Source of the DNA: Paenibacillus sp. G2S3
Lineage (GTDB): Bacteria > Bacillota > Bacilli > Paenibacillales > Paenibacillaceae
Direction: 5' to 3'
DNA: 64,000 bases
Assembly (NCBI RefSeq): GCF_030123105.1
Contig: NZ_CP126095.1
Coordinates: 3,906,001-3,970,000 of the forward strand
A model generated the notes under the pieces. The model did no database searches. It was not told where the DNA came from and saw nothing but the letters and a program-made list of their open reading frames with translations. Below, in pieces: positions 1 to 64,000 of this stretch. How positions within the stretch are numbered: the stretch's first letter is position 1; each line of letters starts with the position of its first letter. The translations under genes and the position numbers were made by a program.

Positions 1-402
1 AATGGAAGCTTGTCCGTTCCAGTCTTTCCCTGGTACAAAACGTATTTTCTCCGACTTCAGTAGCAGAAAAGCATTAGTGTTCGACACCGGCTCGATATTA
101 TACCAGATGTTTCCCAACGTGTTGTAATATTGCCAGGCCCCATTGGTATTATCTAAAGCCACCACAGCAATCCCTGTTGTTGCTGGATCAGTTACCTTTC
201 CTGACAAAAGACTGGACACAAGAACGCCCATGTTAGAAGTATCATCTTCATTAATGGACGGTATCACTGCTGGGCTATTCTCGAGCCAATCGAAGCTCGA
301 TTTTGCACTAACAATTTGAGTCTGGATTGGACCTACACCCTGCACCACAACTCCTGTGGCTAACGAAATACTTATGCCTATTTTCATAAATGATGGCTTC
401 AA
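1..402 (-). CDS. Secreted repeat-containing surface protein, N-terminal part (gene runs off the left edge)
   Basis: The reading frame is open from a TTG at 400-402 to the window edge, giving the first 134 residues. The TTG sits about 9 bases after a GAGGGGG ribosome binding site; an in-frame ATG at 385-387 is the alternative start. The first ~30 residues are a short basic stretch followed by a hydrophobic segment, as in a signal peptide. The rest contains GIAVVALDNTNGAWQYY followed by a Trp-Tyr-Asn-Ile segment. This matches a repeat I know from very large bacterial surface and adhesin-like proteins, in which such units occur many times in tandem. The whole protein is probably long and exported. 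Its function cannot be told from this fragment. Confidence 0.7.
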   Translation of the reverse strand, partial: MKPSFMKIGISISLATGVVVQGVGPIQTQIVSAKSSFDWLENSPAVIPSINEDDTSNMGVLVSSLLSGKVTDPATTGIAVVALDNTNGAWQYYNTLGNIWYNIEPVSNTNAFLLLKSEKIRFVPGKDWNGQASI

Positions 403-458
403 ACTCTTTTTCCCCCTCTAGCTTAAATCATGTCATCATTTCGACAATAATCGAGAGT

Positions 459-464
459 ATTATA
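459..464 (-). promoter_or_regulatory. Possible -10 box for the leftmost gene
   Basis: On the minus strand a perfect TATAAT lies about 57 bases before the TTG start of the leftmost gene. No good -35 box is seen at the right distance, so the call is weak. Confidence 0.3.
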
Positions 465-491
465 CAAAATTATGATAAACGAAAAATAAAC

Positions 492-536
492 AAAAAAAGA
501 ACCTTCGAAATCTAATCGATTCGTCGGTTCTCTTTT
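492..536 (-). terminator. Rho-independent terminator after the response-regulator gene
   Basis: An inverted repeat with AGAACC and GGTTCT arms, extended by CGAA pairing, is followed on the minus strand by a run of seven T. It lies just past the stop of the minus-strand response regulator and would end the kinase/regulator operon. Confidence 0.75.
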
Positions 537-544
537 ACTATATA

Positions 545-1636
545 CTAGTTCATCATCTTCTTAATCAACGCTTTAAGCTTAGGATCAGGTGAAGTTCCAA
601 GCTCCTGTTGAAGGGTCTCTTCCAATTGCCCATATCGCCGATAAGCTTCATTCATTCGCCCTAGTTCAATATACAAATAGATAATTTCCTGATGGATATC
701 TTCTCGCAAGGGATCCAATTTCAATATTCTCTCAAAATAATGCAGCGATTGTTGACGCTCGTTCTGCTCCATATGCAATCTAGCAGCTAGTTCCAGCAGT
801 CCAATAAAATCCTGCTCAAGTCGGCGTGTCTTCCCACTAGCCCAATCGTATGCTTTTCCTTTGAGAAAGGCCCCCGTATACAATGTTTCTACTTGATTGA
901 ACCATTCTGAATGTCTTTTCGAGACTTGTCTAATTTGCTTCAGCAGTCGCTCAAACTCATACAAATCACAATAAACACTGCGTTCCTCTATACTAATTTC
1001 AGTTCTGCTGGCTTTTATAAAGCTAGTACCGATTGCTTTTCGAATATAGTACAGGGTAGAGTTCAGATTCTTCAGCGCTTTTTCAGGCTCCAGCCCGCTC
1101 CATAAGGTGTCGATGATTTCTTCTCGGCTAACCGTTCCTTTACTAATCAAAAAGGCAAACAATTCTTCGGTTTTTGGACTTCTCAGCTTGATGGGCTCTC
1201 TGTCTTGCGTACGGCGGTATATCTTTAATCCATTAAATAAGAGAACTTCTATGACAGGCTGAACCGTCACACCTCTATTCATTTTTTTGATCTTATCCAA
1301 AGTTTTAGTTAAACGCTGTGCAGTTACAGGCTTTAGGAGATAATCCACAGCGCTCAGTTCGAAGGCTTGCAGTGCGTATTCGTCATATCCTGTAACAAAA
1401 ACCACATTAATCGATTCATCTAGTTCATGCAAAAGGGTAGAAAGTTTCATTCCATTCGTGTCAGGCATAGAAATGTCCAAAAAAGCTACATCAATCGAAT
1501 TCCCCTTCACAAATTCATAGGCTTCCGTCGGATCCAGAAAAGTATCGTATACTTCAATCTCTCCACTCTGAGATAATATCCTTTTTAAGCGTTTTACTGA
1601 TAATTCTTCATCATCCACGATAATGGCCCGCAGCAT
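545..1636 (-). CDS. Response regulator with SARP-like winged helix and bacterial transcriptional activator domain
   Basis: This 363-residue protein begins with a receiver domain (about 1-120). It has the acidic pair at D8/D9, the phospho-acceptor D54 in FLDISMPD, and the conserved Lys in LLKPV. Residues ~130-210 form a winged-helix segment like that of SARP/OmpR-type activators (LRSPKTEELFAFLISKG, then LNSTLYYIRKAIG). Residues ~220-360 are a helical, TPR-like bacterial transcriptional activator domain. Receiver plus SARP-like output is a less common architecture than OmpR or NarL types. The gene starts 3 bases after the stop of the hybrid kinase upstream, so the two are almost certainly co-transcribed and are partners. 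Regulated genes are unknown; the secreted repeat protein next door is one candidate. Confidence 0.88.
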   Translation of the reverse strand: MLRAIIVDDEELSVKRLKRILSQSGEIEVYDTFLDPTEAYEFVKGNSIDVAFLDISMPDTNGMKLSTLLHELDESINVVFVTGYDEYALQAFELSAVDYLLKPVTAQRLTKTLDKIKKMNRGVTVQPVIEVLLFNGLKIYRRTQDREPIKLRSPKTEELFAFLISKGTVSREEIIDTLWSGLEPEKALKNLNSTLYYIRKAIGTSFIKASRTEISIEERSVYCDLYEFERLLKQIRQVSKRHSEWFNQVETLYTGAFLKGKAYDWASGKTRRLEQDFIGLLELAARLHMEQNERQQSLHYFERILKLDPLREDIHQEIIYLYIELGRMNEAYRRYGQLEETLQQELGTSPDPKLKALIKKMMN

Positions 1637-1639
1637 ATT

Positions 1640-4600
1640 TCAACCTCCTATCCGCGTCATGTGCTGTTTGGGGATGTCAAAAGAAACCCGTGTACCTTTT
1701 CCTTCAACACTTTGAATTCGAATGTTCATTCCATAAAGAAGTTTGATGCGCTGACTAATATTCCAAAGCCCTACGCCTCTTTTATCTACATCTGATTTCA
1801 TGATCTCCTCCAGCTTGTGCTCACTCATTCCGCATCCATTATCTTCTACCACAAAGCTGACCACAGACGGATCCGGCTCTTTCACAGATATAGTTACCTT
1901 TCCTCCCCGTAAATTGGACATCAGCCCATGTCTTATAGCATTTTCCACCAAAGGCTGTAGAATAAGTGGGGGAATCCGGCTATCCGTATTTGCGGTTATA
2001 TCATATTCCACTTGTAATCTAGCACCAAAGCGCACTTTTTCAATATTAATATATGCTTTAACCAGCTCTAGCTCACCCTCCAGGGTAGTTAACGAATCCA
2101 ACTGCTTGAAATCAAAGCTACTTCTCAAATACTGCGACAGCTCCAGCGTTAATTCCTCTGCCTGCTCAGGTTCTTCCACACATAATGCAGCAATTGAATT
2201 CAAGGCATTGTACAAGAAATGAGGTTTGATCTGAGAACGTAAAAAAGCAATTTCGGCATCTTTAGCTTTCTTCACAGAAGCTCTCAATCGGGTCAGACTT
2301 TTCACACGCGCCATTAATTCCTCCGCTTCAAACGGCTTCCCCACATAATCATTTGCCCCATTATCCATGGACATTTTCATATCGCTAACTCTATTCTTCG
2401 CCGTCAGCATTAACACAGGGAGCTCAAAGGGAGTGAATCTCTCTCTGATCTTTTGCAAAACTTCATAGCCAGAAATATCAGGCATTGTAATGTCCAGAAC
2501 AACGAGGAAGAAGTCTGAATTCTTCGATAACTCATCAAGCGCCAGCTTCCCGCGGTTCACAACAACAATGGAATATCCCTCTAGCTTGAACAAGTTGATC
2601 ATAGATTGAAGGTTGGCAAAATCATCGTCCACGACCAAAATCGGCTCATTGATTTTACCTTTGATATATAATGGATACTCCTGGCGCGGGAAGAGAACCT
2701 CTCTATAAGGAAGAGTCTTTTCCACGATTGGTCCCGAAATTTGATTTGATATTCGATCCCATCGTAGAAGAGTAAATATAAAGACCGAACCTTTACCTGC
2801 AACAGAGTCCACTCTAATGCTCCCACCATGTAACTCAACCAATTTCTTAGTTATGCTTAGTCCGAGACCTGTTCCACCATGACTATGGATTTCAGCTTCG
2901 TCCACCTGCTCATAGGCCATAAAAATACGGTTCTGCATTTCCGGTGCAATTCCGATTCCCGTGTCTGTTACACGAACTTCAACCCATTCATGAATAACTT
3001 TGGCACTAATATGTATTTCACCTTGCTCCGTAAATTTAATCGCATTATCTACCAGGTTGTGCAAGATCTGAATCAAACGGTTGCCATCTGCATGTACTGA
3101 AGGGAAATCTGGAGCGACACTGTTTATGAGTAGGATCGACTTTTCTCCGAGCAGAAATGAATGAATACCGATAACAGAATCTACAACAACTTTCAGATCT
3201 AGGGTGCTTTTATATAAAGTGATATCTCCATGCTTCATTTTGGAATAATCGAGCAATTCATTTACCATATAAGTTAATCTTCTTCCACTTCCCATTACGA
3301 TCGCTAGATTCTGCGCTTGCCTTTCGGTAACTGGACCTTCGACCCCATTCAGTAGTGTAGCGGTGATGTTCACTATGGCATTTAACGGTGTTTTCAGCTC
3401 ATGAGAGGTATTGGAGAGAAACTCGTCTTTAATCTTGTCCAGACCGATCAGCTGGTTTTTCATTTCATCTATCGTATGATAAGCCTCGAAAAAACGAAGA
3501 ACAATCAGAACGATCATTATGATATTAAATAATACAACGTAAAATTGTCCGAGCCACAGATTTTCTTTCATCGAAAGAGCAAATAGAATTACGTCTATGG
3601 AGTACAGATTGATAGCAAGAATCGCTAAGAACAGCAGTAACGTTTTGATCCGATTTACTTCTGCGCTTCTTACATACAGGATAGCCACTCTAAACAACAT
3701 CCAAATTAACATCAATTCATACACAATGATCACATACGTAGAAAAGACCGTGTAAGTACGAATAGGCAGGATTGCTACCAATATTATAAAGCTGCTTAGT
3801 ATAATCGTTACGACTTGCGTAAGTTTTAAAGAGATTATGCTTTTGTGCATTTGGTAGAAAAATATAGCCAGAACAATAAAACACGATATGGAGCTAATAT
3901 CCTTCACTTTATATAACACAATGAACGAAAGATTTGGGAAAAACAGTAATAGCGAACGTTCTCCAATCAAGCCATGATATATCGCGAGTAGTAGGCAAAT
4001 AGTAGCAAACACAAGTAAGGAGTAATCCTTCTTACGGTATAATGCAGCCGCCACAAAGCAGATGACAAAAATAAGTGATAGTGTTCCCAATATTGCAACT
4101 GTGCTAAATTCACGAGCCGTACTCTTCTGTTGGTTCTCTAGCATCGCGGCTTCCTCTCCAAAAGTAAGAGATACCGGAATACCTGCATTTACATATTCAT
4201 AGTTAGAAACTTGGATGATGATCTCAACGTCACCTTTTTCAGACGAAAAAAGCCCAATCTGCGGAATATTCCCCGACTGGTAATCGGCTGTACTCATAGT
4301 GGGGTTTCCATCCTTAATGAGTAAATGTCCATTTACATAAATCGCACTCGAAAAGCGGATATTCGTTTTTTTCAAGGCGAATACACCGTTTACAGGTAAG
4401 TTTTTCAGCACCATCCGATAGGTTGCGGAACCGAATGCTGGTAAAGGTTGTCCATCAATCATTTTGCCATTCCATCGTGAGGGGACTTCCATCCATGCTG
4501 TAGGGGCTTGTTTACCTGCGCTTGAGTCTATAAAATGCTCAGGCGTTAGCAGCTGGTTCCAGTAGAATTCCCACTCTCCGTCTAGCTTGATGATCTTTTG

Positions 4601-4750
4601 TTGTTGGTAGTCCCATGTGGAAAGATCCATGCTCCCCTTCTGAACCTGTGGGCGATTCACATGTTGATCGTTGTCTATAAAAAGAGAGAGTGGGATTGTT
4701 GCTAACGAGATGAAAGCAATTAAATAGATAAGTAATGTCCTTTTGAGCAT
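1640..4750 (-). CDS. Hybrid sensor histidine kinase: 7TMR-DISM sensor, HisKA/ATPase, receiver, and second LytS-type kinase module
   Basis: The chosen start is the ATG at 4748-4750 (MLKRTLLIYL), preceded by AAAAGGGG; a TTG start 13 codons upstream also keeps the frame but has no clear binding site. The 1036-residue protein has an N-terminal anchor, an extracellular beta-sandwich (~40-200, LDGEWEFYW), and about seven membrane helices (~215-420) typical of 7TMR-DISM sensors. A HisKA domain follows with H450 in SHELKTPLNAI, then an ATPase domain with a GGTGLGLSI box. A receiver domain has D753 in VVLDITMPD. Last is a second, LytS/YesM-like transmitter with H844 in IKPHFLYNALN and its own ATPase lobe. 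Two transmitters around one receiver suggest an internal relay before signal passes to the regulator encoded 3 bases downstream. The ligand is unknown; DISM sensors often bind carbohydrates. Confidence 0.9.
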   Translation of the reverse strand: MLKRTLLIYLIAFISLATIPLSLFIDNDQHVNRPQVQKGSMDLSTWDYQQQKIIKLDGEWEFYWNQLLTPEHFIDSSAGKQAPTAWMEVPSRWNGKMIDGQPLPAFGSATYRMVLKNLPVNGVFALKKTNIRFSSAIYVNGHLLIKDGNPTMSTADYQSGNIPQIGLFSSEKGDVEIIIQVSNYEYVNAGIPVSLTFGEEAAMLENQQKSTAREFSTVAILGTLSLIFVICFVAAALYRKKDYSLLVFATICLLLAIYHGLIGERSLLLFFPNLSFIVLYKVKDISSISCFIVLAIFFYQMHKSIISLKLTQVVTIILSSFIILVAILPIRTYTVFSTYVIIVYELMLIWMLFRVAILYVRSAEVNRIKTLLLFLAILAINLYSIDVILFALSMKENLWLGQFYVVLFNIIMIVLIVLRFFEAYHTIDEMKNQLIGLDKIKDEFLSNTSHELKTPLNAIVNITATLLNGVEGPVTERQAQNLAIVMGSGRRLTYMVNELLDYSKMKHGDITLYKSTLDLKVVVDSVIGIHSFLLGEKSILLINSVAPDFPSVHADGNRLIQILHNLVDNAIKFTEQGEIHISAKVIHEWVEVRVTDTGIGIAPEMQNRIFMAYEQVDEAEIHSHGGTGLGLSITKKLVELHGGSIRVDSVAGKGSVFIFTLLRWDRISNQISGPIVEKTLPYREVLFPRQEYPLYIKGKINEPILVVDDDFANLQSMINLFKLEGYSIVVVNRGKLALDELSKNSDFFLVVLDITMPDISGYEVLQKIRERFTPFELPVLMLTAKNRVSDMKMSMDNGANDYVGKPFEAEELMARVKSLTRLRASVKKAKDAEIAFLRSQIKPHFLYNALNSIAALCVEEPEQAEELTLELSQYLRSSFDFKQLDSLTTLEGELELVKAYINIEKVRFGARLQVEYDITANTDSRIPPLILQPLVENAIRHGLMSNLRGGKVTISVKEPDPSVVSFVVEDNGCGMSEHKLEEIMKSDVDKRGVGLWNISQRIKLLYGMNIRIQSVEGKGTRVSFDIPKQHMTRIGG

Positions 4751-5020
4751 CGGAGGCCCCTTTTCTATGATGAAGTAAAGCTGCAGCAAACGCTTGAGGC
4801 ATCGTGCAACACTTGGATTAAATCGGATAATGAAAGAAAGATAGATAGATGACGATATGTAATGGAATACGATTAATAATCTAGATCAACTGAGTATGAA
4901 AGATAACGATAAGATAATTCTATAAAATTTTCTATTTTCCTTCATGGTTCGACAAATCAATGAAATAGCGATTAGCGTTTTCCGGAAATTGCATTCCATG
5001 GCTCGTTACAAGTAGATCGT
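4751..5020. other. Intergenic stretch without recognisable feature
   Basis: AT-rich DNA between the kinase gene and the first repeat array. I see no convincing gene, promoter pair or hairpin here. Confidence 0.5.
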
Positions 5021-5801
5021 CAGACTCAGATGATCTTATTTTCTGAAATATTTGGATTTCATCTTGTGATCGGACTCAGATGCAGCTGTACGCACTAAAA
5101 CACTCCACTAATGCGCTGTTTTGGATCAATAAGAGCTATGCTGTCCGAAACCTCAGCAAATCGAGGGAAAACGGGCAAATAGCTGCATTTACTGTCCGTA
5201 AACAAACTACCGCCTATGGGTCCGGACTGTAAAGCCCTTATTTGCATAAATACTGGGTTTTCGCCTCATTATCGGACTCAGATGCAGCTAATGGCTCTAA
5301 AACACCGTAATGATGCGCAGTTTTTGATCAATAAGAGCTATGCTGTACGAAACTCGGGGAAAACGAGCGAAAAAGCCACAATAGCTGCATTACGGTCCGC
5401 AAACAATCTACCGCCTATGGGCCCGGACCGTAATGCCCTTATTTGCATAAATACTGGGTTTTCGCCTCATTATCGGACTCAGATGCAGCTATTGGCTCTA
5501 AAACACCGTAATGATGCGCTGTTTTTGATCAATAAGAGCTATACGTTCCGAAACTCAGGGAAAACGAGCGAAATAGCCACAATAGCTGCATTACGGTCCG
5601 TAAACAAACTATCGCCTATGGGTCCGGACTGTAAAGCCCTTATTTGCATAAATACTGGGTTTTCGCCTCATTATCGGACTCAGATGCAGCTATTTGCCCT
5701 AAAACACACTATTAAGGCACGGTTTTCGATCAATAAGAACTATACGGTCCCAAACTCGGGGAAAACGAGCGAAAAAGCCACAATAGCTGCATTACGGTCC
5801 G
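5021..5801 (+). repeat. Array 1: four ~177-bp nested-palindrome elements, period ~201 bp
   Basis: Four units occupy 5021-5198, 5224-5399, 5424-5600 and 5625-5801 (176-178 bp each), with spacers of 24-25 bp. Each unit carries four related half-sites in the order d+, a+, b-, c-. Site d is like CGGACCGTAATGCCCTTATT, site a is CGGACTCAGATGCAGCTATT, site b is like AATAAGAGCTATGCTGTCCG, and site c is AATAGCTGCATTACGGTCCG. Outer pair d/c and inner pair a/b are inverted repeats, so each unit is a nested palindrome. Site a begins at 5071, 5274, 5474 and 5675. Unit 1 has a worn d site. Across the spacer, c of one unit and d of the next also form an inverted repeat, with 13 perfect pairs at 5387-5399/5424-5436. 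Apparent reading frames through the array are by-products of the repeat. Confidence 0.92.
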
Positions 5802-5857
5802 TTACTTTCGAGACTTGATAGAAAAGTCTTTTTTCACCCTTCAAGTTAATTCTTTCA

Positions 5858-5886
5858 TTGTTGAATTTTGGGAAATTCGCTATAAT
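5858..5886 (+). promoter_or_regulatory. Sigma-A-type promoter ahead of the nuclease-like gene
   Basis: TTGTTG at 5858-5863 and a perfect TATAAT at 5881-5886 are separated by exactly 17 bases. Transcription would begin near 5893, giving a leader of about 145 bases before the ATG at 6038. Confidence 0.75.
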
Positions 5887-5910
5887 AACTTCAATAGGTC
5901 GTGAAGAACA

Positions 5911-5976
5911 CGCCGCTTGCATACAATTTCCTGAATTTTTATTTCAGCGAAGTTTATGCAGGCGGTTTTTCTTTTT
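5911..5976 (+). terminator. Long hairpin plus T-run in the leader of the nuclease-like gene (attenuator or small-RNA terminator)
   Basis: Left arm 5913-5935 pairs with right arm 5942-5965. The core is CCGC/GCGG next to TGCATA/TATGCA, with an outer extension through CTGAA/TTCAG. It is followed by TTTTTCTTTTT. It lies between the promoter at 5858-5886 and the start at 6038, so it is either an attenuator controlling read-through or the end of a short RNA of about 80 bases. Confidence 0.7.
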
Positions 5977-6037
5977 AGAAGCTGAATAATTAGGGTTATA
6001 AATCTATCTAATTTTTTACTTTAGGAGGGTAAATATT

Positions 6038-6685
6038 ATGTCACGATTCGAACAACTGTTAGAGGAATGGTTACAGACAAATTTGGAATTGGAGAGTAAT
6101 CCCCGTAGACAGGAGCTGCTCAGTAAAGGTCTCGGACATGGAACTGTAGAATTCCTGCGCGCAGTTTGGTTTCCCGCTGTAGGAAATTTCAATCATTTGT
6201 TTCCCGAATGGGAAGTTCGTGATTTCAATAATGGCTATCGTTATTTGGATCTTGCTTATATGCCGGGTGGAGCTAAAGGAGGAATAGAGATTCAAGGCTA
6301 TGGGCCACATGCTAGAGACCTAGATATACGGAGGTTCAAAGATTTATGTAGACGACATTCTTTATTAACTCTAGATGGTTGGACTTTTCTGTCGATAGCC
6401 TACCCCTCCATTACAGACGAGCCTAATCAATGCCAACAATTATTACTCGCATTCATCGGGAAATTTATTGCGTCTGATGTACCCTCGGAATTAACATGGT
6501 TAGAAGCTGAAACCCTACGTTTCTCCAGACGTCTACTGAGACCTTTCACACCTCTTGAGCTCACCAATCATCTTAGAATTACTAATCGGCATGCCAGACG
6601 TATTTTGCACGAATTAGTTGAGCAGCAATTACTGGATATTGTTAGTGGTCAACAGCGTATTCGCACCTATCAAATTAGAGTTTGA
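6038..6685 (+). CDS. Putative DUF559/Vsr-like nuclease-fold protein with C-terminal winged helix, between repeat arrays
   Basis: The start ATG follows AGGAGGG with 8-base spacing. The 215-residue soluble protein has a helical N-terminus, then a middle part that looks like a Vsr/DUF559-type PD-(D/E)XK fold. D71 in YLDLAY, E84 in IEIQGYGPH, H91, D96 and R99 are spaced like the D...ExDG..H......D..R pattern of that family, with an aromatic/Gly-Trp strand (DGWTFL) after it. The usual third acidic or Lys position is Gln86, so activity is uncertain. Residues ~165-215 resemble a winged helix (PFTPLELTNHL, RHARRILHELVEQ). The gene stands alone, with four palindromic elements upstream and four downstream in the same direction. 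That makes a role in binding or processing those repeats worth testing. It could equally be a transcription regulator that lost catalysis. Confidence 0.6.
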   Translation: MSRFEQLLEEWLQTNLELESNPRRQELLSKGLGHGTVEFLRAVWFPAVGNFNHLFPEWEVRDFNNGYRYLDLAYMPGGAKGGIEIQGYGPHARDLDIRRFKDLCRRHSLLTLDGWTFLSIAYPSITDEPNQCQQLLLAFIGKFIASDVPSELTWLEAETLRFSRRLLRPFTPLELTNHLRITNRHARRILHELVEQQLLDIVSGQQRIRTYQIRV

Positions 6686-6798
6686 GGCATCGAGACTTAC
6701 ATAATAATGATGTTTGATTGTAATTTGCTGAGACACCTGATCAGAATTCAGCAACCAATGCGACAATGACCTAATCAAAACAAATTCACCTTACTGTT

Positions 6799-7577
6799 CG
6801 GACCTAATAGCTCTTATTCGCTGAATTCTTTAAATTCGGCCGCATGATCGGACTCAGATGCAGCTATTCACTCTAAAATACCCTAATAATGCGCAGTTTT
6901 CGATCAATAAGAGCTACGCTGTCCGAAAACTCAGCAAATCGAGGGAAAACGGGCAAATAGCTGCATTACGGTCCGTAAAACAAACTACTGCTATCAATTC
7001 AGACCGCATTACTCTTATTTGTGCAAATATCAGCTTTTCGTCGTATGAACGGACTCAGTTGCAGCTATTCACTTTAAAACACCCTTATAATGCGCTGCTG
7101 TTGATCAATAAGAGCTACGCTGTCCGAAAACTCAGCAAATCGAGGAAAAGCAGGCAAATAGCTGTACTACGGTCCGTAAAACAAACTTCTTCAATGGGTT
7201 CGGACCGTATTACTCTTATTTGTGCAAAAATTAGCTTTTCGTCGTATGAACGGACTCAGTTGCAGCTATTTACTCCAGAACACCCCAATATTGCGCTGTT
7301 TTTGATCAATAAGAGCTATGCTGTCCGAAAACTCAGCAAATCGAGGGAAAACGGGCAAATAGCTGCATTACGGTCCGTAAAAAAACTACTGCTATCAATT
7401 CGGACCGTATTACTCTTATTTGTGCAAAAATTAGCTTTTCGTCGTATGAACGGACTCAGTTGCAGCTATTTACTCCAGAACACCCCAATATTGCGCTGTT
7501 TTTGATCAATAAGAGCTATGCTGTCCGAAAGTCGTTGAAAACGAGCGAAATAGCCACAATAGCTGCATTACGGTCCG
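6799..7577 (+). repeat. Array 2: four more ~177-bp nested-palindrome elements, period ~201 bp
   Basis: Units lie at 6799-6975, 7000-7176, 7201-7377 and 7401-7577, each exactly 177 bp with 23-24 bp spacers. Orientation and d+, a+, b-, c- order are the same as in array 1. Site a begins at 6849, 7050, 7251 and 7451. The units share private differences from array 1: site a reads CGGACTCAGTTGCAGCTATT in three units, and the stretch between d and a is different. So each array appears homogenised within itself. The first unit here keeps the array-1 form of site a. Confidence 0.92.
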
Positions 7578-7580
7578 GAA

Positions 7581-7616
7581 CCGTTAAATGCCAAGTGTCA
7601 GATAGTTATTTAACGG
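7581..7616. repeat. Inverted repeat at the end of array 2
   Basis: CCGTTAAAT at 7581-7589 is matched by ATTTAACGG at 7608-7616, with outer GTCC/GGAC pairing around it. It joins array 2 to the heptamer array. There is no T-run, so it is not a standard terminator. Confidence 0.6.
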
Positions 7617-7640
7617 ACCTGGACCAAATTGGGGGTTAGC

Positions 7641-8039
7641 GTTCAGCGTTCAGCGTTCAGCGTTCAGCGTTCAGCGTTCAGCGTTCAGCGTTCAGCGTTC
7701 AGCGTTCAGCGTTCAGCGTTCGGCGTTCAGCGTTCAGCGTTCAGTGTTCGGCGTTCGGCGTTCGGATTTCAGCATTCAGCGTTCAGCGTTCGGCGTTCAG
7801 CGTTCAGCGTTCGGCGTTCGGCATTCAGCGTTCAGCGTTCGGCGTTCAGCGTTCGGCGTTCGGCGTTCGGCGTTCGGCGTTCGGCGTTCGGCGTTCGGCG
7901 TTCGGCGTTCGGCGTTCGGCGTTCGGCGTTCGGCGTTCGGCGTTCGGCGTTCGGCGTTCGGCGTTCGGCGTTCGGCGTTCGCAGTTCGCAGTTCGCAGTT
8001 CGCAGTTCGCAGTTCGCAGTTCGCAGTTCGCAGTTCTCG
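7641..8039. repeat. Heptanucleotide tandem array (GTTCAGC / GTTCGGC / GTTCGCA), about 56 copies
   Basis: A 7-base unit repeats without breaks. The left part is mainly GTTCAGC, then a mixed zone of GTTCAGC and GTTCGGC, then an almost pure GTTCGGC block to about 7976. A GTTCGCA block runs from 7977 to about 8032. The unit length is not a multiple of three and it contains no stop codon, so several frames read as open with a 7-residue period; these are not genes. The ordered blocks of variants suggest stepwise expansion by slippage. Confidence 0.95.
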
Positions 8040-8257
8040 GGTCGAAGGTTCATTCCTATACCGAGATTCGTCATATATCGCAAATAATTCTTGTTAAATC
8101 TACAGCGATCAGTGGATGGAGTTATACATTTAAGAACGCGCCTTTCGTAGGCTTTTGTCCATCATGGAATGTTAATATTATTCGCAATGAAAGTGTATCG
8201 CCTCTACACTGAGCAATTAAAGCTCAACTCTTACTACTCTTAAGACACCCCCATAAT
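8040..8257. other. Intergenic stretch after the heptamer array
   Basis: I find no gene, strong promoter or repeat between the heptamer array and the terminator hairpin. Confidence 0.5.
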
Positions 8258-8316
8258 AAAAAGACCATCCCTTCGGTCATCATCACTTACGAGATGACTT
8301 TTGGGATGGTCTTTTT
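8258..8316 (-). terminator. Terminator of the beta-helix protein gene
   Basis: AAAAAGACCATCCC and GGGATGGTCTTTTT form a strong stem with A/T runs on both sides, so it could stop transcription in either direction. It lies just past the stop of the minus-strand gene. Confidence 0.85.
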
Positions 8317-8347
8317 CCGAACACTAAGCGGAGAAATTCGCCGCTAT

Positions 8348-11300
8348 CTAGTTATAGAAATTCACTTCACGCACAGACCACCAGCTTGAAGCTGTTCCCG
8401 TCTGCACCACTTTGATGTACCTCGCGTTCTGAGGCGCAAATGTCGCTGTCACAACTGGACCAGTGCCGTTACCGCTTGCCACGGCGTTGCCCCAATTCGT
8501 TCCGTCATTTGAAACGTATACCTCATAGCCACGGGCATAATCCAGATCGCTACCTGTAGAATCCATCACGATCTGACTAATACTCTTCACTGCCTGCATG
8601 TCTACGGTGAACGATTGCCCTGGTACCATCGCCGCCCCGGTACTCCAGCGTGTAGTCATGCTGCCATCCAGTAAGTTGGCTGGCACGTCTCCGCTAGTCG
8701 GCGAAGAACTCGCCGTCCAGCCTGATCGATCCAGTGCACCCCCTGTTCCTCCACCTCCTGCCTGAGTTGTAGCGGTAGCCGTGTTGCTCGCCGTTGACAC
8801 ATTTCCGGCTGCATCTTTCGCTTTCACTGTGTAGCTGTAAGCAGTTGCTGGTGTCAAGCCAGTATCACTGAAAGATGTCGTTGCCGTGTTCCCCACCTGA
8901 CTGCCTCCGCGATAAATCTCGTAGCCGGTGACGCCTACGTTGTCGGTCGAAGCCGTCCAGCTGAGGTTGATACCGTTGCTTGAAACTACTGTCGCTGTCA
9001 AATTCGCTGGAGCACTCGGCGCTTGGTTATCGCCAGTTCCAGTGCTACCGAATACATTAAACTCCCTAATAGACCACCAGCTTGAAGCTGTACCTGTCTG
9101 CACCACTTTGATGTATCTCGCGTTCTGAGGCGCAAATGTCGCTGTTACGACTGGACCAGTGCCGTTACCGCTTGCCACGGCGTTGCCCCAATTCGTTCCG
9201 TCATTTGAAACGTATACCTCATAGCTACGCGCATAATCCAGATCGCTACCTGTAGAATCCATCACGATCTTGTTAATGCTTTTCACTGCTTTCATGTCCA
9301 CGGTGAATGACTGCCCCGGTACCATCGCTGCTCCAGTACTCCAGCGTGTAGCCATGCTGCCATCCAGTAGATTGGCTGGCACGTCTCCGCTAGTCGGCGA
9401 AGAAGTCGCCGTCCAGCCTGAACGATCCAGTGCAACCCCTGTGCCTCCACCTCCTGCTTGAGTTGTAGCTGTAGCCGTGTTGCTCGCCGCTGACACATTT
9501 CCGGCTGCATCCTTTGCTTTCACTGTATAGCTGTAAGCAGTCGCAGCCGTCAATCCAGTGTCGCTGAAAGATGTTGTTGCCGTGTTTCCCACCAGACTTC
9601 CCCCGCGATAAATCTCGTAGCCGGTGACGCCTACGTTGTCGGTTGAAGCAGTCCAGCTGAGGTTGATGCCGCTGCTTGAAACTACTGTCGCTGTCAAATT
9701 CGCTGGAATACTCGGTGCTTGAGTATCGACAGTGCCATTCCCTGAATATTCAGAAAGGGTCTGCCTCATCGCTTCCGCAGGGGAATTAGCGTATACTTTA
9801 CCCCCGATATTATTGATGATATGCGTAATTTCACTGCCCGCCGTACCTGATAGCCATATTGATGTGGCATGGTGGATCTTCACACCTGGTACGTTAGGAA
9901 CCTCTATCGCACTTTCGAGCTTAACTGGTGCGTCTCTGAAGAATGAATACACACCAAGCCCCCATGCTTCATGACTAGTTACACTGTCCGCCACTTTATA
10001 GGAGGCATATCCATTTACCGTGCCGTTTTTGCTCATCCAGCTCGATTGATTCGGAACATCATAAGGAATTTCAGATTGATAGAAATACACTCGACCACCA
10101 TTACCATTCCATAAAGTCTGATATTCATTATGATGTTCGTTAAACAAACCATAGATCGTCACATTGTTACCATTTACAACAAGACCGTTCTTGGAGACAT
10201 TAGACGTCCAGCTTGCACCCGCCCCATGATCTGCGCGCCATATCCAGAGCTGATCTGCAATGACATCATTACTGTTGATCTTTAAACTGATATCGTTTTT
10301 CCCTGAGGAAGCCCCACCTGTTCTAAAGGTCAGATCGTGAAGTGATGTTGGATTGGCAGCATGATTCAACACGCTACCGCTGGCTCCAACTTCCAGCAGA
10401 GAAGGTGAATTTACTGGGCCTGCATCAAAAGTAAGACCTGCGATCTTCACTCCGTCCACATCACTGACTGACATGACTGCTTTACCATTGTCTGGAATCA
10501 ACGTAGGGATACCAACACCGAGCACGACGGTGTTAGCATTCGTTATCCGGATCGTATCACTTAAATGGTAGATTCCTGGTGTGAATAGAAGATGTTTGCC
10601 CTGGCTTAGAGCGGAATTAATATCCGCTGCGCTCGATGTATTCGGTTTAGCGATATAGAATTGATCAATAGAGATCGATTGACCCGGTGTTTGGCCGTTT
10701 GCCCAGCTGACGCCCTGCGTATTGTTTTGTAATGATGGAACAAATACTTGGTATTGACCTGCACCGTTAATATAAAGATATGGCTTCTCTCGTATAACAG
10801 GCGTTCTATCTACAACAGTGTAAGGCGGATCTGGAAATTGACCTGTTGGTGGATTAGTCACGCCTACAAATACCATGTTCCAAACACCATTCGACCAGCT
10901 TCCCCATTGGCTATTTCGTGAGAACCACTGCTGCTGTGAAGCGGGAACAACTGTACTGTCTACGATAGAATCGGCAAGAAATCCTCCGCTGGCCCATCCG
11001 GCATTCCAATTTGAGTCAAAATCAAAAAGATCTAGTTGACCTTTGATGTGTAATCTACGAAGAGGTGCCGCCTGAGAAACGGCGATTTGTGTGGTTCCAC
11101 TGGAAGGGGTGATCGAAAGGTTCTCTATGGTTCGCCAGAAATTTCGGGTGGCATTTCCGTTATCCCAATCGGCATTAATATTCAATCCTCCAGTGATGTT
11201 AACATCATTAGGATTTTGGCCGAGACCAGACACTTGAGTATAGAAACCTACGTTAAAGTTGACGTTGTATGCACCCGGCTTAAAAAGAAATGCTTTTCTA

Positions 11301-11521
11301 TCACTGCTGAATTCATTGGATTCCAAAGTGTTAAATACGGATGACGTAATATTCTGAATGTCTGTAGCGGACATCGTTGGATCAAATACGTAGACATTTG
11401 GACCAAAAATAGACGTATTCGCCTCACTAATTGGTGCTGCTTCGGTAATGGCAGGGTTAATCGTAGATATGCTTACTGCAATCGCAAGTGCGGAGACGGT
11501 AGAGACAACTTTTTTTAACAT
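8348..11521 (-). CDS. Secreted beta-helix (pectate_lyase_3/GH55-like) protein with two Fn3 plus two F5/8C (discoidin) domains
   Basis: The ATG follows GAGGAGGA. The 1057-residue product has a signal peptide (~1-28, ending ITEAAP). A long right-handed beta-helix region follows (~30-600), with landmarks FKPGAYNVNFNVGFYTQV, REKPYLYING, LLFTPGIYHL and GGRVYFYQSEIPYD. This matches a family common in actinobacteria and Paenibacillus that is often labelled adenylyl cyclase or F5/8-type protein; I see no cyclase signature. The C-terminal part is Fn3 (~605-690), F5/8C (~700-830), Fn3 (~838-925), F5/8C (~935-1057). The two Fn3-F5/8C modules are nearly identical even at DNA level, a recent duplication. 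Likely role: extracellular binding and cleavage of a polysaccharide; GH55 members act on beta-1,3-glucan, which would suit the divergent GH81 neighbour. Substrate not proven. Confidence 0.82.
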   Translation of the reverse strand: MLKKVVSTVSALAIAVSISTINPAITEAAPISEANTSIFGPNVYVFDPTMSATDIQNITSSVFNTLESNEFSSDRKAFLFKPGAYNVNFNVGFYTQVSGLGQNPNDVNITGGLNINADWDNGNATRNFWRTIENLSITPSSGTTQIAVSQAAPLRRLHIKGQLDLFDFDSNWNAGWASGGFLADSIVDSTVVPASQQQWFSRNSQWGSWSNGVWNMVFVGVTNPPTGQFPDPPYTVVDRTPVIREKPYLYINGAGQYQVFVPSLQNNTQGVSWANGQTPGQSISIDQFYIAKPNTSSAADINSALSQGKHLLFTPGIYHLSDTIRITNANTVVLGVGIPTLIPDNGKAVMSVSDVDGVKIAGLTFDAGPVNSPSLLEVGASGSVLNHAANPTSLHDLTFRTGGASSGKNDISLKINSNDVIADQLWIWRADHGAGASWTSNVSKNGLVVNGNNVTIYGLFNEHHNEYQTLWNGNGGRVYFYQSEIPYDVPNQSSWMSKNGTVNGYASYKVADSVTSHEAWGLGVYSFFRDAPVKLESAIEVPNVPGVKIHHATSIWLSGTAGSEITHIINNIGGKVYANSPAEAMRQTLSEYSGNGTVDTQAPSIPANLTATVVSSSGINLSWTASTDNVGVTGYEIYRGGSLVGNTATTSFSDTGLTAATAYSYTVKAKDAAGNVSAASNTATATTQAGGGGTGVALDRSGWTATSSPTSGDVPANLLDGSMATRWSTGAAMVPGQSFTVDMKAVKSINKIVMDSTGSDLDYARSYEVYVSNDGTNWGNAVASGNGTGPVVTATFAPQNARYIKVVQTGTASSWWSIREFNVFGSTGTGDNQAPSAPANLTATVVSSNGINLSWTASTDNVGVTGYEIYRGGSQVGNTATTSFSDTGLTPATAYSYTVKAKDAAGNVSTASNTATATTQAGGGGTGGALDRSGWTASSSPTSGDVPANLLDGSMTTRWSTGAAMVPGQSFTVDMQAVKSISQIVMDSTGSDLDYARGYEVYVSNDGTNWGNAVASGNGTGPVVTATFAPQNARYIKVVQTGTASSWWSVREVNFYN

Positions 11522-11630
11522 AAAGTTAATTCCTCCTCTTAATAAGCCATAATGGACTTCGTCTCAAACCCTGTGGCAGCCTGTTCCACTAGCAAGTCAT
11601 CACATATTCTTCAATCCTCCTAAATGAAAT

Positions 11631-11644
11631 TGATAGCGCTTACT
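11631..11644 (-). promoter_or_regulatory. cre-like site upstream of the beta-helix gene
   Basis: Read on the minus strand, AGTAAGCGCTATCA fits the CcpA operator consensus TGNAANCGNWNNCW except at the first base. It lies about 110 bases before the start codon, where catabolite control of a polysaccharide-degrading enzyme would be expected. Other LacI-family regulators could also use it. Confidence 0.5.
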
Positions 11645-11878
11645 TAGAGCTAACTTCTTTACTCTAAATCCGGTTACCAATCTAGTAAATACCCTAAAAT
11701 TGTTTAATATGCCAAAATTTCAACTATTTTAAAGCCATTTTAAAGTCGCTCATTTGAAACAGTAATCCATCGATACCAATATTTAGTGGTACATACTAAT
11801 ATTCTTGGGTATATGTTTCTTTGCGTCTGGAGTTATTGCATCATTTTCCAAGCTCAAGTACAATCATTTTCGTAAATA

Positions 11879-11892
11879 TGTATCCGTTTACA
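11879..11892 (+). promoter_or_regulatory. cre-like site upstream of the GH81 gene
   Basis: TGTATCCGTTTACA is nearly palindromic and fits TGNAANCGNWNNCW with one mismatch. It lies about 105 bases before the GTG start. The divergent region 11522-11996 (475 bp) otherwise shows no clear -35/-10 pair. Confidence 0.45.
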
Positions 11893-11996
11893 TTTTTAAA
11901 GAGAGGAACGGTGGTGTAGGCAAAAGATTTGATAAGGGCTGTGTTTTCGTTTTATGAGGATTATGAGGACCAAGAGATTCTGAAGGAGGAATACGA

Positions 11997-14900
11997 GTGT
12001 ATAAACGAAGTAAATTCAAACGGATTATAGCTATGATGCTTTGCTTGGTAATGCTTTTCAGCTTATCAGCCTATTTCAGTGCTACTCCTGCACATGCTGC
12101 TGTTCCCGAGCTTCTATCTCTAAGAAAACAAGTCCTTGCCTCATCAATCGAAGGCGATAACTCAACGGAACGGGCCGTAGACGGTAAAATTAGTTCACGT
12201 TGGGCGAGTGTTTGGCAAATGGACCCGCAGTGGATCTATGTCGACCTCGGTTCGGTTGCAAATATTAGCCGTGTCTATTTAAGCTGGGAAGGCGCTTTTG
12301 CCAAAGCTTACAAAATCCAAGTATCCAATGATGCCAACACGTGGAATGATATTTATTCTACTGCGTCAGGTAACGGCGGAATTAATGACTTGACCAATCT
12401 TTCAGGTACTGGAAGATATGTACGTGTGTATTGCACACAACGAGCCTTAATCGATTATGGATATTCGCTATACGAATTCCAAGTTTACGGGCAATTCACT
12501 ACACCTCAGCCTCCAACCCCAGTTAATATTGCTGTAAACAAGCCGGTAACAGCTTCTACGTGGGAAGTTCCATCTTGGTCAACAGACCCCGGGATTGTAT
12601 CTGCAGTAAAAGCGAACGACGGGGATTATACAACCCGCTGGGCGTCAGAGGCTTGGGATCCTCAATCCATAAGCATCGATCTAGGCAGCGTGCACACCCT
12701 CGGCACCGTTATCTTGAATTGGGAATCAGCGTACGGTAAGTCCTATGACATTCAGGTATCCAATGATGGAACCAACTGGAAGACAGTGTATCGACAGTTA
12801 TATGGACGTGGCGGAGTGGAGACGATAAAATTTAAAGCTGATGGGCGATATATCAGAATGGATGGTTTTGCAAGAGGATCAGCCTTCGGGTACTCTCTGT
12901 ATGAATTTGAAATCTATGACTATGTGAATGGCGATCCTGTCCCAGCGCCTCATATCCCAGATAAACCCGTTCCACAAATCGTAAATGTAGGTGCTGGAAG
13001 CTACAAAACAAATGACATCACTACCTACACCCCTACCTATCCGGAATACAAAACAGCCAACGTAACAGGACCAATACCTTCGGGCGGATGGTGGCAGTCT
13101 ATTCTCATCAAACGCTTAAGTGACGGACTTGTAGCTCTACCTCTGCGTACGCAATATACGGACCAAGGTCTGAGCGTCATGAATCCCGGAGCTGGATTTG
13201 TGTCAGTGGATGGAAAAACCGTCAGTACTGCTGGCGCACCTGATTTCTATCTCATGGCGAACAATATTAATCCGCTGAACATGTCTTCAAAAGTAGACGG
13301 TTACGGGGATTATTCAGTTAGAGCTGTTTTGAGTGACGACAATACATTTAAGATGAAAACCACATTAGTCAAAGGTTCTCCCTATTTTTATAATGAATTT
13401 ACGGATTCAAATGCTCCCTTCCTGGTATTGAATGGCACCTCCACTCGTTTCTTTGATAATAATAATGCAACAATATTGGCCGCCGATGGTTCTTCCATTA
13501 CCGCTGATCATATTGGGGTCGAAGTCGCCAACGTAGACAGCGGAGGCAACAGCAAAACTAGATCCTATGGATTGTTCGCTCCAGCTGGCACCGTATTCAA
13601 TAGAGAAGCTGGTAAACTAACAATTCATTTAGGCAACCAGGAAAAATACCTCTCCATCGGCACCCTACCAGCAAATGATAAGCTTAACTACTATCACCAG
13701 CATGCTTACGCTTTCGTTACGGATACTAAGGCCAGCTACAATGTTCAAGACGAAACCGGTTCAGTCGTGACAACCTATAATTCAGCGGTGCAGCTTAAAC
13801 GCAGTGGCTTCTCGTCAGACACTTTAATGGCGCTTTTGCCGAACCAATGGAAATCTATTACTCCAGCCACCTCATTGACCGCGCATACTTATCCGTCCAT
13901 CCGCGGAACAATGAAGGTTCATGAAGGAAATACATTCTCCACTGACAATAAATTCACCGGCATTATCCCTCAGTTTGGTGAACCAACAGCCTCCAGTTCT
14001 TACAACAGAGCGGATGCTATCAGTTATCTTAATACCATGAATGAAATGCTTGAGAATAACTACATGTGGGATGACCCGTATTGGGAAGGTAAGAACCTGC
14101 AACCACTCGCGCAAGGTATACTTATTGCAGACCAGCTAGGGGAAACTGCTATCCGGGATAAGTCCTTATCTATTTTGAAAAACATCTTAACCAACTGGTA
14201 TACCTACAGTGGAGGATGGCCGGATGACTACCCTTATTACCTTTATTACACACCAGAATGGGGTGCTATGCAGGGAGATGGCGGAGACCACGGCATGGCC
14301 AAATGGATGTCCGACCATCATTATGTCTGGGGCTATTATATCTACGCTTCCGCAATTCTGGGCACATACGATAAAGACTTCGTGAACAACTATGGTGGAA
14401 TCGTCGAACATCTGATTCGAGATGTAGGAAATCCTTCACGCACAGATTCTATGTATCCATACATGAGAGCATTTGATCCTTATGAGGGTGTATCGTGGGC
14501 TGGAGGTTATGGTGACAGCTACGACGGTAACAATCAGGAAGCTACATCTGAAGCTTTGTTCGCTTATGCGGGTGAATATCTATGGGGTGTAGTTACAAAT
14601 AACAAAGCCTACCGAGATGCCGGAATGTGGGTTTACGCGTTAGAAACGAATTCCGTCATGCAATACTGGTTCAATTATGACCAAGATAACTGGCTTCCTA
14701 ACTATAACCATGGAGTCGTTGGGCAAGTATTTGGTAGCAAGAACTACTATGGCACTTATTTCGCTGCCGCTGCGGATAACATTTATGGCATTCAATTTTT
14801 GCCAACTGCACCGTACATGTCTTATCTAGGTCTTCGACCCGATGCGGCAGGCAGAGTCTATAGTGCGTTTAAGGTAGATAAAGGTGGTCCTGAAACCGGC

Positions 14901-16799
14901 TGGTATCATATCATTTGGCCATTCGAGGCACTCAGTAATGCACAAGATGCACTCTCGAAATGGGATCCTATCAAAATTGCAAACGACGATAACAATGGTA
15001 AAAAAGAATGGGCGAACACATACTGGTTCCTCCATGCTATGAATGCTTTTGGTACACGTTCATCAGATATTTGGTCTTCTAACTGGTCCACTTATCAAGT
15101 ATTCAAGAAGAACGGAACCTATACGGCCAACATCTGGAATCCTACAGACGAGACTATATATGCGCTCTTCCGGAACGCAAGCGGTACAATTGTAGGTACA
15201 GTAACCGTTCCTGCCAAGAAAACAGTGGTAGCTAACCCTGCCAATGGTATCCAGCCACCAACTTCCAATGACCAAGTTGCAGCGCCAAGCTTTAGTCCAG
15301 CAGGTGGAACTTACACGTCGGTTCAATCGGTGGTGATCTCCAGCTCTACAGCAGGGGCAACCCTCCGTTATACAACGGACGGCAGTGAACCTAATGCATC
15401 ATCAACGAAATATATATCTCCTATTTCCGTGACAGAGAATATGACGCTGAAGGCCAAAGCATTCAAGGAACTAATGAAAGATTCTGCAACTACGAGCTCC
15501 ACCTACGTAATTAATGTGGTAACACAAGTCACTACGCCTGTTATAACACCTGCGACCGGAACCTTTACTGAAGCACAAAATGTATCGATCACTGGCAGTA
15601 CACAAGGTGCCAGCATCCGTTACACGACAGATGGCTCGGCGCCTTCAGCTAATAATGGCACTCTCTATACCGGTCCATTCAATGTGCCGGTGACAACTAC
15701 TATTAAGGCTATTGCCTTTAAAACAGGAATGACAGATTCTATCGTTTCATCTTCTGTAATCACAATAAGCGCGAGTTCTTTGAACCTAGCTTTGAACAAA
15801 TCGGCTAGTGCCTCAAGCTCAGAAGGTGGAAATACAGCATCCGCTGCTGTCGATGGCAACGGATCCACTCGCTGGGGATCTGATTTCAGTGATCCGCAGT
15901 GGATTCAAGTTGATCTGGGATCTAGCTACAGCATTACAGGTGTTAAGCTCAACTGGGAAACCGCAGCAGGTAAAGACTACAAAATTCAAGTTTCCACCGA
16001 TGGAGCAAATTGGACAGATGCCTATTCTAAGACTGGAGGAACTGGTGGAATCGAGACCATCAACTTTACAACACCGGTAACCGGACAGTATGTTCGAATG
16101 TCCGGTACGGCAAGAACAACAGGATACGGGTACTCCCTCTGGGAATTCGAGGTCTATGGATCTGATGTTGTTAATCAAGTAGCGCAACCAGAATTCAGTC
16201 CAGCAAGTGGTGTATTTACTTCAGCCCAAAACGTTACTCTGACATCAGCAACTCCGGGGGCTACGATTAAGTACACCACAGATGGCAGCACGCCAAATTC
16301 AAGCTCTACGTCATACAGTAATCCTTTTTCAGTATCCAGTACTACTGTTATCAAAGCCATAGCGATCAAAGCCGGAATGCCAGACTCCAACGTTGCGACT
16401 GCTTCTTTTACAATCAATTTACCTGCTGGAAATGCTATACCTGGTAAGATCGAAGCCGAAAGCTTCGCTGCTATGAATGGCATACAAACGGAGGAAAGTT
16501 CCGAAGGGACATTGAATGTGAGCTACACCGATAACGGGGATTGGATGGATTATACGGTAACTGTTGCGACAGCTGGAACTTATACCGTTGATTTTCGATT
16601 AGCGAGTCCTTATAACAATACACAGCTTCAGTTAATGAAGGGTACGGATGTGTTAGCAATTGTAACCGCACCTAATACGGGCAGCTTCCAAACCTGGCAA
16701 ACGGTATCTGCTACCGTCACATTAAGTGCCGGAACTCAAACCCTTCGTGTTTATGCTTTAACGAATGGATGGAATTTCAACTACATGAACTTCAGATAA
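11997..16799 (+). CDS. Secreted multimodular GH81 endo-beta-1,3-glucanase
   Basis: The GTG start follows AAGGAGGA by 6 bases. The 1600-residue protein has a signal peptide (~1-34, ending AHA). Two F5/8C domains (~45-165, ~180-310) are followed by a GH81 catalytic region (~335-1090). GH81 landmarks are DGGDHG at 761-766, D773 in DHHYVWGYY (likely acid) and E848/E852 in NQEATSEA (likely base). After it come two chitobiase/hexosaminidase C-terminal-like beta-sandwiches (~1100-1260), a third F5/8C (~1265-1385), a third sandwich (~1390-1475) and a CBM6-like domain (IEAESFAAMNG to the end). GH81 enzymes cut laminarin and fungal wall beta-1,3-glucan. The many binding modules suggest action on insoluble walls. 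The gene is divergent from the beta-helix gene and ends at a strong terminator. Confidence 0.9.
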   Translation: MYKRSKFKRIIAMMLCLVMLFSLSAYFSATPAHAAVPELLSLRKQVLASSIEGDNSTERAVDGKISSRWASVWQMDPQWIYVDLGSVANISRVYLSWEGAFAKAYKIQVSNDANTWNDIYSTASGNGGINDLTNLSGTGRYVRVYCTQRALIDYGYSLYEFQVYGQFTTPQPPTPVNIAVNKPVTASTWEVPSWSTDPGIVSAVKANDGDYTTRWASEAWDPQSISIDLGSVHTLGTVILNWESAYGKSYDIQVSNDGTNWKTVYRQLYGRGGVETIKFKADGRYIRMDGFARGSAFGYSLYEFEIYDYVNGDPVPAPHIPDKPVPQIVNVGAGSYKTNDITTYTPTYPEYKTANVTGPIPSGGWWQSILIKRLSDGLVALPLRTQYTDQGLSVMNPGAGFVSVDGKTVSTAGAPDFYLMANNINPLNMSSKVDGYGDYSVRAVLSDDNTFKMKTTLVKGSPYFYNEFTDSNAPFLVLNGTSTRFFDNNNATILAADGSSITADHIGVEVANVDSGGNSKTRSYGLFAPAGTVFNREAGKLTIHLGNQEKYLSIGTLPANDKLNYYHQHAYAFVTDTKASYNVQDETGSVVTTYNSAVQLKRSGFSSDTLMALLPNQWKSITPATSLTAHTYPSIRGTMKVHEGNTFSTDNKFTGIIPQFGEPTASSSYNRADAISYLNTMNEMLENNYMWDDPYWEGKNLQPLAQGILIADQLGETAIRDKSLSILKNILTNWYTYSGGWPDDYPYYLYYTPEWGAMQGDGGDHGMAKWMSDHHYVWGYYIYASAILGTYDKDFVNNYGGIVEHLIRDVGNPSRTDSMYPYMRAFDPYEGVSWAGGYGDSYDGNNQEATSEALFAYAGEYLWGVVTNNKAYRDAGMWVYALETNSVMQYWFNYDQDNWLPNYNHGVVGQVFGSKNYYGTYFAAAADNIYGIQFLPTAPYMSYLGLRPDAAGRVYSAFKVDKGGPETGWYHIIWPFEALSNAQDALSKWDPIKIANDDNNGKKEWANTYWFLHAMNAFGTRSSDIWSSNWSTYQVFKKNGTYTANIWNPTDETIYALFRNASGTIVGTVTVPAKKTVVANPANGIQPPTSNDQVAAPSFSPAGGTYTSVQSVVISSSTAGATLRYTTDGSEPNASSTKYISPISVTENMTLKAKAFKELMKDSATTSSTYVINVVTQVTTPVITPATGTFTEAQNVSITGSTQGASIRYTTDGSAPSANNGTLYTGPFNVPVTTTIKAIAFKTGMTDSIVSSSVITISASSLNLALNKSASASSSEGGNTASAAVDGNGSTRWGSDFSDPQWIQVDLGSSYSITGVKLNWETAAGKDYKIQVSTDGANWTDAYSKTGGTGGIETINFTTPVTGQYVRMSGTARTTGYGYSLWEFEVYGSDVVNQVAQPEFSPASGVFTSAQNVTLTSATPGATIKYTTDGSTPNSSSTSYSNPFSVSSTTVIKAIAIKAGMPDSNVATASFTINLPAGNAIPGKIEAESFAAMNGIQTEESSEGTLNVSYTDNGDWMDYTVTVATAGTYTVDFRLASPYNNTQLQLMKGTDVLAIVTAPNTGSFQTWQTVSATVTLSAGTQTLRVYALTNGWNFNYMNFR

Positions 16800-16805
16800 T
16801 TTGAA

Positions 16806-16853
16806 GCGGAGAACGACTATTGAGTTATGCTCATTAGACGTTCTCCGTTTTTT
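16806..16853 (+). terminator. Terminator of the GH81 gene
   Basis: CGGAGAACG and CGTTCTCCG form a perfect 9-bp stem followed by TTTTTT, directly after the GH81 stop codon. Confidence 0.88.
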
Positions 16854-17027
16854 ATTGAATTCGCATAAACCGAGTGTCATTAACTCACATCCTCCCTCAC
16901 CTCCCTTGTATACAGCGTTATATGGAGTATTGATTATAGCTGTACTTTTCAGCGATAACGTATAATCTCGGATGATCAAGCTTGAGTTTTGATCAAAAAT
17001 CGATCAAATAAGGAGAGGTTTTAATCA

Positions 17028-20000
17028 TTGAGAAAACAACAACGTTTATTAGCCATGCTCGTAACCTTCCTACTCTTGGTTTCATCTTTTCCACCATTCA
17101 TGTATGCAGAGGAGGTCACAGATCCTTACGATGGGATGATTAACATCCATAGTGAATGGCCTTGGGCATTTAGCGCCTTCGGGGGAAATACATCGCCCGT
17201 TAAGAACCCCGAGCCTGTTGCTCAGGATCAGACCTCGGTAACAATGACTACTTACGGCGGTAAAATCTCCAGCAGCGATGAAGGATTATCTTTTTACTAC
17301 AAAGAGATTCCTGTTGACGCTAACTTCGAACTAACAGCAAAAGCTACAGTCACTTCATTTAATAGCAATAGCAGCGTTAGCACACCTAACCAGAAATCCT
17401 TCGGACTTATGCTAAGAGATACCATTGGCATAAACGGCGATTCTAGTACGATAACGTCTAATTACGTAGCGGTTGGTGCGTTAGATCAGGTGATGAAAGG
17501 TTTTTATAAAAAAATAACACAAGCAAAGCTCACTCCATTTAGCGGGTTCAACGTCCCTACTGCGGGTGAAGCCTATGATCTCAGCATAAAAAAATCGGGC
17601 AATACTTATCTTCTTAGTATTGATGACCAAACCGAAATTGTGACCCTGGACGATACGTTCACTGATTCGATCTTTGCAGGGCTTTACGTAGCTAGAGATG
17701 CAACCGTAACTTTTAGCGAGGTAAACATTAAGGTCGAGTCCAAAACGGTCTCCAGCTTAGTTGCTGATGCAAGTGCGATGACCAAAACCTCCTATCTGGT
17801 CGGTGAATCTCTTGATTTGACTGGACTGGTCGTTAAAGCTATTTTTTCTGATCATAGTGAAGCTGTTTTATCCTCTTCTGATTATATTGTTACTGGCTTT
17901 GATAGCAGTAAGGTTGGGGAAAATACAGTAACAATTAATTATAACGGTGCTTCCGCAAAAATAATTGTTCAAATCGTTCCGTTAACTATGACCTCATTAA
18001 CCGTTAAGTATGATCCAGCAAAAACCATCTATTATCCAGGGGATACGTTTGATCCAGAGGGTCTTGTTCTTGCTGCCAATTATAATGATGGTTTCTTAAC
18101 TAAAGAACTGACTAATGACCTCTACTCCCTCTCTATTAACGGACAACCGGTATCGGATAAAGCACCGTATCTGTTTGGACAGTCAGGCTCATATGAGGTA
18201 ACCATTACTTCAACAGAGGCGCCTGCAGTCACCACTAATTTTAATGTGGAAGTGAAAGCTGCTACGTTATCCAGTATAGAAATTCAAAATGAGCCTAAAC
18301 AAACGGTCTATTACATCGGTGATTCCATCAAACTAGAAGGGCTTGTCCTTTATGCTCATTATTCTGATGGAACTCAGATACGACTCATGAAAAATGAATA
18401 TACCGTCTCTTCGCTCGACACCTTAACTCCGGGAGATAAAAAAATCACAGTAACTCATAAAGGATTAACCGCTTTTTTCCAAGTTGAGGTTAAAAATAAG
18501 AAGCTCGTTGGTATCGAAGTAACCCGCTATCCAGCAACGACTTTCTTTTTAAACGAAGATTTTGACAGCAACCATTTGATCGTCTCTAAAGTCTATGACA
18601 ATTCGGATAGAGAAGTTCTAAGTAGCTACACCCTCGACACTTCTCAGTTCGATAACAAAAAGGCTGGAGTTTATGAAATCAGCATTATCCCTACGGATTC
18701 ATCTCTTAAGCCGATTACGTATTCTGTCACAGTCAGGGAAAAGGTTGTGCCCGTATGGCACAGTATCCAATTCGGACAATCCACATCAACCGCTAATAAC
18801 CAGACTATTCTAAAAGAAGATGGGTCAGTAGAGCTCATCGCGTTGGAAGGTGGCGGTAAGGTCACCGAAGACCATGATGGCATTACCTTCTACTACACCG
18901 AGCTTGATGCGTCAGAGGATAATTTCATTCTATCAGCTGATATCCAAGTGTTGGCTTTTGCAAAAACTCCATATGACGGTCAAGAATCATTCGGCATGAT
19001 GGCACGTGACGCGATAGGTACACCCGGAAATTCTAGTGTATTCGCCTCAAATATTGCTGCCATTGGCGCCTACAGCGGAGGTACAAGAAGTGATCTCGGT
19101 ACTCAGCTGTTTGTTCGATCCGGCGTTGAAAAGTCTGATGGCACCGGGAGTAAAGGAATTCAAACGATCATGCTCAAAAAAGAACGTCCCGCACCTAACA
19201 ACACAGCCCCTGTAGTCCCTTACCGACTAACGCTTTCTAAGACGAATAGCGGTTTTAAGGGTCAGCTGAATAATGGTCAGGAATCTATAATCTTTACGCC
19301 AGATATCCTTAAGGTTCAAGATTCCAAGATGTATGTCGGCTTTTATGCAGCTCGTCTAGCTACGATCAATATCAGTAATATCCAGTTAACGGTGACTTCA
19401 GCGGCTACGGACTCACCCAAAGTGGAACCACCATCAGCGCCGGATACCCCTAGCATAAGTATATTATCCCTTAACAAGACATCAGATCCAGCGTATCCAA
19501 TGATTGTGCGCCCAAATGTCAATGGAACAGTAACTTTGAAGCAAGGATCTGTGATCATCGCGCAGGATATCGAAGTTGAAGCCAACAAACTACTCACTAT
19601 TCCAGCAACGCTTGCGAATTTAGGAGATACGAGCTTCAGTATTACTTTTTTACCAGACGATACTCAATATTTGACCTCATATGATAAGATCGTTCTTAAC
19701 TTCACAGTCACAATGAATAGCTACCGTGAGGATGAAGATATTTATGTATCTCCAACCGGAACAAGTGCTGGTGATGGAACGATAGATCTCCCGCTTGATA
19801 TCGACACCGCGATTGATTTCGTCAAGGCAGGTCAACACATTATCGTGCTTGATGGTCGTTATGTGCGGAAATCACCACTCCAAATTAAAAAGTACAATGA
19901 CGGTAAAGCAACCGCAAAGAAATACTTGGAGGCTGCACCAGGTGCACGTCCGGTAATTGATTTTGACAAAAAAACAGAAGGTGTCCTTCTCAGCGGGAAC

Positions 20001-22214
20001 TATTGGCATGTGAAGGGTCTAGATATCACCCGCTCGGCTGGGAATACCAAAGGTTTTACAGTTGGTGGTAACTATAACATCGTTGAAAATAGCCGTTTCT
20101 ATGCGAATGGTGACACTGGCCTACAAATCAGCCGTACAGACGGAACGGCACAAGAAATAGCTGGATGGCCTTCTTACAACTTAATTCTGAACAGTACCTC
20201 CTTTGATAACCGCGATCCATCCGACAATAATGCCGATGGTTTCGCAGCGAAATTGACTGCTGGTGTTGGTAATATTTTTAGAGGCTGCCTAGCACATAAC
20301 AATATCGACGATGGCTGGGACTTGTATACAAAGGCAGGTTCAGGTGCCATCGGCCCTGTATTGATTGAGAATAGTGCAGCCTTTAACAACGGATTCTTAA
20401 CGGATGGAACCATAGGCGCTGGTGACAAGAACGGATTTAAGCTGGGTGGTGAAGGCATTCATGTCACTCATACCATCCGTAATTCTATCGCCTTCGGCAA
20501 TGGTGCATATGGTTTTACAAGCAACAGTAATCCAGGCGTCATTGCCATCAACAACATCGGCTTCAACAATGCGCGCGGAAATATGAGCTTTACAACTTAT
20601 GACCATATTACAGCAGACTTTAAGATCGACGGCTTCTTATCCTACCGGACGAACAACATCGGGAAAGACCAATATCCTTCCTCTTTGGCTACTGACAACA
20701 ACTTTATGTATGACGGGACAATCTCAGCCAATAAGTCTGGTAAGCAGCTCTCGGATTCAAACTTTGTCAGCTTAATACCGGTAGGTACTTATATGCGGGA
20801 TATGGAGGGTAATGTCATCTGGGGTGGCTTCCTGAAATTCATTCCTTTTGAGGAGCCGGAGCCAAGCCCAACACCAAGTTCCACTTCTTCACCTAGTCCT
20901 ACCACTTCGCCGACTCCGACTTCTTCACCTAGTCCTACAGCTTCACCAGTTCCGACCACTTCACCAAGCCCGACTTCTCCATCGAGTTCAAGCAGTTCCA
21001 GCTCATCTGTTGAGGATTCAGCCACTACTGTACTCTTGTTAGACGGTAGTGTAAGGGTTGACATTCCTATTTCTATGGATGCAGGAACAGCAAGCGCAAT
21101 ATTGAATGAATCCTCCTTTCAGAGGATAATTACTCTAGCAAAGCCTATTTCAACTGGTAATACAACGATCCGAATTCAGCTCTCGGTTGATCCATCCACA
21201 GACGTAAAGGAATATCAAATAACACTCCCTGCTACTGCATTTCATACAGGAACTTCTACCTTACAGCTTGAGATCAATTCATCGATAGCTACCATCTTGT
21301 TGCCAGATAGTATTTTCCCGGCGAATATGATAGACAAAGTGAAGACCGTTACTTTGCTACTGAGAACGGTCGATACCGTAGGGAAAATAAAAGCGAAGCT
21401 AGGAGAAAGTTCTCTCATCGAATATGCGCTTCGCTTGGATGGAGTAAAGATTCCTTTGAACACTCTACAATCAGCTATACAGATTGGGCTTCCTCATCCA
21501 GCAGCAGTACCTGCAACGAACAATGCTTTTATTGTCGTGTGGAACATCGACGCTAACGGAAACATTCAACCAATATTAAATGGAGATTATGATGCAGCAA
21601 GGAAGCAAGCTATTTTCTCGACAACAGCTTCTTTCGGCCAGTATGCAGCTGTCTACAATCACAAAACATTTAGGGATATATCTGATTCACATTGGGCGAA
21701 ATTCGTAGTAGAAGTGCTAACATCTAAAGGCGTCATTAACGGCGTAGCAGAAACAGAATTCAAACCTGATCAGGCGATTACTCGCGCAGATTTCGCACTT
21801 TTATTAGTTAGAATTTTGGGACTCACTGCAGTAGATGGGAACGGCTTCTCTGATGTGTCACCAAGTGATTACTTTTACGAGGGACTTATGACTGCTCAGA
21901 AATCAGGAATCATTAGGGGTCAAACCGATGGACGTTATCAACCGCATGAATCCATCTCTAGACAAGAGATGTTTGTTATGGTGGCTAGAGCACTGAAGGC
22001 AGCAGGAAAGTTGAGTTCTACTCCCTCATCATCTACACCACTAGTTGACTTTACTGACCATAACCAAATCGCTCAATATGCGGTAAATGATGTAGCGGTG
22101 CTGGTAGCAGCAGGTCTCATTAAAGGAGAGGCTCAGCAGCAGCTCATGCCAACTACCCATTCCACACGTGCCGAAGCAGCCATGCTGATTTACAGAATTC
22201 TTATACAAAAATAA
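17028..22214 (+). CDS. S-layer-anchored PL9 pectate lyase-like protein with Ig-like domains
   Basis: The TTG start follows AAGGAGAGG. The 1728-residue protein has a signal peptide (~1-27). A beta-sandwich module occurs twice (~30-240 and ~580-790, each with SFYYKE/TFYYTE and SFG[LM]M landmarks), separated by about four bacterial Ig-like repeats. A right-handed beta-helix spans ~905-1270. This helix carries the PL9 pattern: D1070, D1094, D1095 and D1098 (DDGWD) as calcium ligands and K1138 in GFKLGGEG as the base, matching D209/D233/D234/D237/K273 of Pel9A as I recall them. A Pro/Ser/Thr linker (~1275-1330), a beta-rich segment, and three SLH repeats (~1548-1728: DSHWAK, PSDYFYEG, IAQYAVND) follow. 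The enzyme would be held on the cell wall, cutting pectate-like polymers by beta-elimination. Exact substrate is open, since PL9 includes other lyases. Confidence 0.88.
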   Translation: MRKQQRLLAMLVTFLLLVSSFPPFMYAEEVTDPYDGMINIHSEWPWAFSAFGGNTSPVKNPEPVAQDQTSVTMTTYGGKISSSDEGLSFYYKEIPVDANFELTAKATVTSFNSNSSVSTPNQKSFGLMLRDTIGINGDSSTITSNYVAVGALDQVMKGFYKKITQAKLTPFSGFNVPTAGEAYDLSIKKSGNTYLLSIDDQTEIVTLDDTFTDSIFAGLYVARDATVTFSEVNIKVESKTVSSLVADASAMTKTSYLVGESLDLTGLVVKAIFSDHSEAVLSSSDYIVTGFDSSKVGENTVTINYNGASAKIIVQIVPLTMTSLTVKYDPAKTIYYPGDTFDPEGLVLAANYNDGFLTKELTNDLYSLSINGQPVSDKAPYLFGQSGSYEVTITSTEAPAVTTNFNVEVKAATLSSIEIQNEPKQTVYYIGDSIKLEGLVLYAHYSDGTQIRLMKNEYTVSSLDTLTPGDKKITVTHKGLTAFFQVEVKNKKLVGIEVTRYPATTFFLNEDFDSNHLIVSKVYDNSDREVLSSYTLDTSQFDNKKAGVYEISIIPTDSSLKPITYSVTVREKVVPVWHSIQFGQSTSTANNQTILKEDGSVELIALEGGGKVTEDHDGITFYYTELDASEDNFILSADIQVLAFAKTPYDGQESFGMMARDAIGTPGNSSVFASNIAAIGAYSGGTRSDLGTQLFVRSGVEKSDGTGSKGIQTIMLKKERPAPNNTAPVVPYRLTLSKTNSGFKGQLNNGQESIIFTPDILKVQDSKMYVGFYAARLATINISNIQLTVTSAATDSPKVEPPSAPDTPSISILSLNKTSDPAYPMIVRPNVNGTVTLKQGSVIIAQDIEVEANKLLTIPATLANLGDTSFSITFLPDDTQYLTSYDKIVLNFTVTMNSYREDEDIYVSPTGTSAGDGTIDLPLDIDTAIDFVKAGQHIIVLDGRYVRKSPLQIKKYNDGKATAKKYLEAAPGARPVIDFDKKTEGVLLSGNYWHVKGLDITRSAGNTKGFTVGGNYNIVENSRFYANGDTGLQISRTDGTAQEIAGWPSYNLILNSTSFDNRDPSDNNADGFAAKLTAGVGNIFRGCLAHNNIDDGWDLYTKAGSGAIGPVLIENSAAFNNGFLTDGTIGAGDKNGFKLGGEGIHVTHTIRNSIAFGNGAYGFTSNSNPGVIAINNIGFNNARGNMSFTTYDHITADFKIDGFLSYRTNNIGKDQYPSSLATDNNFMYDGTISANKSGKQLSDSNFVSLIPVGTYMRDMEGNVIWGGFLKFIPFEEPEPSPTPSSTSSPSPTTSPTPTSSPSPTASPVPTTSPSPTSPSSSSSSSSSVEDSATTVLLLDGSVRVDIPISMDAGTASAILNESSFQRIITLAKPISTGNTTIRIQLSVDPSTDVKEYQITLPATAFHTGTSTLQLEINSSIATILLPDSIFPANMIDKVKTVTLLLRTVDTVGKIKAKLGESSLIEYALRLDGVKIPLNTLQSAIQIGLPHPAAVPATNNAFIVVWNIDANGNIQPILNGDYDAARKQAIFSTTASFGQYAAVYNHKTFRDISDSHWAKFVVEVLTSKGVINGVAETEFKPDQAITRADFALLLVRILGLTAVDGNGFSDVSPSDYFYEGLMTAQKSGIIRGQTDGRYQPHESISRQEMFVMVARALKAAGKLSSTPSSSTPLVDFTDHNQIAQYAVNDVAVLVAAGLIKGEAQQQLMPTTHSTRAEAAMLIYRILIQK

Positions 22215-22226
22215 ATACAAAATAGA

Positions 22227-22268
22227 GCACCCCAAAAATCATATCCATGTGGTTTTTGGGGTTCTTTG
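22227..22268 (+). terminator. Terminator of the PL9 gene
   Basis: ACCCCAAAAA pairs with TTTTTGGGGT and is followed by TCTTTGTT, 15 bases past the stop codon. Confidence 0.8.
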
Positions 22269-22337
22269 TTGGGAGACGTAACCTTAGAATGGGTACAATA
22301 GTTTGCTATTGACTTTACCCTAAGGGGAAGGTGCATA

Positions 22338-23237
22338 GTGGAATTGAACAAACCAGTGAAATTCAAAGTTTATATATCATTAAATATCGAAGAAATGGAG
22401 ATGAGATTGTTGCTATCCATAGGAGAATTCTCGAAGATATGCGAAGTGTCAACCAAAACACTGCGGTATTATGATGAAATTGGATTAATTCATCCCGATG
22501 AGATTAATCCTGAGAACGGTTATAGGTATTACTCTATCAAACAACTATCAAACATGCTCTTTATCAACCGTTTGAAATCTTATCATTTTTCGCTTGAAGA
22601 AATTAAGGACATTATGGAATGGGAACAGGATCAATCTGAAGAGAGACTTTATACAGCCCTAAATCTCAAAAAAAGAGAAATACAGGAAAAACTACGGACT
22701 TATGAATATACCCTAAAACAAATCAGTAGTGATGTATTGAATTTAGAGAAAGGAATATCTATGATGTCCTACCTAAATAAAATAGAAGTCCAACTTGTTG
22801 AAACCAAACCAATGCATATTCTTTTTACACGTCAAATGTTGAGCAGTGATGACTATGCGCTTGGATATGGAAAGTATTTTAGCAAACTATATGAAACAAT
22901 TGCTTCTGAACAGCTGACCTTACTTGGCACGCCAATAACAATTTATCACAGCCAAGAATATAATCCTGCCGGGAATGATACAGAGTTTGCCCTACCTATT
23001 AAGGAGATCGTAAAGGGAACGAGAGAATTACGTGAAGGGCTATGTGCGAAGTCGATTTATAAAGGCCTTTATTCAGAATTAACATCAGTTTATGCGAAGC
23101 TCACAGAATGGATAGAAAATGAAAGCTATGAATTGGTGAACTCACCCTATGAAAAATATCTAACAGACCCCACACAAACTACTGATCCTGAGGATCTTGT
23201 TACTGAGGTGTATTTTCCTGTGAAGAAAAGATCGTAG
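22338..23237 (+). CDS. MerR-family regulator with GyrI-like effector domain
   Basis: The GTG start has a strong AAGGGGAAGG site. However, MerR proteins usually begin close to SIGEFSK, so the ATG at 22401 or the TTG at 22407 (after GGAG) may be the true start. The helix-turn-helix reads IGEFSKICEVSTKTLRYYDEIGLI, the MerR signature with wing, followed by a coiled-coil dimerisation helix. The C-terminal half (~150-299) looks like a GyrI/BltR-type ligand pocket (VELVETKP landmark, EVYFPVK end). Such proteins sense small hydrophobic or cationic compounds. The serine hydrolase gene starts 46 bases downstream on the same strand and is the likely target or co-transcribed partner. Confidence 0.82.
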   Translation: MELNKPVKFKVYISLNIEEMEMRLLLSIGEFSKICEVSTKTLRYYDEIGLIHPDEINPENGYRYYSIKQLSNMLFINRLKSYHFSLEEIKDIMEWEQDQSEERLYTALNLKKREIQEKLRTYEYTLKQISSDVLNLEKGISMMSYLNKIEVQLVETKPMHILFTRQMLSSDDYALGYGKYFSKLYETIASEQLTLLGTPITIYHSQEYNPAGNDTEFALPIKEIVKGTRELREGLCAKSIYKGLYSELTSVYAKLTEWIENESYELVNSPYEKYLTDPTQTTDPEDLVTEVYFPVKKRS

Positions 23238-23283
23238 CCACACTGATATTCACACAAAAATTTGGATATAAGGAGTTACCTTA

Positions 23284-24309
23284 ATGAATAGAAACTACTG
23301 GCCCACGACAGACTGGCAAACGTCAAATCCGGCTACCTTAGGAATGGATGCTGAACAGCTTCCAGCACTAGAAGCGAAGATTAAATCCGACTATAGCAAC
23401 GTAAACGGAATTGTAGTAGTGAGAAATGGATCGATTGCCTATGAACAATACTTCAATGGCTATGGCCCGAATGATCTGCATCATGTGGCTTCTGTAACGA
23501 AAAGCATCTTATCCGCCCTCATCGGTATTGCCATAGATGCAGGATTTATCAAGCATGTTGATCAGAAGGTGTTGGATTTTTTCCCCGACTATGTTCCCGA
23601 CGATGCTGCTGCCAATCTGCAAAAACGAGAAATCACTATACGCCATTTGCTCACCATGACAGCTCCCTATGCTTTCGAGGACTGGCACGAACCACTAGAC
23701 CAACTGTGTAAATCGTCTGACTGGGTCAAATACACACTTGACAGCCTTGGCCACCAAGGGAACGTTGGAGATTTTAAATATTCCACCGCAGGGGCGCACT
23801 TGCTGTCAGCTATCATCACCCGTTGCACAGGAAAAAGTGCCCGTGAGTTTGCTAACGAGCGATTATTCAAACCTATCGGCATGAAGGAAATCCCGGATTA
23901 TGAAATGAAATCATTTGGGTTTGAAGATTTGTTTGGGGTACATGTAAAGGGATGGGTTGAAGACCCCAACCATATCTCCACTGGTGGCTGGGGTCTTACA
24001 TTAAATCCACGAGATATGGCACGTTTTGGATACCTATATCTGAATCGTGGTCTATGGGATAATCATCAGATCATTTCAGAGATTTGGATCGATGCATCAA
24101 CAACGATGAATTCCAATCATTACGGTTATCTTTGGTGGCTACGCAATGAAGATGGAGTTTTTGCCTACTCAGCATTAGGTGATGGTGGTAATATCATTTG
24201 TTGTATTCCAGAGAAAGACCTTGTCGTAGCCATAGCATCGGAATTCATTATGCATCCTAGTGATCGGTGGACACTGATTAAAGATTGTATTATTCCTGGC
24301 CTTATTTAA
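23284..24309 (+). CDS. Serine hydrolase of the beta-lactamase (class C/PBP-like) family
   Basis: ATG follows AAGGAG by 8 bases. The 341-residue protein has the active-site S70-x-x-K73 motif in HVASVTKSILSALIG, a Tyr motif at Y166 (YST in place of YxN), and a late GDGGN segment standing for the KTG/HxG box. There is no signal peptide, so it acts in the cytoplasm. Family members are esterases, D-amino peptidases or transpeptidase relatives; true beta-lactamase activity is unlikely with these altered motifs. It follows the MerR gene and overlaps the 3' end of the convergent PhyH gene by 8 bases. Confidence 0.85.
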   Translation: MNRNYWPTTDWQTSNPATLGMDAEQLPALEAKIKSDYSNVNGIVVVRNGSIAYEQYFNGYGPNDLHHVASVTKSILSALIGIAIDAGFIKHVDQKVLDFFPDYVPDDAAANLQKREITIRHLLTMTAPYAFEDWHEPLDQLCKSSDWVKYTLDSLGHQGNVGDFKYSTAGAHLLSAIITRCTGKSAREFANERLFKPIGMKEIPDYEMKSFGFEDLFGVHVKGWVEDPNHISTGGWGLTLNPRDMARFGYLYLNRGLWDNHQIISEIWIDASTTMNSNHYGYLWWLRNEDGVFAYSALGDGGNIICCIPEKDLVVAIASEFIMHPSDRWTLIKDCIIPGLI

Positions 24310-25126
24310 AGTGACCTCGCGGCTTTTTACCGCTCCATCTTTCGTCTACCTTTTCATTTACCGATTGGTATCTCGCATCTACGCTGATTCGATACTGGTT
24401 CGACGTATTCTCGAGCGAACAATGGAGCAAATACATGCCGAAAATAAGCACATCTCCCGCTTGAAATTCCGTTGTCGCCCACTTGCCTCCATATTTTTCA
24501 GTGATGACAAGCGGATCATCTGTATAATGTCCAATGCCGTCCCGGTCCGAATCCTTCGTTCCGTAGGATTGTTTTAAATCTTCAAATCGGTGCGATCCGA
24601 GGCAAACGGAAAGACCGCCCATCTCAAACGAAACATCTCCTAAAGGAGACCAAACTGTGTAAACATGTTGTGTTCCTCTTCCCATATACACAATGTCATA
24701 GTGAGCCCCTGTGAAATCTCCCTTACCAACAGCTCTAAGCCATTTATATTGGTAAGTGAGAGATTTCTCATGAAGGAATTCATCGAAAAAGCGCATCACA
24801 TGCTCCCCGTTTAATACGTTAAGCAACTCTGGTAAGTCCTCATTTGTCCCCCCCATAAAAATACTTCTGCTGCCGTCGGCCATAACGCCTTCCTCAAGCA
24901 ATGTATCTCGATCTATCTTCCCGTTTCGGTCCATTTTCTCCAAAATACTTATTCTTGCCCGCAGCACCTGCTCCCGGTCATGAAACCCACGAATCAGCAA
25001 ATACCCGTCTTCCTCCATCCGCTGACGTAGCGCGCCCATATCCTGAATAATATCGTTGGAACTTCTCAATTCAGTTAAATGTGGACCATTCATCTCTAAT
25101 TCACGACTTCCTACCTTGACCAACAT
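24302..25126 (-). CDS. Phytanoyl-CoA dioxygenase (PhyH) family Fe(II)/2-oxoglutarate oxygenase
   Basis: The ATG at 24124+1000 (25124-25126) is chosen because GGAGGT lies 8 bases upstream; the frame stays open 21 codons further. The 274-residue protein has the iron facial triad H142-x-D144 (GAHYDIVYM) and H235 (LLHCSL), and R247 (QYRISVD) for 2-oxoglutarate. GDVLIF and EMGGLSVCLGSHR are typical PhyH strand landmarks. PhyH proteins hydroxylate many small substrates, including lipids, sugars, quaternary amines and natural products. The gene is divergent from an AraC regulator and stands near the sulfated-glycan locus, so it may act on a modified sugar, but this is only inference. Confidence 0.83.
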   Translation of the reverse strand: MLVKVGSRELEMNGPHLTELRSSNDIIQDMGALRQRMEEDGYLLIRGFHDREQVLRARISILEKMDRNGKIDRDTLLEEGVMADGSRSIFMGGTNEDLPELLNVLNGEHVMRFFDEFLHEKSLTYQYKWLRAVGKGDFTGAHYDIVYMGRGTQHVYTVWSPLGDVSFEMGGLSVCLGSHRFEDLKQSYGTKDSDRDGIGHYTDDPLVITEKYGGKWATTEFQAGDVLIFGMYLLHCSLENTSNQYRISVDARYQSVNEKVDERWSGKKPRGHFK

Positions 25127-25295
25127 TGAACCCCACCTCCCTACTGAGTTTATAGATTGATTGTAGGTTGAATGAATGTGTTCATCCATGGATGGCAGTA
25201 TTTATTTCATGTATAATTGTACAATAAATGATTTAAATACTTGGAATAACTAGCTACTTCAATGTATTTCAGAACTTATTTGAGGTGATAGATTA

Positions 25296-26120
25296 GTGTC
25301 CTATATGAACATCCCATATGGTTTAGAAGAACAGCCAGCTATTCCACCCTGTAATTTCACCTCGATCTGGAAAGTGCAAGCAAACGACACCTATCAGGTC
25401 AGCAAAGGAGAGGGGTTCCAAGCACCCGGCTTGTTTATCACCTATAAAGGTACAGGAACCTTAACTCAATTAACAAACCAATATGAACTACATGCCCATT
25501 CATATTTTTTCGTTCAGGAAGCTATTCCGTCTCACTATAGCTGTCAAAATGATGAATGGAATTTCTACTTTATTGACTTTAGTAGCTTGGACATGGCTCA
25601 CTTTCTCCAGCTTCCGGTCAGTGAAGTTGTTCCAACAGGGAAAATGACTGAAGCTATTCAACTTTGTGAGCGGATAATCGACAATCTGATCGTACAGCCG
25701 ACTGGTTACGCTTATTCTGCAAATATAATGCTACAAGAAATACTGCTCCTTTTCGCCAGAGAACAATCTTTAACCGATACATTCCGTCATACGGAGTTAA
25801 ACAAGATCCTTATCTACATGCATAAAAATATTGACAAGCCCTTCCGTGTCGATGAGCTGGTGAAACAAAGCGGTTTATCCCGCACGTCCTTCTTTACCCG
25901 CTTTCGTTCCGTCACTGGGCTGTCGCCAAGCCATTATATGTTAAGGCTTAAGCTTGAGTCCGCCAAAGCCTCTCTCGATACGACAACTTTGTCGGTGAAG
26001 GAAATCGCGTCTACCCTGCATTTTTATGATGAGTTCCACTTTTCAAAATGGTTTAAAAAGAGCTACGGTTTATCTCCAACATCATATCGCCGCCTTAACA
26101 ATTCAAGACAAGAAGGCTAA
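25296..26120 (+). CDS. AraC-family transcriptional regulator
   Basis: The GTG start is preceded by GAGGTG at 8-base spacing. The 274-residue protein has an N-terminal cupin-like ligand domain (~20-150) and two C-terminal helix-turn-helix motifs (~175-268: FRVDELVKQSGLSRTSFFTRF and the second with SPTSYRR). This layout is usual for regulators of sugar utilisation. It is divergent from the PhyH gene across 169 bases and ends one base before the convergent DUF817 gene. PhyH is the most likely target. Confidence 0.87.
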   Translation: MSYMNIPYGLEEQPAIPPCNFTSIWKVQANDTYQVSKGEGFQAPGLFITYKGTGTLTQLTNQYELHAHSYFFVQEAIPSHYSCQNDEWNFYFIDFSSLDMAHFLQLPVSEVVPTGKMTEAIQLCERIIDNLIVQPTGYAYSANIMLQEILLLFAREQSLTDTFRHTELNKILIYMHKNIDKPFRVDELVKQSGLSRTSFFTRFRSVTGLSPSHYMLRLKLESAKASLDTTTLSVKEIASTLHFYDEFHFSKWFKKSYGLSPTSYRRLNNSRQEG

Positions 26121-26121
26121 A

Positions 26122-26889
26122 TCATTGTGTTCGATTAGCTTTTACATATTTAAGCTGCGCCACGATGATGACGCTAATGATTACTAGCAGGAACCATGAG
26201 CTGATCTTACTGAAACTAACCAGCTGCCAGGTTTGCTCTTGATCTGGGTATTTCCAAGCTCCAAAGAAAGTCGCGATATTCTCCGCTAACCAGATGAAAA
26301 AACCTACAAGGAGAAAAGCAACCGATAGATGCATCCGATAAGTTGTAGTTCTTACCCGATATATAATTCGTGTTTTCCGGAAGACGATAAATACTAGCGC
26401 CGTCAGCCACCAACGAAAATCTGGAATAAAATGATGAGTGAAAAAGTTTAAATAGATAGCTCCTCCAAGCAACGCCGAAGGTATTAACCCAGGCCAATCT
26501 GTCATGTCCATTCGCAATCTCCGCCATACCTGACACATAAAGCTGGCTACACTCGCATACATAAAACCACTATACAGTGGGACACCGAACATCTTCGTAA
26601 ATCCAGGCTCAGGATATGCCCATGAACCCATCCAAACTTTATATAATTCTAGGCACAGACCAATAACGTGAAATATACAGATAACTTTGATTTCATCAAG
26701 TGTTTCTAAACCACTGCGGTACATAAAGTATTGCACACCAAGCAGTATTAGTAGAATGGCATCATAACGACAAAATAAAGGGATATCGATTACGCTCGTG
26801 ATTGCTAAAGTTCCAAAGATCGCCACAGGAAATATACAGCTCATCGCCTGATGATAGCCAAAGTGCAGTAGTTGAATGATTGATTTCAA
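26122..26889 (-). CDS. DUF817 (YoaT-like) integral membrane protein
   Basis: This 255-residue hydrophobic protein has about seven or eight membrane helices. Its conserved motifs (MYRSGLETLDE, HVIGLCLELYKVW, GSWAYPEP, WLAENIATFFGAWKYP) match what I recall of DUF817 proteins, including B. subtilis YoaT. The biochemical role of the family is unknown. Its stop lies one base from that of the convergent AraC gene, so the two transcripts must overlap unless they end inside the genes. Confidence 0.8.
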   Translation of the reverse strand: MKSIIQLLHFGYHQAMSCIFPVAIFGTLAITSVIDIPLFCRYDAILLILLGVQYFMYRSGLETLDEIKVICIFHVIGLCLELYKVWMGSWAYPEPGFTKMFGVPLYSGFMYASVASFMCQVWRRLRMDMTDWPGLIPSALLGGAIYLNFFTHHFIPDFRWWLTALVFIVFRKTRIIYRVRTTTYRMHLSVAFLLVGFFIWLAENIATFFGAWKYPDQEQTWQLVSFSKISSWFLLVIISVIIVAQLKYVKANRTQ

Positions 26890-27023
26890 TGATGGTTATC
26901 TCCTCTTCTTGCCCAATTCATCTTACGATTCAAGAATAAAGGTGAAATTCCTATTTAAAAAGAGAAAGTTTCTCGTTAATCTTTCTTATTTTAGGTTATT
27001 TCAAGTTCTAGGTCGTTATGTGA

Positions 27024-27078
27024 GAAAAAAAGCACCGAGTTAACAGTAGCTATAGGCTCTGTTGATTCGGTGCTTCTA
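27024..27078 (-). terminator. Terminator of the GH35 gene
   Basis: AGCACCGA (27031-27038) pairs with TCGGTGCT (27067-27074). On the minus strand it is followed by a T-run, 25 bases past the GH35 stop. Confidence 0.8.
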
Positions 27079-27102
27079 AAAGACAATTGCACAATCAATT
27101 CG

Positions 27103-28863
27103 TTAGTAAAATTCACTTGGAAGATTATAGGGTACATCCACAAAAGAAACAACTGGCTTCACTACGCCATGAAGTTCGAATAAGATTAGTTCGTTTTCAC
27201 CTTGGCGTAGAAGCGGAGCTGGTAAGTACAGCGTTTTAGTTGGACCCTTCTCCCAGTAGCGACCTAAATTAAACCCGTTTATAAAAGCTTGACCTTTACT
27301 CCATCCGTCCAGTCGCAAAAAAGTATCCTCCAGCTCAATGACTTGAAAGCTCCCCCGGTAGAAAGTTGGTTGATGACGTTCTTCGCAATCTATCGGTGTG
27401 AATGATAATCCTTTAAGATCGGTTAACGGCAAAGAACGAATGGTCCAATCATGTAAAAATTGATAACCGAGTCTAACGCCGCATGTTATGCCTTTCGGAT
27501 CTCTAAGCAGAGGGCCATAATTTACGCGCCCCATGTTCTCCACAAGGATGTCGATTTGCAGTCCCTCCATCGGGACTTCTAATGGAATTCCTCTTGGCTC
27601 CCAGCGTTCGACTGTACCGACAAAGGTACCATTCGCAAATACAAGCGCTCGGTCGCGTACTTCTTGCAAAATGAGCTCCATACCGCAGCGCGGTCCGGTG
27701 ATATTCGTTGAATATAAGATAAACCCATAATCCTGACCTAATTTCTCCATTGGCTCGGGGCATGCTCTACGTTCAGGGTGAGCCAAAGCGTCTAACTGAG
27801 TGAACAAAGGCGCTACTTCAGTCATCTCCACTTTACCGTAAGCTCGTGACTGAATTACCGGCGGTAATTCCAATGGCGGCAACGACACGTATTTCTCAAT
27901 TATTGTTCGAACTGCGAAGAATTTTGCAGTTGGCTTACCTGATTCGTCCAGGAGCGTATCATAATCGTAGCTGGTTACGATGGGCTCATATTTGTCAAAA
28001 AGATTTGCCCCATTCATAAATCCAAAATTCGTCCCCCCATGGAACATATAGAAATTTACAGATGCCCCTAAAGCCAACATCTCGTCCAAAGTCTCCGCTA
28101 CTTCAGACTCGGGACGGGTATGATGCGGTTTCATCCAGTGATCAAACCATCCATTCCAGAATTCCATGCACATCAACGGTCCCGTAGGTTGATATTCACG
28201 TAGTTTAGCAAAGGCTTCCTTTGCTCTTGAACCGAAATTCACTGTGGCGAACACTCCGTCGATCATACCGCCTTGGAGCATATGATCTTCAGCTCCATCT
28301 GAGGTGAACAGCAGAACATCCATGCCACGAGCGATCATTCCTTCTTTTAGATAGTTCAGGTAAGTCTTGTCACTTCCAAAGCTCCCATATTCGTTCTCTA
28401 CCTGAAGGGCGAGCACGGGACCACCGTTAGTGCTTAACAAAGGTCGTAAACGTGGAAGCAATTCGTCGAAGTAAGCATCTATCTTAGACAAATAGACCTT
28501 ATCATTACAGCGCAGCTGCATGTTATCGTCTGCAAGTAACCAAGCTGGCAATCCACCAAATTCCCATTCCGCACAAATATAAGGGCTTGGTCGCAAGATC
28601 ACGTGCAAACCGAGCTCTCCGGCAAGCTTAACGAAAGCCTCAATGTCAGCAAAGCCTGCGAAATTGAAGTAACCTTCCTCTGGTTCGTGTATATTCCAAG
28701 GAATATAGGTTTCAACAGTATTTAAACCGCAAGCCTTCAGCTTTAGCAACCGATCCTGCCAATATTCCGGAACAATCCGGAAATAATGAAGCGCACCTGA
28801 AAGCACCCGAATGGGTTGTTCGTCCAATATAAAATGATCCCCTGATATGGATAACTTTCGCAT
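27103..28863 (-). CDS. GH35 beta-galactosidase (cytoplasmic)
   Basis: Start ATG at 28861-28863 has GGAGGAG seven bases upstream; a longer frame of 12 more codons lacks such a site. The 586-residue protein shows the GH35 TIM barrel: SGALHYFRI near the N-terminus, E158 in QVENEYG as acid/base, and E234 in MEFWNGWFDHW as nucleophile. C-terminal beta-sandwiches end in the GWSKGQAFINGFNLGRYW motif of this family. There is no signal peptide, so it acts on imported oligosaccharides. It releases terminal beta-linked galactose. Sulfatase, GH20 and transporter genes follow nearby, which suggests a galactose-containing sulfated substrate. The gene is divergent from the first sulfatase. Confidence 0.92.
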   Translation of the reverse strand: MRKLSISGDHFILDEQPIRVLSGALHYFRIVPEYWQDRLLKLKACGLNTVETYIPWNIHEPEEGYFNFAGFADIEAFVKLAGELGLHVILRPSPYICAEWEFGGLPAWLLADDNMQLRCNDKVYLSKIDAYFDELLPRLRPLLSTNGGPVLALQVENEYGSFGSDKTYLNYLKEGMIARGMDVLLFTSDGAEDHMLQGGMIDGVFATVNFGSRAKEAFAKLREYQPTGPLMCMEFWNGWFDHWMKPHHTRPESEVAETLDEMLALGASVNFYMFHGGTNFGFMNGANLFDKYEPIVTSYDYDTLLDESGKPTAKFFAVRTIIEKYVSLPPLELPPVIQSRAYGKVEMTEVAPLFTQLDALAHPERRACPEPMEKLGQDYGFILYSTNITGPRCGMELILQEVRDRALVFANGTFVGTVERWEPRGIPLEVPMEGLQIDILVENMGRVNYGPLLRDPKGITCGVRLGYQFLHDWTIRSLPLTDLKGLSFTPIDCEERHQPTFYRGSFQVIELEDTFLRLDGWSKGQAFINGFNLGRYWEKGPTKTLYLPAPLLRQGENELILFELHGVVKPVVSFVDVPYNLPSEFY

Positions 28864-29017
28864 AAAATTTCTCCTCCAACATTGAGATAGACTATTCAAT
28901 TATAGGTAATAAAAACATCAACCCATATGGACGATTCTAATGAATTATATGGAGAATTCATTGGTTGCTAGAGGCTTTTGTGATGCTATACACTATATTC
29001 ATAGGGGGTTTTTACGG

Positions 29018-30472
29018 ATGTCAAAGAGAACTCATATTTGGTTAATTACCACAGATCAAATGCGTGCGGACGCACTTGGAACCGAAAATGCTTCCGTACT
29101 AACACCTGAGCTTGACAAGCTTGCTTCGGAAGGCACGCTCTTCACCAGAGCTTACTGCGCTAGTCCCGTTTGCACGCCCTCACGCTCTTCCATTTTTACG
29201 GGAAGGTACCCGCATGTTCATGGTGCTTGGAACATAGGTACCTCACTAAAAGAAGATGAACTTACCTTATGCGACTATTTAAAGAAAGCGGATTATAAAA
29301 CCATCGGTATAGGAAAAATGCATTTTCGACCTCAAATGAAGCCAGACTTTTCACAAGAATATGAAGAGCCAGCTTATCGCGATCGCGGAAGAGCTTCTGA
29401 TGGAACATATTACGGATTCGATGAACATCATATTACTGAAGACAATTGCATTGGTGAATACATCGAGTGGCTTAGGGAGCGCAACCCGGAAGTAGCGGAA
29501 CGATTCAGCAAGGACCGTTTCAGAGCCTCCGATGCTCAACACGATGTGTGGGAGAGCGAAATTCCTCCGGAGCTGCATCAGTCATACTGGATTGCTGAAC
29601 GAAGCATCGAGGCTATCCTCTCCCACAAAACCGAGCAACCGTTATTCTTATGGTCCAGTTTCGTCGATCCACATCATCCCTTTGATCCTCCAAAAGCTTA
29701 TGCAGATATGTACGCGGACAATGACATTCCATCATCAGCCAGGGAAGCAGACGACGTGCATCTTCGTCCTCAGCATCTGCTGCGTCAGGGTCAGGGAGGG
29801 TATTGGCCTGGCGGCGGTGAGGAGCATTCTCTTGATGAAGACCTTATGAAACGGCTCATTCGAAATTATTATGCGATGATTAGCTTCATTGATGAGCAGA
29901 TCGGACGAATTATAGAAGCTTGGCGTCAAAAAGGAGTGTACGATGATGTAGTCATTCTGTTCACCAGCGACCACGGAGAGCTGCTCGGTGACCATGGACT
30001 GATTTACAAAGGGCCGTGGTTTTATGAAGGGTTAACACGGATCCCGATGATCGTACGCGGTCCAGGAATTGCTTCTGGCCAACGAGTTTCTGCTTTGATG
30101 GAACATGTTGATATTGTCCCCACACTGCTTGAAGCCGCAGGTCTCAAATGCCCCTACGGAATTCAAGGCGTGTCACAGATGGAAGTGCTAGCTGGCAGGG
30201 AGTCCCATGTACGTAATTCTGCCCTAACCGATTATATTGCTCATGATCGAGGCATAAACGCTAAGTGTTTGCGAACTACACGTTATAAGCTAGTTATCTT
30301 TGCAGGAGAGACCTACGGTGAATTATATGATCTAAAAGAGGATCCTCATGAAAACCACAATCGTTTTGAAGATCCCGATTATAGTGAAATTCGCCATTCG
30401 ATGGTAGAATTGCTCGTCCATCGAATGATTCAAGATCAGGATCCTTTGCCAGAACGCCGGAGTAGCTGGTAA
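29018..30472 (+). CDS. Formylglycine-dependent sulfatase 1
   Basis: The chosen ATG (MSKRTHIWLITTDQMRAD) follows AGGGGG by 10 bases; the frame is open 26 codons upstream without a better site. The 484-residue protein has the calcium-binding TTDQMRAD strand and the maturation motif C52-T-P-S-R. Cys52 would be changed to formylglycine by FGE or anSME, both encoded in this locus. A metal-binding FTSDHGELLGDHG segment follows around residue 320. No signal peptide is present, so it works in the cytoplasm. It removes sulfate from a glycan; which position cannot be read from sequence alone. It is divergent from the GH35 gene and convergent with sulfatase 2. Confidence 0.92.
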   Translation: MSKRTHIWLITTDQMRADALGTENASVLTPELDKLASEGTLFTRAYCASPVCTPSRSSIFTGRYPHVHGAWNIGTSLKEDELTLCDYLKKADYKTIGIGKMHFRPQMKPDFSQEYEEPAYRDRGRASDGTYYGFDEHHITEDNCIGEYIEWLRERNPEVAERFSKDRFRASDAQHDVWESEIPPELHQSYWIAERSIEAILSHKTEQPLFLWSSFVDPHHPFDPPKAYADMYADNDIPSSAREADDVHLRPQHLLRQGQGGYWPGGGEEHSLDEDLMKRLIRNYYAMISFIDEQIGRIIEAWRQKGVYDDVVILFTSDHGELLGDHGLIYKGPWFYEGLTRIPMIVRGPGIASGQRVSALMEHVDIVPTLLEAAGLKCPYGIQGVSQMEVLAGRESHVRNSALTDYIAHDRGINAKCLRTTRYKLVIFAGETYGELYDLKEDPHENHNRFEDPDYSEIRHSMVELLVHRMIQDQDPLPERRSSW

Positions 30473-30487
30473 ATCAAAACACATGCG

Positions 30488-30517
30488 AAGGGCACCCCGA
30501 ATGTTCAGGTTGCCCTA
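30488..30517. terminator. Hairpin between convergent sulfatase genes
   Basis: AGGGCA(CCC) pairs with (GGT)TGCCCT across a short loop between two converging genes. T-runs are weak, so this is a modest terminator call. Confidence 0.5.
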
Positions 30518-30525
30518 AGTTATGA

Positions 30526-32025
30526 TCATTTCCCCAATTCGGATGCCTTTAGAATATGAGAAATTGGACGTCCGGCAATCAATTCGCCGTTGTTTACAAA
30601 CCCTTCCTCTCGTCCCCCCAGCTCGTGAATAAGACGCTCTCTCCATTCACGTATACGCTCTAAATTATCGGTACATCCGATTGCATTAACCTTCTCTAAG
30701 GGATCGGTCACTAGGTTAAAGTACTGCTCTTCGCCTGTCTGAGAATGCCATATGAATTTCTCTCTTCCATCCGTTAAAAAGTGGTGAGACTTTTCTCCAT
30801 AGGCTTGCTCCCCATGAATATAAGACCGCCACACTATCTGATCTCCCTTACACAGCGGCAACACACTTTGCCCTTCTACTGTAACTGGTATTTGGACGCC
30901 AGCAGCTTCAAGAAACGTCGGCATAATATCGCGAAGCTCTACAATGGAATCAAGCCGGGAGCCTGCAAGAAGTCCAAGCGTTTCTCCCGGATCAAACACT
31001 ATGAAAGGAATCTTAGCACTTCCTTCATAAGGAAGTGATTTGCGGAAGTAATGGTGATCCCCCATCATCTCACCATGGTCAGAAGTAAATAGAATCAAAG
31101 TTTCATTTAAAACCCCATATTCCTGCAGGCCATTGATCAACCTCCCAATTTGGTCGTCAAGATGCGTAATTAGCGCATAATATGCGGCACGGGAACGATC
31201 CAATCTGCGCTTTGGCAAATGAGTGAACGGAGATGTCGGATCCTTAGCTCTGTTGAATGCTGCTTTCTCGTCCACCCAATCTCCGACTGGGGGATCTGGA
31301 AATTCCATGTCCATGTACATATCTAGATAACATTGCGGCGGATCCAATGGGGAATGTGGACGAACGAAGGAGGACCATAGAAAAAATGGTTTTCCAGGGT
31401 CTCTTCTTCGTAAAAAGTCTAGCGACTCGATTACGCACCAATTCGTTGGATGCATTGCTTCCGGCAAGTGCCAGGGGCGAGCAACCGTTGAGGCGTTGCA
31501 ATCAAGTCCTAAGTCAGTGATATCCGAATTGGCATTGGTTTGTCTTCGCAGCCATTGTAAATAATCATCCACTTGATCATAGTGTTCATCATATAAAGTT
31601 TGGCTCTTGTCCCGATTGTAGTGAAGATATCCATCATGAAGCACTACATTATGGAATCCACATAGATTACGTGCAGGATATACATGCATCTTGCCAACAC
31701 ACTGCGTATGATAACCAGCTTGAGCAAGCTCTCCGGCAATCGTATGGGCGTAATTCCATTCAACCTTATCCTGATAACCCACCCGCCCATGTGATCTTTG
31801 GCCCATTCCTGTCATGATAGCAGCCCTTGCGGGAATACAACTCGGGGTAGCTGAGTAAGCGTGTTCAAATAATATCCCTCTTGATGCAAGAGAATCCAGG
31901 TTGGGTGTCTCAACGACGGGATGTCCCATGATGCTCAGGCAATCAAAACGCATCTGATCCACTGTGATAAGCAATAGGTTAGGCCGCTTTGAGCCATTTT
32001 GATCGTCCAGATTAGTGTCAATCAT
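30526..32025 (-). CDS. Formylglycine-dependent sulfatase 2
   Basis: The ATG at 32023-32025 (MIDTNLDDQNG) follows AAGGGAG; the frame is open 19 codons upstream into the preceding gene. The 499-residue protein has the LLITVDQMRFD metal strand, the maturation motif C63-I-P-A-R with AAIMTGMGQRSHG after it, and FTSDHGEMMGDHHYF later. It has no signal peptide. The gene begins 14 bases after the stop of the GH20 gene, so desulfation and hexosaminidase steps are probably co-expressed. The pairing with GH20 hints at a sulfated N-acetylhexosamine substrate, but this is inference. Confidence 0.92.
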   Translation of the reverse strand: MIDTNLDDQNGSKRPNLLLITVDQMRFDCLSIMGHPVVETPNLDSLASRGILFEHAYSATPSCIPARAAIMTGMGQRSHGRVGYQDKVEWNYAHTIAGELAQAGYHTQCVGKMHVYPARNLCGFHNVVLHDGYLHYNRDKSQTLYDEHYDQVDDYLQWLRRQTNANSDITDLGLDCNASTVARPWHLPEAMHPTNWCVIESLDFLRRRDPGKPFFLWSSFVRPHSPLDPPQCYLDMYMDMEFPDPPVGDWVDEKAAFNRAKDPTSPFTHLPKRRLDRSRAAYYALITHLDDQIGRLINGLQEYGVLNETLILFTSDHGEMMGDHHYFRKSLPYEGSAKIPFIVFDPGETLGLLAGSRLDSIVELRDIMPTFLEAAGVQIPVTVEGQSVLPLCKGDQIVWRSYIHGEQAYGEKSHHFLTDGREKFIWHSQTGEEQYFNLVTDPLEKVNAIGCTDNLERIREWRERLIHELGGREEGFVNNGELIAGRPISHILKASELGK

Positions 32026-32039
32026 AAATTCGCTCCCTT

Positions 32040-33935
32040 CTAAACCCCTGCGATGACGGACGGTGTTGCGATCGTGTGCCACAAATTTGCACTTATCGCC
32101 CTTGGGCCTTTATCGTCAACGAGACCGTCGAACGTCAGTAGCTCCTCTTCTAATTCAGCTATCTGTTCCACTTTCCCTTCGACATAACTATTAATTCGAT
32201 GGATAGCTGTCCTAATCCTCTGAAGCATTCCACCCATACGAAGATCAAAAACATCAAGACCAAACACCTTATTTTCCAGCTCCCATTGCACACGATAGTC
32301 ATCCATAAATCGCTCGGTCAAATCTGAAAGTTCTGGCAAAGTCACATTGGCAAAGTGAGCCAATGCCTCTACATTCCCACGATGATAAGCGTCACGTATA
32401 GAAATCCCGATTTCGCTCTTTATCTCGAGTAAGCGACACAAGCTGGCTTGTACAGAGAATAAAGATTGCCAAAGCGAATTGCGAGTAATCGCCTGTTCGA
32501 GCTTTTCCGCACTTTGCTGGTAATGCTTTGAATACGCGTTAGGAACGACATGTCGATCGAACAAACCGCACAAAATATCTTGATAAAGCAAATATTTAGC
32601 CGGATTGATGGAACATCCCCCTGGTGCCGAATTGCCTGGAACCAGATTGGCCGCATCGAGCGCCATAAAGTCATCATAATTGCCTTGCACGCAGCTACTG
32701 AATCTTTCTTTGACATGCTTCTCCACGAAATATCCCGTATAGCATAGCTCCGCCCAAAGTTGAAGGGTAGGAAGAACTGAGAAGACGGAGGCTTCAGCAC
32801 CATTATCTCCCCATGCAGTAATCAGAATTTCTTGAATTCCATGCTTAACACAGCTATCATGAGCCAGCAGACTGACTTGACGACTGAATTCATTGTTCGG
32901 AGCGAACCCCATCCATTTCCAAGCCCCACCTGCAAATCCGATATGATCATTCAGCTGCTTATGTTTACGTAACATTCCGTCGTATTTCTCCTGCGTTTCC
33001 GAATAGTAATCCCAATAGATCAAAATAACATCTTCAGGGATCAGCTTTACAATGTCGGGGCTAATTGGACTTTCAGCATCGTAATATTCTCCGGAACTGG
33101 CCAGACGGAAAAACATGTCGCTCCACATCATCGTACGAAAACCATATTTCCTGGCGATTTCCATTACAGTGCTAAAGTGTTTTAACATCAAGGAGGATCG
33201 ATCCTGGTACCCATGCTTATCTAGATATTTACCAAGTCCCATCATATGCGCTTCATCCATCCCAATATTTATGCGGCGACTACTTGCATGAGCCGACATG
33301 AAAGCAAACATTCGATCGATTAACTCATAAGTTCTAGGATCATCAATGAGGAGAATGTCTTGGAAATCCACTAGCGGTGCATGTGCTTGCCATTTCAATG
33401 CTTGGCCGAGATGGGCCAGCGTCTGGATACAAGGAACCAATTCTATACCGAATAGCGCGGCATACTGGTCCATCTCTCGTATTTGATCCCCTGTATATCG
33501 ACCTCTTAAATAACCGAAATAAGGATACCCTTCAAGTTCGTAGGTATCTTCCGTATACAGTTGAACCGTTGAGTATCCCATAAGCGCTAAGCGTCGGATC
33601 AATTCCTTATATCCTTCATTGTGAAGAACAGCATTTCGTGAGCAGTCTACCATGAAGCCTAGCTGTTCATAGACCGGCAATTCATTAATTTCAACTCTTT
33701 CTCCACGGCGTATGTTCTCTAGGAATCGGCTGAGCGCCCGGATTAATTGATGCTCCTGTTCATATTCAATGGTGACCTGAACCTCCTCGAAAGATATACG
33801 AATCCCCTTTCCTTGGTTCTTACAATTTACTGTGATCCCTGACGGTTCCATTCGAATACTCAATATTCCGGCTACCTCTGAAACAGCTGATAACTGTTTC
33901 TCGGTTAAACCTGTCAAGTGAATGCTAAGAATCAT
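32040..33935 (-). CDS. GH20 beta-N-acetylhexosaminidase (GH20C type)
   Basis: ATG follows GGAG. The 631-residue protein closely follows the layout I recall for streptococcal GH20C, an exo-beta-N-acetylhexosaminidase of similar length. It has an N-terminal alpha/beta domain, then FMVDCSRNAVL, LALMGYSTVQLYTEDTYE, the catalytic pair D227-E228 in NIGMDEAHMMGLG, GAWKWMGFAP and WGDNGAE, and a helical C-terminus. No signal peptide. It removes terminal beta-GlcNAc or beta-GalNAc from oligosaccharides after import. It lies between the transporter genes and sulfatase 2 on the same strand, so the order is import, hexosamine release, desulfation. Confidence 0.9.
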   Translation of the reverse strand: MILSIHLTGLTEKQLSAVSEVAGILSIRMEPSGITVNCKNQGKGIRISFEEVQVTIEYEQEHQLIRALSRFLENIRRGERVEINELPVYEQLGFMVDCSRNAVLHNEGYKELIRRLALMGYSTVQLYTEDTYELEGYPYFGYLRGRYTGDQIREMDQYAALFGIELVPCIQTLAHLGQALKWQAHAPLVDFQDILLIDDPRTYELIDRMFAFMSAHASSRRINIGMDEAHMMGLGKYLDKHGYQDRSSLMLKHFSTVMEIARKYGFRTMMWSDMFFRLASSGEYYDAESPISPDIVKLIPEDVILIYWDYYSETQEKYDGMLRKHKQLNDHIGFAGGAWKWMGFAPNNEFSRQVSLLAHDSCVKHGIQEILITAWGDNGAEASVFSVLPTLQLWAELCYTGYFVEKHVKERFSSCVQGNYDDFMALDAANLVPGNSAPGGCSINPAKYLLYQDILCGLFDRHVVPNAYSKHYQQSAEKLEQAITRNSLWQSLFSVQASLCRLLEIKSEIGISIRDAYHRGNVEALAHFANVTLPELSDLTERFMDDYRVQWELENKVFGLDVFDLRMGGMLQRIRTAIHRINSYVEGKVEQIAELEEELLTFDGLVDDKGPRAISANLWHTIATPSVIAGV

Positions 33936-34013
33936 AGACTTTCCGCTCCTAATCTTATAAGTATGCGATCAATAGCGCCGCACATTCTTGGTTCCACTCC
34001 AAATCATTAAACG

Positions 34014-34044
34014 GAAGATCCGGGCTACTTCAGCCCGGATCTTC
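34014..34044 (-). terminator. Strong hairpin after the sugar-binding protein gene
   Basis: GAAGATCCGGGCT pairs perfectly with AGCCCGGATCTTC around a 5-base loop, 13 bases past the stop of the binding-protein gene. T-runs are poor. It may end the transporter transcript, or protect its 3' end while letting some transcription into the GH20 gene. Confidence 0.65.
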
Positions 34045-34056
34045 TCTATCAATCGA

Positions 34057-35688
34057 TTATTCAATACCTTGTTCCTTGGCCTTCGCATTTACTTCCTCTA
34101 TCATTTTATCAAGGCCTTTAGCCTTATAATCGTTCACGATGCTATTCCAGTAACTCTCAACTGGTTCTTTGGAAAGCATGATCTTAAGCAGATCATCATG
34201 GTCGAGTACAGTAAATTTATCCTTAGTTGGTGTGGACATATACGTTAACCGAATGTCGTATTCTGGAACCTTCGTATTGTTCTGAATCCAGTCAATGTAA
34301 TCGACAGCTTCTTTGCGGATCCCTTCGTTAGCGATCGTCGGGTTATCCATGTTATAGCTATCCGAAGTTTCATAAGCCGCCAAATTCTTTAGAAATCTAC
34401 TCGCCGGATACTTTTCATTTAACGAACCCTTTTCGATGACAACCTTCTGCCCATTTTCGATCTTGTAATCCACACCCTCGATGCCATAAGTCAACAGGTC
34501 CTTGCCTTCCGGAGACAACACATAATCATAGAGCGCCATGATCCGATCCATTTTTTTATCGTCAACCTTATTGCTGAAATAGCTTTCCGACCAGTATGTT
34601 TTAAAAATGGCATGTGAGCGTTCACCATCTGGTCCAATCAGTGGCTTGAGTGCCTTCACGCTCTCCATGATATCCTTATCCGGATAAGCTGTTTTCCAGC
34701 GTTTTTCATACATATCGCTATTTAAATTTATAAAACCGCCACCGCTAAGAAGAGCTGCTGCTTTACCTGCTACGAAATTGTCATAAGACTCTGCAGGCTT
34801 TACAAGTGCGATGTCTGGATCGATCAAACCTTTTTCGTACATATTCTTCATGTTTTTTAGCGCTGGCAGCGCATTTTTAGAAAATACAGCCGGGATAAAT
34901 TTACCGTCCTCTTTGATCCATTTAAAGTCACTGCCGCTTCCATCACTCGTGGCGACCGGGTTACCGTACAACCAGAAGAATCCGCCCAGCATTTTGGTAG
35001 TTGTCGTCGTAAGACCGGTAATATGCTTACCTTCCGGATCCGACTTTACGATTGCATCAAGCATAGCTTCGAACTCTTCCCATGTTTCTGGTTCTTTGGT
35101 GATCCCAGCCTTTTGAGCAAGATCCCATCGATAGAACACCATACGATCCAGTGCGCTCCAATCGACACTTGGGAACATCCGGCGAGGAACGGTATAATAC
35201 TTTCCGTCTACTCCTAAACCTTTGATGTCCGGCGATTCGAAGTATTTGGCAAGGTTAGGATACTTAGAAAGATCCGGAAGCGCTTTGACAACACCTTGTT
35301 CAACCCATTTTCGCTGATATTGCGTACCGACGGCGTCGATCGCGAAAATGTCAGGCAATTGGCCGGATGCTGCCCACATTTGAATCTTCTGGGTATAGTC
35401 ATCCCAGGTCATATTGACAGGTTTTAACGTAATGTTGAATTTTTCCAATACCTGTTTAGCAATCGGGTCTTTCTCGATGTTAGCAATTTCAGCATCCGCG
35501 TCCCAAAAACCAAGAGAAATGGTCATTGGATCCTTGTAAGGATTATCCGTGGAATTAGAAGAGTCTGGAGATGCTTCACCGTTTGATGCCGCCTGCCCTT
35601 TGTCGTTATTGCCTCCACCGCAAGCCGTGAGCACCGAAGCCAATAAAGTTATGCATAATGCCAGTGTCATCATTTTCTTTCTAAGCAT
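34057..35688 (-). CDS. Lipoprotein sugar-binding protein of ABC importer (LplA-like)
   Basis: ATG follows GGGAGG. The 543-residue protein has a lipoprotein signal peptide with lipobox LTAC at C23, a Gly/Asn/Ser linker, and a family-1 solute-binding fold (TISLGFWDADAEI, WASGQLPDIFAID, ITGLTTTTTKMLGG). Size and style match the LplA/YtcQ group used for complex oligosaccharides. It is the first capture step of the importer whose two permeases lie directly upstream on the same strand. No ATPase gene is present, so a shared MsmX-type ATPase elsewhere is expected, as known for such systems in Bacillus. Confidence 0.92.
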   Translation of the reverse strand: MLRKKMMTLALCITLLASVLTACGGGNNDKGQAASNGEASPDSSNSTDNPYKDPMTISLGFWDADAEIANIEKDPIAKQVLEKFNITLKPVNMTWDDYTQKIQMWAASGQLPDIFAIDAVGTQYQRKWVEQGVVKALPDLSKYPNLAKYFESPDIKGLGVDGKYYTVPRRMFPSVDWSALDRMVFYRWDLAQKAGITKEPETWEEFEAMLDAIVKSDPEGKHITGLTTTTTKMLGGFFWLYGNPVATSDGSGSDFKWIKEDGKFIPAVFSKNALPALKNMKNMYEKGLIDPDIALVKPAESYDNFVAGKAAALLSGGGFINLNSDMYEKRWKTAYPDKDIMESVKALKPLIGPDGERSHAIFKTYWSESYFSNKVDDKKMDRIMALYDYVLSPEGKDLLTYGIEGVDYKIENGQKVVIEKGSLNEKYPASRFLKNLAAYETSDSYNMDNPTIANEGIRKEAVDYIDWIQNNTKVPEYDIRLTYMSTPTKDKFTVLDHDDLLKIMLSKEPVESYWNSIVNDYKAKGLDKMIEEVNAKAKEQGIE

Positions 35689-35745
35689 GCTTGAAACCTC
35701 CCTTTATACTATTTTAGGATAGAATCATTCTATTTAAAATCTTTC

Positions 35746-36645
35746 TTATCCTTTTATTGAACCCACCATAATGCCTTTATTAAAATGCTTCTGAAGGAAC
35801 GGATACACAACAATAATCGGAATACTCGAAACTACAATTGCTGCCATTTGAAGTGCAGGGGTGTAAACCTTTCCCGTCTGCTCCTGCTCGGCCATCGTCT
35901 GTGCCATTTGACTCAGCAAGGAATTTGAAGTAATTAGTGTCTCGCGTAAATAAATCTGAAGCGGTGCTTTAGCAGCGTCACTGATAAAAATTAATGCGTA
36001 CCACCATTCATTCCATCTTTCCACGGCATAGAACAAAGCAAAGGTCGCCATGAATGGAGCAGAGATCGGAATAATGATTTTGTAAAGGATGTACAGATCA
36101 TTCGCCCCATCCAGCTTAGCCGATTCTTCCAGACTTTCTGGAATCGTGTTGAAATAGTTTTTCATAATGATTAGGTAAAACGTATTGAGACCGGCGGGTA
36201 TGATCATGACGAGTATATTGTTTACGAATCCTAGATCCTTAACGACTAGGTAAAAAGGGATCAAACCGCCGTTGAAAAACATAGTGAACAAGATCAAGCT
36301 AAGCATTATGTTTCTGCCAGGCATCCCCCGCTTGGATAATGCGTAGGCTCCTGCCACTGAGATCGTCATGCTAAACAACACGCCAACCACCGTTACGATG
36401 ACAGAATTTAAAATCGAAGACCAAAACTTCATATCCTGAAGCAACAGCTTGTAAGCTGACAGGTCAAACGAAAGCGGAAAAATATAAAAGTCGCTTTTAC
36501 TAATCGCTTCGAACTTTGCAACAGAGATAATGAGAACATTATAGAAGGGAAAAAATGTTACTAGTGCTAGAAGCCCCAGAGCCACGAATGCGACGATATC
36601 GAAGACACTCCATTTTTTTCTCTTTTTAACCGTTGTGTCGGTCAC
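35746..36645 (-). CDS. ABC sugar importer permease (YtcP/LplC-like)
   Basis: GTG start with GGGGAG upstream. The 299-residue protein has six membrane helices and the EAA loop ESAKLDGANDLYILYKIIIP that contacts the ATPase. It ends in the family hallmark FNKGIMVGSIKG. It pairs with the permease encoded 24 bases upstream to form the membrane channel for oligosaccharide uptake. Confidence 0.93.
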   Translation of the reverse strand: MTDTTVKKRKKWSVFDIVAFVALGLLALVTFFPFYNVLIISVAKFEAISKSDFYIFPLSFDLSAYKLLLQDMKFWSSILNSVIVTVVGVLFSMTISVAGAYALSKRGMPGRNIMLSLILFTMFFNGGLIPFYLVVKDLGFVNNILVMIIPAGLNTFYLIIMKNYFNTIPESLEESAKLDGANDLYILYKIIIPISAPFMATFALFYAVERWNEWWYALIFISDAAKAPLQIYLRETLITSNSLLSQMAQTMAEQEQTGKVYTPALQMAAIVVSSIPIIVVYPFLQKHFNKGIMVGSIKG

Positions 36646-36669
36646 TTGCTTCTCCCCTTTTCATGCAAA

Positions 36670-37638
36670 TTAATACAGTCCTTCCTCACCCATTTTCTTA
36701 GCGAACGAGTTCGCCGCCCATAAAAGAATTAGGCTGATAATGGACTTGACGACACCCACAGCAGTCATATATCCAAAGTCGCTTCCAATCGTGAATGAAG
36801 TCCGATAAATGTATGTATCGATCGTGTCGGCAACCGAATATACCGGTGAACTATACAGATTGAATATTTGCTCGAAGCTCGAACCTTGCGTTAGTAGTTG
36901 TCCAACTTGAAGAATTAGCAGGACTGCGACGGTACTCTTCAAGCCCGGCCATGCGATGTTTAGCAGACGGCGAAAACGGTTCGCACCGTCCACTTCTGCC
37001 GCTTCAAACAACTCAGGATTGATCCCAGCAAGCGCCGCTAAGTAAATGATTGAATCCCAACCGATCTCTCGCCACACATGCGTAATATACAGAACGGGTC
37101 TGAATGCACTTTCATCCACAAGAGGAGAATTTGGATCCCCACCAAACAACATGATGATCTGGTTATAAATCCCGTCCTTGCTTAAAATATTGATGATAAT
37201 TCCTGACAGCACAACCCACGAAATAAAATGTGGGAACGTCAGGATCGTCTGAAAAAAACGCTTCATTTTTGTCCTGGAAAACTCATATAAAACAATCGCC
37301 AGGATAATGGGCATTGGGAAATGAGTGACCAACTTCATCAAGCTGATAATGACCGTATTCCAAAATGCCCTGCGAAAATCAGGGTCGGTCAACAGCGTTT
37401 GAAAATTCTCCAAGCCAATCCAGGGACTTCCCAGAATCCCCTTACTGTAATTAAATGATTTGAATGCTAACGTTACACCGTACATGGGAGCATAGCTGAA
37501 GAGGGCGTACCAGATTAACACCGGTAGAACCATGAGGTAAAAATACTTGTACTGTAAAATCGTTTTTCCTAAGCTTTGCTTCGGAGCACGCGTTCTTAAG
37601 CTTCGCTTAGGCGTACGAGCGGTTACAGAATCAGCCAA
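36670..37638 (-). CDS. ABC sugar importer permease (LplB-like)
   Basis: A TTG start at 37636-37638 has GGTGGAG six bases upstream; a GTG at 37648-37650 adds four residues but overlaps that site. About 322 residues, with six membrane helices and the EAA loop FEAAEVDGANRFRRLLNIAWPGL shortened here to its core DGANRFRRLLNIAWP. It ends WAANSFAKKMGEEGLY, typical of LplB partners. The gene heads the importer operon and is divergent from the YesN/YesM-type regulatory pair, the usual genetic layout for sensor-controlled oligosaccharide uptake. Confidence 0.9.
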   Translation of the reverse strand: MADSVTARTPKRSLRTRAPKQSLGKTILQYKYFYLMVLPVLIWYALFSYAPMYGVTLAFKSFNYSKGILGSPWIGLENFQTLLTDPDFRRAFWNTVIISLMKLVTHFPMPIILAIVLYEFSRTKMKRFFQTILTFPHFISWVVLSGIIINILSKDGIYNQIIMLFGGDPNSPLVDESAFRPVLYITHVWREIGWDSIIYLAALAGINPELFEAAEVDGANRFRRLLNIAWPGLKSTVAVLLILQVGQLLTQGSSFEQIFNLYSSPVYSVADTIDTYIYRTSFTIGSDFGYMTAVGVVKSIISLILLWAANSFAKKMGEEGLY

Positions 37639-37714
37639 TCTTCTCTCCACCTTTCTGTATGAGATTGTTTATACTTGTAAGCGATTTATATGGTAAATTA
37701 TATCGGGAGTGTAA

Positions 37715-37733
37715 ATTCTCTTGTATAGAGAAT
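37715..37733. promoter_or_regulatory. Palindrome in the divergent importer/regulator promoter region
   Basis: ATTCTCT-TGTAT-AGAGAAT is a perfect 7-bp inverted repeat between the permease and response-regulator genes. It is a candidate operator; minus-strand TATAAT-like sequences lie just beside it (37697-37702). Confidence 0.4.
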
Positions 37734-37888
37734 ACAACTCCGGTCATGTGGATTTTTCACACCTTTGTAGGTGAACTTCCCATGACGCTTAATATCGGAC
37801 ATAGTGAGCGTAAGATAGTCCATACCCCCCTTGGTCCACAATCGCTAGGATAAATCTAAGAGCTCCATAGAGAAAGGGGGATTCACTT

Positions 37889-39328
37889 ATGCGTTCAGTG
37901 ATTATTGCAGATGATGAGAAGTGGATTGTAGAAGGAATTAAAGCAGGAGTGAATTGGAAGAAATACGGCTTTGAAGTGATCGACGATGCCGAAAACGGGC
38001 AAGAAGCCCTGCAATTAATTCAATCGCTTCGCCCCACCCTTGTGCTAACAGATATTAAAATGCCTGTAATGAATGGACTAGAGCTCATTCAACGTGGCAA
38101 GGCCATCGCACCTGATACAATTTTTATCGTACTCAGCGGACATGCAGAGTTCGCTTATGCACAAAAAGCGATGAATTATGGGACGTTCGGATACTGCCTG
38201 AAACCTTTTGAAATCGAAGAAATCGAAGGAATGCTTAACCGAATAGCCCAACAACATGAATTGAAAGTGGTTAAAGAAAGCCCTGTCCACGACTTCGAAC
38301 TATATGAAGCGGTTTGTTCCGGAGATCTTGAACGAATCAGCTTATGGTTGAATGAGAAGAGAATACCCTTGTCGAAAGATACACCTCATATCCCCATTGT
38401 TATCCAAGGGTTAAGTTCACCCGCAGAGGTCGGGCAATTCTCTTCCTTGGTCTTCCCGATGAGCCGCAGACGTTATGGTTACTTATTAGAAGAGTGCCAA
38501 TACGAATTCTTCCTTCGGGGTCTTGAAAATACAGAGGTTGTACAAGAGTGCGGGGTCGGGATCGGTCCTCCTATTTCGGATATACATCAACTGGATGCGG
38601 CTTTAGAATCCGCTTCTCATGCAGCTTTCAGTATGTTCGCAACGGGGATGCCTGGATGTTATCGGGTGAATTCGCAACAGGAAATACCGATCGACGAGAA
38701 GCTCAAAGAGATTTCCCGGATTCTTCATAATAAAGACCGGCTCGGTTTCATAGCAGCTATGGAATCGATAAAGAAATTATTCAAAGAGGGAACGTTCACC
38801 ATTAAAGAAGCCTATTTGCTCTACACATCGATCCTGTACTTATTTCCTCGGGAAGGGACTCGGGTTAATGGTCGTTTTTTTGAAGGATATGAACAACTCT
38901 ATTATCGATACGGCACGGCTGAAGCTATGATTGATGATCTGATTCTTATGACGCTAGATATTTTTATGAACAGAAACGAAACTGATATTTCACGAATTTC
39001 AAACCACAAAGTCAAAGAAATCATGTTGTATATCCGCAACCATTTCAATCAAGAAATTTCGATTCAACATTTAGCCAATCAGTTTTTCTTAAGTCCAAAT
39101 TACTTATGTCAATTATTCAAAAAAGAGGTCGGCGAGACCATCATCGAACATATCAGTCGTTTAAGAATTGAATACGCTTGTAAAATGCTGGTCGAGACCG
39201 AGCTTTCCATTTACCAAATCGGTGAGAAATGCGGTTTTCAGGATTATTTCTACTTCACACGAATTTTTAAGCGGCATCTCAAAATGACACCTACGCAATA
39301 TAGGGAACAAAACAATGAAGAGATTTAA
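37889..39328 (+). CDS. YesN-type response regulator (receiver plus AraC helix-turn-helix)
   Basis: ATG follows AAAGGGGG. The 479-residue protein has a receiver domain with D9/D10, phospho-acceptor D55 in LTDIKMPVMNG, and K in CLKPF. A middle domain of unknown role follows. The C-terminal AraC-type tandem helix-turn-helix (~380-475) includes ISIQHLANQFFLSPNYLCQLF and ends MTPTQYREQ. This group works with YesM-type kinases to switch on neighbouring sugar importers. The next gene overlaps its end by 14 bases, so they are translated together. The importer operon on the other strand is the expected target. Confidence 0.92.
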   Translation: MRSVIIADDEKWIVEGIKAGVNWKKYGFEVIDDAENGQEALQLIQSLRPTLVLTDIKMPVMNGLELIQRGKAIAPDTIFIVLSGHAEFAYAQKAMNYGTFGYCLKPFEIEEIEGMLNRIAQQHELKVVKESPVHDFELYEAVCSGDLERISLWLNEKRIPLSKDTPHIPIVIQGLSSPAEVGQFSSLVFPMSRRRYGYLLEECQYEFFLRGLENTEVVQECGVGIGPPISDIHQLDAALESASHAAFSMFATGMPGCYRVNSQQEIPIDEKLKEISRILHNKDRLGFIAAMESIKKLFKEGTFTIKEAYLLYTSILYLFPREGTRVNGRFFEGYEQLYYRYGTAEAMIDDLILMTLDIFMNRNETDISRISNHKVKEIMLYIRNHFNQEISIQHLANQFFLSPNYLCQLFKKEVGETIIEHISRLRIEYACKMLVETELSIYQIGEKCGFQDYFYFTRIFKRHLKMTPTQYREQNNEEI

Positions 39329-41093
39329 GAGACTATCCATCCGTACTCAGGTTTTGCTATTCGGGTTATTTATTGTTGCCATTATCCCAATCATCGTTTC
39401 ACGAGTCTACCAACTATCAAGCGAGACTATCATTAATCAAAATACGCAATACAATACGGAGCTGGTCTCCCTCCTCAAGCAACGAATTTCTAACAACTAT
39501 GCCAACGTTTCTTCCATGATGATGAATGTGGGTTACGATTCGACCGTCCAAAAGTTCCTAGTCGAGAATGATAAGTTTGGAGTCTACGATCTATCCCAAA
39601 AAGTTGAGGGGCTATTGAGTATCGCCCGAAATATGAATACGGACATCTTAGATATTATTGTTATCGGTAGCTCAAACACACGTATTTCCTTAGCGGGAAG
39701 AACAAAATATGCTGTCGATCTTATGAAAACAGCCGAGGACGATGGAATCGTTCATTATCGTGGATACAGTCCTCCAGACAAGGTCATCGACAAGAGAAAA
39801 TTATTGTTCGGGATGAATATCTTTGCTTCAGGTGACACCTCCCTATATGGAGAGAAAATCGGATATATCGCAGTTATTGTGGATATGAAGGCCATTCAAA
39901 CTGAAATTTCTGAGTATCCCCGATTGGTTGGAACCAGTTTTTTTATGATGGATGATAAAGGGCTGATCTACTCTAATAGCGATGAGCCGGAAGATATGCT
40001 CCAGCAGTTTCAAACCCGGGCAAGTGGAAGTGATGGAGAGTCAATCGTCCAAACCGTCAACGGAAAAAAATATGCTATTCAATCCTTTCGCCTACCTGAG
40101 ATCTCAGGGAAAATCATAACCGCTGTTCCAGTCCATAATTTGATGAAGGAACTGGAGAAATTGAAGAAGGTCAGCTATATATTTCTAGCATTAATTCTGT
40201 TAGTTGTTTCTATTCCCTACTCTGTGCTCGTGATGAATCTCTTAAGACCGTTGTCAAGGCTTATGCGCTATATGAATCAATTAAAGGGCGGAAGTCTAGG
40301 GATATTGAACAACAAGGTCGATTTAAAGGGCTACGCTGAGATTGAAATCATCTCTCGCCAGTTCAACGACATGACAACACGGATTCACGATTTGACGGAT
40401 CAATTAATCGATGCAAACACCCAGCTTTATCAGACCGATCTGGAAAAGCAACGTGCGGAATACTCGTATTTGCAAAGTCAAATTAATCCCCATTTCTTAA
40501 GCAATACTTTAGATACAATCAAAGGCGTTGCGATCGTAAAAGGAAATCGGGATATCTACGAGATGACAACCGCCTTAAGCACAATGCTCAAGTACAGCAT
40601 CAAAGGTAAAGAGGAGGTAACTCTTGGGGAGGAACTGAAAATCGCAGAATCTTGTGTACGGATTTACCAAGGCCGTTTCCCGGACAAATTCACTTACAAG
40701 CTGTTCTGTCCACAGGATTGGTTACACATTCCCGTACCTAAAATGATCCTTCAACCAATTGTAGAAAATGCGCTTGGTCATGGGCTTGAGGCCCAAGGTC
40801 GGGGAGTTTTACTGATCACAGTAGAGAAAAGTGCAGCGGGACTGCTAGAAATTGCTGTAGAAGATAATGGTGTAGGCATCGATGCTGCGAGACTGGAACA
40901 ACTAACCGAGCTTCTGGATGGTAAGAATCTAGAATCCGGCGATCATATCGGGCTCTTAAACGTCAATAATCGTCTAAATCTTAAGTATGGAGATCCTTGT
41001 GGTGTTCTGCTGTACAGTAAGGAGGGTAGTGGGACGAAGACCATTTTGAGGCTTCCCGGATCTTTAATAGATCAACAAGAATCCAGACCATAA
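39315..41093 (+). CDS. YesM-type sensor histidine kinase
   Basis: The 592-residue protein has an N-terminal membrane helix, an extracellular sensor domain (~40-280), and a second helix (~285-305). A HAMP domain follows, then a His_kinase domain with H393 in LQSQINPHFLSNTLD. The ATPase lobe has PKMILQPIVENALGHGLE and VEDNGVGID. It would sense an extracellular sugar or the loaded binding protein and phosphorylate the regulator encoded by the overlapping upstream gene. It is convergent with sulfatase 3 across a strong terminator. Confidence 0.92.
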   Translation: MKRFKRLSIRTQVLLFGLFIVAIIPIIVSRVYQLSSETIINQNTQYNTELVSLLKQRISNNYANVSSMMMNVGYDSTVQKFLVENDKFGVYDLSQKVEGLLSIARNMNTDILDIIVIGSSNTRISLAGRTKYAVDLMKTAEDDGIVHYRGYSPPDKVIDKRKLLFGMNIFASGDTSLYGEKIGYIAVIVDMKAIQTEISEYPRLVGTSFFMMDDKGLIYSNSDEPEDMLQQFQTRASGSDGESIVQTVNGKKYAIQSFRLPEISGKIITAVPVHNLMKELEKLKKVSYIFLALILLVVSIPYSVLVMNLLRPLSRLMRYMNQLKGGSLGILNNKVDLKGYAEIEIISRQFNDMTTRIHDLTDQLIDANTQLYQTDLEKQRAEYSYLQSQINPHFLSNTLDTIKGVAIVKGNRDIYEMTTALSTMLKYSIKGKEEVTLGEELKIAESCVRIYQGRFPDKFTYKLFCPQDWLHIPVPKMILQPIVENALGHGLEAQGRGVLLITVEKSAAGLLEIAVEDNGVGIDAARLEQLTELLDGKNLESGDHIGLLNVNNRLNLKYGDPCGVLLYSKEGSGTKTILRLPGSLIDQQESRP

Positions 41094-41095
41094 AT

Positions 41096-41131
41096 ATGGA
41101 GGTTGCCCATTCAAGGGCAACCTCCATTTCA
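41096..41131. terminator. Bidirectional terminator between kinase and sulfatase 3 genes
   Basis: A perfect stem of GGAGGTTGCCC with GGGCAACCTCC and a 6-base loop lies just past the kinase stop. Confidence 0.8.
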
Positions 41132-41164
41132 TATGTCTCTCTTTCCGCATTCAAAGAGACAACG

Positions 41165-42562
41165 CTAAGCATCCTGTGAGGATGAGCTCACATACTCTTT
41201 CGCATGATAGGGTCCACCTTCCATAAGTACCGTCCATAATGGATCGATGTCACAGTCCATAGAGCTCATCATGTTGTCATGCCATTCATTCAACAGATAG
41301 ACGCCTTTCATACAAATGTCTTTACATATTTCGGCGAGATTATGTTGTTCATATGGATCGTGCTTCAAATCAAACAACATTTCTTTCGGAAATCCATGAT
41401 GTCCGTCATGATAGGTTCGTATATATAACCAATCCTCAAATCGGACGCTGCGTTGACACACATGCGCGCATTGTGAGATTACGAGATACTCACGCCCTTC
41501 TGAATGTCCCTCCAGAATGGTATCTGCATAACTTTTACCATCCCAAGAAGGAGCTCCTTTCAAATTCAAAAGGCTTGCTAATGTCGGTCCTAAATCAAGG
41601 TGATAATGTAGCCCATCCTCCACTATTCCATTCTTGCCGCCTGGCCAGCGAATAATCATCGGAATGCGGCAAGTCGCCTCGTCTGCCGTACCGTGCTCGG
41701 AGTAAATCCCTAGCTCGCCCAGGCTCTCTCCGTGATCCGCTGAGATCAAGATAGCCGTATCTTCCATCACACCAAGTTCTCTCAGCTTGGAGAAGACTTG
41801 CCCGAGATGCTCGTCGAGATATTTAACTCCAGCATCATAGTTATCAAAGATAACACGCAGATCGTCATGATTCTCTATCTCCTGATTATGCCTGAAATGC
41901 TGTTGGTAATGTGATTTAGCGAGCACATTCATATCTTCAATGCTGTGCTGCCCCTTCTTCTTTCGGTGAAGCTCAAACACCTCTTCAGTGATCCAATCGG
42001 GTAAAGGATCCTTCTCGAAAGGATTACCGTAGCTCTCGGGTGTACGATAAGGTGTATGAGGATCCCAGAAATTCAGGTGCAGAAACCAATTTTCGGACTC
42101 CCCATTATCCTGAAGCCATTTAAGCGCCACTGGAAGCACCTGCTCTGCCGTCTCATGCCCCCTTCCACCAACATTGAACACTTCTTGAAAACCGGCATTA
42201 AAGGTCCAGGCCGAGTGTCGTTCGGCAAAGGTGCTGATCGACGCGGTTTTCATGGCCGCTTGTCTTAATATAGCGGGAAGACTCTCCATTCCCAGCCGGT
42301 CATTAAATTCGCGTTTCGCCCCTTCTCTACGCATATCAGCAGCGGTCCCGCCATGTCCTACAATCCCATTATGAATGCCAAATCGTCCTGACATTAAAGC
42401 AGAACGGGACGGTAGACACGGCGCATCTGAACAATAGTAGTTGGTAAAGGTGACCCCTTCTTTAGCGATTGAATCGATATTCGGGGAGGTATTCCGATGA
42501 TAGCCATAACATCCCAGATGATCCGGGCGAAGCGAATCCAAATCCAAATACAAGATTCTCAT
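41165..42562 (-). CDS. Formylglycine-dependent sulfatase 3
   Basis: The start is set at the ATG at 42560-42562 (MRILYLDLDSLRPDH), because sulfatases begin with this metal-binding strand; the frame is open 74 codons upstream but would overlap the AraC gene and looks non-coding. The ribosome site is weak. The 465-residue protein has the maturation motif C49-L-P-S-R, ILISADHGESLGELG, and a conserved C-terminal region (MLFDLKHDPYEQHNLAE). No signal peptide. It lies at the end of a minus-strand run with the CHR transporter pair, FGE and an AraC regulator. Substrate position is unknown. Confidence 0.9.
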   Translation of the reverse strand: MRILYLDLDSLRPDHLGCYGYHRNTSPNIDSIAKEGVTFTNYYCSDAPCLPSRSALMSGRFGIHNGIVGHGGTAADMRREGAKREFNDRLGMESLPAILRQAAMKTASISTFAERHSAWTFNAGFQEVFNVGGRGHETAEQVLPVALKWLQDNGESENWFLHLNFWDPHTPYRTPESYGNPFEKDPLPDWITEEVFELHRKKKGQHSIEDMNVLAKSHYQQHFRHNQEIENHDDLRVIFDNYDAGVKYLDEHLGQVFSKLRELGVMEDTAILISADHGESLGELGIYSEHGTADEATCRIPMIIRWPGGKNGIVEDGLHYHLDLGPTLASLLNLKGAPSWDGKSYADTILEGHSEGREYLVISQCAHVCQRSVRFEDWLYIRTYHDGHHGFPKEMLFDLKHDPYEQHNLAEICKDICMKGVYLLNEWHDNMMSSMDCDIDPLWTVLMEGGPYHAKEYVSSSSQDA

Positions 42563-42668
42563 GAGGTGTACCCTGCCTTTCCTTTTAATCGAAATGGTTA
42601 CGCATCGATTCGGGCAGTTTAGAATGATCTGCTCATGCTTATACAGTAAATGAATATGTAAAGCTCCG

Positions 42669-43502
42669 CTATGGAGTAGCGATGTTTGTTTTTGTATATT
42701 CGATACTTTTTCGGTACTCCGCCGGACCCTTGCCGTATTCGCCACGAAATACCTTACTGAAATGCGAAGCATCATAATATCCACATCTCTGGGAGATGTG
42801 CTCGATGGTATAATCCGTATACTCCAACATTTGTTTAGCTTGCAGCAGCCGCAATTTTCGAAGCATTTGCATAGGAGTCAGTTTATATATTTTCTGAAAC
42901 GCCCGGCTAAAATAAACAGGATTCATATGATAGAGCTTGGAAAGCTCCTCTCTACTAATCTCCTGATCAAGTCTCTCCTCCATATATTGCAACGCCTCGT
43001 TAAAGCGGTCCGTGACATAGGGATCTCGTGATGAGCGGCGCCCGCCAAGCTTGGTGCTCTCCATAATTTCATAAAGGAGAAAAAATGCCAATGAACCGAC
43101 CTGAACATTTCTGAAATCATCCTCCTCCTGCAACCACAGGCTTCGCAGCTCGTCAAACCTTCGCTCATATTCGCTTTGATCCCGAATCCGAATCACCTTG
43201 CCTAGCGGGAATAACTTGAAGAAGTCATCTCCGTCTCGCACCTTTGCGTTAATATTAAATAGATAATGTACGCCTTCCATTTTGGAGATCACATTAAAAG
43301 GCTGGTTAGGACGGTGGATCATCACGTCTCCGGCAGAAGCAACATATTCACCCTCGGAGGAAGTCGTCAAGACCTCACCTTTTTGAATATAAGAGACGGT
43401 ATAACAAGATTGGACGTAATCGAACAGGACCCGCTTCTGATATTGAATTTTTATGACGTCTAGCACGGTGATATCAAACTGACTATGAATGATAGAGGAC
43501 AA
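42669..43502 (-). CDS. AraC-family transcriptional regulator in the FGE/sulfatase operon
   Basis: TTG start with GGAGG seven bases upstream. The 277-residue protein has an N-terminal cupin-like sensor (~10-150, with GDVMIHRPNQPF) and a C-terminal pair of helix-turn-helix motifs (ISREELSKLYHMNPVYFSRAF; IEHISQRCGYYDASHFSKVF). It follows FGE by 39 bases and precedes sulfatase 3 by 106 bases. It likely controls sulfatase 3 or the whole run in response to a sugar. Confidence 0.88.
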   Translation of the reverse strand: MSSIIHSQFDITVLDVIKIQYQKRVLFDYVQSCYTVSYIQKGEVLTTSSEGEYVASAGDVMIHRPNQPFNVISKMEGVHYLFNINAKVRDGDDFFKLFPLGKVIRIRDQSEYERRFDELRSLWLQEEDDFRNVQVGSLAFFLLYEIMESTKLGGRRSSRDPYVTDRFNEALQYMEERLDQEISREELSKLYHMNPVYFSRAFQKIYKLTPMQMLRKLRLLQAKQMLEYTDYTIEHISQRCGYYDASHFSKVFRGEYGKGPAEYRKSIEYTKTNIATP

Positions 43503-43541
43503 AGAAGTTCCTCCTTCTAATGTAGTAGTCTTTATGTATTC

Positions 43542-44519
43542 TCAACCGGTATAATCAGCCGCACATCGAAAGCCAATATTTCCTGCAGAGCTGTCTGGTG
43601 TATTTTTGCTTCTGGCTGCCACTCGATAACGGTTGCAATAAGATTTATGGCACAAATACGACCCTCCACGCATCGACCTTGCTTCACCACTTACCGGGCC
43701 TCTAGGATTCACTGATTCGGAAGATAAATGATAGGCATTAGTAAACCAATCCTCGCACCATTCCCACGCGTTTCCTGACATATTATAAAGACCATATCCG
43801 TTAGGTAGATAGGACTTCACAGGTGCCGTACCTGCATAACCGTCGCTGGCATGATTTTTATCGGGGAACTTGCCTTGCCAAATATTGCAGCGATGCTCAC
43901 CTCCCGGTTTTAATTCATCCCCCCAAGGGTATCGTTTCTGAACTAGACCCCCTCGTGCGGCATACTCCCACTCCGCTTCCGTAGGAAGACGTTTGCCGGC
44001 CCAGCTGCAATATGCATCAGCATCATGCCAAGATATATGGATAACAGGATGATCAAGACGTTCGTCTACATGAGAATCCGGACCTTCAGGATGACACCAA
44101 TCTGCTCCCTCTACCACCCACCACCAAGGGGTTTGAGTCGCCACTCGGGTCACTTTTTTCCCTGTCACCATGGAAACAAAAGAATGAAATACATAAGACC
44201 ATCCAAAACGTTCCGCATCTGTAACGTAGTTAGTTTCCTTGATAAAAGCAGCAAACTGCTTATTCGTAACCGCCGTTGCATCAATCAAAAAGGGAGATAT
44301 GGTAACATTCCTAGCAGGGCCTTCTCCGTCTGCGGGGAACCCTTCTTTGTCATCCGTCCCCATAAGAAAAGTGCCTTCAGGAATAAGGATCATGTCCGAG
44401 AAATCTTTATCCCCTTCTAGTCTTTGGTTAGTTGTGTTCTCCTTACAAACATCGATGGAACCTTGTTTCTCGACTTGATTTCGACTAGCTGAACAGCAAG
44501 CCCGTATATTCTCTGACAT
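43542..44519 (-). CDS. Formylglycine-generating enzyme (FGE, aerobic sulfatase maturase)
   Basis: ATG follows GGAGG. The 325-residue protein has the FGE-sulfatase fold: MILIPEGTFLMGTDD, HPVIHISWHDADAYCSWAGKR (motif core WHDADAYCSWAGKRLPTEAE), NMSGNAWEWCEDWF and GNIGFRCA. The two catalytic cysteines are present as C290 and C295 in SYLCHKSYCNRYR. They bind copper and let O2 oxidise the sulfatase Cys to formylglycine, so this is a true FGE and not one of the many Cys-less paralogues. It would mature the three CxPxR sulfatases nearby. It sits between the CHR transporter pair and an AraC gene on one strand. Confidence 0.93.
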   Translation of the reverse strand: MSENIRACCSASRNQVEKQGSIDVCKENTTNQRLEGDKDFSDMILIPEGTFLMGTDDKEGFPADGEGPARNVTISPFLIDATAVTNKQFAAFIKETNYVTDAERFGWSYVFHSFVSMVTGKKVTRVATQTPWWWVVEGADWCHPEGPDSHVDERLDHPVIHISWHDADAYCSWAGKRLPTEAEWEYAARGGLVQKRYPWGDELKPGGEHRCNIWQGKFPDKNHASDGYAGTAPVKSYLPNGYGLYNMSGNAWEWCEDWFTNAYHLSSESVNPRGPVSGEARSMRGGSYLCHKSYCNRYRVAARSKNTPDSSAGNIGFRCAADYTG

Positions 44520-44555
44520 GTGCTTACCTCCAATCTGGGATCGTTCCAGCTCTGT

Positions 44556-45089
44556 CTAAAAAAAAGCTACACCAAGAATGCCAGAAGCAACGATTATGGT
44601 GAGCGGATGCAGCTTATATTTCATTAAACCATAAAGTGCAGCGAATACAATGATTAACGTGCCTATGGTCTGCCAACTAATGAAAGCGTGTTCCATGCTA
44701 TTTAATCCAAACCGAATCGCAGCATAGGCAATCAAGCCTGTAATCACTGGTCGCAAACCATAGAATAACGTTTTAATCCATTGACTGTCCCTCACCCGAT
44801 AAAAAAAGATGGAAATAACTAGGATGATGATTAATGAAGGCAGAATCATGCCTAATGTTGACACAATCGCTCCTTCTATTCCGGCTACACGATATCCGAT
44901 CAAGGTTGCACTGTTCGTTGCAACAGGACCAGGTGACATCCCTGCGATGGAAACTACCTCCTGAAATTCCTTTTCGGATAACCAACCACCAGCCATAGCT
45001 TCATGCTGAATCATCGGAATGATGGCGTACCCTCCCCCAAAGGAGAGCAGTCCAATTTTTATAAAGGTAAAAAATAAATTCCAAATCAC
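44556..45089 (-). CDS. CHR-family (chromate-type) transporter, half-size protein 2
   Basis: GTG start. This 177-residue membrane protein carries the CHR signature LSFGGGYAIIPMIQHE and SIAGMSPGPVATNSATLIGY, with about five helices. Half-size CHR proteins work in pairs; the partner is encoded 11 bases upstream. B. subtilis YwrA/YwrB is a similar pair as I recall. The family is known for chromate efflux, and chromate is an analogue of sulfate. Here the pair leads a run with FGE and a sulfatase, so export or import of sulfate or sulfite is a reasonable alternative substrate. Confidence 0.88.
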   Translation of the reverse strand: MIWNLFFTFIKIGLLSFGGGYAIIPMIQHEAMAGGWLSEKEFQEVVSIAGMSPGPVATNSATLIGYRVAGIEGAIVSTLGMILPSLIIILVISIFFYRVRDSQWIKTLFYGLRPVITGLIAYAAIRFGLNSMEHAFISWQTIGTLIIVFAALYGLMKYKLHPLTIIVASGILGVAFF

Positions 45090-45100
45090 GTCGCTTCCCC

Positions 45101-45763
45101 CTAGATGTAATACTCCGGATAATTCGACTCTTCATCAGAATCATTCAAGGACTCCTTCTCGGTCTGAACTTTAAGCCCTAAGAGCTGTTTGATTGGCATA
45201 TATACAAATCCGATAAATAAACCAACTGCAATCACGTATATAGGATTAATCCCGGAAACCAGTAATACGACCGGTATAACAAACGCCGTAACAGCCGTAG
45301 TCTTGTCAAATATAGCGTTCTTGGCCATTCGATATGCAGCTACTAGGATCAAAGCGATAACAGCACCATGAATCCCCTTCATTGCGGCAATGACTTTTGG
45401 TTGGTCGGCCAGTTGTGAGTAAACGGCACTAAGTACACAAACAATGATAAAGGTTGGAATCGTAATTCCTGCGATTGCAGCAATCGCCCCCTTCACACCA
45501 GCAAGACGATAACCAATGAATGCCGCCGCATTTACACCTACACCACCTGGTGCAGCGCCAGCTAAAGATAGAATTTCATCCATCTCCTCTTCAGCCAACC
45601 ATTTTCGTTTAACGGAAATTTCCCGTTCAATCATAGGGATCATTGCATAACCTCCCCCGAAAGTTACGGGACCGATTCGAACAAATACCCAAAACAACTG
45701 GAGCAGTAGACTTATCCTGAGTTCTGTATTCGTCACCACATTTGTTTTCATAGTTGTTCTCAT
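45101..45763 (-). CDS. CHR-family (chromate-type) transporter, half-size protein 1
   Basis: ATG at 45761-45763 is preferred (AAGGGTGG five bases upstream); a GTG three codons earlier is possible. About 220 residues with the CHR signature TFGGGYAMIPMIEREI and LAGAAPGGVGVNAAAFIGYR. Membrane helices follow, then a charged C-terminal tail (KESLNDSDEES). It is the first gene of the run CHR-CHR-FGE-AraC-sulfatase 3 and is divergent from the ROK regulator gene. Confidence 0.88.
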   Translation of the reverse strand: MRTTMKTNVVTNTELRISLLLQLFWVFVRIGPVTFGGGYAMIPMIEREISVKRKWLAEEEMDEILSLAGAAPGGVGVNAAAFIGYRLAGVKGAIAAIAGITIPTFIIVCVLSAVYSQLADQPKVIAAMKGIHGAVIALILVAAYRMAKNAIFDKTTAVTAFVIPVVLLVSGINPIYVIAVGLFIGFVYMPIKQLLGLKVQTEKESLNDSDEESNYPEYYI

Positions 45764-45873
45764 GGAATCCACCCTTATATACTCTGTCGTAATTCCATTA
45801 TATCACTTTTTCCCAAAATGGAATTAAGTTTTTTGAGCGGTAAAATACAATCTATGGTTTATGCGTTATACTA

Positions 45874-45887
45874 TATTAATGTTAATA
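45874..45887. promoter_or_regulatory. AT-rich palindrome between ROK and CHR genes, candidate operator
   Basis: TATTAATGTTAATA is a 6-bp inverted repeat around TG, 62 bases before the ROK start in the divergent promoter region. ROK regulators often bind AT-rich palindromes, but AT-rich repeats also occur by chance. Confidence 0.3.
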
Positions 45888-45949
45888 AATACAAACTTTA
45901 TAAAAAATAATCTGACTAGTTCATCCTATATATAGCTTGGAGGTATATC

Positions 45950-47149
45950 GTGGAAAAGCACTCAACACACATTCCATCCCCAAAGAAACTCCTATATGAC
46001 CGAATCGCCGAACAAGGCACTGTTTCCAAATTGGATCTTCTACAAACATTCTCACTTACCAAAAGCACAATGACCCGAATATTGGATGAAATGACGGAAG
46101 AAGGCTTGCTTACAGAATGCGGATTTGGGGAATCTAGCGGAGGCAGAAGACCTATTTTATACCAGATCAATCCTTCCTACGGTTACATCATCGGTTTAGA
46201 GATTTCCAGGTTGTATTCTTCCCTTGGTTTATTTGATATGCAAATGAACCCAAAATCAATTGTTCATTGGAGAATGGATCAGGCATTCACACCTGAAAGA
46301 TTTATGGATCATGTAAGTAGTCAAATACGTGCTTTCCTCAGGGATCATCAGTTAGTGGACAGTCAAATCATAGGGATAGGAATAGGGGCTGTAGGACCAC
46401 TTGACCGGGAGAATGGCTTGATCTTAGAGCCGCTACATTTCCCTGCTTCAGGCTGGAACAATCTCCCGATTTGCACACTGGTGGAGGAACGGACGGGCTT
46501 CAAAGCTTGGTTGGACAACGGAGCAAATTCCGCACTGCTTGGGGAACGCTGGTCCATCCGTCACGCTAACATTCAACATATGCTCTATGTACATGCTGGA
46601 GCAGGGATCCGCTATGCGATGATGTCGCATGGAAGTATTGTTCATGGGACGATGGATATGGAAGATGCCATTGGTCAAATGATCATCCATACAGACGGAC
46701 CCCGATTAAATAATGATGGGAACTACGGTGCTCTGGAAGCATTCGTATCTGTGCAGGCGTTAGAACAAAGTGCACGCACAGAGGCGAAAAATGACAACGA
46801 CCTGATCCTCCAAAGATATAAAGTCTCGCCTGAGAAGCTAACTTATGATGTACTTGTGCAAGCCTTTAGAGAGGGTAATCCCCACGCGCGTGAATTATTT
46901 ACTCAAGCCGCCATTCACTTCGGGATTGGCCTCGCCAACGTTATCAACCTGTTACATCCTGAGACCATCATTCTAGGTGGTGCGCTCATCCACTCTCACG
47001 AGTTGTTCTTCCAAACGGCGGTTGAAGTGGCACAGCGAAACACTTACCGTTATCCTGAATACCAACCTCACTTCACTCTAGGTACTTTAAAAGAAGAAGC
47101 TGTGGTGACTGGAGCCGCTATAATGGTAAGAAATCAAATGGTTCTTTAG
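45950..47149 (+). CDS. ROK-family transcriptional regulator with degenerate zinc motif
   Basis: GTG start six bases after GGAGG. The 399-residue protein has an N-terminal winged helix (~10-70, KLDLLQTFSLTKSTMTRIL) and a ROK sugar-kinase-like domain (IGIGIGAVGPLDRENGLI, then AGAGIRYAMMSHGSIVHG). The usual zinc motif CxCGxxGCxE is replaced by LNNDGNYGALE, with no cysteine, so structural zinc is probably lost. ROK regulators are controlled by sugars or sugar phosphates. It faces away from the CHR/FGE/sulfatase run and is the likely repressor of it. It converges with anSME across a terminator. Confidence 0.88.
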   Translation: MEKHSTHIPSPKKLLYDRIAEQGTVSKLDLLQTFSLTKSTMTRILDEMTEEGLLTECGFGESSGGRRPILYQINPSYGYIIGLEISRLYSSLGLFDMQMNPKSIVHWRMDQAFTPERFMDHVSSQIRAFLRDHQLVDSQIIGIGIGAVGPLDRENGLILEPLHFPASGWNNLPICTLVEERTGFKAWLDNGANSALLGERWSIRHANIQHMLYVHAGAGIRYAMMSHGSIVHGTMDMEDAIGQMIIHTDGPRLNNDGNYGALEAFVSVQALEQSARTEAKNDNDLILQRYKVSPEKLTYDVLVQAFREGNPHARELFTQAAIHFGIGLANVINLLHPETIILGGALIHSHELFFQTAVEVAQRNTYRYPEYQPHFTLGTLKEEAVVTGAAIMVRNQMVL

Positions 47150-47155
47150 CATAAC

Positions 47156-47206
47156 AAAAAGGTTGTCCCACAGTCATTTGCATGAGTGTTGGAACAACCT
47201 TATTTA
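47156..47206. terminator. Bidirectional terminator between ROK and anSME genes
   Basis: AAGGTTGT(CC)CA pairs with TG(GA)ACAACCTT, with A-rich and T-rich flanks, between the two converging stop codons. Confidence 0.75.
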
Positions 47207-47213
47207 ATTTGAC

Positions 47214-48461
47214 CTATAGTGGTTGACAGCAACTCTTAAATTTTTTCCCACTTCCGCATAGACATGGATCATTTCGACCTGGAAGTGGTTTTGCACTTTT
47301 CCTGAACTCCAGCATCTGCTCCGATCTAAGTCGGTTCGCAAGCAACATCATCCGTTCATAAGCATACGAGTAAAACATTTTGTAGCTGCGGCAAAAATAA
47401 TCAACCTCAGTACGATCATTCACATCAAGCCAATTCCGGTTACGAGGGCATCCCCCATTGCAAAATTCAAGGTACTCACACTTATGACATGCCTCATTCA
47501 TATCGGGCTTCATTAACAAGAAGTCATCATATACTGGGCTGCTAAGCAGCGACTCCAGGTCGGTTTGGCCGATATTTCCTAACCTGTGCTCTTCATCAAT
47601 AAAGAAATCGCAAGGATAGGCATCCCCGTTCGTTTCAAGTACCATCATCTTTGGACAGCCTGAGTTGTGAACGCATAACTCCGCCTCACGATGCATGAAC
47701 ACAAGAAGCATATTCTCAAAAATGCGAATGGGAAGCTCCGGATACCCCTCCTCGTTGTACCACAGGTCAAATGTACGGCATAAAAACGCTCCGTATTGTT
47801 CAGGTGTAATTCGAAAGCGGCCAGGCATATCACTCTTCTGTGAAACAAAATCCATGCAAGGGATAAACTGAATATACGGAAATTGTTGTTCCTGGTAGAA
47901 TGCCATCAATTCGTCTGGTTTCCTCACGTTATCTTCATGAATCACCGTCAGGATACTATACTCCACTCCTACATTCTGTAAATGACGAATCCCACGCATA
48001 ACTAGATCATAACTACCTTTCCCTGAACCCGTTAAACGATGAGCATCATGAATAAGTGCAGGACCGTCCAGACTAATCCCAACCAAAAAGTTATACCGTT
48101 TAAAAAATTCCGCCCATTTCTCATTTATTAGCGTTCCATTGGTCTGTAGTGCATTACTTATCATCGTATGAGGTGGAGCGGATTTAGCTTGGAGTGAAAT
48201 CACACGTTCAAAATACGGAAGTCCAGCCAATAGTGGCTCCCCACCCTGCCAAGAGAACGTCGCTATACCTGATGATCTATTCATGTACTGAGCGATAAAC
48301 CGCTCCAGAAGATCCGTATCCATCACTCGGATCGGATGATGAGGATGTCCCCCTGCTGTACTGTAATAGCAATAATCACAGGCTAGATTACAATCCTCTG
48401 AGACGGTTTTCCACATGATATGAAGAGTCTCAGGCCTCGAGGTCTGTATGCATGTTGTCAT
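47214..48461 (-). CDS. Anaerobic sulfatase-maturating enzyme (anSME), radical SAM with SPASM and SEC-C tail
   Basis: ATG follows GGAGGGG. The 415-residue protein has the radical-SAM cluster motif C24-x3-C28-x2-C31 (CNLACDYCYY), the FSWQGGEPLLAG segment for SAM binding, and a Cys-rich SPASM region for two further clusters (CVHNSGCPK, PCDFF, CHKCEYLEFCNGGCPRNR). It ends in a SEC-C zinc motif, GRNDPCLCGSGKKFKSCC. anSME oxidises the active-site Cys or Ser of sulfatases without O2. It is the second maturase in this locus beside FGE. All three sulfatases here carry Cys-type motifs, which both enzymes can use. It is transcribed alone on the minus strand. Confidence 0.9.
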   Translation of the reverse strand: MTTCIQTSRPETLHIMWKTVSEDCNLACDYCYYSTAGGHPHHPIRVMDTDLLERFIAQYMNRSSGIATFSWQGGEPLLAGLPYFERVISLQAKSAPPHTMISNALQTNGTLINEKWAEFFKRYNFLVGISLDGPALIHDAHRLTGSGKGSYDLVMRGIRHLQNVGVEYSILTVIHEDNVRKPDELMAFYQEQQFPYIQFIPCMDFVSQKSDMPGRFRITPEQYGAFLCRTFDLWYNEEGYPELPIRIFENMLLVFMHREAELCVHNSGCPKMMVLETNGDAYPCDFFIDEEHRLGNIGQTDLESLLSSPVYDDFLLMKPDMNEACHKCEYLEFCNGGCPRNRNWLDVNDRTEVDYFCRSYKMFYSYAYERMMLLANRLRSEQMLEFRKSAKPLPGRNDPCLCGSGKKFKSCCQPL

Positions 48462-48573
48462 ACGATTCTGCCCCTCCTATGTAAGTACACCTATTTCCTA
48501 TATCTTCAATTAAATCATAGACATGTAGTTCAACGATGAGTAAAACATCATAGCTTGTCGAATATCTAGAGAT

Positions 48574-48622
48574 AAAAAAATACACTCCCCATTGTCTGTT
48601 GAGATAATGGGGAGTGTATTTT
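48574..48622. terminator. Bidirectional terminator downstream of the 48662 gene
   Basis: AAATACACTCCCCATT pairs with AATGGGGAGTGTATTT, a 16-bp stem flanked by A and T runs. It ends the minus-strand small gene. Confidence 0.85.
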
Positions 48623-48661
48623 CTTTGAAGATGAATAGAGCATTACCAGAACACTGTTACT

Positions 48662-48967
48662 TTAATTACGAACGTATTCCTTATTTGCTGTTTCCAGCAT
48701 GGATTTCCAATCCGCAAACTTCGTCTCTCTAACTACATGACGATCAAAAAGTTCATCAGGTATGTCAGCAACATCTTCTTCTGTCTTTACTTGAAAGTTC
48801 CCTTTGATTACAAACTCATCGAAACTTTTGAAATTGGAATACTTACTCATAAACTCTTCATTAAACAACTTCTCAAAAGATACTTCATTGGGATCTTCTT
48901 GATTCATTTTCTGCCCTTGTAACTCATTCATCAATTCTTCCATGGTCATTGGTTTTTGTCTTCTCAA
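48662..48967 (-). CDS. Small acidic protein of unknown function
   Basis: TTG start 8 bases after GGAG; an ATG seven codons in is the alternative. The 101-residue protein is soluble, acidic and mostly helical by eye (MTMEELMNELQGQ, SFEKLFNEEFMSKYSNF, SFDEFVIKGNFQV). There is no signal peptide, membrane segment or metal motif. I do not recognise a named family. It has its own terminator, a good ribosome site and normal codon use, so it is a real gene. Nothing ties it to the sulfatase genes or to tyrS. Confidence 0.7.
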   Translation of the reverse strand: MRRQKPMTMEELMNELQGQKMNQEDPNEVSFEKLFNEEFMSKYSNFKSFDEFVIKGNFQVKTEEDVADIPDELFDRHVVRETKFADWKSMLETANKEYVRN

Positions 48968-49130
48968 ATTACCACTCCTAATTTTCCAATATGGTTTCTG
49001 ATTATCATGTTAATCCATAAATCACACGAAACCTAAGCTTAACATAATTTTCACTATTTTACCTTTCCATTTTCACTTTAATACGTCAAAAAAAAGACTC
49101 TAGCCTCAGAATGAAAATGTCGGTCATTAC

Positions 49131-49162
49131 AAAAAGCCTCCCTTATACATATAAGGAAGGCT
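49131..49162 (-). terminator. Terminator of tyrS
   Basis: On the minus strand AGCCTTCCTTATA pairs with TATAAGGGAGGCT, with one mismatch, and is followed by TTTTTG, 17 bases past the tyrS stop. Confidence 0.88.
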
Positions 49163-49179
49163 AAATAATATCATTTCTT

Positions 49180-50439
49180 CTAGGACAATTTCACCAAGCT
49201 GTAGTTTTTCTTGCCCTTACGGATAATGATAAACCGGCCGCCGATAGCTTCGCTAGCTGTAACTTCCAGCGCTACATCGCTAACTTTCTCACCATTCATG
49301 GAGATTGCTCCTTTGGTGATATCCTCACGCGCTTGACGTTTAGATGGCTCGATTCCTAGATCAACCAACCACTCTACGATATTTTTAGATTCCAGTGTAG
49401 TTTCGTAAGTAGGCATTTCCTTGAAGCCTTGCTCGATCTCATCCGCAGTTAGGGATTTGATATCTCCACTGAACAGTGCGGCAGTAATGCGTTTAGCCTG
49501 CTCCAGCAATTCTTCACCATGTACGAATCTGGTCATTTCTTCAGCAAGTGTTATTTGTGCTTCGCGTTTATGCGGTTCGCTCTGTACTTTTTCCTCAAGC
49601 GCATCAATTTGCTCTTTAGATAGGAACGTAAAGTACTTCAAGTATTTCACAACATCACGGTCATCGGTGTTCGCCCAGAACTGATAGAACTCAAACGCAG
49701 TCGTTTTGTTCGGATCCAGCCAGATTGCTCCTCCAGCTGATTTACCGAATTTTGTTCCATCAGCTTTCAGCATAAGCGGGATCGTTAAACCGAATGCTTT
49801 TGCTTCAGATCCTTCTTTTCTACGGATCAGATCCAGACCGCTTGTAATGTTGCCCCATTGATCGGAGCCACCAATTTGTAGCTGCACATCTTCATGCTGG
49901 TACAGATGCAGGTAATCTAGGGATTGCAGGATTTGGTAGGAGAATTCTGTAAAGGAAATTCCACTGTCCAATCTGCTCGCTACAACATCTTTGGCAAGCA
50001 TCGAATTGATGCTGAAGTTCTTACCATAGTCACGCAAAAATTCGATCACATTGATTTTATGCGTCCAATCGTAGTTATTCACCATACGAATTTGATTGTC
50101 GCCATCAGTAACGAACAATTTTTTCATTTGTGCGGTAAGCGCATCTACGTTAGCTTGGATTTGCTCCAGCGTCTGCAATGAACGCTCGGATTGTCGTCCA
50201 CTTGGATCACCGATCGTACCCGTAGCACCGCCAATTAGCATAACCGGACGATGTCCTGCAAGCTGGAATCTTTTGAGCACCATGAACGGAATCAAGTGAC
50301 CAATATGCATACTGTCACCCGTTGGATCTACGCCGCAGTACACCGAAACGGATTTCTGGTTGGTCAATTCTCTAAGCCCTTCGGCATCGGTTTGTTGATT
50401 GATGGCATCGCGCCATTCTAGTTCGTCGATAATATTCAT
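49180..50439 (-). CDS. tyrS: Tyrosyl-tRNA synthetase
   Basis: ATG follows AAGGGGTG. The 419-residue protein has the class-I signatures HIGH (SMHIGHLIPF) and KFGKS (KMSKS type). Between them are the tyrosine-binding YQILQSLDYLHLY and the QIGGSDQWGNI segment. The C-terminal ~75 residues form an S4 RNA-binding domain (EPSKRQAREDITKGAISMNG). Length and layout are standard for bacterial TyrRS. It attaches tyrosine to its tRNA in the cytoplasm. The long leader is a T-box, so expression rises when uncharged tRNA-Tyr builds up. Confidence 0.98.
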   Translation of the reverse strand: MNIIDELEWRDAINQQTDAEGLRELTNQKSVSVYCGVDPTGDSMHIGHLIPFMVLKRFQLAGHRPVMLIGGATGTIGDPSGRQSERSLQTLEQIQANVDALTAQMKKLFVTDGDNQIRMVNNYDWTHKINVIEFLRDYGKNFSINSMLAKDVVASRLDSGISFTEFSYQILQSLDYLHLYQHEDVQLQIGGSDQWGNITSGLDLIRRKEGSEAKAFGLTIPLMLKADGTKFGKSAGGAIWLDPNKTTAFEFYQFWANTDDRDVVKYLKYFTFLSKEQIDALEEKVQSEPHKREAQITLAEEMTRFVHGEELLEQAKRITAALFSGDIKSLTADEIEQGFKEMPTYETTLESKNIVEWLVDLGIEPSKRQAREDITKGAISMNGEKVSDVALEVTASEAIGGRFIIIRKGKKNYSLVKLS

Positions 50440-50512
50440 TGCCTAACACCCCTTAAATTAGTAGAAATCCTATTGATGAATTGAAACATATAAATCCTTA
50501 TATTTAAAAAAC

Positions 50513-50785
50513 AAAAAAATCGTCCCCCTGTCTATTGTAGACATAGGGACGATTGAATAACCGTGTTACCACCCAGATTGCACCAATGAAACGCTAATGC
50601 TAAAACACAGCATTGATGCCACTCGTGACGAGATATCGTTCGCCATTCCGCTCGGTGTTAGCCGAGATACTCCAAAGTGTAATTCGTACTCTTAGTGTGT
50701 ACCGGGTTTCATCAACCCCCGGCTTTCTGAAACAGGGACTAAGCTACTACTGGGCTTCTTCAACGTATATCGTATATAAGATTAC
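50513..50785 (-). promoter_or_regulatory. T-box leader controlling tyrS
   Basis: On the minus strand the conserved T-box GGGTGGTAACACGG (50561-50574 region) lies just ahead of a terminator: AATCGTCCC...GGGACGATT followed by seven T (50513-50554). Upstream is a long structured stem I region containing AGTAGTAGC and a TAC in AATTACAC that could be the tyrosine specifier codon. Uncharged tRNA-Tyr pairing would favour the antiterminator. Confidence 0.93.
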
Positions 50786-50789
50786 AGCC

Positions 50790-50818
50790 AGTATAGTGAA
50801 ATAATTCTTCAATGTCAA
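50790..50818 (-). promoter_or_regulatory. Promoter of tyrS leader
   Basis: On the minus strand a perfect TTGACA (50813-50818) and TATACT (50790-50795) are 17 bases apart, directly ahead of the T-box RNA. Confidence 0.9.
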
Positions 50819-50923
50819 CATCTTAAGCTGAGAATGCTGAGACACACTCCTGCTGTGACGCACTACTAGGCATTGCCTATTTTTTTCTGTTACAATTACG
50901 AAAAAAGAGGTGAACCATTCCGT

Positions 50924-51370
50924 ATGCTTGATCCTATCGATAATCATATCTTAGAACGCCTAACTCAAAACAGCAGAATTTCCTACACCGATCTAGCTAA
51001 AGAAGTTAATTTATCAAGCGTTGCGGTCAAGGATCGTATTGATCGGCTCGTCAATCAAGGAATTATTGAGCAATTCTCAATCGTTATTAATGCAGAAAAA
51101 TTAGGAAAGAAAATTTCGGCGTATCTGGAGCTTGAAGTGGAGCCTGCCCATTTAAATCATATTGTCGGAGTCCTAAAAGAAAATGAACGCGTAGCCGTAC
51201 TTTATGAAATGACAGGGCCTTGCATTCTTCACATTCACATTCTGGTTGAGAATCTTGAAGAGATGGAACGGTTTATGCATGAATCCATCTACTGTCTGGA
51301 CGGACTAGTCCGTGTAGAAAACCAAATCTTATTAAAACGCCACAAAAATCAGGACGGTCTAAATATATAA
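50924..51370 (+). CDS. Lrp/AsnC-family transcriptional regulator
   Basis: The ATG at 50924 (MLDPIDNHILERL) matches where Lrp proteins begin; AGAGGTG lies 11 bases upstream. The 148-residue protein has a winged helix (YTDLAKEVNLSSVAVKDRIDRL) and a C-terminal RAM/ligand domain (ISAYLELEVEP, MTGPCILHIHILVENLEEME). Such proteins form octamers and respond to amino acids. It is divergent from the tyrS leader, but tyrS control by T-box does not need it. A terminator follows its stop. Confidence 0.9.
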   Translation: MLDPIDNHILERLTQNSRISYTDLAKEVNLSSVAVKDRIDRLVNQGIIEQFSIVINAEKLGKKISAYLELEVEPAHLNHIVGVLKENERVAVLYEMTGPCILHIHILVENLEEMERFMHESIYCLDGLVRVENQILLKRHKNQDGLNI

Positions 51371-51405
51371 AAAAAGAACCGACTTAATAAAGACGGTTCT
51401 TCTCT
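51371..51405. terminator. Bidirectional terminator after the Lrp gene
   Basis: AGAACCG pairs with CGGTTCT around a short loop, with A-run before and TCT-rich sequence after, between the Lrp stop and the formamidase-like gene. Confidence 0.75.
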
Positions 51406-51448
51406 GGTTTGGATCTTATTATGATTGTGAAATGATTGCTAATTCAAC

Positions 51449-52999
51449 CTACTCCGTTTTAGATAGCTTAGCTTTATAAAAATTCGCGAAATATTCGCTG
51501 ACCTCAACCTTCTCTTTTACAACCTCTAATGGAGCAACGAGCTTTACGATCTCTCCATTGTACATTCCCGTTGTCGCTCCGACCTTCATCTCCAGAACAT
51601 TGTTATTATAGCTAATAGTAACCGTCTGAGTAGCCGGCTTCCAGCTCACCTTCGCACCAAAACCTTCAAAGCTGCTACGTAATCCCACTGCCTTGCGCTC
51701 CGCTTCGCCGAATTGTGCTTTGTCTATCAAGGCATGAACGCCCCAATTTCCATCCACCACCTGTGTAATTCCGAAATCCGCGGACACAGAAATCAGTGAA
51801 TATGCTTCATCCTCGCTCAAATCCATTCCAGCCATCAAAAAATCTTTTGTTTTATGAGCGGCATCCTTCATCGCTTTGTCGATGGATGAGTTTTTGAAGA
51901 TATCCGTATGTGCACTTGCTCCGAGTGCCTCCAAATAATTCGCGTAGCTGAAGCCATGTACAACCCATTCGTTTTCATTTTCAAGTAATGGGAAGCTTAA
52001 CCCATCCAGCTTTTTGTTAAGCGTTTCCTTTTTATGAAGAATGACTTGAATATCACCAGTGACTGATGTCTCGATGGCAGTTCCGTTAATCTCAGAATCC
52101 CCTTGACCGGCATGCGGATCACCAATTGACAGTAGCGCACCCGGTACGGATACAGGATAATACATCGTTGCACCTTCAGTAATCCGCCAATCATCAACAT
52201 TGCCACCATTGTATGAAGGAGGTACTGAATCTACGATATCCGCTTCTTTAGGCGCCACACCCATCGTACCGAAGTGGAGACGTACTGGAATCTTTACACC
52301 TTTCAATACATCAAAATTCTTATCAATCGTATTATGGTCTACAATAACACCTGGGTAGTCGATTGTCGGGTGCACTTGACCATCCGGATCGGTTTGCACT
52401 GTCCATTTGTAGTTATAAACAGCTGTTGCATAATCGGTACCACCCTCAGTATCCATCTCATAGATGGTGACCACTTCACGTTGTTTCGGCTCCTCAACCA
52501 TATCTCCGTATAGATAACCCCAGTTCGCCGCGGCATTCACACCATAGGTTTTTCCAGCATACTTGTCATTTCCATTAGGTCTCAGCTTCATGTCCAGAAT
52601 CTTCACTTCCAGAATATCCCCAGGCTCAGCACCTTCTACTGCGATTGGTCCCGTCATAATATGTACACCTGGTCCACGAAGCGCTTCGTTCTTCTCCCCT
52701 TCTATCCAATGAAAAATATCTTCGACTCCCGCATCCCCCTTAATCATTCGATCGTAATCATCACCGGAATGATGCGTAATAGCCTCGACCGTTACAATAT
52801 CTCCCGAACGTACCGTTAAAGCTGGATCACCCTTACCAATATTCCCCCAGCGGACGGTCTCCGAATTTGCCTTTAGAACATGCGTTTTCGGTTTATACCC
52901 ACCTTCTGAAACGTCAGCATACATAACATTAATTGACGAATTCGCTAATAAAAAGACCGATAACGTGACACCTACATTGCGAAAAATTTGTTTTTTCAT
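51449..52999 (-). CDS. Secreted acetamidase/formamidase-family protein with copper-amine-oxidase-N-like C-terminal domain
   Basis: ATG follows GAGGAGG. The 516-residue protein has a signal peptide (~1-28, ending VMYADV). An FmdA/AmdA-family domain follows (~35-430: RWGNIGKGDPALTVRSGD, GPGVHIMTGPIAVEGAEPGD, YPGVIVDHN, SIGDPHAGQGDSEINGTAIE). The last ~90 residues (FEGFGAKVSWKPATQTVTISY, LVAPLEVV) look like the copper amine oxidase N-terminal-like domain that Paenibacillus places on many exported proteins. FmdA enzymes cleave formamide or acetamide to ammonia and acid. Most are cytoplasmic, so a secreted form is unusual. It is a single-gene unit with terminators on both sides. Confidence 0.85.
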   Translation of the reverse strand: MKKQIFRNVGVTLSVFLLANSSINVMYADVSEGGYKPKTHVLKANSETVRWGNIGKGDPALTVRSGDIVTVEAITHHSGDDYDRMIKGDAGVEDIFHWIEGEKNEALRGPGVHIMTGPIAVEGAEPGDILEVKILDMKLRPNGNDKYAGKTYGVNAAANWGYLYGDMVEEPKQREVVTIYEMDTEGGTDYATAVYNYKWTVQTDPDGQVHPTIDYPGVIVDHNTIDKNFDVLKGVKIPVRLHFGTMGVAPKEADIVDSVPPSYNGGNVDDWRITEGATMYYPVSVPGALLSIGDPHAGQGDSEINGTAIETSVTGDIQVILHKKETLNKKLDGLSFPLLENENEWVVHGFSYANYLEALGASAHTDIFKNSSIDKAMKDAAHKTKDFLMAGMDLSEDEAYSLISVSADFGITQVVDGNWGVHALIDKAQFGEAERKAVGLRSSFEGFGAKVSWKPATQTVTISYNNNVLEMKVGATTGMYNGEIVKLVAPLEVVKEKVEVSEYFANFYKAKLSKTE

Positions 53000-53167
53000 A
53001 GTTCAATCCTCCTCAGCTCAATTCAATGTTATGTTTTATAACATTTTGTGTTTTTGAGTATAACAGATGGATTCCCGATTAACAATATAAATATTTATAC
53101 GTATTTTGGTTTAAATAATAAATCACAATAATCAGATACCTTTAATAATCCAAGTCCACTTCTTCTC

Positions 53168-53223
53168 TATATAAAAAAACGCCAACACTTATTAGCTAAT
53201 TAGCCCATAGTGTTTGACGTTTT
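53168..53223. terminator. Terminator of the HEAT-repeat gene
   Basis: AACG(C)CAACACT pairs with AGTGTT(T)GACGTT, with seven A before and TTTT after. It serves the minus-strand gene ending at 53253. Confidence 0.75.
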
Positions 53224-53252
53224 AAATTCCATTCTACAGTGAAGTTTCATTT

Positions 53253-54065
53253 TCAATACAGATCAGTAATACTCCTTGTAGCCCGGGTTACAATCCGCTT
53301 CGTTTCCTTGGAGTCCGATGAAATCAACCACTTTTCGCTAAGCTGTAGCACCCAGTCCGGATTGCTTTTACTCGCATCGTTCAACCAATTACTTACAGAA
53401 TCCTGGACATATTTTGCGGGATCTGACTTAAGTGGTTCTAATAACGGTAGTGCAATTTCTGGGTTCTCTTTGAGTGCAGTAATATGCTTCGCCCACACCC
53501 CATGTGGCCGCGTCAATTCGATCGCAAACCGCCTTATATTCGGATCTTGATCATGAACCCAGCTCTCTAAGAACTTAATGGATTCGTGTAACTCTGCAAT
53601 GACCGATTCCCTTAAAGCCATCCATGAAATCTCACGCACCCCAAAATGATCATCCGCTGCAAAAGGACGGATAGCCGTTAGCTTTTGTGAAAGACTTAAA
53701 GATTGATTTAGACCAATCATATAGGCAGCCCAACAGCGGACACTATCGGAACGATGCTGTGCTAAAGCTGTAAATACTCGGGATTGCTCCACCTCTGATT
53801 TGCAGTCCAATACCAGTTGCCACTCCCGCGCGATAGCCGGTATGAGCTTCATGATTTTCTTTTCCGATAAATCGTTCAGCCTTTGTAAAATAGGTTGGGA
53901 TTCCTGTCCAAAACTTAGCTCGTCCAGCACATTTTCCAACAAAACCAAATGATCCACAGCAAGCCATTCCGTTAAATTTACAGTCTGTAATTTTCCTTTA
54001 TGTAGGAGTTCTATCGTCTCAGCGGGAATATCGCTAACTTTTCGAGCTCCCTTCCTATGTTCCAT
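53253..54065 (-). CDS. HEAT-repeat protein, DNA alkylation repair (AlkC/AlkD)-like
   Basis: The ATG at 54063-54065 (MEHRKGARKVSDIP) is preferred: GAAGGGA lies upstream and relatives start close to GARK-x-x-DIP. An ATG 26 codons earlier (54143) keeps the frame but has no good site. About 270 residues of paired helices with HEAT-like repeats (DSVRCWAAYMIG, DDHFGVREISWMALRESV, DPNIRRFAIELTRP, AKYVQDSVSNWLNDASKSNPDWV core SVSNWLNDASKSNPDW). This pattern is that of AlkC-type glycosylases, which remove alkylated bases such as 3-methyladenine. Some relatives lack activity. It lies 33 bases after the Crp/Fnr gene on the same strand, so it may be under its control. Confidence 0.78.
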   Translation of the reverse strand: MEHRKGARKVSDIPAETIELLHKGKLQTVNLTEWLAVDHLVLLENVLDELSFGQESQPILQRLNDLSEKKIMKLIPAIAREWQLVLDCKSEVEQSRVFTALAQHRSDSVRCWAAYMIGLNQSLSLSQKLTAIRPFAADDHFGVREISWMALRESVIAELHESIKFLESWVHDQDPNIRRFAIELTRPHGVWAKHITALKENPEIALPLLEPLKSDPAKYVQDSVSNWLNDASKSNPDWVLQLSEKWLISSDSKETKRIVTRATRSITDLY

Positions 54066-54175
54066 AGAAATCGTCCCTTCACCTATGATTTTAAAGGCTT
54101 GGATAACCTTCTTCTTATCTAGGATACGGGTATTTCTATCCATAAAGATGTAATCTCATTTACAAGTCATGATCT

Positions 54176-54856
54176 TTATAAGTTTCTTTCCAAGACCTTA
54201 TCACGGTGGATAAGTATAGTTTTGAACCCTGTCAGAAGCACCTCAGCTTTCACCAATTCTTGCAATGCCACCGTAACTGCCTCTCTACTTGCGCCAATCA
54301 AATTAGCGATTTCTTGATGTGACAGCGGAACATTGATTTTGAAATAATTGTCCTCGTTTTTAACACCTAACTGAGCAGATAGCTTTAAAAGAACGCACAA
54401 TATTTTATCATGCAGATTTCCGATGGCTAGATTTTGCGATAACTGACTCATACTTTTTATACGATCGCTCAATACTTGCATTAATGACATCAAGAATCTA
54501 GGTCGAGTTGCTACGAACTCTTCAAATCTCGCAGGATCAATTGTACAGATATGACACTCTTCCATGGCCTCAATGTAATGATCTTTAGTTCCAAACGAAA
54601 TCACGTTCATTTCACCAAAAATGTTACCCTCACTCAGAATATCCGACGTAAACTGCTTCCCTTCCACATTCAATCGGTATAAGCGAATCTTTCCTTTTTT
54701 CACAAAAAATAATCCTTCAGAGAAGGTTGTCGGTGTTTGGATATATGTATTTTTCGGGACTACTGTTATTCGAGTTAACTCTTCCATTTCCATTAAATCT
54801 TCCAGCGCTAACGATTGAAGCAAATTGAATTGAGATAAATAATGTATGCTCTCCAT
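54176..54856 (-). CDS. Crp/Fnr-family transcriptional regulator
   Basis: ATG at 54854-54856 (MESIHYLSQ) follows AGGAGGGGG. The 226-residue protein has a cyclic-nucleotide-type beta-barrel (~12-130: FFVKKGKIRLYRL, GNIFGEMNVISFG), a long dimer helix, and a winged helix (LSHQEIANLIGASREAVTVALQELVKAEVL). There is no N-terminal Cys cluster, so it is not an FeS FNR; the signal is unknown. It precedes the HEAT-repeat gene. Confidence 0.9.
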   Translation of the reverse strand: MESIHYLSQFNLLQSLALEDLMEMEELTRITVVPKNTYIQTPTTFSEGLFFVKKGKIRLYRLNVEGKQFTSDILSEGNIFGEMNVISFGTKDHYIEAMEECHICTIDPARFEEFVATRPRFLMSLMQVLSDRIKSMSQLSQNLAIGNLHDKILCVLLKLSAQLGVKNEDNYFKINVPLSHQEIANLIGASREAVTVALQELVKAEVLLTGFKTILIHRDKVLERNL

Positions 54857-54905
54857 CCCCCCTCCTGTGTCGTACAACGTTATTCATTTCTTTAGTATAC
54901 CGTAC

Positions 54906-54939
54906 AAAAAAAAAAAGCCACGTCCTAAGGACGCAGCTT
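54906..54939 (-). terminator. Terminator of the luciferase-like oxidoreductase gene
   Basis: AAGC-CA-CGTCCT and AGGACG-CA-GCTT form a stem followed on the minus strand by eleven T, 6 bases past the stop of the oxidoreductase gene. Confidence 0.85.
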
Positions 54940-54944
54940 ATTCG

Positions 54945-56000
54945 TTAACGATTACTTGCTTCCCAGCGCGCTACTTCTTCACGAACACGAGGGGCTACTT
55001 CCGTTCCCAGCAGTCTAATCGCCTGCATAACATCCTCATGAGGCATTGTACCGTGGGGCATATGTAAAAAGAATCGCGTAATTCCCACATGCTTGCGAAG
55101 ATGAATAATTTTGTTAGCAACGGTTTCTGGATCACCAACATAAAGAGCGCCATCAAAGCTGCATGCGTCATCATAATCGGAACGATGGTATGGAGGTGTG
55201 CCTTTTTCCTTCGCCCGCACATTGGTCCGAGCATGCGTTGAAGGGAAAAACTTCTCCAGCGCTAACTCATTAGTCTCAGCGATAAACCCGTGTGAGTGTG
55301 AGGAAATAGGCAGGTTTGAAATATCGTATCCGGCTTCAGCCGCTGCTTTTTTATATAGCTGCACATGCTTCGCATAATCAAGCGGTAGAACATTGCCGAT
55401 AATTGCCAAAACAAAAGGTAGACCTAATGCCCCTGTGCGGATCGCAGACTCTGGACTTCCAGCACTCCCAATCCAAATCGGTAACGGATCTTGAACCGGT
55501 CGCGGGTAGATACCCAAATTGTTTATGGCCGCTCGATGTTTGCCGCTCCAGGTTACTTTTTCTGACTTTTGAATAGCTAATAACAATTCCAGCTTCTCAT
55601 CGAACAATTCTTCATAATCTTTCAGATCATAGCCGAATAAAGGAAAAGACTCTGTAAACGAGCCGCGGCCGATCATGATCTCAGCACGTCCATTCGAAAT
55701 GCCGTCTAAAGTTGCAAAATCTTGAAATACACGTACGGGATCTGCTGAAGACAGGATCATTACGGCACTGGTCAACCGAATCTTCGAAGTCAAAGATGCT
55801 GCCGCAGCTAACACAACCGCAGGTGATGAAGCTGCATAATCATGACGATGATGCTCACCCACTCCGTATACATCTAGCCCCACTTCTTCGGCAAGTACAA
55901 TTTCCTCCACTACTTCACGTAGTCGTTCTGCATGACTTATTGTTTCACCCGTTTGGACATCGGGCGTTGTCTCGACAAAAGTACTTATTCCAAGTTCCAC
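54945..56000 (-). CDS. LLM-class (luciferase-like) flavin-dependent oxidoreductase
   Basis: GTG start nine bases after AGGAGG. The 351-residue protein has the bacterial luciferase-like TIM barrel (LGISTFVET, VGEHHRHDYAASSPAVVLAA, GRAEIMIGRGSFTESFPLFGYD, PIWIGSAGSPESA). It would use reduced flavin (FMNH2 or F420-like) with O2 to oxidise a small substrate, which cannot be predicted. It stands alone with its own terminator. Confidence 0.9.
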   Translation of the reverse strand: MELGISTFVETTPDVQTGETISHAERLREVVEEIVLAEEVGLDVYGVGEHHRHDYAASSPAVVLAAAASLTSKIRLTSAVMILSSADPVRVFQDFATLDGISNGRAEIMIGRGSFTESFPLFGYDLKDYEELFDEKLELLLAIQKSEKVTWSGKHRAAINNLGIYPRPVQDPLPIWIGSAGSPESAIRTGALGLPFVLAIIGNVLPLDYAKHVQLYKKAAAEAGYDISNLPISSHSHGFIAETNELALEKFFPSTHARTNVRAKEKGTPPYHRSDYDDACSFDGALYVGDPETVANKIIHLRKHVGITRFFLHMPHGTMPHEDVMQAIRLLGTEVAPRVREEVARWEASNR

Positions 56001-56145
56001 TTTTCATTTCCTCCTAATGTTCTGCAAGCCTGCATTATTCTCTGGTTGTAATTGGTTAATTATTCATAATTACATTAATCAAGACACCTATTATAATAGG
56101 ATTCCCCGATAATTCCAACTTTTTCAGATCCCCTCGATTATTGAT

Positions 56146-56323
56146 CGGACTTAGGAGCCCTTATTTTAAGAGTTCAGGGCATTTTGCTAGATTATAGGAC
56201 TCAGATGCAGCTATTCACTAAAAATAACTACCAAAACGTTTGATTTTATGGAAATAAGATCCATGCGGTCCGAAACTGTCGCGAAATTGAGCAAAAATTA
56301 AAAAATAGCTGCAATACGGTCCA
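56146..56323 (+). repeat. Isolated ninth copy of the ~177-bp nested-palindrome element
   Basis: A single 178-bp copy with the same d+, a+, b-, c- order lies in the 446-bp gap between the oxidoreductase and GNAT genes. Its sites are d from 56146 (CGGACTTAGGAGCCCTTATT), a at 56196-56215, b at 56253-56272 and c at 56304-56323. It differs from the array copies, so it is old, but its ends match theirs and therefore define the mobile or spreading unit. No target-site duplication is obvious. Confidence 0.85.
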
Positions 56324-56357
56324 AAGCGTGCAGTATGCCTCATATCTAACTTTCCCC

Positions 56358-56386
56358 AAAAAACCACATCTTGTGGATGTGGTTTA
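56358..56386. terminator. Short hairpin before the GNAT gene
   Basis: ACCACATC pairs with GATGTGGT around a 5-base loop, flanked by AAAA and TTTAT. It could end a transcript from either side. Confidence 0.5.
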
Positions 56387-56446
56387 TCGGAGCATGATGT
56401 TATATTGAGATGGATAATTAAAATTAAAATTAAGGAGGAAATAGAT

Positions 56447-56944
56447 TTGGAGACCCAAAGATGTAGCTTATTTAGGTTAAATGATAATGACTTTGAAGAT
56501 TTAAAGATGATCTATATCAATGAAAACGCAAGAAAATACTTAGGTGGAGCGATACCTGAGGAGCATACCTATAGTAAGTTTTTGGACACATTACAACGTT
56601 CAGACCAAGGGGCACATTATTGGACCGTTTGGCTGAAAGACCTTAATAGCTGTATTGGATTAGTTTCTTTAGATAGCCATACGGACGGAATAAACACAGA
56701 AGTTTCATATGAATTTCTGCCAGAATGGTGGGGACATGGGTATGCTAGAGAAGTTATTCAGCAAATTTTAAATTACGCTTTCAATGAATTAAATTTATCC
56801 AAAGTAATCGCTGAGACACAAACTGCTAATCTCTCCTCCTGCAGACTATTAGAGAAATTAGGTATGCAATTGGAACAAACCGTTCTAAGATATGGTGCTG
56901 AACAGGCAATATACAGTATTGAAAATAACTTAGCTACAAAATAA
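56447..56944 (+). CDS. GNAT acetyltransferase (RimJ/RimL-like)
   Basis: The TTG at 56447 follows AGGAGG and gives 165 residues; the frame is open 14 codons upstream without a site. The fold shows a GNAT core: VSYEFLPEWWGHGYAREVIQQIL (core WWGHGYAREV) for acetyl-CoA binding and AETQTANLSSCRLLEKLGM at the end. RimL-type relatives acetylate proteins, antibiotics or small amines; substrate unknown. Its stop is one base from the convergent acyltransferase gene. Confidence 0.88.
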   Translation: METQRCSLFRLNDNDFEDLKMIYINENARKYLGGAIPEEHTYSKFLDTLQRSDQGAHYWTVWLKDLNSCIGLVSLDSHTDGINTEVSYEFLPEWWGHGYAREVIQQILNYAFNELNLSKVIAETQTANLSSCRLLEKLGMQLEQTVLRYGAEQAIYSIENNLATK

Positions 56945-56945
56945 G

Positions 56946-58064
56946 CTAGCTGATGTTTCCTATCCTCGAGCTTATGGGCTTATCCAGCGGTTTCGGGGGT
57001 TTCCTCTGATTAATCCCGATCCCGATACGACCGAATACAAAGGCTCCGCCTGGTATACGATTCGCGAGGTTCATTATGATCGCCGAGCCCACTACACACC
57101 CGATAAATTGGAGCAGCACACTGAGTAGTCCAAGGTTTTGCAGCCCGAACGAAGCAGGAAGTTTAACAAACAAAGCCAATAACAACGGGTGAAGCAAGTA
57201 TATGCCAAAGGAGTATCTGCTACTCCACTCCAGCACACGCGGCACTTTTTTCAATGAAGAAGCCACTGTGAAGAGTAGTAGAATCATGCTCATGGCGAAA
57301 AGTAACATATCAATTCTCTTAGAACTATGTGCTGTAATCCAGCCTTGCCCGTTCACGAACAGCACAAGCGCCCCAGTTACAATCGGAAGAATGTAGACTG
57401 CTAATCGGAACTGTTTTAATTTTTCCCGGAACCAACTCTCATTTCGTCCCAAGTAGTACGCTACAGTAAAGTAGAAAATCCACCCCGGAGAGAATACCCA
57501 ATATAATTTATCCCAGATATAATGTGCGGCTACCGTATCCACGGGCTTGGTGAAATTGAAAAAACCTAAATATACAACGTTTATAACGAATGAGGAAATC
57601 AGGATAGAACGTGGATTGAATTTTTTGGCATGCTTTTGAAATAAGAGAAACAAAGCATAAAACTGAAAAATAATGAGGATAAAATAGCCGTGAAAATCTC
57701 CTAGTAATAAATGCCGCCAGAGGAAATACCAAAAAGCCTGAAGAAGCGGAATCCCTTCACTGCTTGCCATATCCAATCCTTTTAACCCTGCGTATAAAGC
57801 CCCGAAAAAAAAGTAGGGAAGTAATATATACTTGATCCGTTTCTCCCAAAATCTCGCGGGAATTCTATCCGGGTAAGCAAAAGACAATACGAATTGGGAG
57901 ATAAATACGAATACGGGCGTGCCAAATGTAAGTAGTAGACCCACTGACTCTACCCAAGGCGTATTACCATCGTCATAGACGCGATATAAAGCATGCAGCA
58001 GCGCTATACTTAAGCAGGCTATACTACGCAGAACAAACATTTCTGAATTTAATTTTCGTTCCAT
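56946..58064 (-). CDS. Acyltransferase-3 family membrane protein (OafA/YrhL-like)
   Basis: ATG follows AAGGGG. The 372-residue protein has about ten membrane helices, with FVLRSIACLSIALLHALYR near the start carrying the conserved His of the family, and SFGIYLLHPLL near the end. Acyltransferase-3 proteins move acyl groups onto extracytoplasmic polysaccharides or peptidoglycan. Together with the epimerase and aminotransferase genes that lie upstream on the same strand, this suggests decoration of a surface glycan. Confidence 0.87.
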   Translation of the reverse strand: MERKLNSEMFVLRSIACLSIALLHALYRVYDDGNTPWVESVGLLLTFGTPVFVFISQFVLSFAYPDRIPARFWEKRIKYILLPYFFFGALYAGLKGLDMASSEGIPLLQAFWYFLWRHLLLGDFHGYFILIIFQFYALFLLFQKHAKKFNPRSILISSFVINVVYLGFFNFTKPVDTVAAHYIWDKLYWVFSPGWIFYFTVAYYLGRNESWFREKLKQFRLAVYILPIVTGALVLFVNGQGWITAHSSKRIDMLLFAMSMILLLFTVASSLKKVPRVLEWSSRYSFGIYLLHPLLLALFVKLPASFGLQNLGLLSVLLQFIGCVVGSAIIMNLANRIPGGAFVFGRIGIGINQRKPPKPLDKPISSRIGNIS

Positions 58065-58091
58065 AGGGATAACCCCTTTCGATATTTACGA

Positions 58092-59036
58092 TTAATGGTC
58101 CACAGTACTGCCTACGGTCAATCGGGCCGCAATCGTCTTCTCCAACCCCTGGTGAAGGTCATGGTTAGGAGACCAGGACATCAACTCATGGGCTTTCCTA
58201 TTGTTCAAGTAGCTGTGAAGAATATCGCCCGGCCGAGCCTGTTCATAAGTTTTCTGGGATTCTCGACCTGTAATACCGCCTATCATCTCCACAATCGTAT
58301 TAATGGAGGTAGCCACCCCGCAGCTAATATTTATGATCTGATTATCCGCAGTGTCACCTGTACAAGCCGCATCTACAAACGCTTGTGCGACATCCTCAAC
58401 ATACACAAAATCTCTGGTCTGTTCTCCATCCCCATAGATCACAAGCTCCTTACCTTGCTTTAAGCGATCCAGAAAAATTGAAACGACACCCGCTTCGCCA
58501 TGCGAGCTTTGCCGAGGTCCATATACGTTCGCAAGACGGAGAATGGTGTACTTCAGCCCATGCATGCTGGCAAACATCCGTATATAGGACTCAGGGACGC
58601 TTTTTGATACCCCATAACAAGATTCAGGATTTAAGGGATGTTTCTCGTCAATGCTCAAATATTCAGGATTACCGTATACAGCAGCCGATGAGGCGTACAC
58701 GATCTTCTCAACCTGATGCGCCTCACACATCCGCAGGACGTTTAGTGTGCCAACAATATTCACATTCGCATCAAACAAAGGATTCCGCTGTGATTCTCTT
58801 ACGTCGATCTGTGCAGCCAGATGAATGACCGCATCCGGCTTCTCACGGCTAAAAACTTCGCCCACTGTCTCATCCCGAATATCGTACGGATATAAAAGTG
58901 CGGAAGGATTTCTATAGAATGAGCCGGAAGCACCCGATAAATTATCTACAATTACAGTTTCGATCCCCTCTCTTATAAGCCGATCAACAACATGTGACCC
59001 AATAAAACCAAGCCCCCCAGTTACTAACACCTTCAA
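58092..59036 (-). CDS. NAD-dependent sugar-nucleotide epimerase/dehydratase (GalE-like)
   Basis: TTG start eight bases after AAAGGAG. The 314-residue short-chain dehydrogenase has the Rossmann motif GGLGFIG (7-13) and the catalytic Y141-x3-K145 (CYGVSKS). It also has the substrate loop YGPRQSSHGEAGVVSIF (core RQSSHGEAG) and GDGEQTRDFVYVEDVA. It most resembles UDP-glucose or UDP-N-acetylglucosamine 4-epimerases. It would supply a nucleotide sugar for the surface glycan made by this locus. The acyltransferase gene follows by 27 bases. Confidence 0.88.
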   Translation of the reverse strand: MKVLVTGGLGFIGSHVVDRLIREGIETVIVDNLSGASGSFYRNPSALLYPYDIRDETVGEVFSREKPDAVIHLAAQIDVRESQRNPLFDANVNIVGTLNVLRMCEAHQVEKIVYASSAAVYGNPEYLSIDEKHPLNPESCYGVSKSVPESYIRMFASMHGLKYTILRLANVYGPRQSSHGEAGVVSIFLDRLKQGKELVIYGDGEQTRDFVYVEDVAQAFVDAACTGDTADNQIINISCGVATSINTIVEMIGGITGRESQKTYEQARPGDILHSYLNNRKAHELMSWSPNHDLHQGLEKTIAARLTVGSTVDH

Positions 59037-59231
59037 ATAAAAAACTCCTTTCGCCCTTTAAGAGTGCTCTTTGTACCGTGCATCTGTAGAAAAGTTCACA
59101 TAAAATACTTAAGAAGAAACGATGTTGCCATCCTTTTTGGACGACAACCGTTACTCGTAGAAATATAAGGATGTTATATAACGTGAAATTTAGCCTTATA
59201 TTTCAAATCAAAAAATAAAGGAGTGAAGTAT

Positions 59232-60878
59232 ATGGCAACTGCACCTATTCCAGATAATTCTGTAACAACGTCCGTTATAGCGGACGGCGCGGTCACTTCT
59301 ATTAAATTAGATCCTGAAACTAACGGTTACGTGAATGTTCGATCCTATGGAGCTACAGGGAATGGCACCAAAGATGACACCGTCGCGATTCAAAATGCAA
59401 TCAATGCTGGAAACGCCAAACGCAAGGTTGTTATTTTCCCGCCTGGTGTATATAAAGTCTCTTCCGGCCACATGCGTAACCCTTCAGTCCTAGACTGGTG
59501 GTGTCTTCGTATTCCAACCGGAACTAACCTAAGCTTTGAAGTCGGCTCAAAATTGGTGCTTGCCCCTAACCCACCATCGGATACTCGAGTTCTGGTCATG
59601 TTAAACGCCTCAAACATCACGATATCCGGCAGCCTCGAAATAGACGGAAGTGCTTCGACTGTTAAAACAGCCGTCAACGATCAACTTCATGGCTTGTTCA
59701 TTTCTTCTTCACAAAATATAACGATCGAATCGGTGTACTCTCATGATTGCTATGGGGATAATATTTTCATTGGAGGAACAGAAGATATCCCATCTGTTAA
59801 TGTGCATATCGGTTATGCGTACTGTGAAACGGCTGGTCGAAAGAACTTCGTAGTCCATTTTGTAGACCAGCTTCATGTCAACAGAGCGGTATTAAATAAC
59901 AGTCGCGGTGGTGCACCTGGGTTTAATGGCGCCAATTCACTCGATGTAGAACCCGACATATTCAAGGGAACGCGGAGCTTTTATCAGCGATTCGACTCCT
60001 TGACAACTATTGGTTTCGGCAATGATATGACAACTGGACTTTCAGATGAGATAACGAGACTATGGACTCTCGACATCGGTTCACTGGATATGCGTGTAAG
60101 TGGATCAGTAAGTCCAGCATTGCTGTCCTATGGACTGACACTAAAAATCAACCATTTGTCTATTCGCTCGACGGATCATAAGGCTAATTACGGTCTACAA
60201 ACGATCTATTCGCAATTTATTGATATCGCAAGCGCAAAGTTCGATGGAATTGGCGGCCCTGCGATCTACGCTGCGTTTAATGCTGCTGGAGGAAAACCAA
60301 GATTGCATATCGGCTCGTTAGGGATGTACGGCTCGGGTTCCACCTTAGCAAGCGGAGTCCGAATCGACGGAGGAGATCTTTATGTGGGGACGATAGATGC
60401 ACAGGACTTAACGGGCAGTACTTTGCAATTATTCACAACAGAGTCAGACGCAATGGTTACTGTCGACAATATGATTGTCCGTAACAGCGGAACCAATCAA
60501 GTCGTGCTAGCATCTTCTTATGGTGCAGCTAAGCCCTACCTGCACCTGAACAATGTAGCAGTGTTTGATACCCGATCTGTAAAGGTAAAACGCATTCTAG
60601 AATTTGAAACGTTGGTTGCCATGCAGGGTACTTCTCTTGGCACCTTGTATAATCCGTATGCTTTAACTGAATGGTTCTCTACCTATGGCAACTTCAAACG
60701 GGCAGTCCGACTTGTTGGAGGAACAGTGCTTCCGGCAGTATTCATCGTGGAAGGTTCGCCCGAGGGAACGATAACCGCTCCGGTTGGCAGTCTGGCTATG
60801 CGAACAGATGGTGTAGCTAAAGCCACTTTATATGTGAAAGAAAGCGGAACCGGTGCTAACGGATGGATCGCTAAGTAA
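59232..60878 (+). CDS. Beta-helix (pectate_lyase_3/tailspike-like) protein without signal peptide
   Basis: ATG at 59232 (MATAPIPDNSV) has AAAGGAG eight bases upstream. About 548 residues. The first ~30 (IPDNSVTTSVIADGAVTSIKL shortened: SVIADGAVTSIKLD) resemble the N-terminal repeat of phage tail fibres and tailspikes. Next is VNVRSYGATGNGTKDDTVAIQ, the standard opening of pectate_lyase_3 beta-helices, then a long helix (~45-430) and a beta-rich end with AGGTVLPAVF-like and GSLAMRTDG segments typical of phage head-binding or tail proteins. No signal peptide. It is divergent from the epimerase and convergent with the aminotransferase, inside a glycan locus. It may be a captured tailspike acting on the cell's own or another glycan. 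Catalytic residues were not identified. Confidence 0.72.
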   Translation: MATAPIPDNSVTTSVIADGAVTSIKLDPETNGYVNVRSYGATGNGTKDDTVAIQNAINAGNAKRKVVIFPPGVYKVSSGHMRNPSVLDWWCLRIPTGTNLSFEVGSKLVLAPNPPSDTRVLVMLNASNITISGSLEIDGSASTVKTAVNDQLHGLFISSSQNITIESVYSHDCYGDNIFIGGTEDIPSVNVHIGYAYCETAGRKNFVVHFVDQLHVNRAVLNNSRGGAPGFNGANSLDVEPDIFKGTRSFYQRFDSLTTIGFGNDMTTGLSDEITRLWTLDIGSLDMRVSGSVSPALLSYGLTLKINHLSIRSTDHKANYGLQTIYSQFIDIASAKFDGIGGPAIYAAFNAAGGKPRLHIGSLGMYGSGSTLASGVRIDGGDLYVGTIDAQDLTGSTLQLFTTESDAMVTVDNMIVRNSGTNQVVLASSYGAAKPYLHLNNVAVFDTRSVKVKRILEFETLVAMQGTSLGTLYNPYALTEWFSTYGNFKRAVRLVGGTVLPAVFIVEGSPEGTITAPVGSLAMRTDGVAKATLYVKESGTGANGWIAK

Positions 60879-60882
60879 TATT

Positions 60883-62049
60883 TCAGCGGTTCTGAAGGCA
60901 AGACTCTATCGCACTCATTATGCGTACCAGATCATCGTCCGATAAAGAGCTACCGGAAGGTAGACATACACCTTTTGTGAACAATTGATCAGATATACTA
61001 TGACCCTCCATGTAAGGATAATAGAAGGCGTTCTCGAACAGAGGTTGCAAATGTAGTGGTTTCCATACAGGTCTGGCTTCTATATTGTTAAATTCCAGGC
61101 ACTTTAAGAGTTGATTAGAGGAGAAACCGGCGATCTCATCATCAATCGTTAGCGCACTTAACCAACGTGTACTGCGGCAATTAGGCGCTTCCGGCATAAA
61201 ATGAAGACCCGGAACGGATCCCAATCGCTCTAAGTACACTTGACAAATATATCTACGTCGTTCAACTCTTTCCTCTAGTAGCTCCAATTGCCCCCGGCCT
61301 ATAGCTGCCAACAGATTACTGAGCCGATAGTTGTAACCCATTTCGGAATGCTGATAGTGTGGTGCCGTGTCACGTGCTTGCGTAGACCAGAAACGGGCTT
61401 GTTCTAATGCCTCGGTATCATCCGACACAAGCATGCCTCCACCTGAGGTTGTAATAATTTTATTTCCGTTAAAAGAATAGATTCCGAACCGGCCCCAAGT
61501 ACCACTAGCCTTTCCGTGATAAAAAGCACCTAGTGATTCAGCAGCATCTTCTATTAAAGTAATGCCATAACGATTCGCAATTTCTACAATTGGCTCCATG
61601 TCTGCACTCTGCCCATACAAATTGACAACAACAGCTGCTTTAGGCAATAGCCCTCTGTCATTCAAATCCTGGCAGGCCCGCTGAAAGGCTAGTGGACACA
61701 TATTCCATGTCTCTGGCTCTGAGTCTACGAATACAGGTGTAGCGCCCAAATATAGAATAGGATTGGCACTAGCTACAAAAGTGAGCGTCGAACAAATCAC
61801 GTAATCTCCTTGAGAGACACCAGCAAGTCGAAGTGCAAGATGAATTGCCGCTGTTCCAGAGCTTAACGCAAGTGCACCCTTTGAACCTGTATAGTCGGCC
61901 ATCTCACGCTCGAAAGCATCGACTTGTGGTCCAATGGGAGCGATCCAGCCAGAATGAAGTGCATCCTCCAAATACGCCTGTTCACGTCCACTTACATGCG
62001 GTGGGGATAATAAGATTCGTGGTAGAATGCTTGGTTGACGAATACTCAT
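60883..62049 (-). CDS. DegT/DnrJ/EryC1-family sugar aminotransferase
   Basis: ATG at 62047-62049 (MSIRQPSILPRILLSPPH) is chosen; a frame 16 codons longer lacks a site. The 388-residue PLP enzyme has GTAAIHLALRLAGV for cofactor phosphate, IEDAAESLGA, and the Schiff-base Lys K197 in SFNGNKIITTSGGGM. Such enzymes aminate keto-sugar nucleotides to make amino-deoxy sugars for surface glycans. It lies 59 bases after the FemAB-like gene on the same strand. Confidence 0.92.
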   Translation of the reverse strand: MSIRQPSILPRILLSPPHVSGREQAYLEDALHSGWIAPIGPQVDAFEREMADYTGSKGALALSSGTAAIHLALRLAGVSQGDYVICSTLTFVASANPILYLGATPVFVDSEPETWNMCPLAFQRACQDLNDRGLLPKAAVVVNLYGQSADMEPIVEIANRYGITLIEDAAESLGAFYHGKASGTWGRFGIYSFNGNKIITTSGGGMLVSDDTEALEQARFWSTQARDTAPHYQHSEMGYNYRLSNLLAAIGRGQLELLEERVERRRYICQVYLERLGSVPGLHFMPEAPNCRSTRWLSALTIDDEIAGFSSNQLLKCLEFNNIEARPVWKPLHLQPLFENAFYYPYMEGHSISDQLFTKGVCLPSGSSLSDDDLVRIMSAIESCLQNR

Positions 62050-62108
62050 GCCTTGCCCCTTTCTCCATTTGGATGCTTTAATCCAGATGGAATACATATC
62101 TTATTGAC

Positions 62109-63218
62109 TTACTTCAGAGCGTGGTCCTTGATATTTTGATTTAAGAAAGACGGATGCCGGTAGAGTGGAAAGTAATTTCCAGTAATCGCAGTGTCACAGA
62201 GCGATATCATACGTTCATACACCTCAGGAAAAAATATTCGCTTACCTAAATAATAGTCCAGTGGCTCTAGCTGAGTAGCAAATCTTAGCTTGAAATGAAA
62301 CAATTCATCGTTGCCTTTATATCCCCCACCGAGATGGAATTTTTCATACCCATTCTCCATCCCCCACACAGCTGCTGAGTGAATGAGATATTTGGTGGGT
62401 GACCACTGCAGATAAGCCCGATCCCAACCACATAAGTGATAATGCATCCATGGTTGATCAAGAAGCACAATACTTGCCGCTACTGCCTTTTCCCCATCCA
62501 TCGCCTCGAACAGGGCTACCCGCCCTTCTTGCAAAAGGCTTGTATCTTCTATAAATTTTTGAGGGAAATAATAAAAGGGATCTGCTTGTAAATCATTTAA
62601 CGTACCATAATATAACTCGATGAAAGGTTCGATCCGCTCCTTAAGATCCGACTTTCGAATGGTGAATGGAGCTGACTTTATTTTACGGATATTTCTTTTA
62701 TGATTGCTGCCATAGTTCTGGATTAGCGCTGACTCTGAGCCAACTGTGAGATCCATATAAGCTGTATTCCGATTGAGCTCTGTAGTAAGCCCGTTTTGGA
62801 ATTCGGTGGCATTGCCTATGAAAGGATGAAATCTTACAAACTCGGTCAGGATCCTTTTCGCTCTGCAGTAATCTGTGAACGTTTCACTGAATTGTCGGTA
62901 CAGCTCCGTTCGTTCAGCTCCAATAGACACATTAGATATCGGTCCCCCGTATCCATAAGGTGTGCTGATGTCGTACCATTCCCCTTCAAGTCCCAGTTGG
63001 ATGACTGCGGGAAGATGGCTAATGGAACGAAGTAAGTAAGGATAAATGATGAGCTTCTCACCTTGCTTAAAAACAAACAGCTCTGCTTGTTGATGATCAT
63101 CATCCTCGAACAGCCGAAAAAAATCTGCTGCGAAATAAATATCCTTCCTATCCATCTGATTCAAATAAGCATCCCATTCTTCAGAATGCGAGCTATTAAG
63201 CACAATGAAATCACTCAT
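62109..63218 (-). CDS. FemAB/GNAT-like acyl or aminoacyl transferase
   Basis: ATG follows GGAGG. The 369-residue protein has two GNAT-like lobes as in FemAB and acetyltransferase-6 proteins: TPYGYGGPISN, RNIRKIKS, and the late KYLIHSAAVWGMENGYEKFHLGGG (core WGMENGYEKFHLGGG). Such proteins transfer an acyl or aminoacyl group to a sugar amine or peptide. With a sugar aminotransferase gene directly downstream, N-acylation of an amino sugar is the best guess. Confidence 0.8.
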   Translation of the reverse strand: MSDFIVLNSSHSEEWDAYLNQMDRKDIYFAADFFRLFEDDDHQQAELFVFKQGEKLIIYPYLLRSISHLPAVIQLGLEGEWYDISTPYGYGGPISNVSIGAERTELYRQFSETFTDYCRAKRILTEFVRFHPFIGNATEFQNGLTTELNRNTAYMDLTVGSESALIQNYGSNHKRNIRKIKSAPFTIRKSDLKERIEPFIELYYGTLNDLQADPFYYFPQKFIEDTSLLQEGRVALFEAMDGEKAVAASIVLLDQPWMHYHLCGWDRAYLQWSPTKYLIHSAAVWGMENGYEKFHLGGGYKGNDELFHFKLRFATQLEPLDYYLGKRIFFPEVYERMISLCDTAITGNYFPLYRHPSFLNQNIKDHALK

Positions 63219-63295
63219 ACGTCGCCTCCAAAAAGTTATCTTAGCGTATGTTTCCTTGAGGTACTTCGAAAAACTTACTTCGGAAGCATTCGCTG

Positions 63296-64000
63296 CTAAT
63301 CCAATATCTTGATCATACGTATACTTTCAGTGCTTAAGCTTAGCGCCGGGTCTCTCTCCCGTAAGAATGCATCGGATGAAAGCAATAACAGCTTTCTCTC
63401 CCGGTCTAGGTCGAGTAACACATCGGTTAATGGATATCCACCGGCCCAATCCCCACTTTGCAGTTGGATACGAAAATACTGCTCGCCGAGCCGACCCACA
63501 ACTGAAGTCTTCTGCTTCGTTCTAATCCTAAAGGAAGAAAATCCGTACTTTAGATGATGTGCCTCTGCCATTGGGTAATCATCAATAATGTAAGCCACTT
63601 CTTCATCCTCCATTTCCGCTCCAGCAGCAATAACATCTGCACTAGCCGCAAATGAACGACCCAAATCCCTTACGTACCAGTAAGTACGTCCTTCTTCTTC
63701 AAAACCAAGACGAAGATACCAAGCATGAGCTTGTTCATTCCATGAGAACACATCCAGTACCAGCTTCTTAATGTCATCCCTCTCGGCTAATTTCTCTCCA
63801 TACGCCATGAGCATTCCACCAATGCCATCCTTGCGATACGCTGCATCCACGTTTAAATTATTTAGCACCAACATTTGTTCCATTCTTCGCCATTCCGCAA
63901 ATCCAATGAGCACTTCTCCACTATAGGCTCCAATCAACAATGTGGCTGAATGGCCTCCACACTTACAAGCCGCTTGTAGATATGCTGGATAACCATTACA
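63296..64000 (-). CDS. GNAT acetyltransferase, 5' end beyond the right edge
   Basis: The frame stays open from the stop at 63296 to the window end, so the true start lies outside; a TTG at 63938-63940 is unlikely to be the start because coding sequence (CNGYPAYLQAACKCGG) continues above it. The visible 234 residues hold a GNAT core (LNNLNVDAAYRKDGIGGMLM, VFSWNEQAHAWYLRLGFEEEG) and a C-terminal extension of ~120 residues with no clear match. The gene is 77 bases upstream of the FemAB-like gene on the same strand, probably in one operon. Confidence 0.82.
   Translation of the reverse strand, partial: CNGYPAYLQAACKCGGHSATLLIGAYSGEVLIGFAEWRRMEQMLVLNNLNVDAAYRKDGIGGMLMAYGEKLAERDDIKKLVLDVFSWNEQAHAWYLRLGFEEEGRTYWYVRDLGRSFAASADVIAAGAEMEDEEVAYIIDDYPMAEAHHLKYGFSSFRIRTKQKTSVVGRLGEQYFRIQLQSGDWAGGYPLTDVLLDLDRERKLLLLSSDAFLRERDPALSLSTESIRMIKILD

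Follow-up and report, generated by a model that had tools for sequence, protein, structure and literature searches.

In the genome of Paenibacillus sp. G2S3, a solitary gene for a nuclease-like protein lies between two arrays of short repeats, and this arrangement raises the question of whether the gene and the repeats belong to one system. The stretch analysed, called here the window, comprises 64,000 nucleotides (contig NZ_CP126095.1, positions 3,906,001 to 3,970,000). A sequence-only reading of it had described four elements of about 177 bp on each side of the gene, all in the same direction and with a period of about 201 bp. This description was confirmed and its limits coincide with element edges; the arrays occupy positions 5021–5801 and 6799–7577, each with four units in one direction and a period of 200–202 bp. 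The features of the window are the following.

5021 to 5198: Element 1, with sites at 5021 (-), 5071 (-), 5128 (+), and 5178 (+); site scan and by eye
5223 to 5399: Element 2, with sites at 5223 (-), 5273 (-), 5330 (+), and 5380 (+); site scan
5424 to 5600: Element 3, with sites at 5424 (-), 5474 (-), 5531 (+), and 5581 (+); site scan
5625 to 5801: Element 4, with sites at 5625 (-), 5675 (-), 5732 (+), and 5782 (+); site scan
5900 to 5912, plus strand: 5'-UTR hairpin of the leader (CGTG-AAGAA-CACG), with a stem that covaries across the family
5911 to 5970, plus strand: hairpin resembling an intrinsic terminator, with a T run, separating the leader hairpin from the gene; limits judged by eye
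6038 to 6685, plus strand: gene for a 215-aa protein with an N-terminal predicted nuclease and a C-terminal winged helix
6799 to 6975: Element 5, with sites at 6799 (-), 6849 (-), 6906 (+), and 6956 (+); site scan
7000 to 7176: Element 6, with sites at 7000 (-), 7050 (-), 7107 (+), and 7157 (+); site scan
7201 to 7377: Element 7, with sites at 7201 (-), 7251 (-), 7308 (+), and 7358 (+); site scan
7401 to 7577: Element 8, with sites at 7401 (-), 7451 (-), 7508 (+), and 7558 (+); site scan
7639 to 8036: heptanucleotide satellite GTTCAGC/GTTCGGC/GTTCGCA of 398 bp, just past the right array
56146 to 56323: Element 9, a lone dispersed copy with the layout of elements 1 to 8 and sites at 56146 (-), 56196 (-), 56253 (+), and 56304 (+); BLAST, motif matches, and site scan

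Scanning of the window for sites resolved the 177-bp unit into four sites of about 20 nt whose starts are spaced 50, 57, and 50 bp, a minus-strand pair and then a plus-strand pair, inverted relative to each other; the start of the last site is separated from the start of the first site of the next unit by 43–44 bp. The site reads AATA-N12-TCCG or a close variant, with a clade-specific middle part. In Element 1 the last site (5178–5198) carries one extra base, and it was missed by the scan and found by eye. When up to three mismatches were allowed, one end motif had 10 matches in the window (0.20 expected from shuffles; the match at 2795 is unrelated) and the other had 9 (0.00 expected). BLAST with one unit gave 29 places in the 6.70-Mb genome, nine of them inside the window; among those outside, the longer ones were 68–82% identical, and more clusters were located near 3.872 and 5.109 Mb. 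A CRISPR-like reading was dropped because the parts between sites are also repeats, and not unique spacers, in most of the arrays shown (L103 was more variable); TnsA-like and centromere-like (ParB-parS) readings were considered as further candidates. Rfam returned no match up to an E value of 1 in window positions 4800–8400, which include the leader and the elements. A short 18/36-bp tandem repeat at 20872–20974 is unrelated to the association between gene and repeats.

Residues 33–145, approximately, of the protein constitute a predicted Vsr/EDxHD-type (PD-(D/E)XK-like) nuclease domain and residues 150–214, approximately, a winged helix; the predicted fold of the catalytic domain is that of EDxHD/Vsr-like nucleases. 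W44, D62, D71, E84, and H91 were invariant in the 67 aligned family members, and the last four, which belong to the predicted nuclease core, in 73 of 73 proteins with identities down to about 27%. With E values up to 0.1, PF04480 (DUF559) matched 30 of the 67 members (best 4.7e-6) and PF18741 (REase_MTES_1575) 23 of them (best 3.8e-6). The window protein itself matched neither, and a Pfam scan up to an E value of 1 yielded for it only three weak C-terminal matches. No convincing family was obtained with the single protein or its DNA in NCBIfam, Rfam, PDB-sequence, PHROGs, or PADLOC, and the two members scanned in PADLOC gave only weak partial matches (E values of 0.017 and 0.036). The family matches and the predicted fold uphold the earlier reading of the gene product as a nuclease joined to a winged helix. 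The family is a multi-paralog one of Bacillales, with homologues in 46 of the 60 genomes searched (that of the window included) and up to 11 matches per genome; many of the listed homologues are annotated as 'transcriptional regulator' and others as 'hypothetical protein'.

Repeats beside the relatives of the gene were analyzed in 58 loci of 20 kb from 15 genomes, which together with the window made 59 loci. Self-repeats covering at least 60 nt of the 1.2-kb flanks occurred in 37 of 59 loci as compared to 108 of 1475 control windows taken within these loci. In a motif-free test, based on the spacing of direct 18-mer pairs up to 800 bp from the gene, 51 bp stood out beside the genes (36 of 59 loci vs. 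58 of 887 controls), and it was also the commonest of the spacings listed for the controls. Pairs at 50 or 51 bp were present beside the gene in 44 of 59 loci, among them relatives down to about 27% identity and with differing site sequences. The other 15 loci lacked such a pair at the threshold used; the window itself was one of them, because its paired neighbouring sites differ too much. Away from genes, a stricter scan found 18-mer pairs about as often at 51 bp (31, about ten of them from one array) as at 54 bp (30); by eye, the pairs located there at 50/51 bp mostly resembled resident site types. In an independent named set from Paenibacillus, Cohnella, Virgibacillus, Oceanobacillus, Halalkalibacter, Aquibacillus, Evansella, and other genera (80 of 323 relatives taken, 12 dropped, seven as genes already seen and five as too short), repeats spaced 50/51 bp were found in 55 of 68 loci in contrast with 2 of 66 control flanks, two loci being without a control. 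With 44 of 59 and 55 of 68 loci carrying repeats, homologues that lack them nearby were thus not the rule.

A common layout in the named set was two sites per strand at about 50-57-50, located from a few to a few hundred nt past the stop codon. In other clades the sites, often palindromes, followed one another at 51-bp intervals from shortly past the gene. The number of units varied among relatives and most of them had units on the 3' side only, so that the four-plus-four symmetry, whose regularity had been pointed out, is specific to the window locus and is not supported as a trait of the family. When upstream flanks were tested for a link to the downstream ones, only 7 of 59 loci (and 10 of 1475 controls) gave a positive result. 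Some arrays departed from these layouts. Directly 3' of its family gene, L102 had a tandem array (GGCCGTTAGCG...GGCTAACGGCGC) with a period of 40 bp in place of 51 bp, which breaks the spacing rule. In genome G039, 51-bp-spaced pairs of another type (GATCGCAGGAATTT-like) were found away from family genes (L117 at 1202 and 17926, L118 at 2425). In genome G022, an orphan 51-bp array of AGAGGCA-type palindromes (L078, about 5550–5960) lies some 4 kb away from a family gene whose own site differs, possibly as a trace of a lost paralog or of spread.

Comparison of a 73-protein tree with the sites of each locus indicated that the site sequence differs from clade to clade while spacing and layout are kept. 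AATA-N12-TCCG corresponded to the clade of the window, and AGAGGTA-TACCTCT, ACGGCA-TGCCGT, AGGGA-TCCCT, TTGTACAA-like, and TGGAAAAAG sites to other clades. Site type followed the protein clade and not the genome: paralogs within one genome had different sites, whereas their orthologs elsewhere had similar ones. Protein identity and site similarity were correlated across 35 loci (r = 0.74, reached in 0 of 2000 permutations), and shuffling the site sets within genomes gave an r of at most 0.56. From this set, 13 loci with simple satellites or doubtful sites were left out by hand (L058, which was not in the set anyway, L065, L069, L074, L077, L085, L089, L094, L099, L101, L102, L105, and L115), as were the loci without a site call, the window included, and L093 and L103, whose genes hold stops. 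Shared descent of the flanks contributes to the r of 0.74, and the correlation is therefore support for recognition and not proof of it.

Dispersal was initially assessed in the fetched stretches only, where 8 of 29 motif sets were seen outside their own locus in their own genome; this test was mostly negative, and pattern counts in whole genomes took its place. The pattern for the clade of the window (clade A), two sites 49–51 bp apart, gave 1,109 matches in 60 genomes, gene-adjacent ones included, with 99 in the genome of the window, 196 in G001, 94 in G017, and 81 in G045. The reversed pattern gave 16 matches (15 of them in G027) and a spacing 10 bp larger gave 2 in the same 60 genomes. The median number of pairs was 33 among the 21 genomes whose clade-A gene is intact, 30 among the four whose copy is broken, and 0 among the 35 that lack it, gene status being assigned by hand from the homologue search; pair count was associated with the gene (Mann-Whitney P = 1.6e-7, and 4.1e-5 within the genus, neither value corrected for phylogeny). 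The repeats were not, therefore, equally common in genomes with and without the gene. Exceptions appeared in both directions. G007 had 119 pair matches without a clade-A gene, which goes against a linked system, and G028 (26 pairs) and G031 (7 pairs) also lacked the gene; G029 and G053 possessed it without any pair match. At the place of G007 syntenic with the window the flanks are kept (91%) and about 2.5 kb of other genes replace the whole array-gene-array module. Sites of the AGAGGTA type were distributed likewise unevenly, with 69, 53, 48, 31, 15, 8, 7, 1, and 1 matches in nine genomes and none in 51. Among the genomes in the tree, the AGAGGTA gene clade was present in G028, G031, and G011, which have matches; G009, which carries a gene of this type, had no exact match to the AGAGGTA pattern. 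From the outer edge of the first site to that of the last, 13 of the 15 complete elements of G045 measured 177 bp and the other 2 measured 178 bp; the elements mostly ended in TAA-CGGA...TCCG-TTA and were 64–94% identical, with a median of 86% (79 of 105 pairs, those of equal length).

Genome comparison provided a hint of mobility. An insert of 249 bp in G034 carries a whole four-site element, of a different type, which G028 lacks at the corresponding place, the flanks being 97–99% identical; this difference is unpolarised, since a third genome, G031, did not align there, and a deletion in G028 is therefore possible. Across 206 kb aligned between G034 and G028, 6 of 26 indels of 70–1500 bp held 50/51 pairs, as compared to none with 46/47 spacing, one with 55/56 spacing, and 42 of 1040 random aligned segments of equal lengths with 50/51 pairs; two of the six array-bearing indels belong to a family-gene locus of 20 kb (L087/L096). 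No target-site duplication was evident by eye at the G034 insertion, and among the 15 elements of G045 no direct duplication of 3–9 nt recurred in more than three at the best-scoring offsets shown. Unrelated simple satellites were found beside family genes in 17 of 59 loci vs. 35 of 708 control windows and, in the named set, in 15 of 71 inner vs. 2 of 71 outer flanks. Where no open frame reached 150 codons, they covered 3.9% of the DNA near the gene and 0.57% elsewhere, around sevenfold less. This pattern fits with local DNA breaks and repair, without proving either.

A bacterial gene accompanied by tiny dispersed repeats is usually exemplified by REPIN-RAYT, where the RAYT is a REP-associated tyrosine transposase, an IS200/IS605-like Y1 enzyme. 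According to published descriptions, RAYT genes are always flanked by two inverted REPs and have dispersed copies of their own repeat type, gene and repeat types are matched, and REPIN excision is seen in reads (PMC2817692, PMC3116915). The window gene resembles them in being flanked by its own inverted repeats of a dispersed family (four elements per side here, mostly 3' only in relatives), in the dispersed copies, and in the match between gene and repeat types. It departs from them in the enzyme, which is of unrelated fold; in the arrangement of the repeats, four sites spaced 50-57-50 or 51-bp tandem arrays and not a REP doublet; and in the sites of the window (AATA...TCCG or close), which bear no GTAG tag, the system being found in Bacillales. 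Mobilisation of the elements by a RAYT was dropped because PF01797 (Y1/HUH) had no match anywhere in the genome of the window (G000), nor in the protein. It was also without a match in G001, G012, G017, G018, G040, G042, G045, and G047, all rich in elements; Y1 transposases were found in 27 of the 60 genomes searched. The parallel with REP and RAYT that had been drawn from the sequence, with a different protein fold, is consequently sustained by the predicted nuclease fold and by the lack of PF01797 in this genome.

Other known systems share single traits with the family. The EDxHD homing endonuclease I-Bth0305I is described as forming dimers on a target of almost 60 bp (PMC3943268); the family protein is like it and Vsr in the predicted fold of the catalytic domain and like I-Bth0305I in its putative long, spaced DNA target. 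Unlike EDxHD homing endonucleases, it is encoded by a free-standing intergenic gene with its own leader and a box that by eye resembles a promoter, beside arrays of many sites, and a winged helix takes the place of their DNA-binding modules of phage type; it is set apart from both these enzymes and Vsr by the spaced site pairs, tens to about 200 of which occur in many genomes. Only part of the family matches PF04480 or PF18741, and the window protein does not. We know of no repeat partner for the DUF559 and REase_MTES_1575 families. MITEs, and CGTC-type REPs without a known transposase, are short, dispersed, inverted elements (PMC3733652), as are those studied here, which differ in that their inverted ends are not accompanied by a target-site duplication in the 15 elements of G045, the sites of the window have no CGTC/GTAG tag, and a candidate partner gene is present. 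A search of openly licensed papers found neither the repeats nor an association of this family with repeats described, which is weak evidence of their absence from the literature.

In most of the clades sampled, the gene is accompanied by its own site sequence at 50/51 bp, and several site types are dispersed in gene-bearing genomes. On account of these matched sites, the fixed spacing, the dispersal, and the lack of a RAYT-type transposase, the whole looks like a gene-plus-repeat system resembling REPIN-RAYT, with an unrelated enzyme. The proposal of a linked system, in which the repeats would be binding or processing sites and the protein their reader or spreader, gains support, as regards the link, from the presence of repeats beside most homologues and from the concentration of pairs in gene-bearing genomes, and we lean, by a modest degree, to the view that the protein and its cognate repeats are one linked genetic system, probably selfish or domesticated. 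Points against this view are the pairs of G007 without a clade-A gene, the genes without pairs in G029 and G053 and without an exact site match in G009, the 15 of 59 loci that lack a 50/51 pair at the threshold used, the small share of motif sets (8 of 29) seen beyond their own locus in the fetched stretches, and the target-site duplications looked for and not seen among the G045 elements and at the G034 insertion. We infer that binding, cleavage, and mobilisation would all be due to the family protein. Its winged helix would read the site of about 20 bp, and proteins on two sites about five helical turns apart may pair up, an idea made plausible by the dimerisation described for I-Bth0305I (PMC3943268). 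Two bound pairs on the inverted arms might then come together in a synapse, the Vsr/EDxHD-like nuclease would nick or cut the element, and repair of the break could copy, expand, or relocate elements. RAYTs are thought to act likewise for REPINs, with a quite different enzyme. The broader proposal is tentative, its chances being in our opinion slightly short of even: a class of bacterial repeat-spreading systems whose agent is no transposase but a nuclease of the Vsr/EDxHD fold with a winged helix, which maintains its own population of elements, either four-site (50-57-50) or phased at 51 bp, and propagates them via cutting and repair copying. A single genome would harbour several distinct paralogous pairs, which would differ in the sites that they recognise and have the same kind of leader attenuator.

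The main rival, which we regard as unlikely, is a regulator with operator arrays, that is, a DNA-binding repressor of itself or its neighbours that acts through the phased sites, with dispersed sites as decoys or chromosome-organising sites and an inactive nuclease fold. Such a protein would be expected to have the winged helix, the arrays adjoin the gene in many relatives, listed homologues bear the annotation 'transcriptional regulator', and a spacing of about five helical turns would suit cooperative binding. However, D62, D71, E84, and H91 are unchanged in 73 of 73 family proteins down to about 27% identity, which is odd for a dead enzyme; in addition the arrays are mostly 3' of the gene and its expression seems to have an attenuator of its own. 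We find improbable a reading in which a different transposase, DDE or Y1, mobilises the elements as MITEs or REP-like repeats and the nuclease gene merely tolerates or exploits insertions next to it. The correspondence of site type with nuclease clade, the lack of target-site duplications in the 15 elements of G045, and tandem 51-bp arrays that would be unlike MITE ends weigh against this, in spite of the inverted ends and the 177-bp size, which match the usual description of MITEs, and of Y1 transposases in 27 of 60 genomes; the nine element-rich genomes without a Y1 match, that of the window among them, count against Y1 enzymes, the transposases that the survey covered. Similarly improbable is that old, functionless repeats were inherited next to a nuclease that acts elsewhere, for instance in repair or defence. 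Orthologous loci do share flanks by descent, and G007 and G028 keep elements without the gene, but descent agrees poorly with a spacing kept while sequences change across clades at about 30% identity and with paralogs of one genome whose sites differ when those of orthologs in other genomes are similar, and a defence role with the weak PADLOC matches of the two members scanned.

If the preferred reading, that of a nuclease linked to its own repeats, were true, it would represent a second, non-homologous solution, the lifestyle of REPIN-RAYT having evolved more than once, and would explain many of the intergenic repeats of Paenibacillus and its relatives. It would also offer dozens of natural protein-site pairs with diverged nuclease specificity for DNA, in which a recognition code is directly testable, and function-guided names for a family now annotated as 'transcriptional regulator' or 'hypothetical protein'.

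The family genes share, besides the repeats, a leader. A small hairpin with the loop AAGMA was located upstream of 64 of 75 examined family genes (one, at L074 with the loop AAGGA, probably spurious) and was usually followed by a terminator-like hairpin and a T run. Its stem varies by compensation (GACG/CGTC, CGTG/CACG, GGCG/CGCC, and others): in 35 aligned leaders 98.6% of cells pair, in contrast with 17–56% in slid controls, and 31 cells were changed on both sides vs. 10.3 in shuffles. The leader looks like a family-specific attenuator that probably holds down expression of the gene. In 12 chosen genomes, 37 of 46 exact matches to its commonest form were, by eye, just upstream of a listed family gene. 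Among 20 further places, chosen by eye as having no listed gene (L294 proved to adjoin one), four had matches to family proteins, one of them weak; of the rest, judged by eye, some were coding matches and some resembled leaders left by gene loss. At L280 (G000:C1:6119444) and L281 (G001:C1:6242828), the leader and terminator, with no family gene, stand ahead of an open frame that we take to be peptidase-like; these two leaders resemble those of the L081-type paralog and are perhaps a trace of gene loss.
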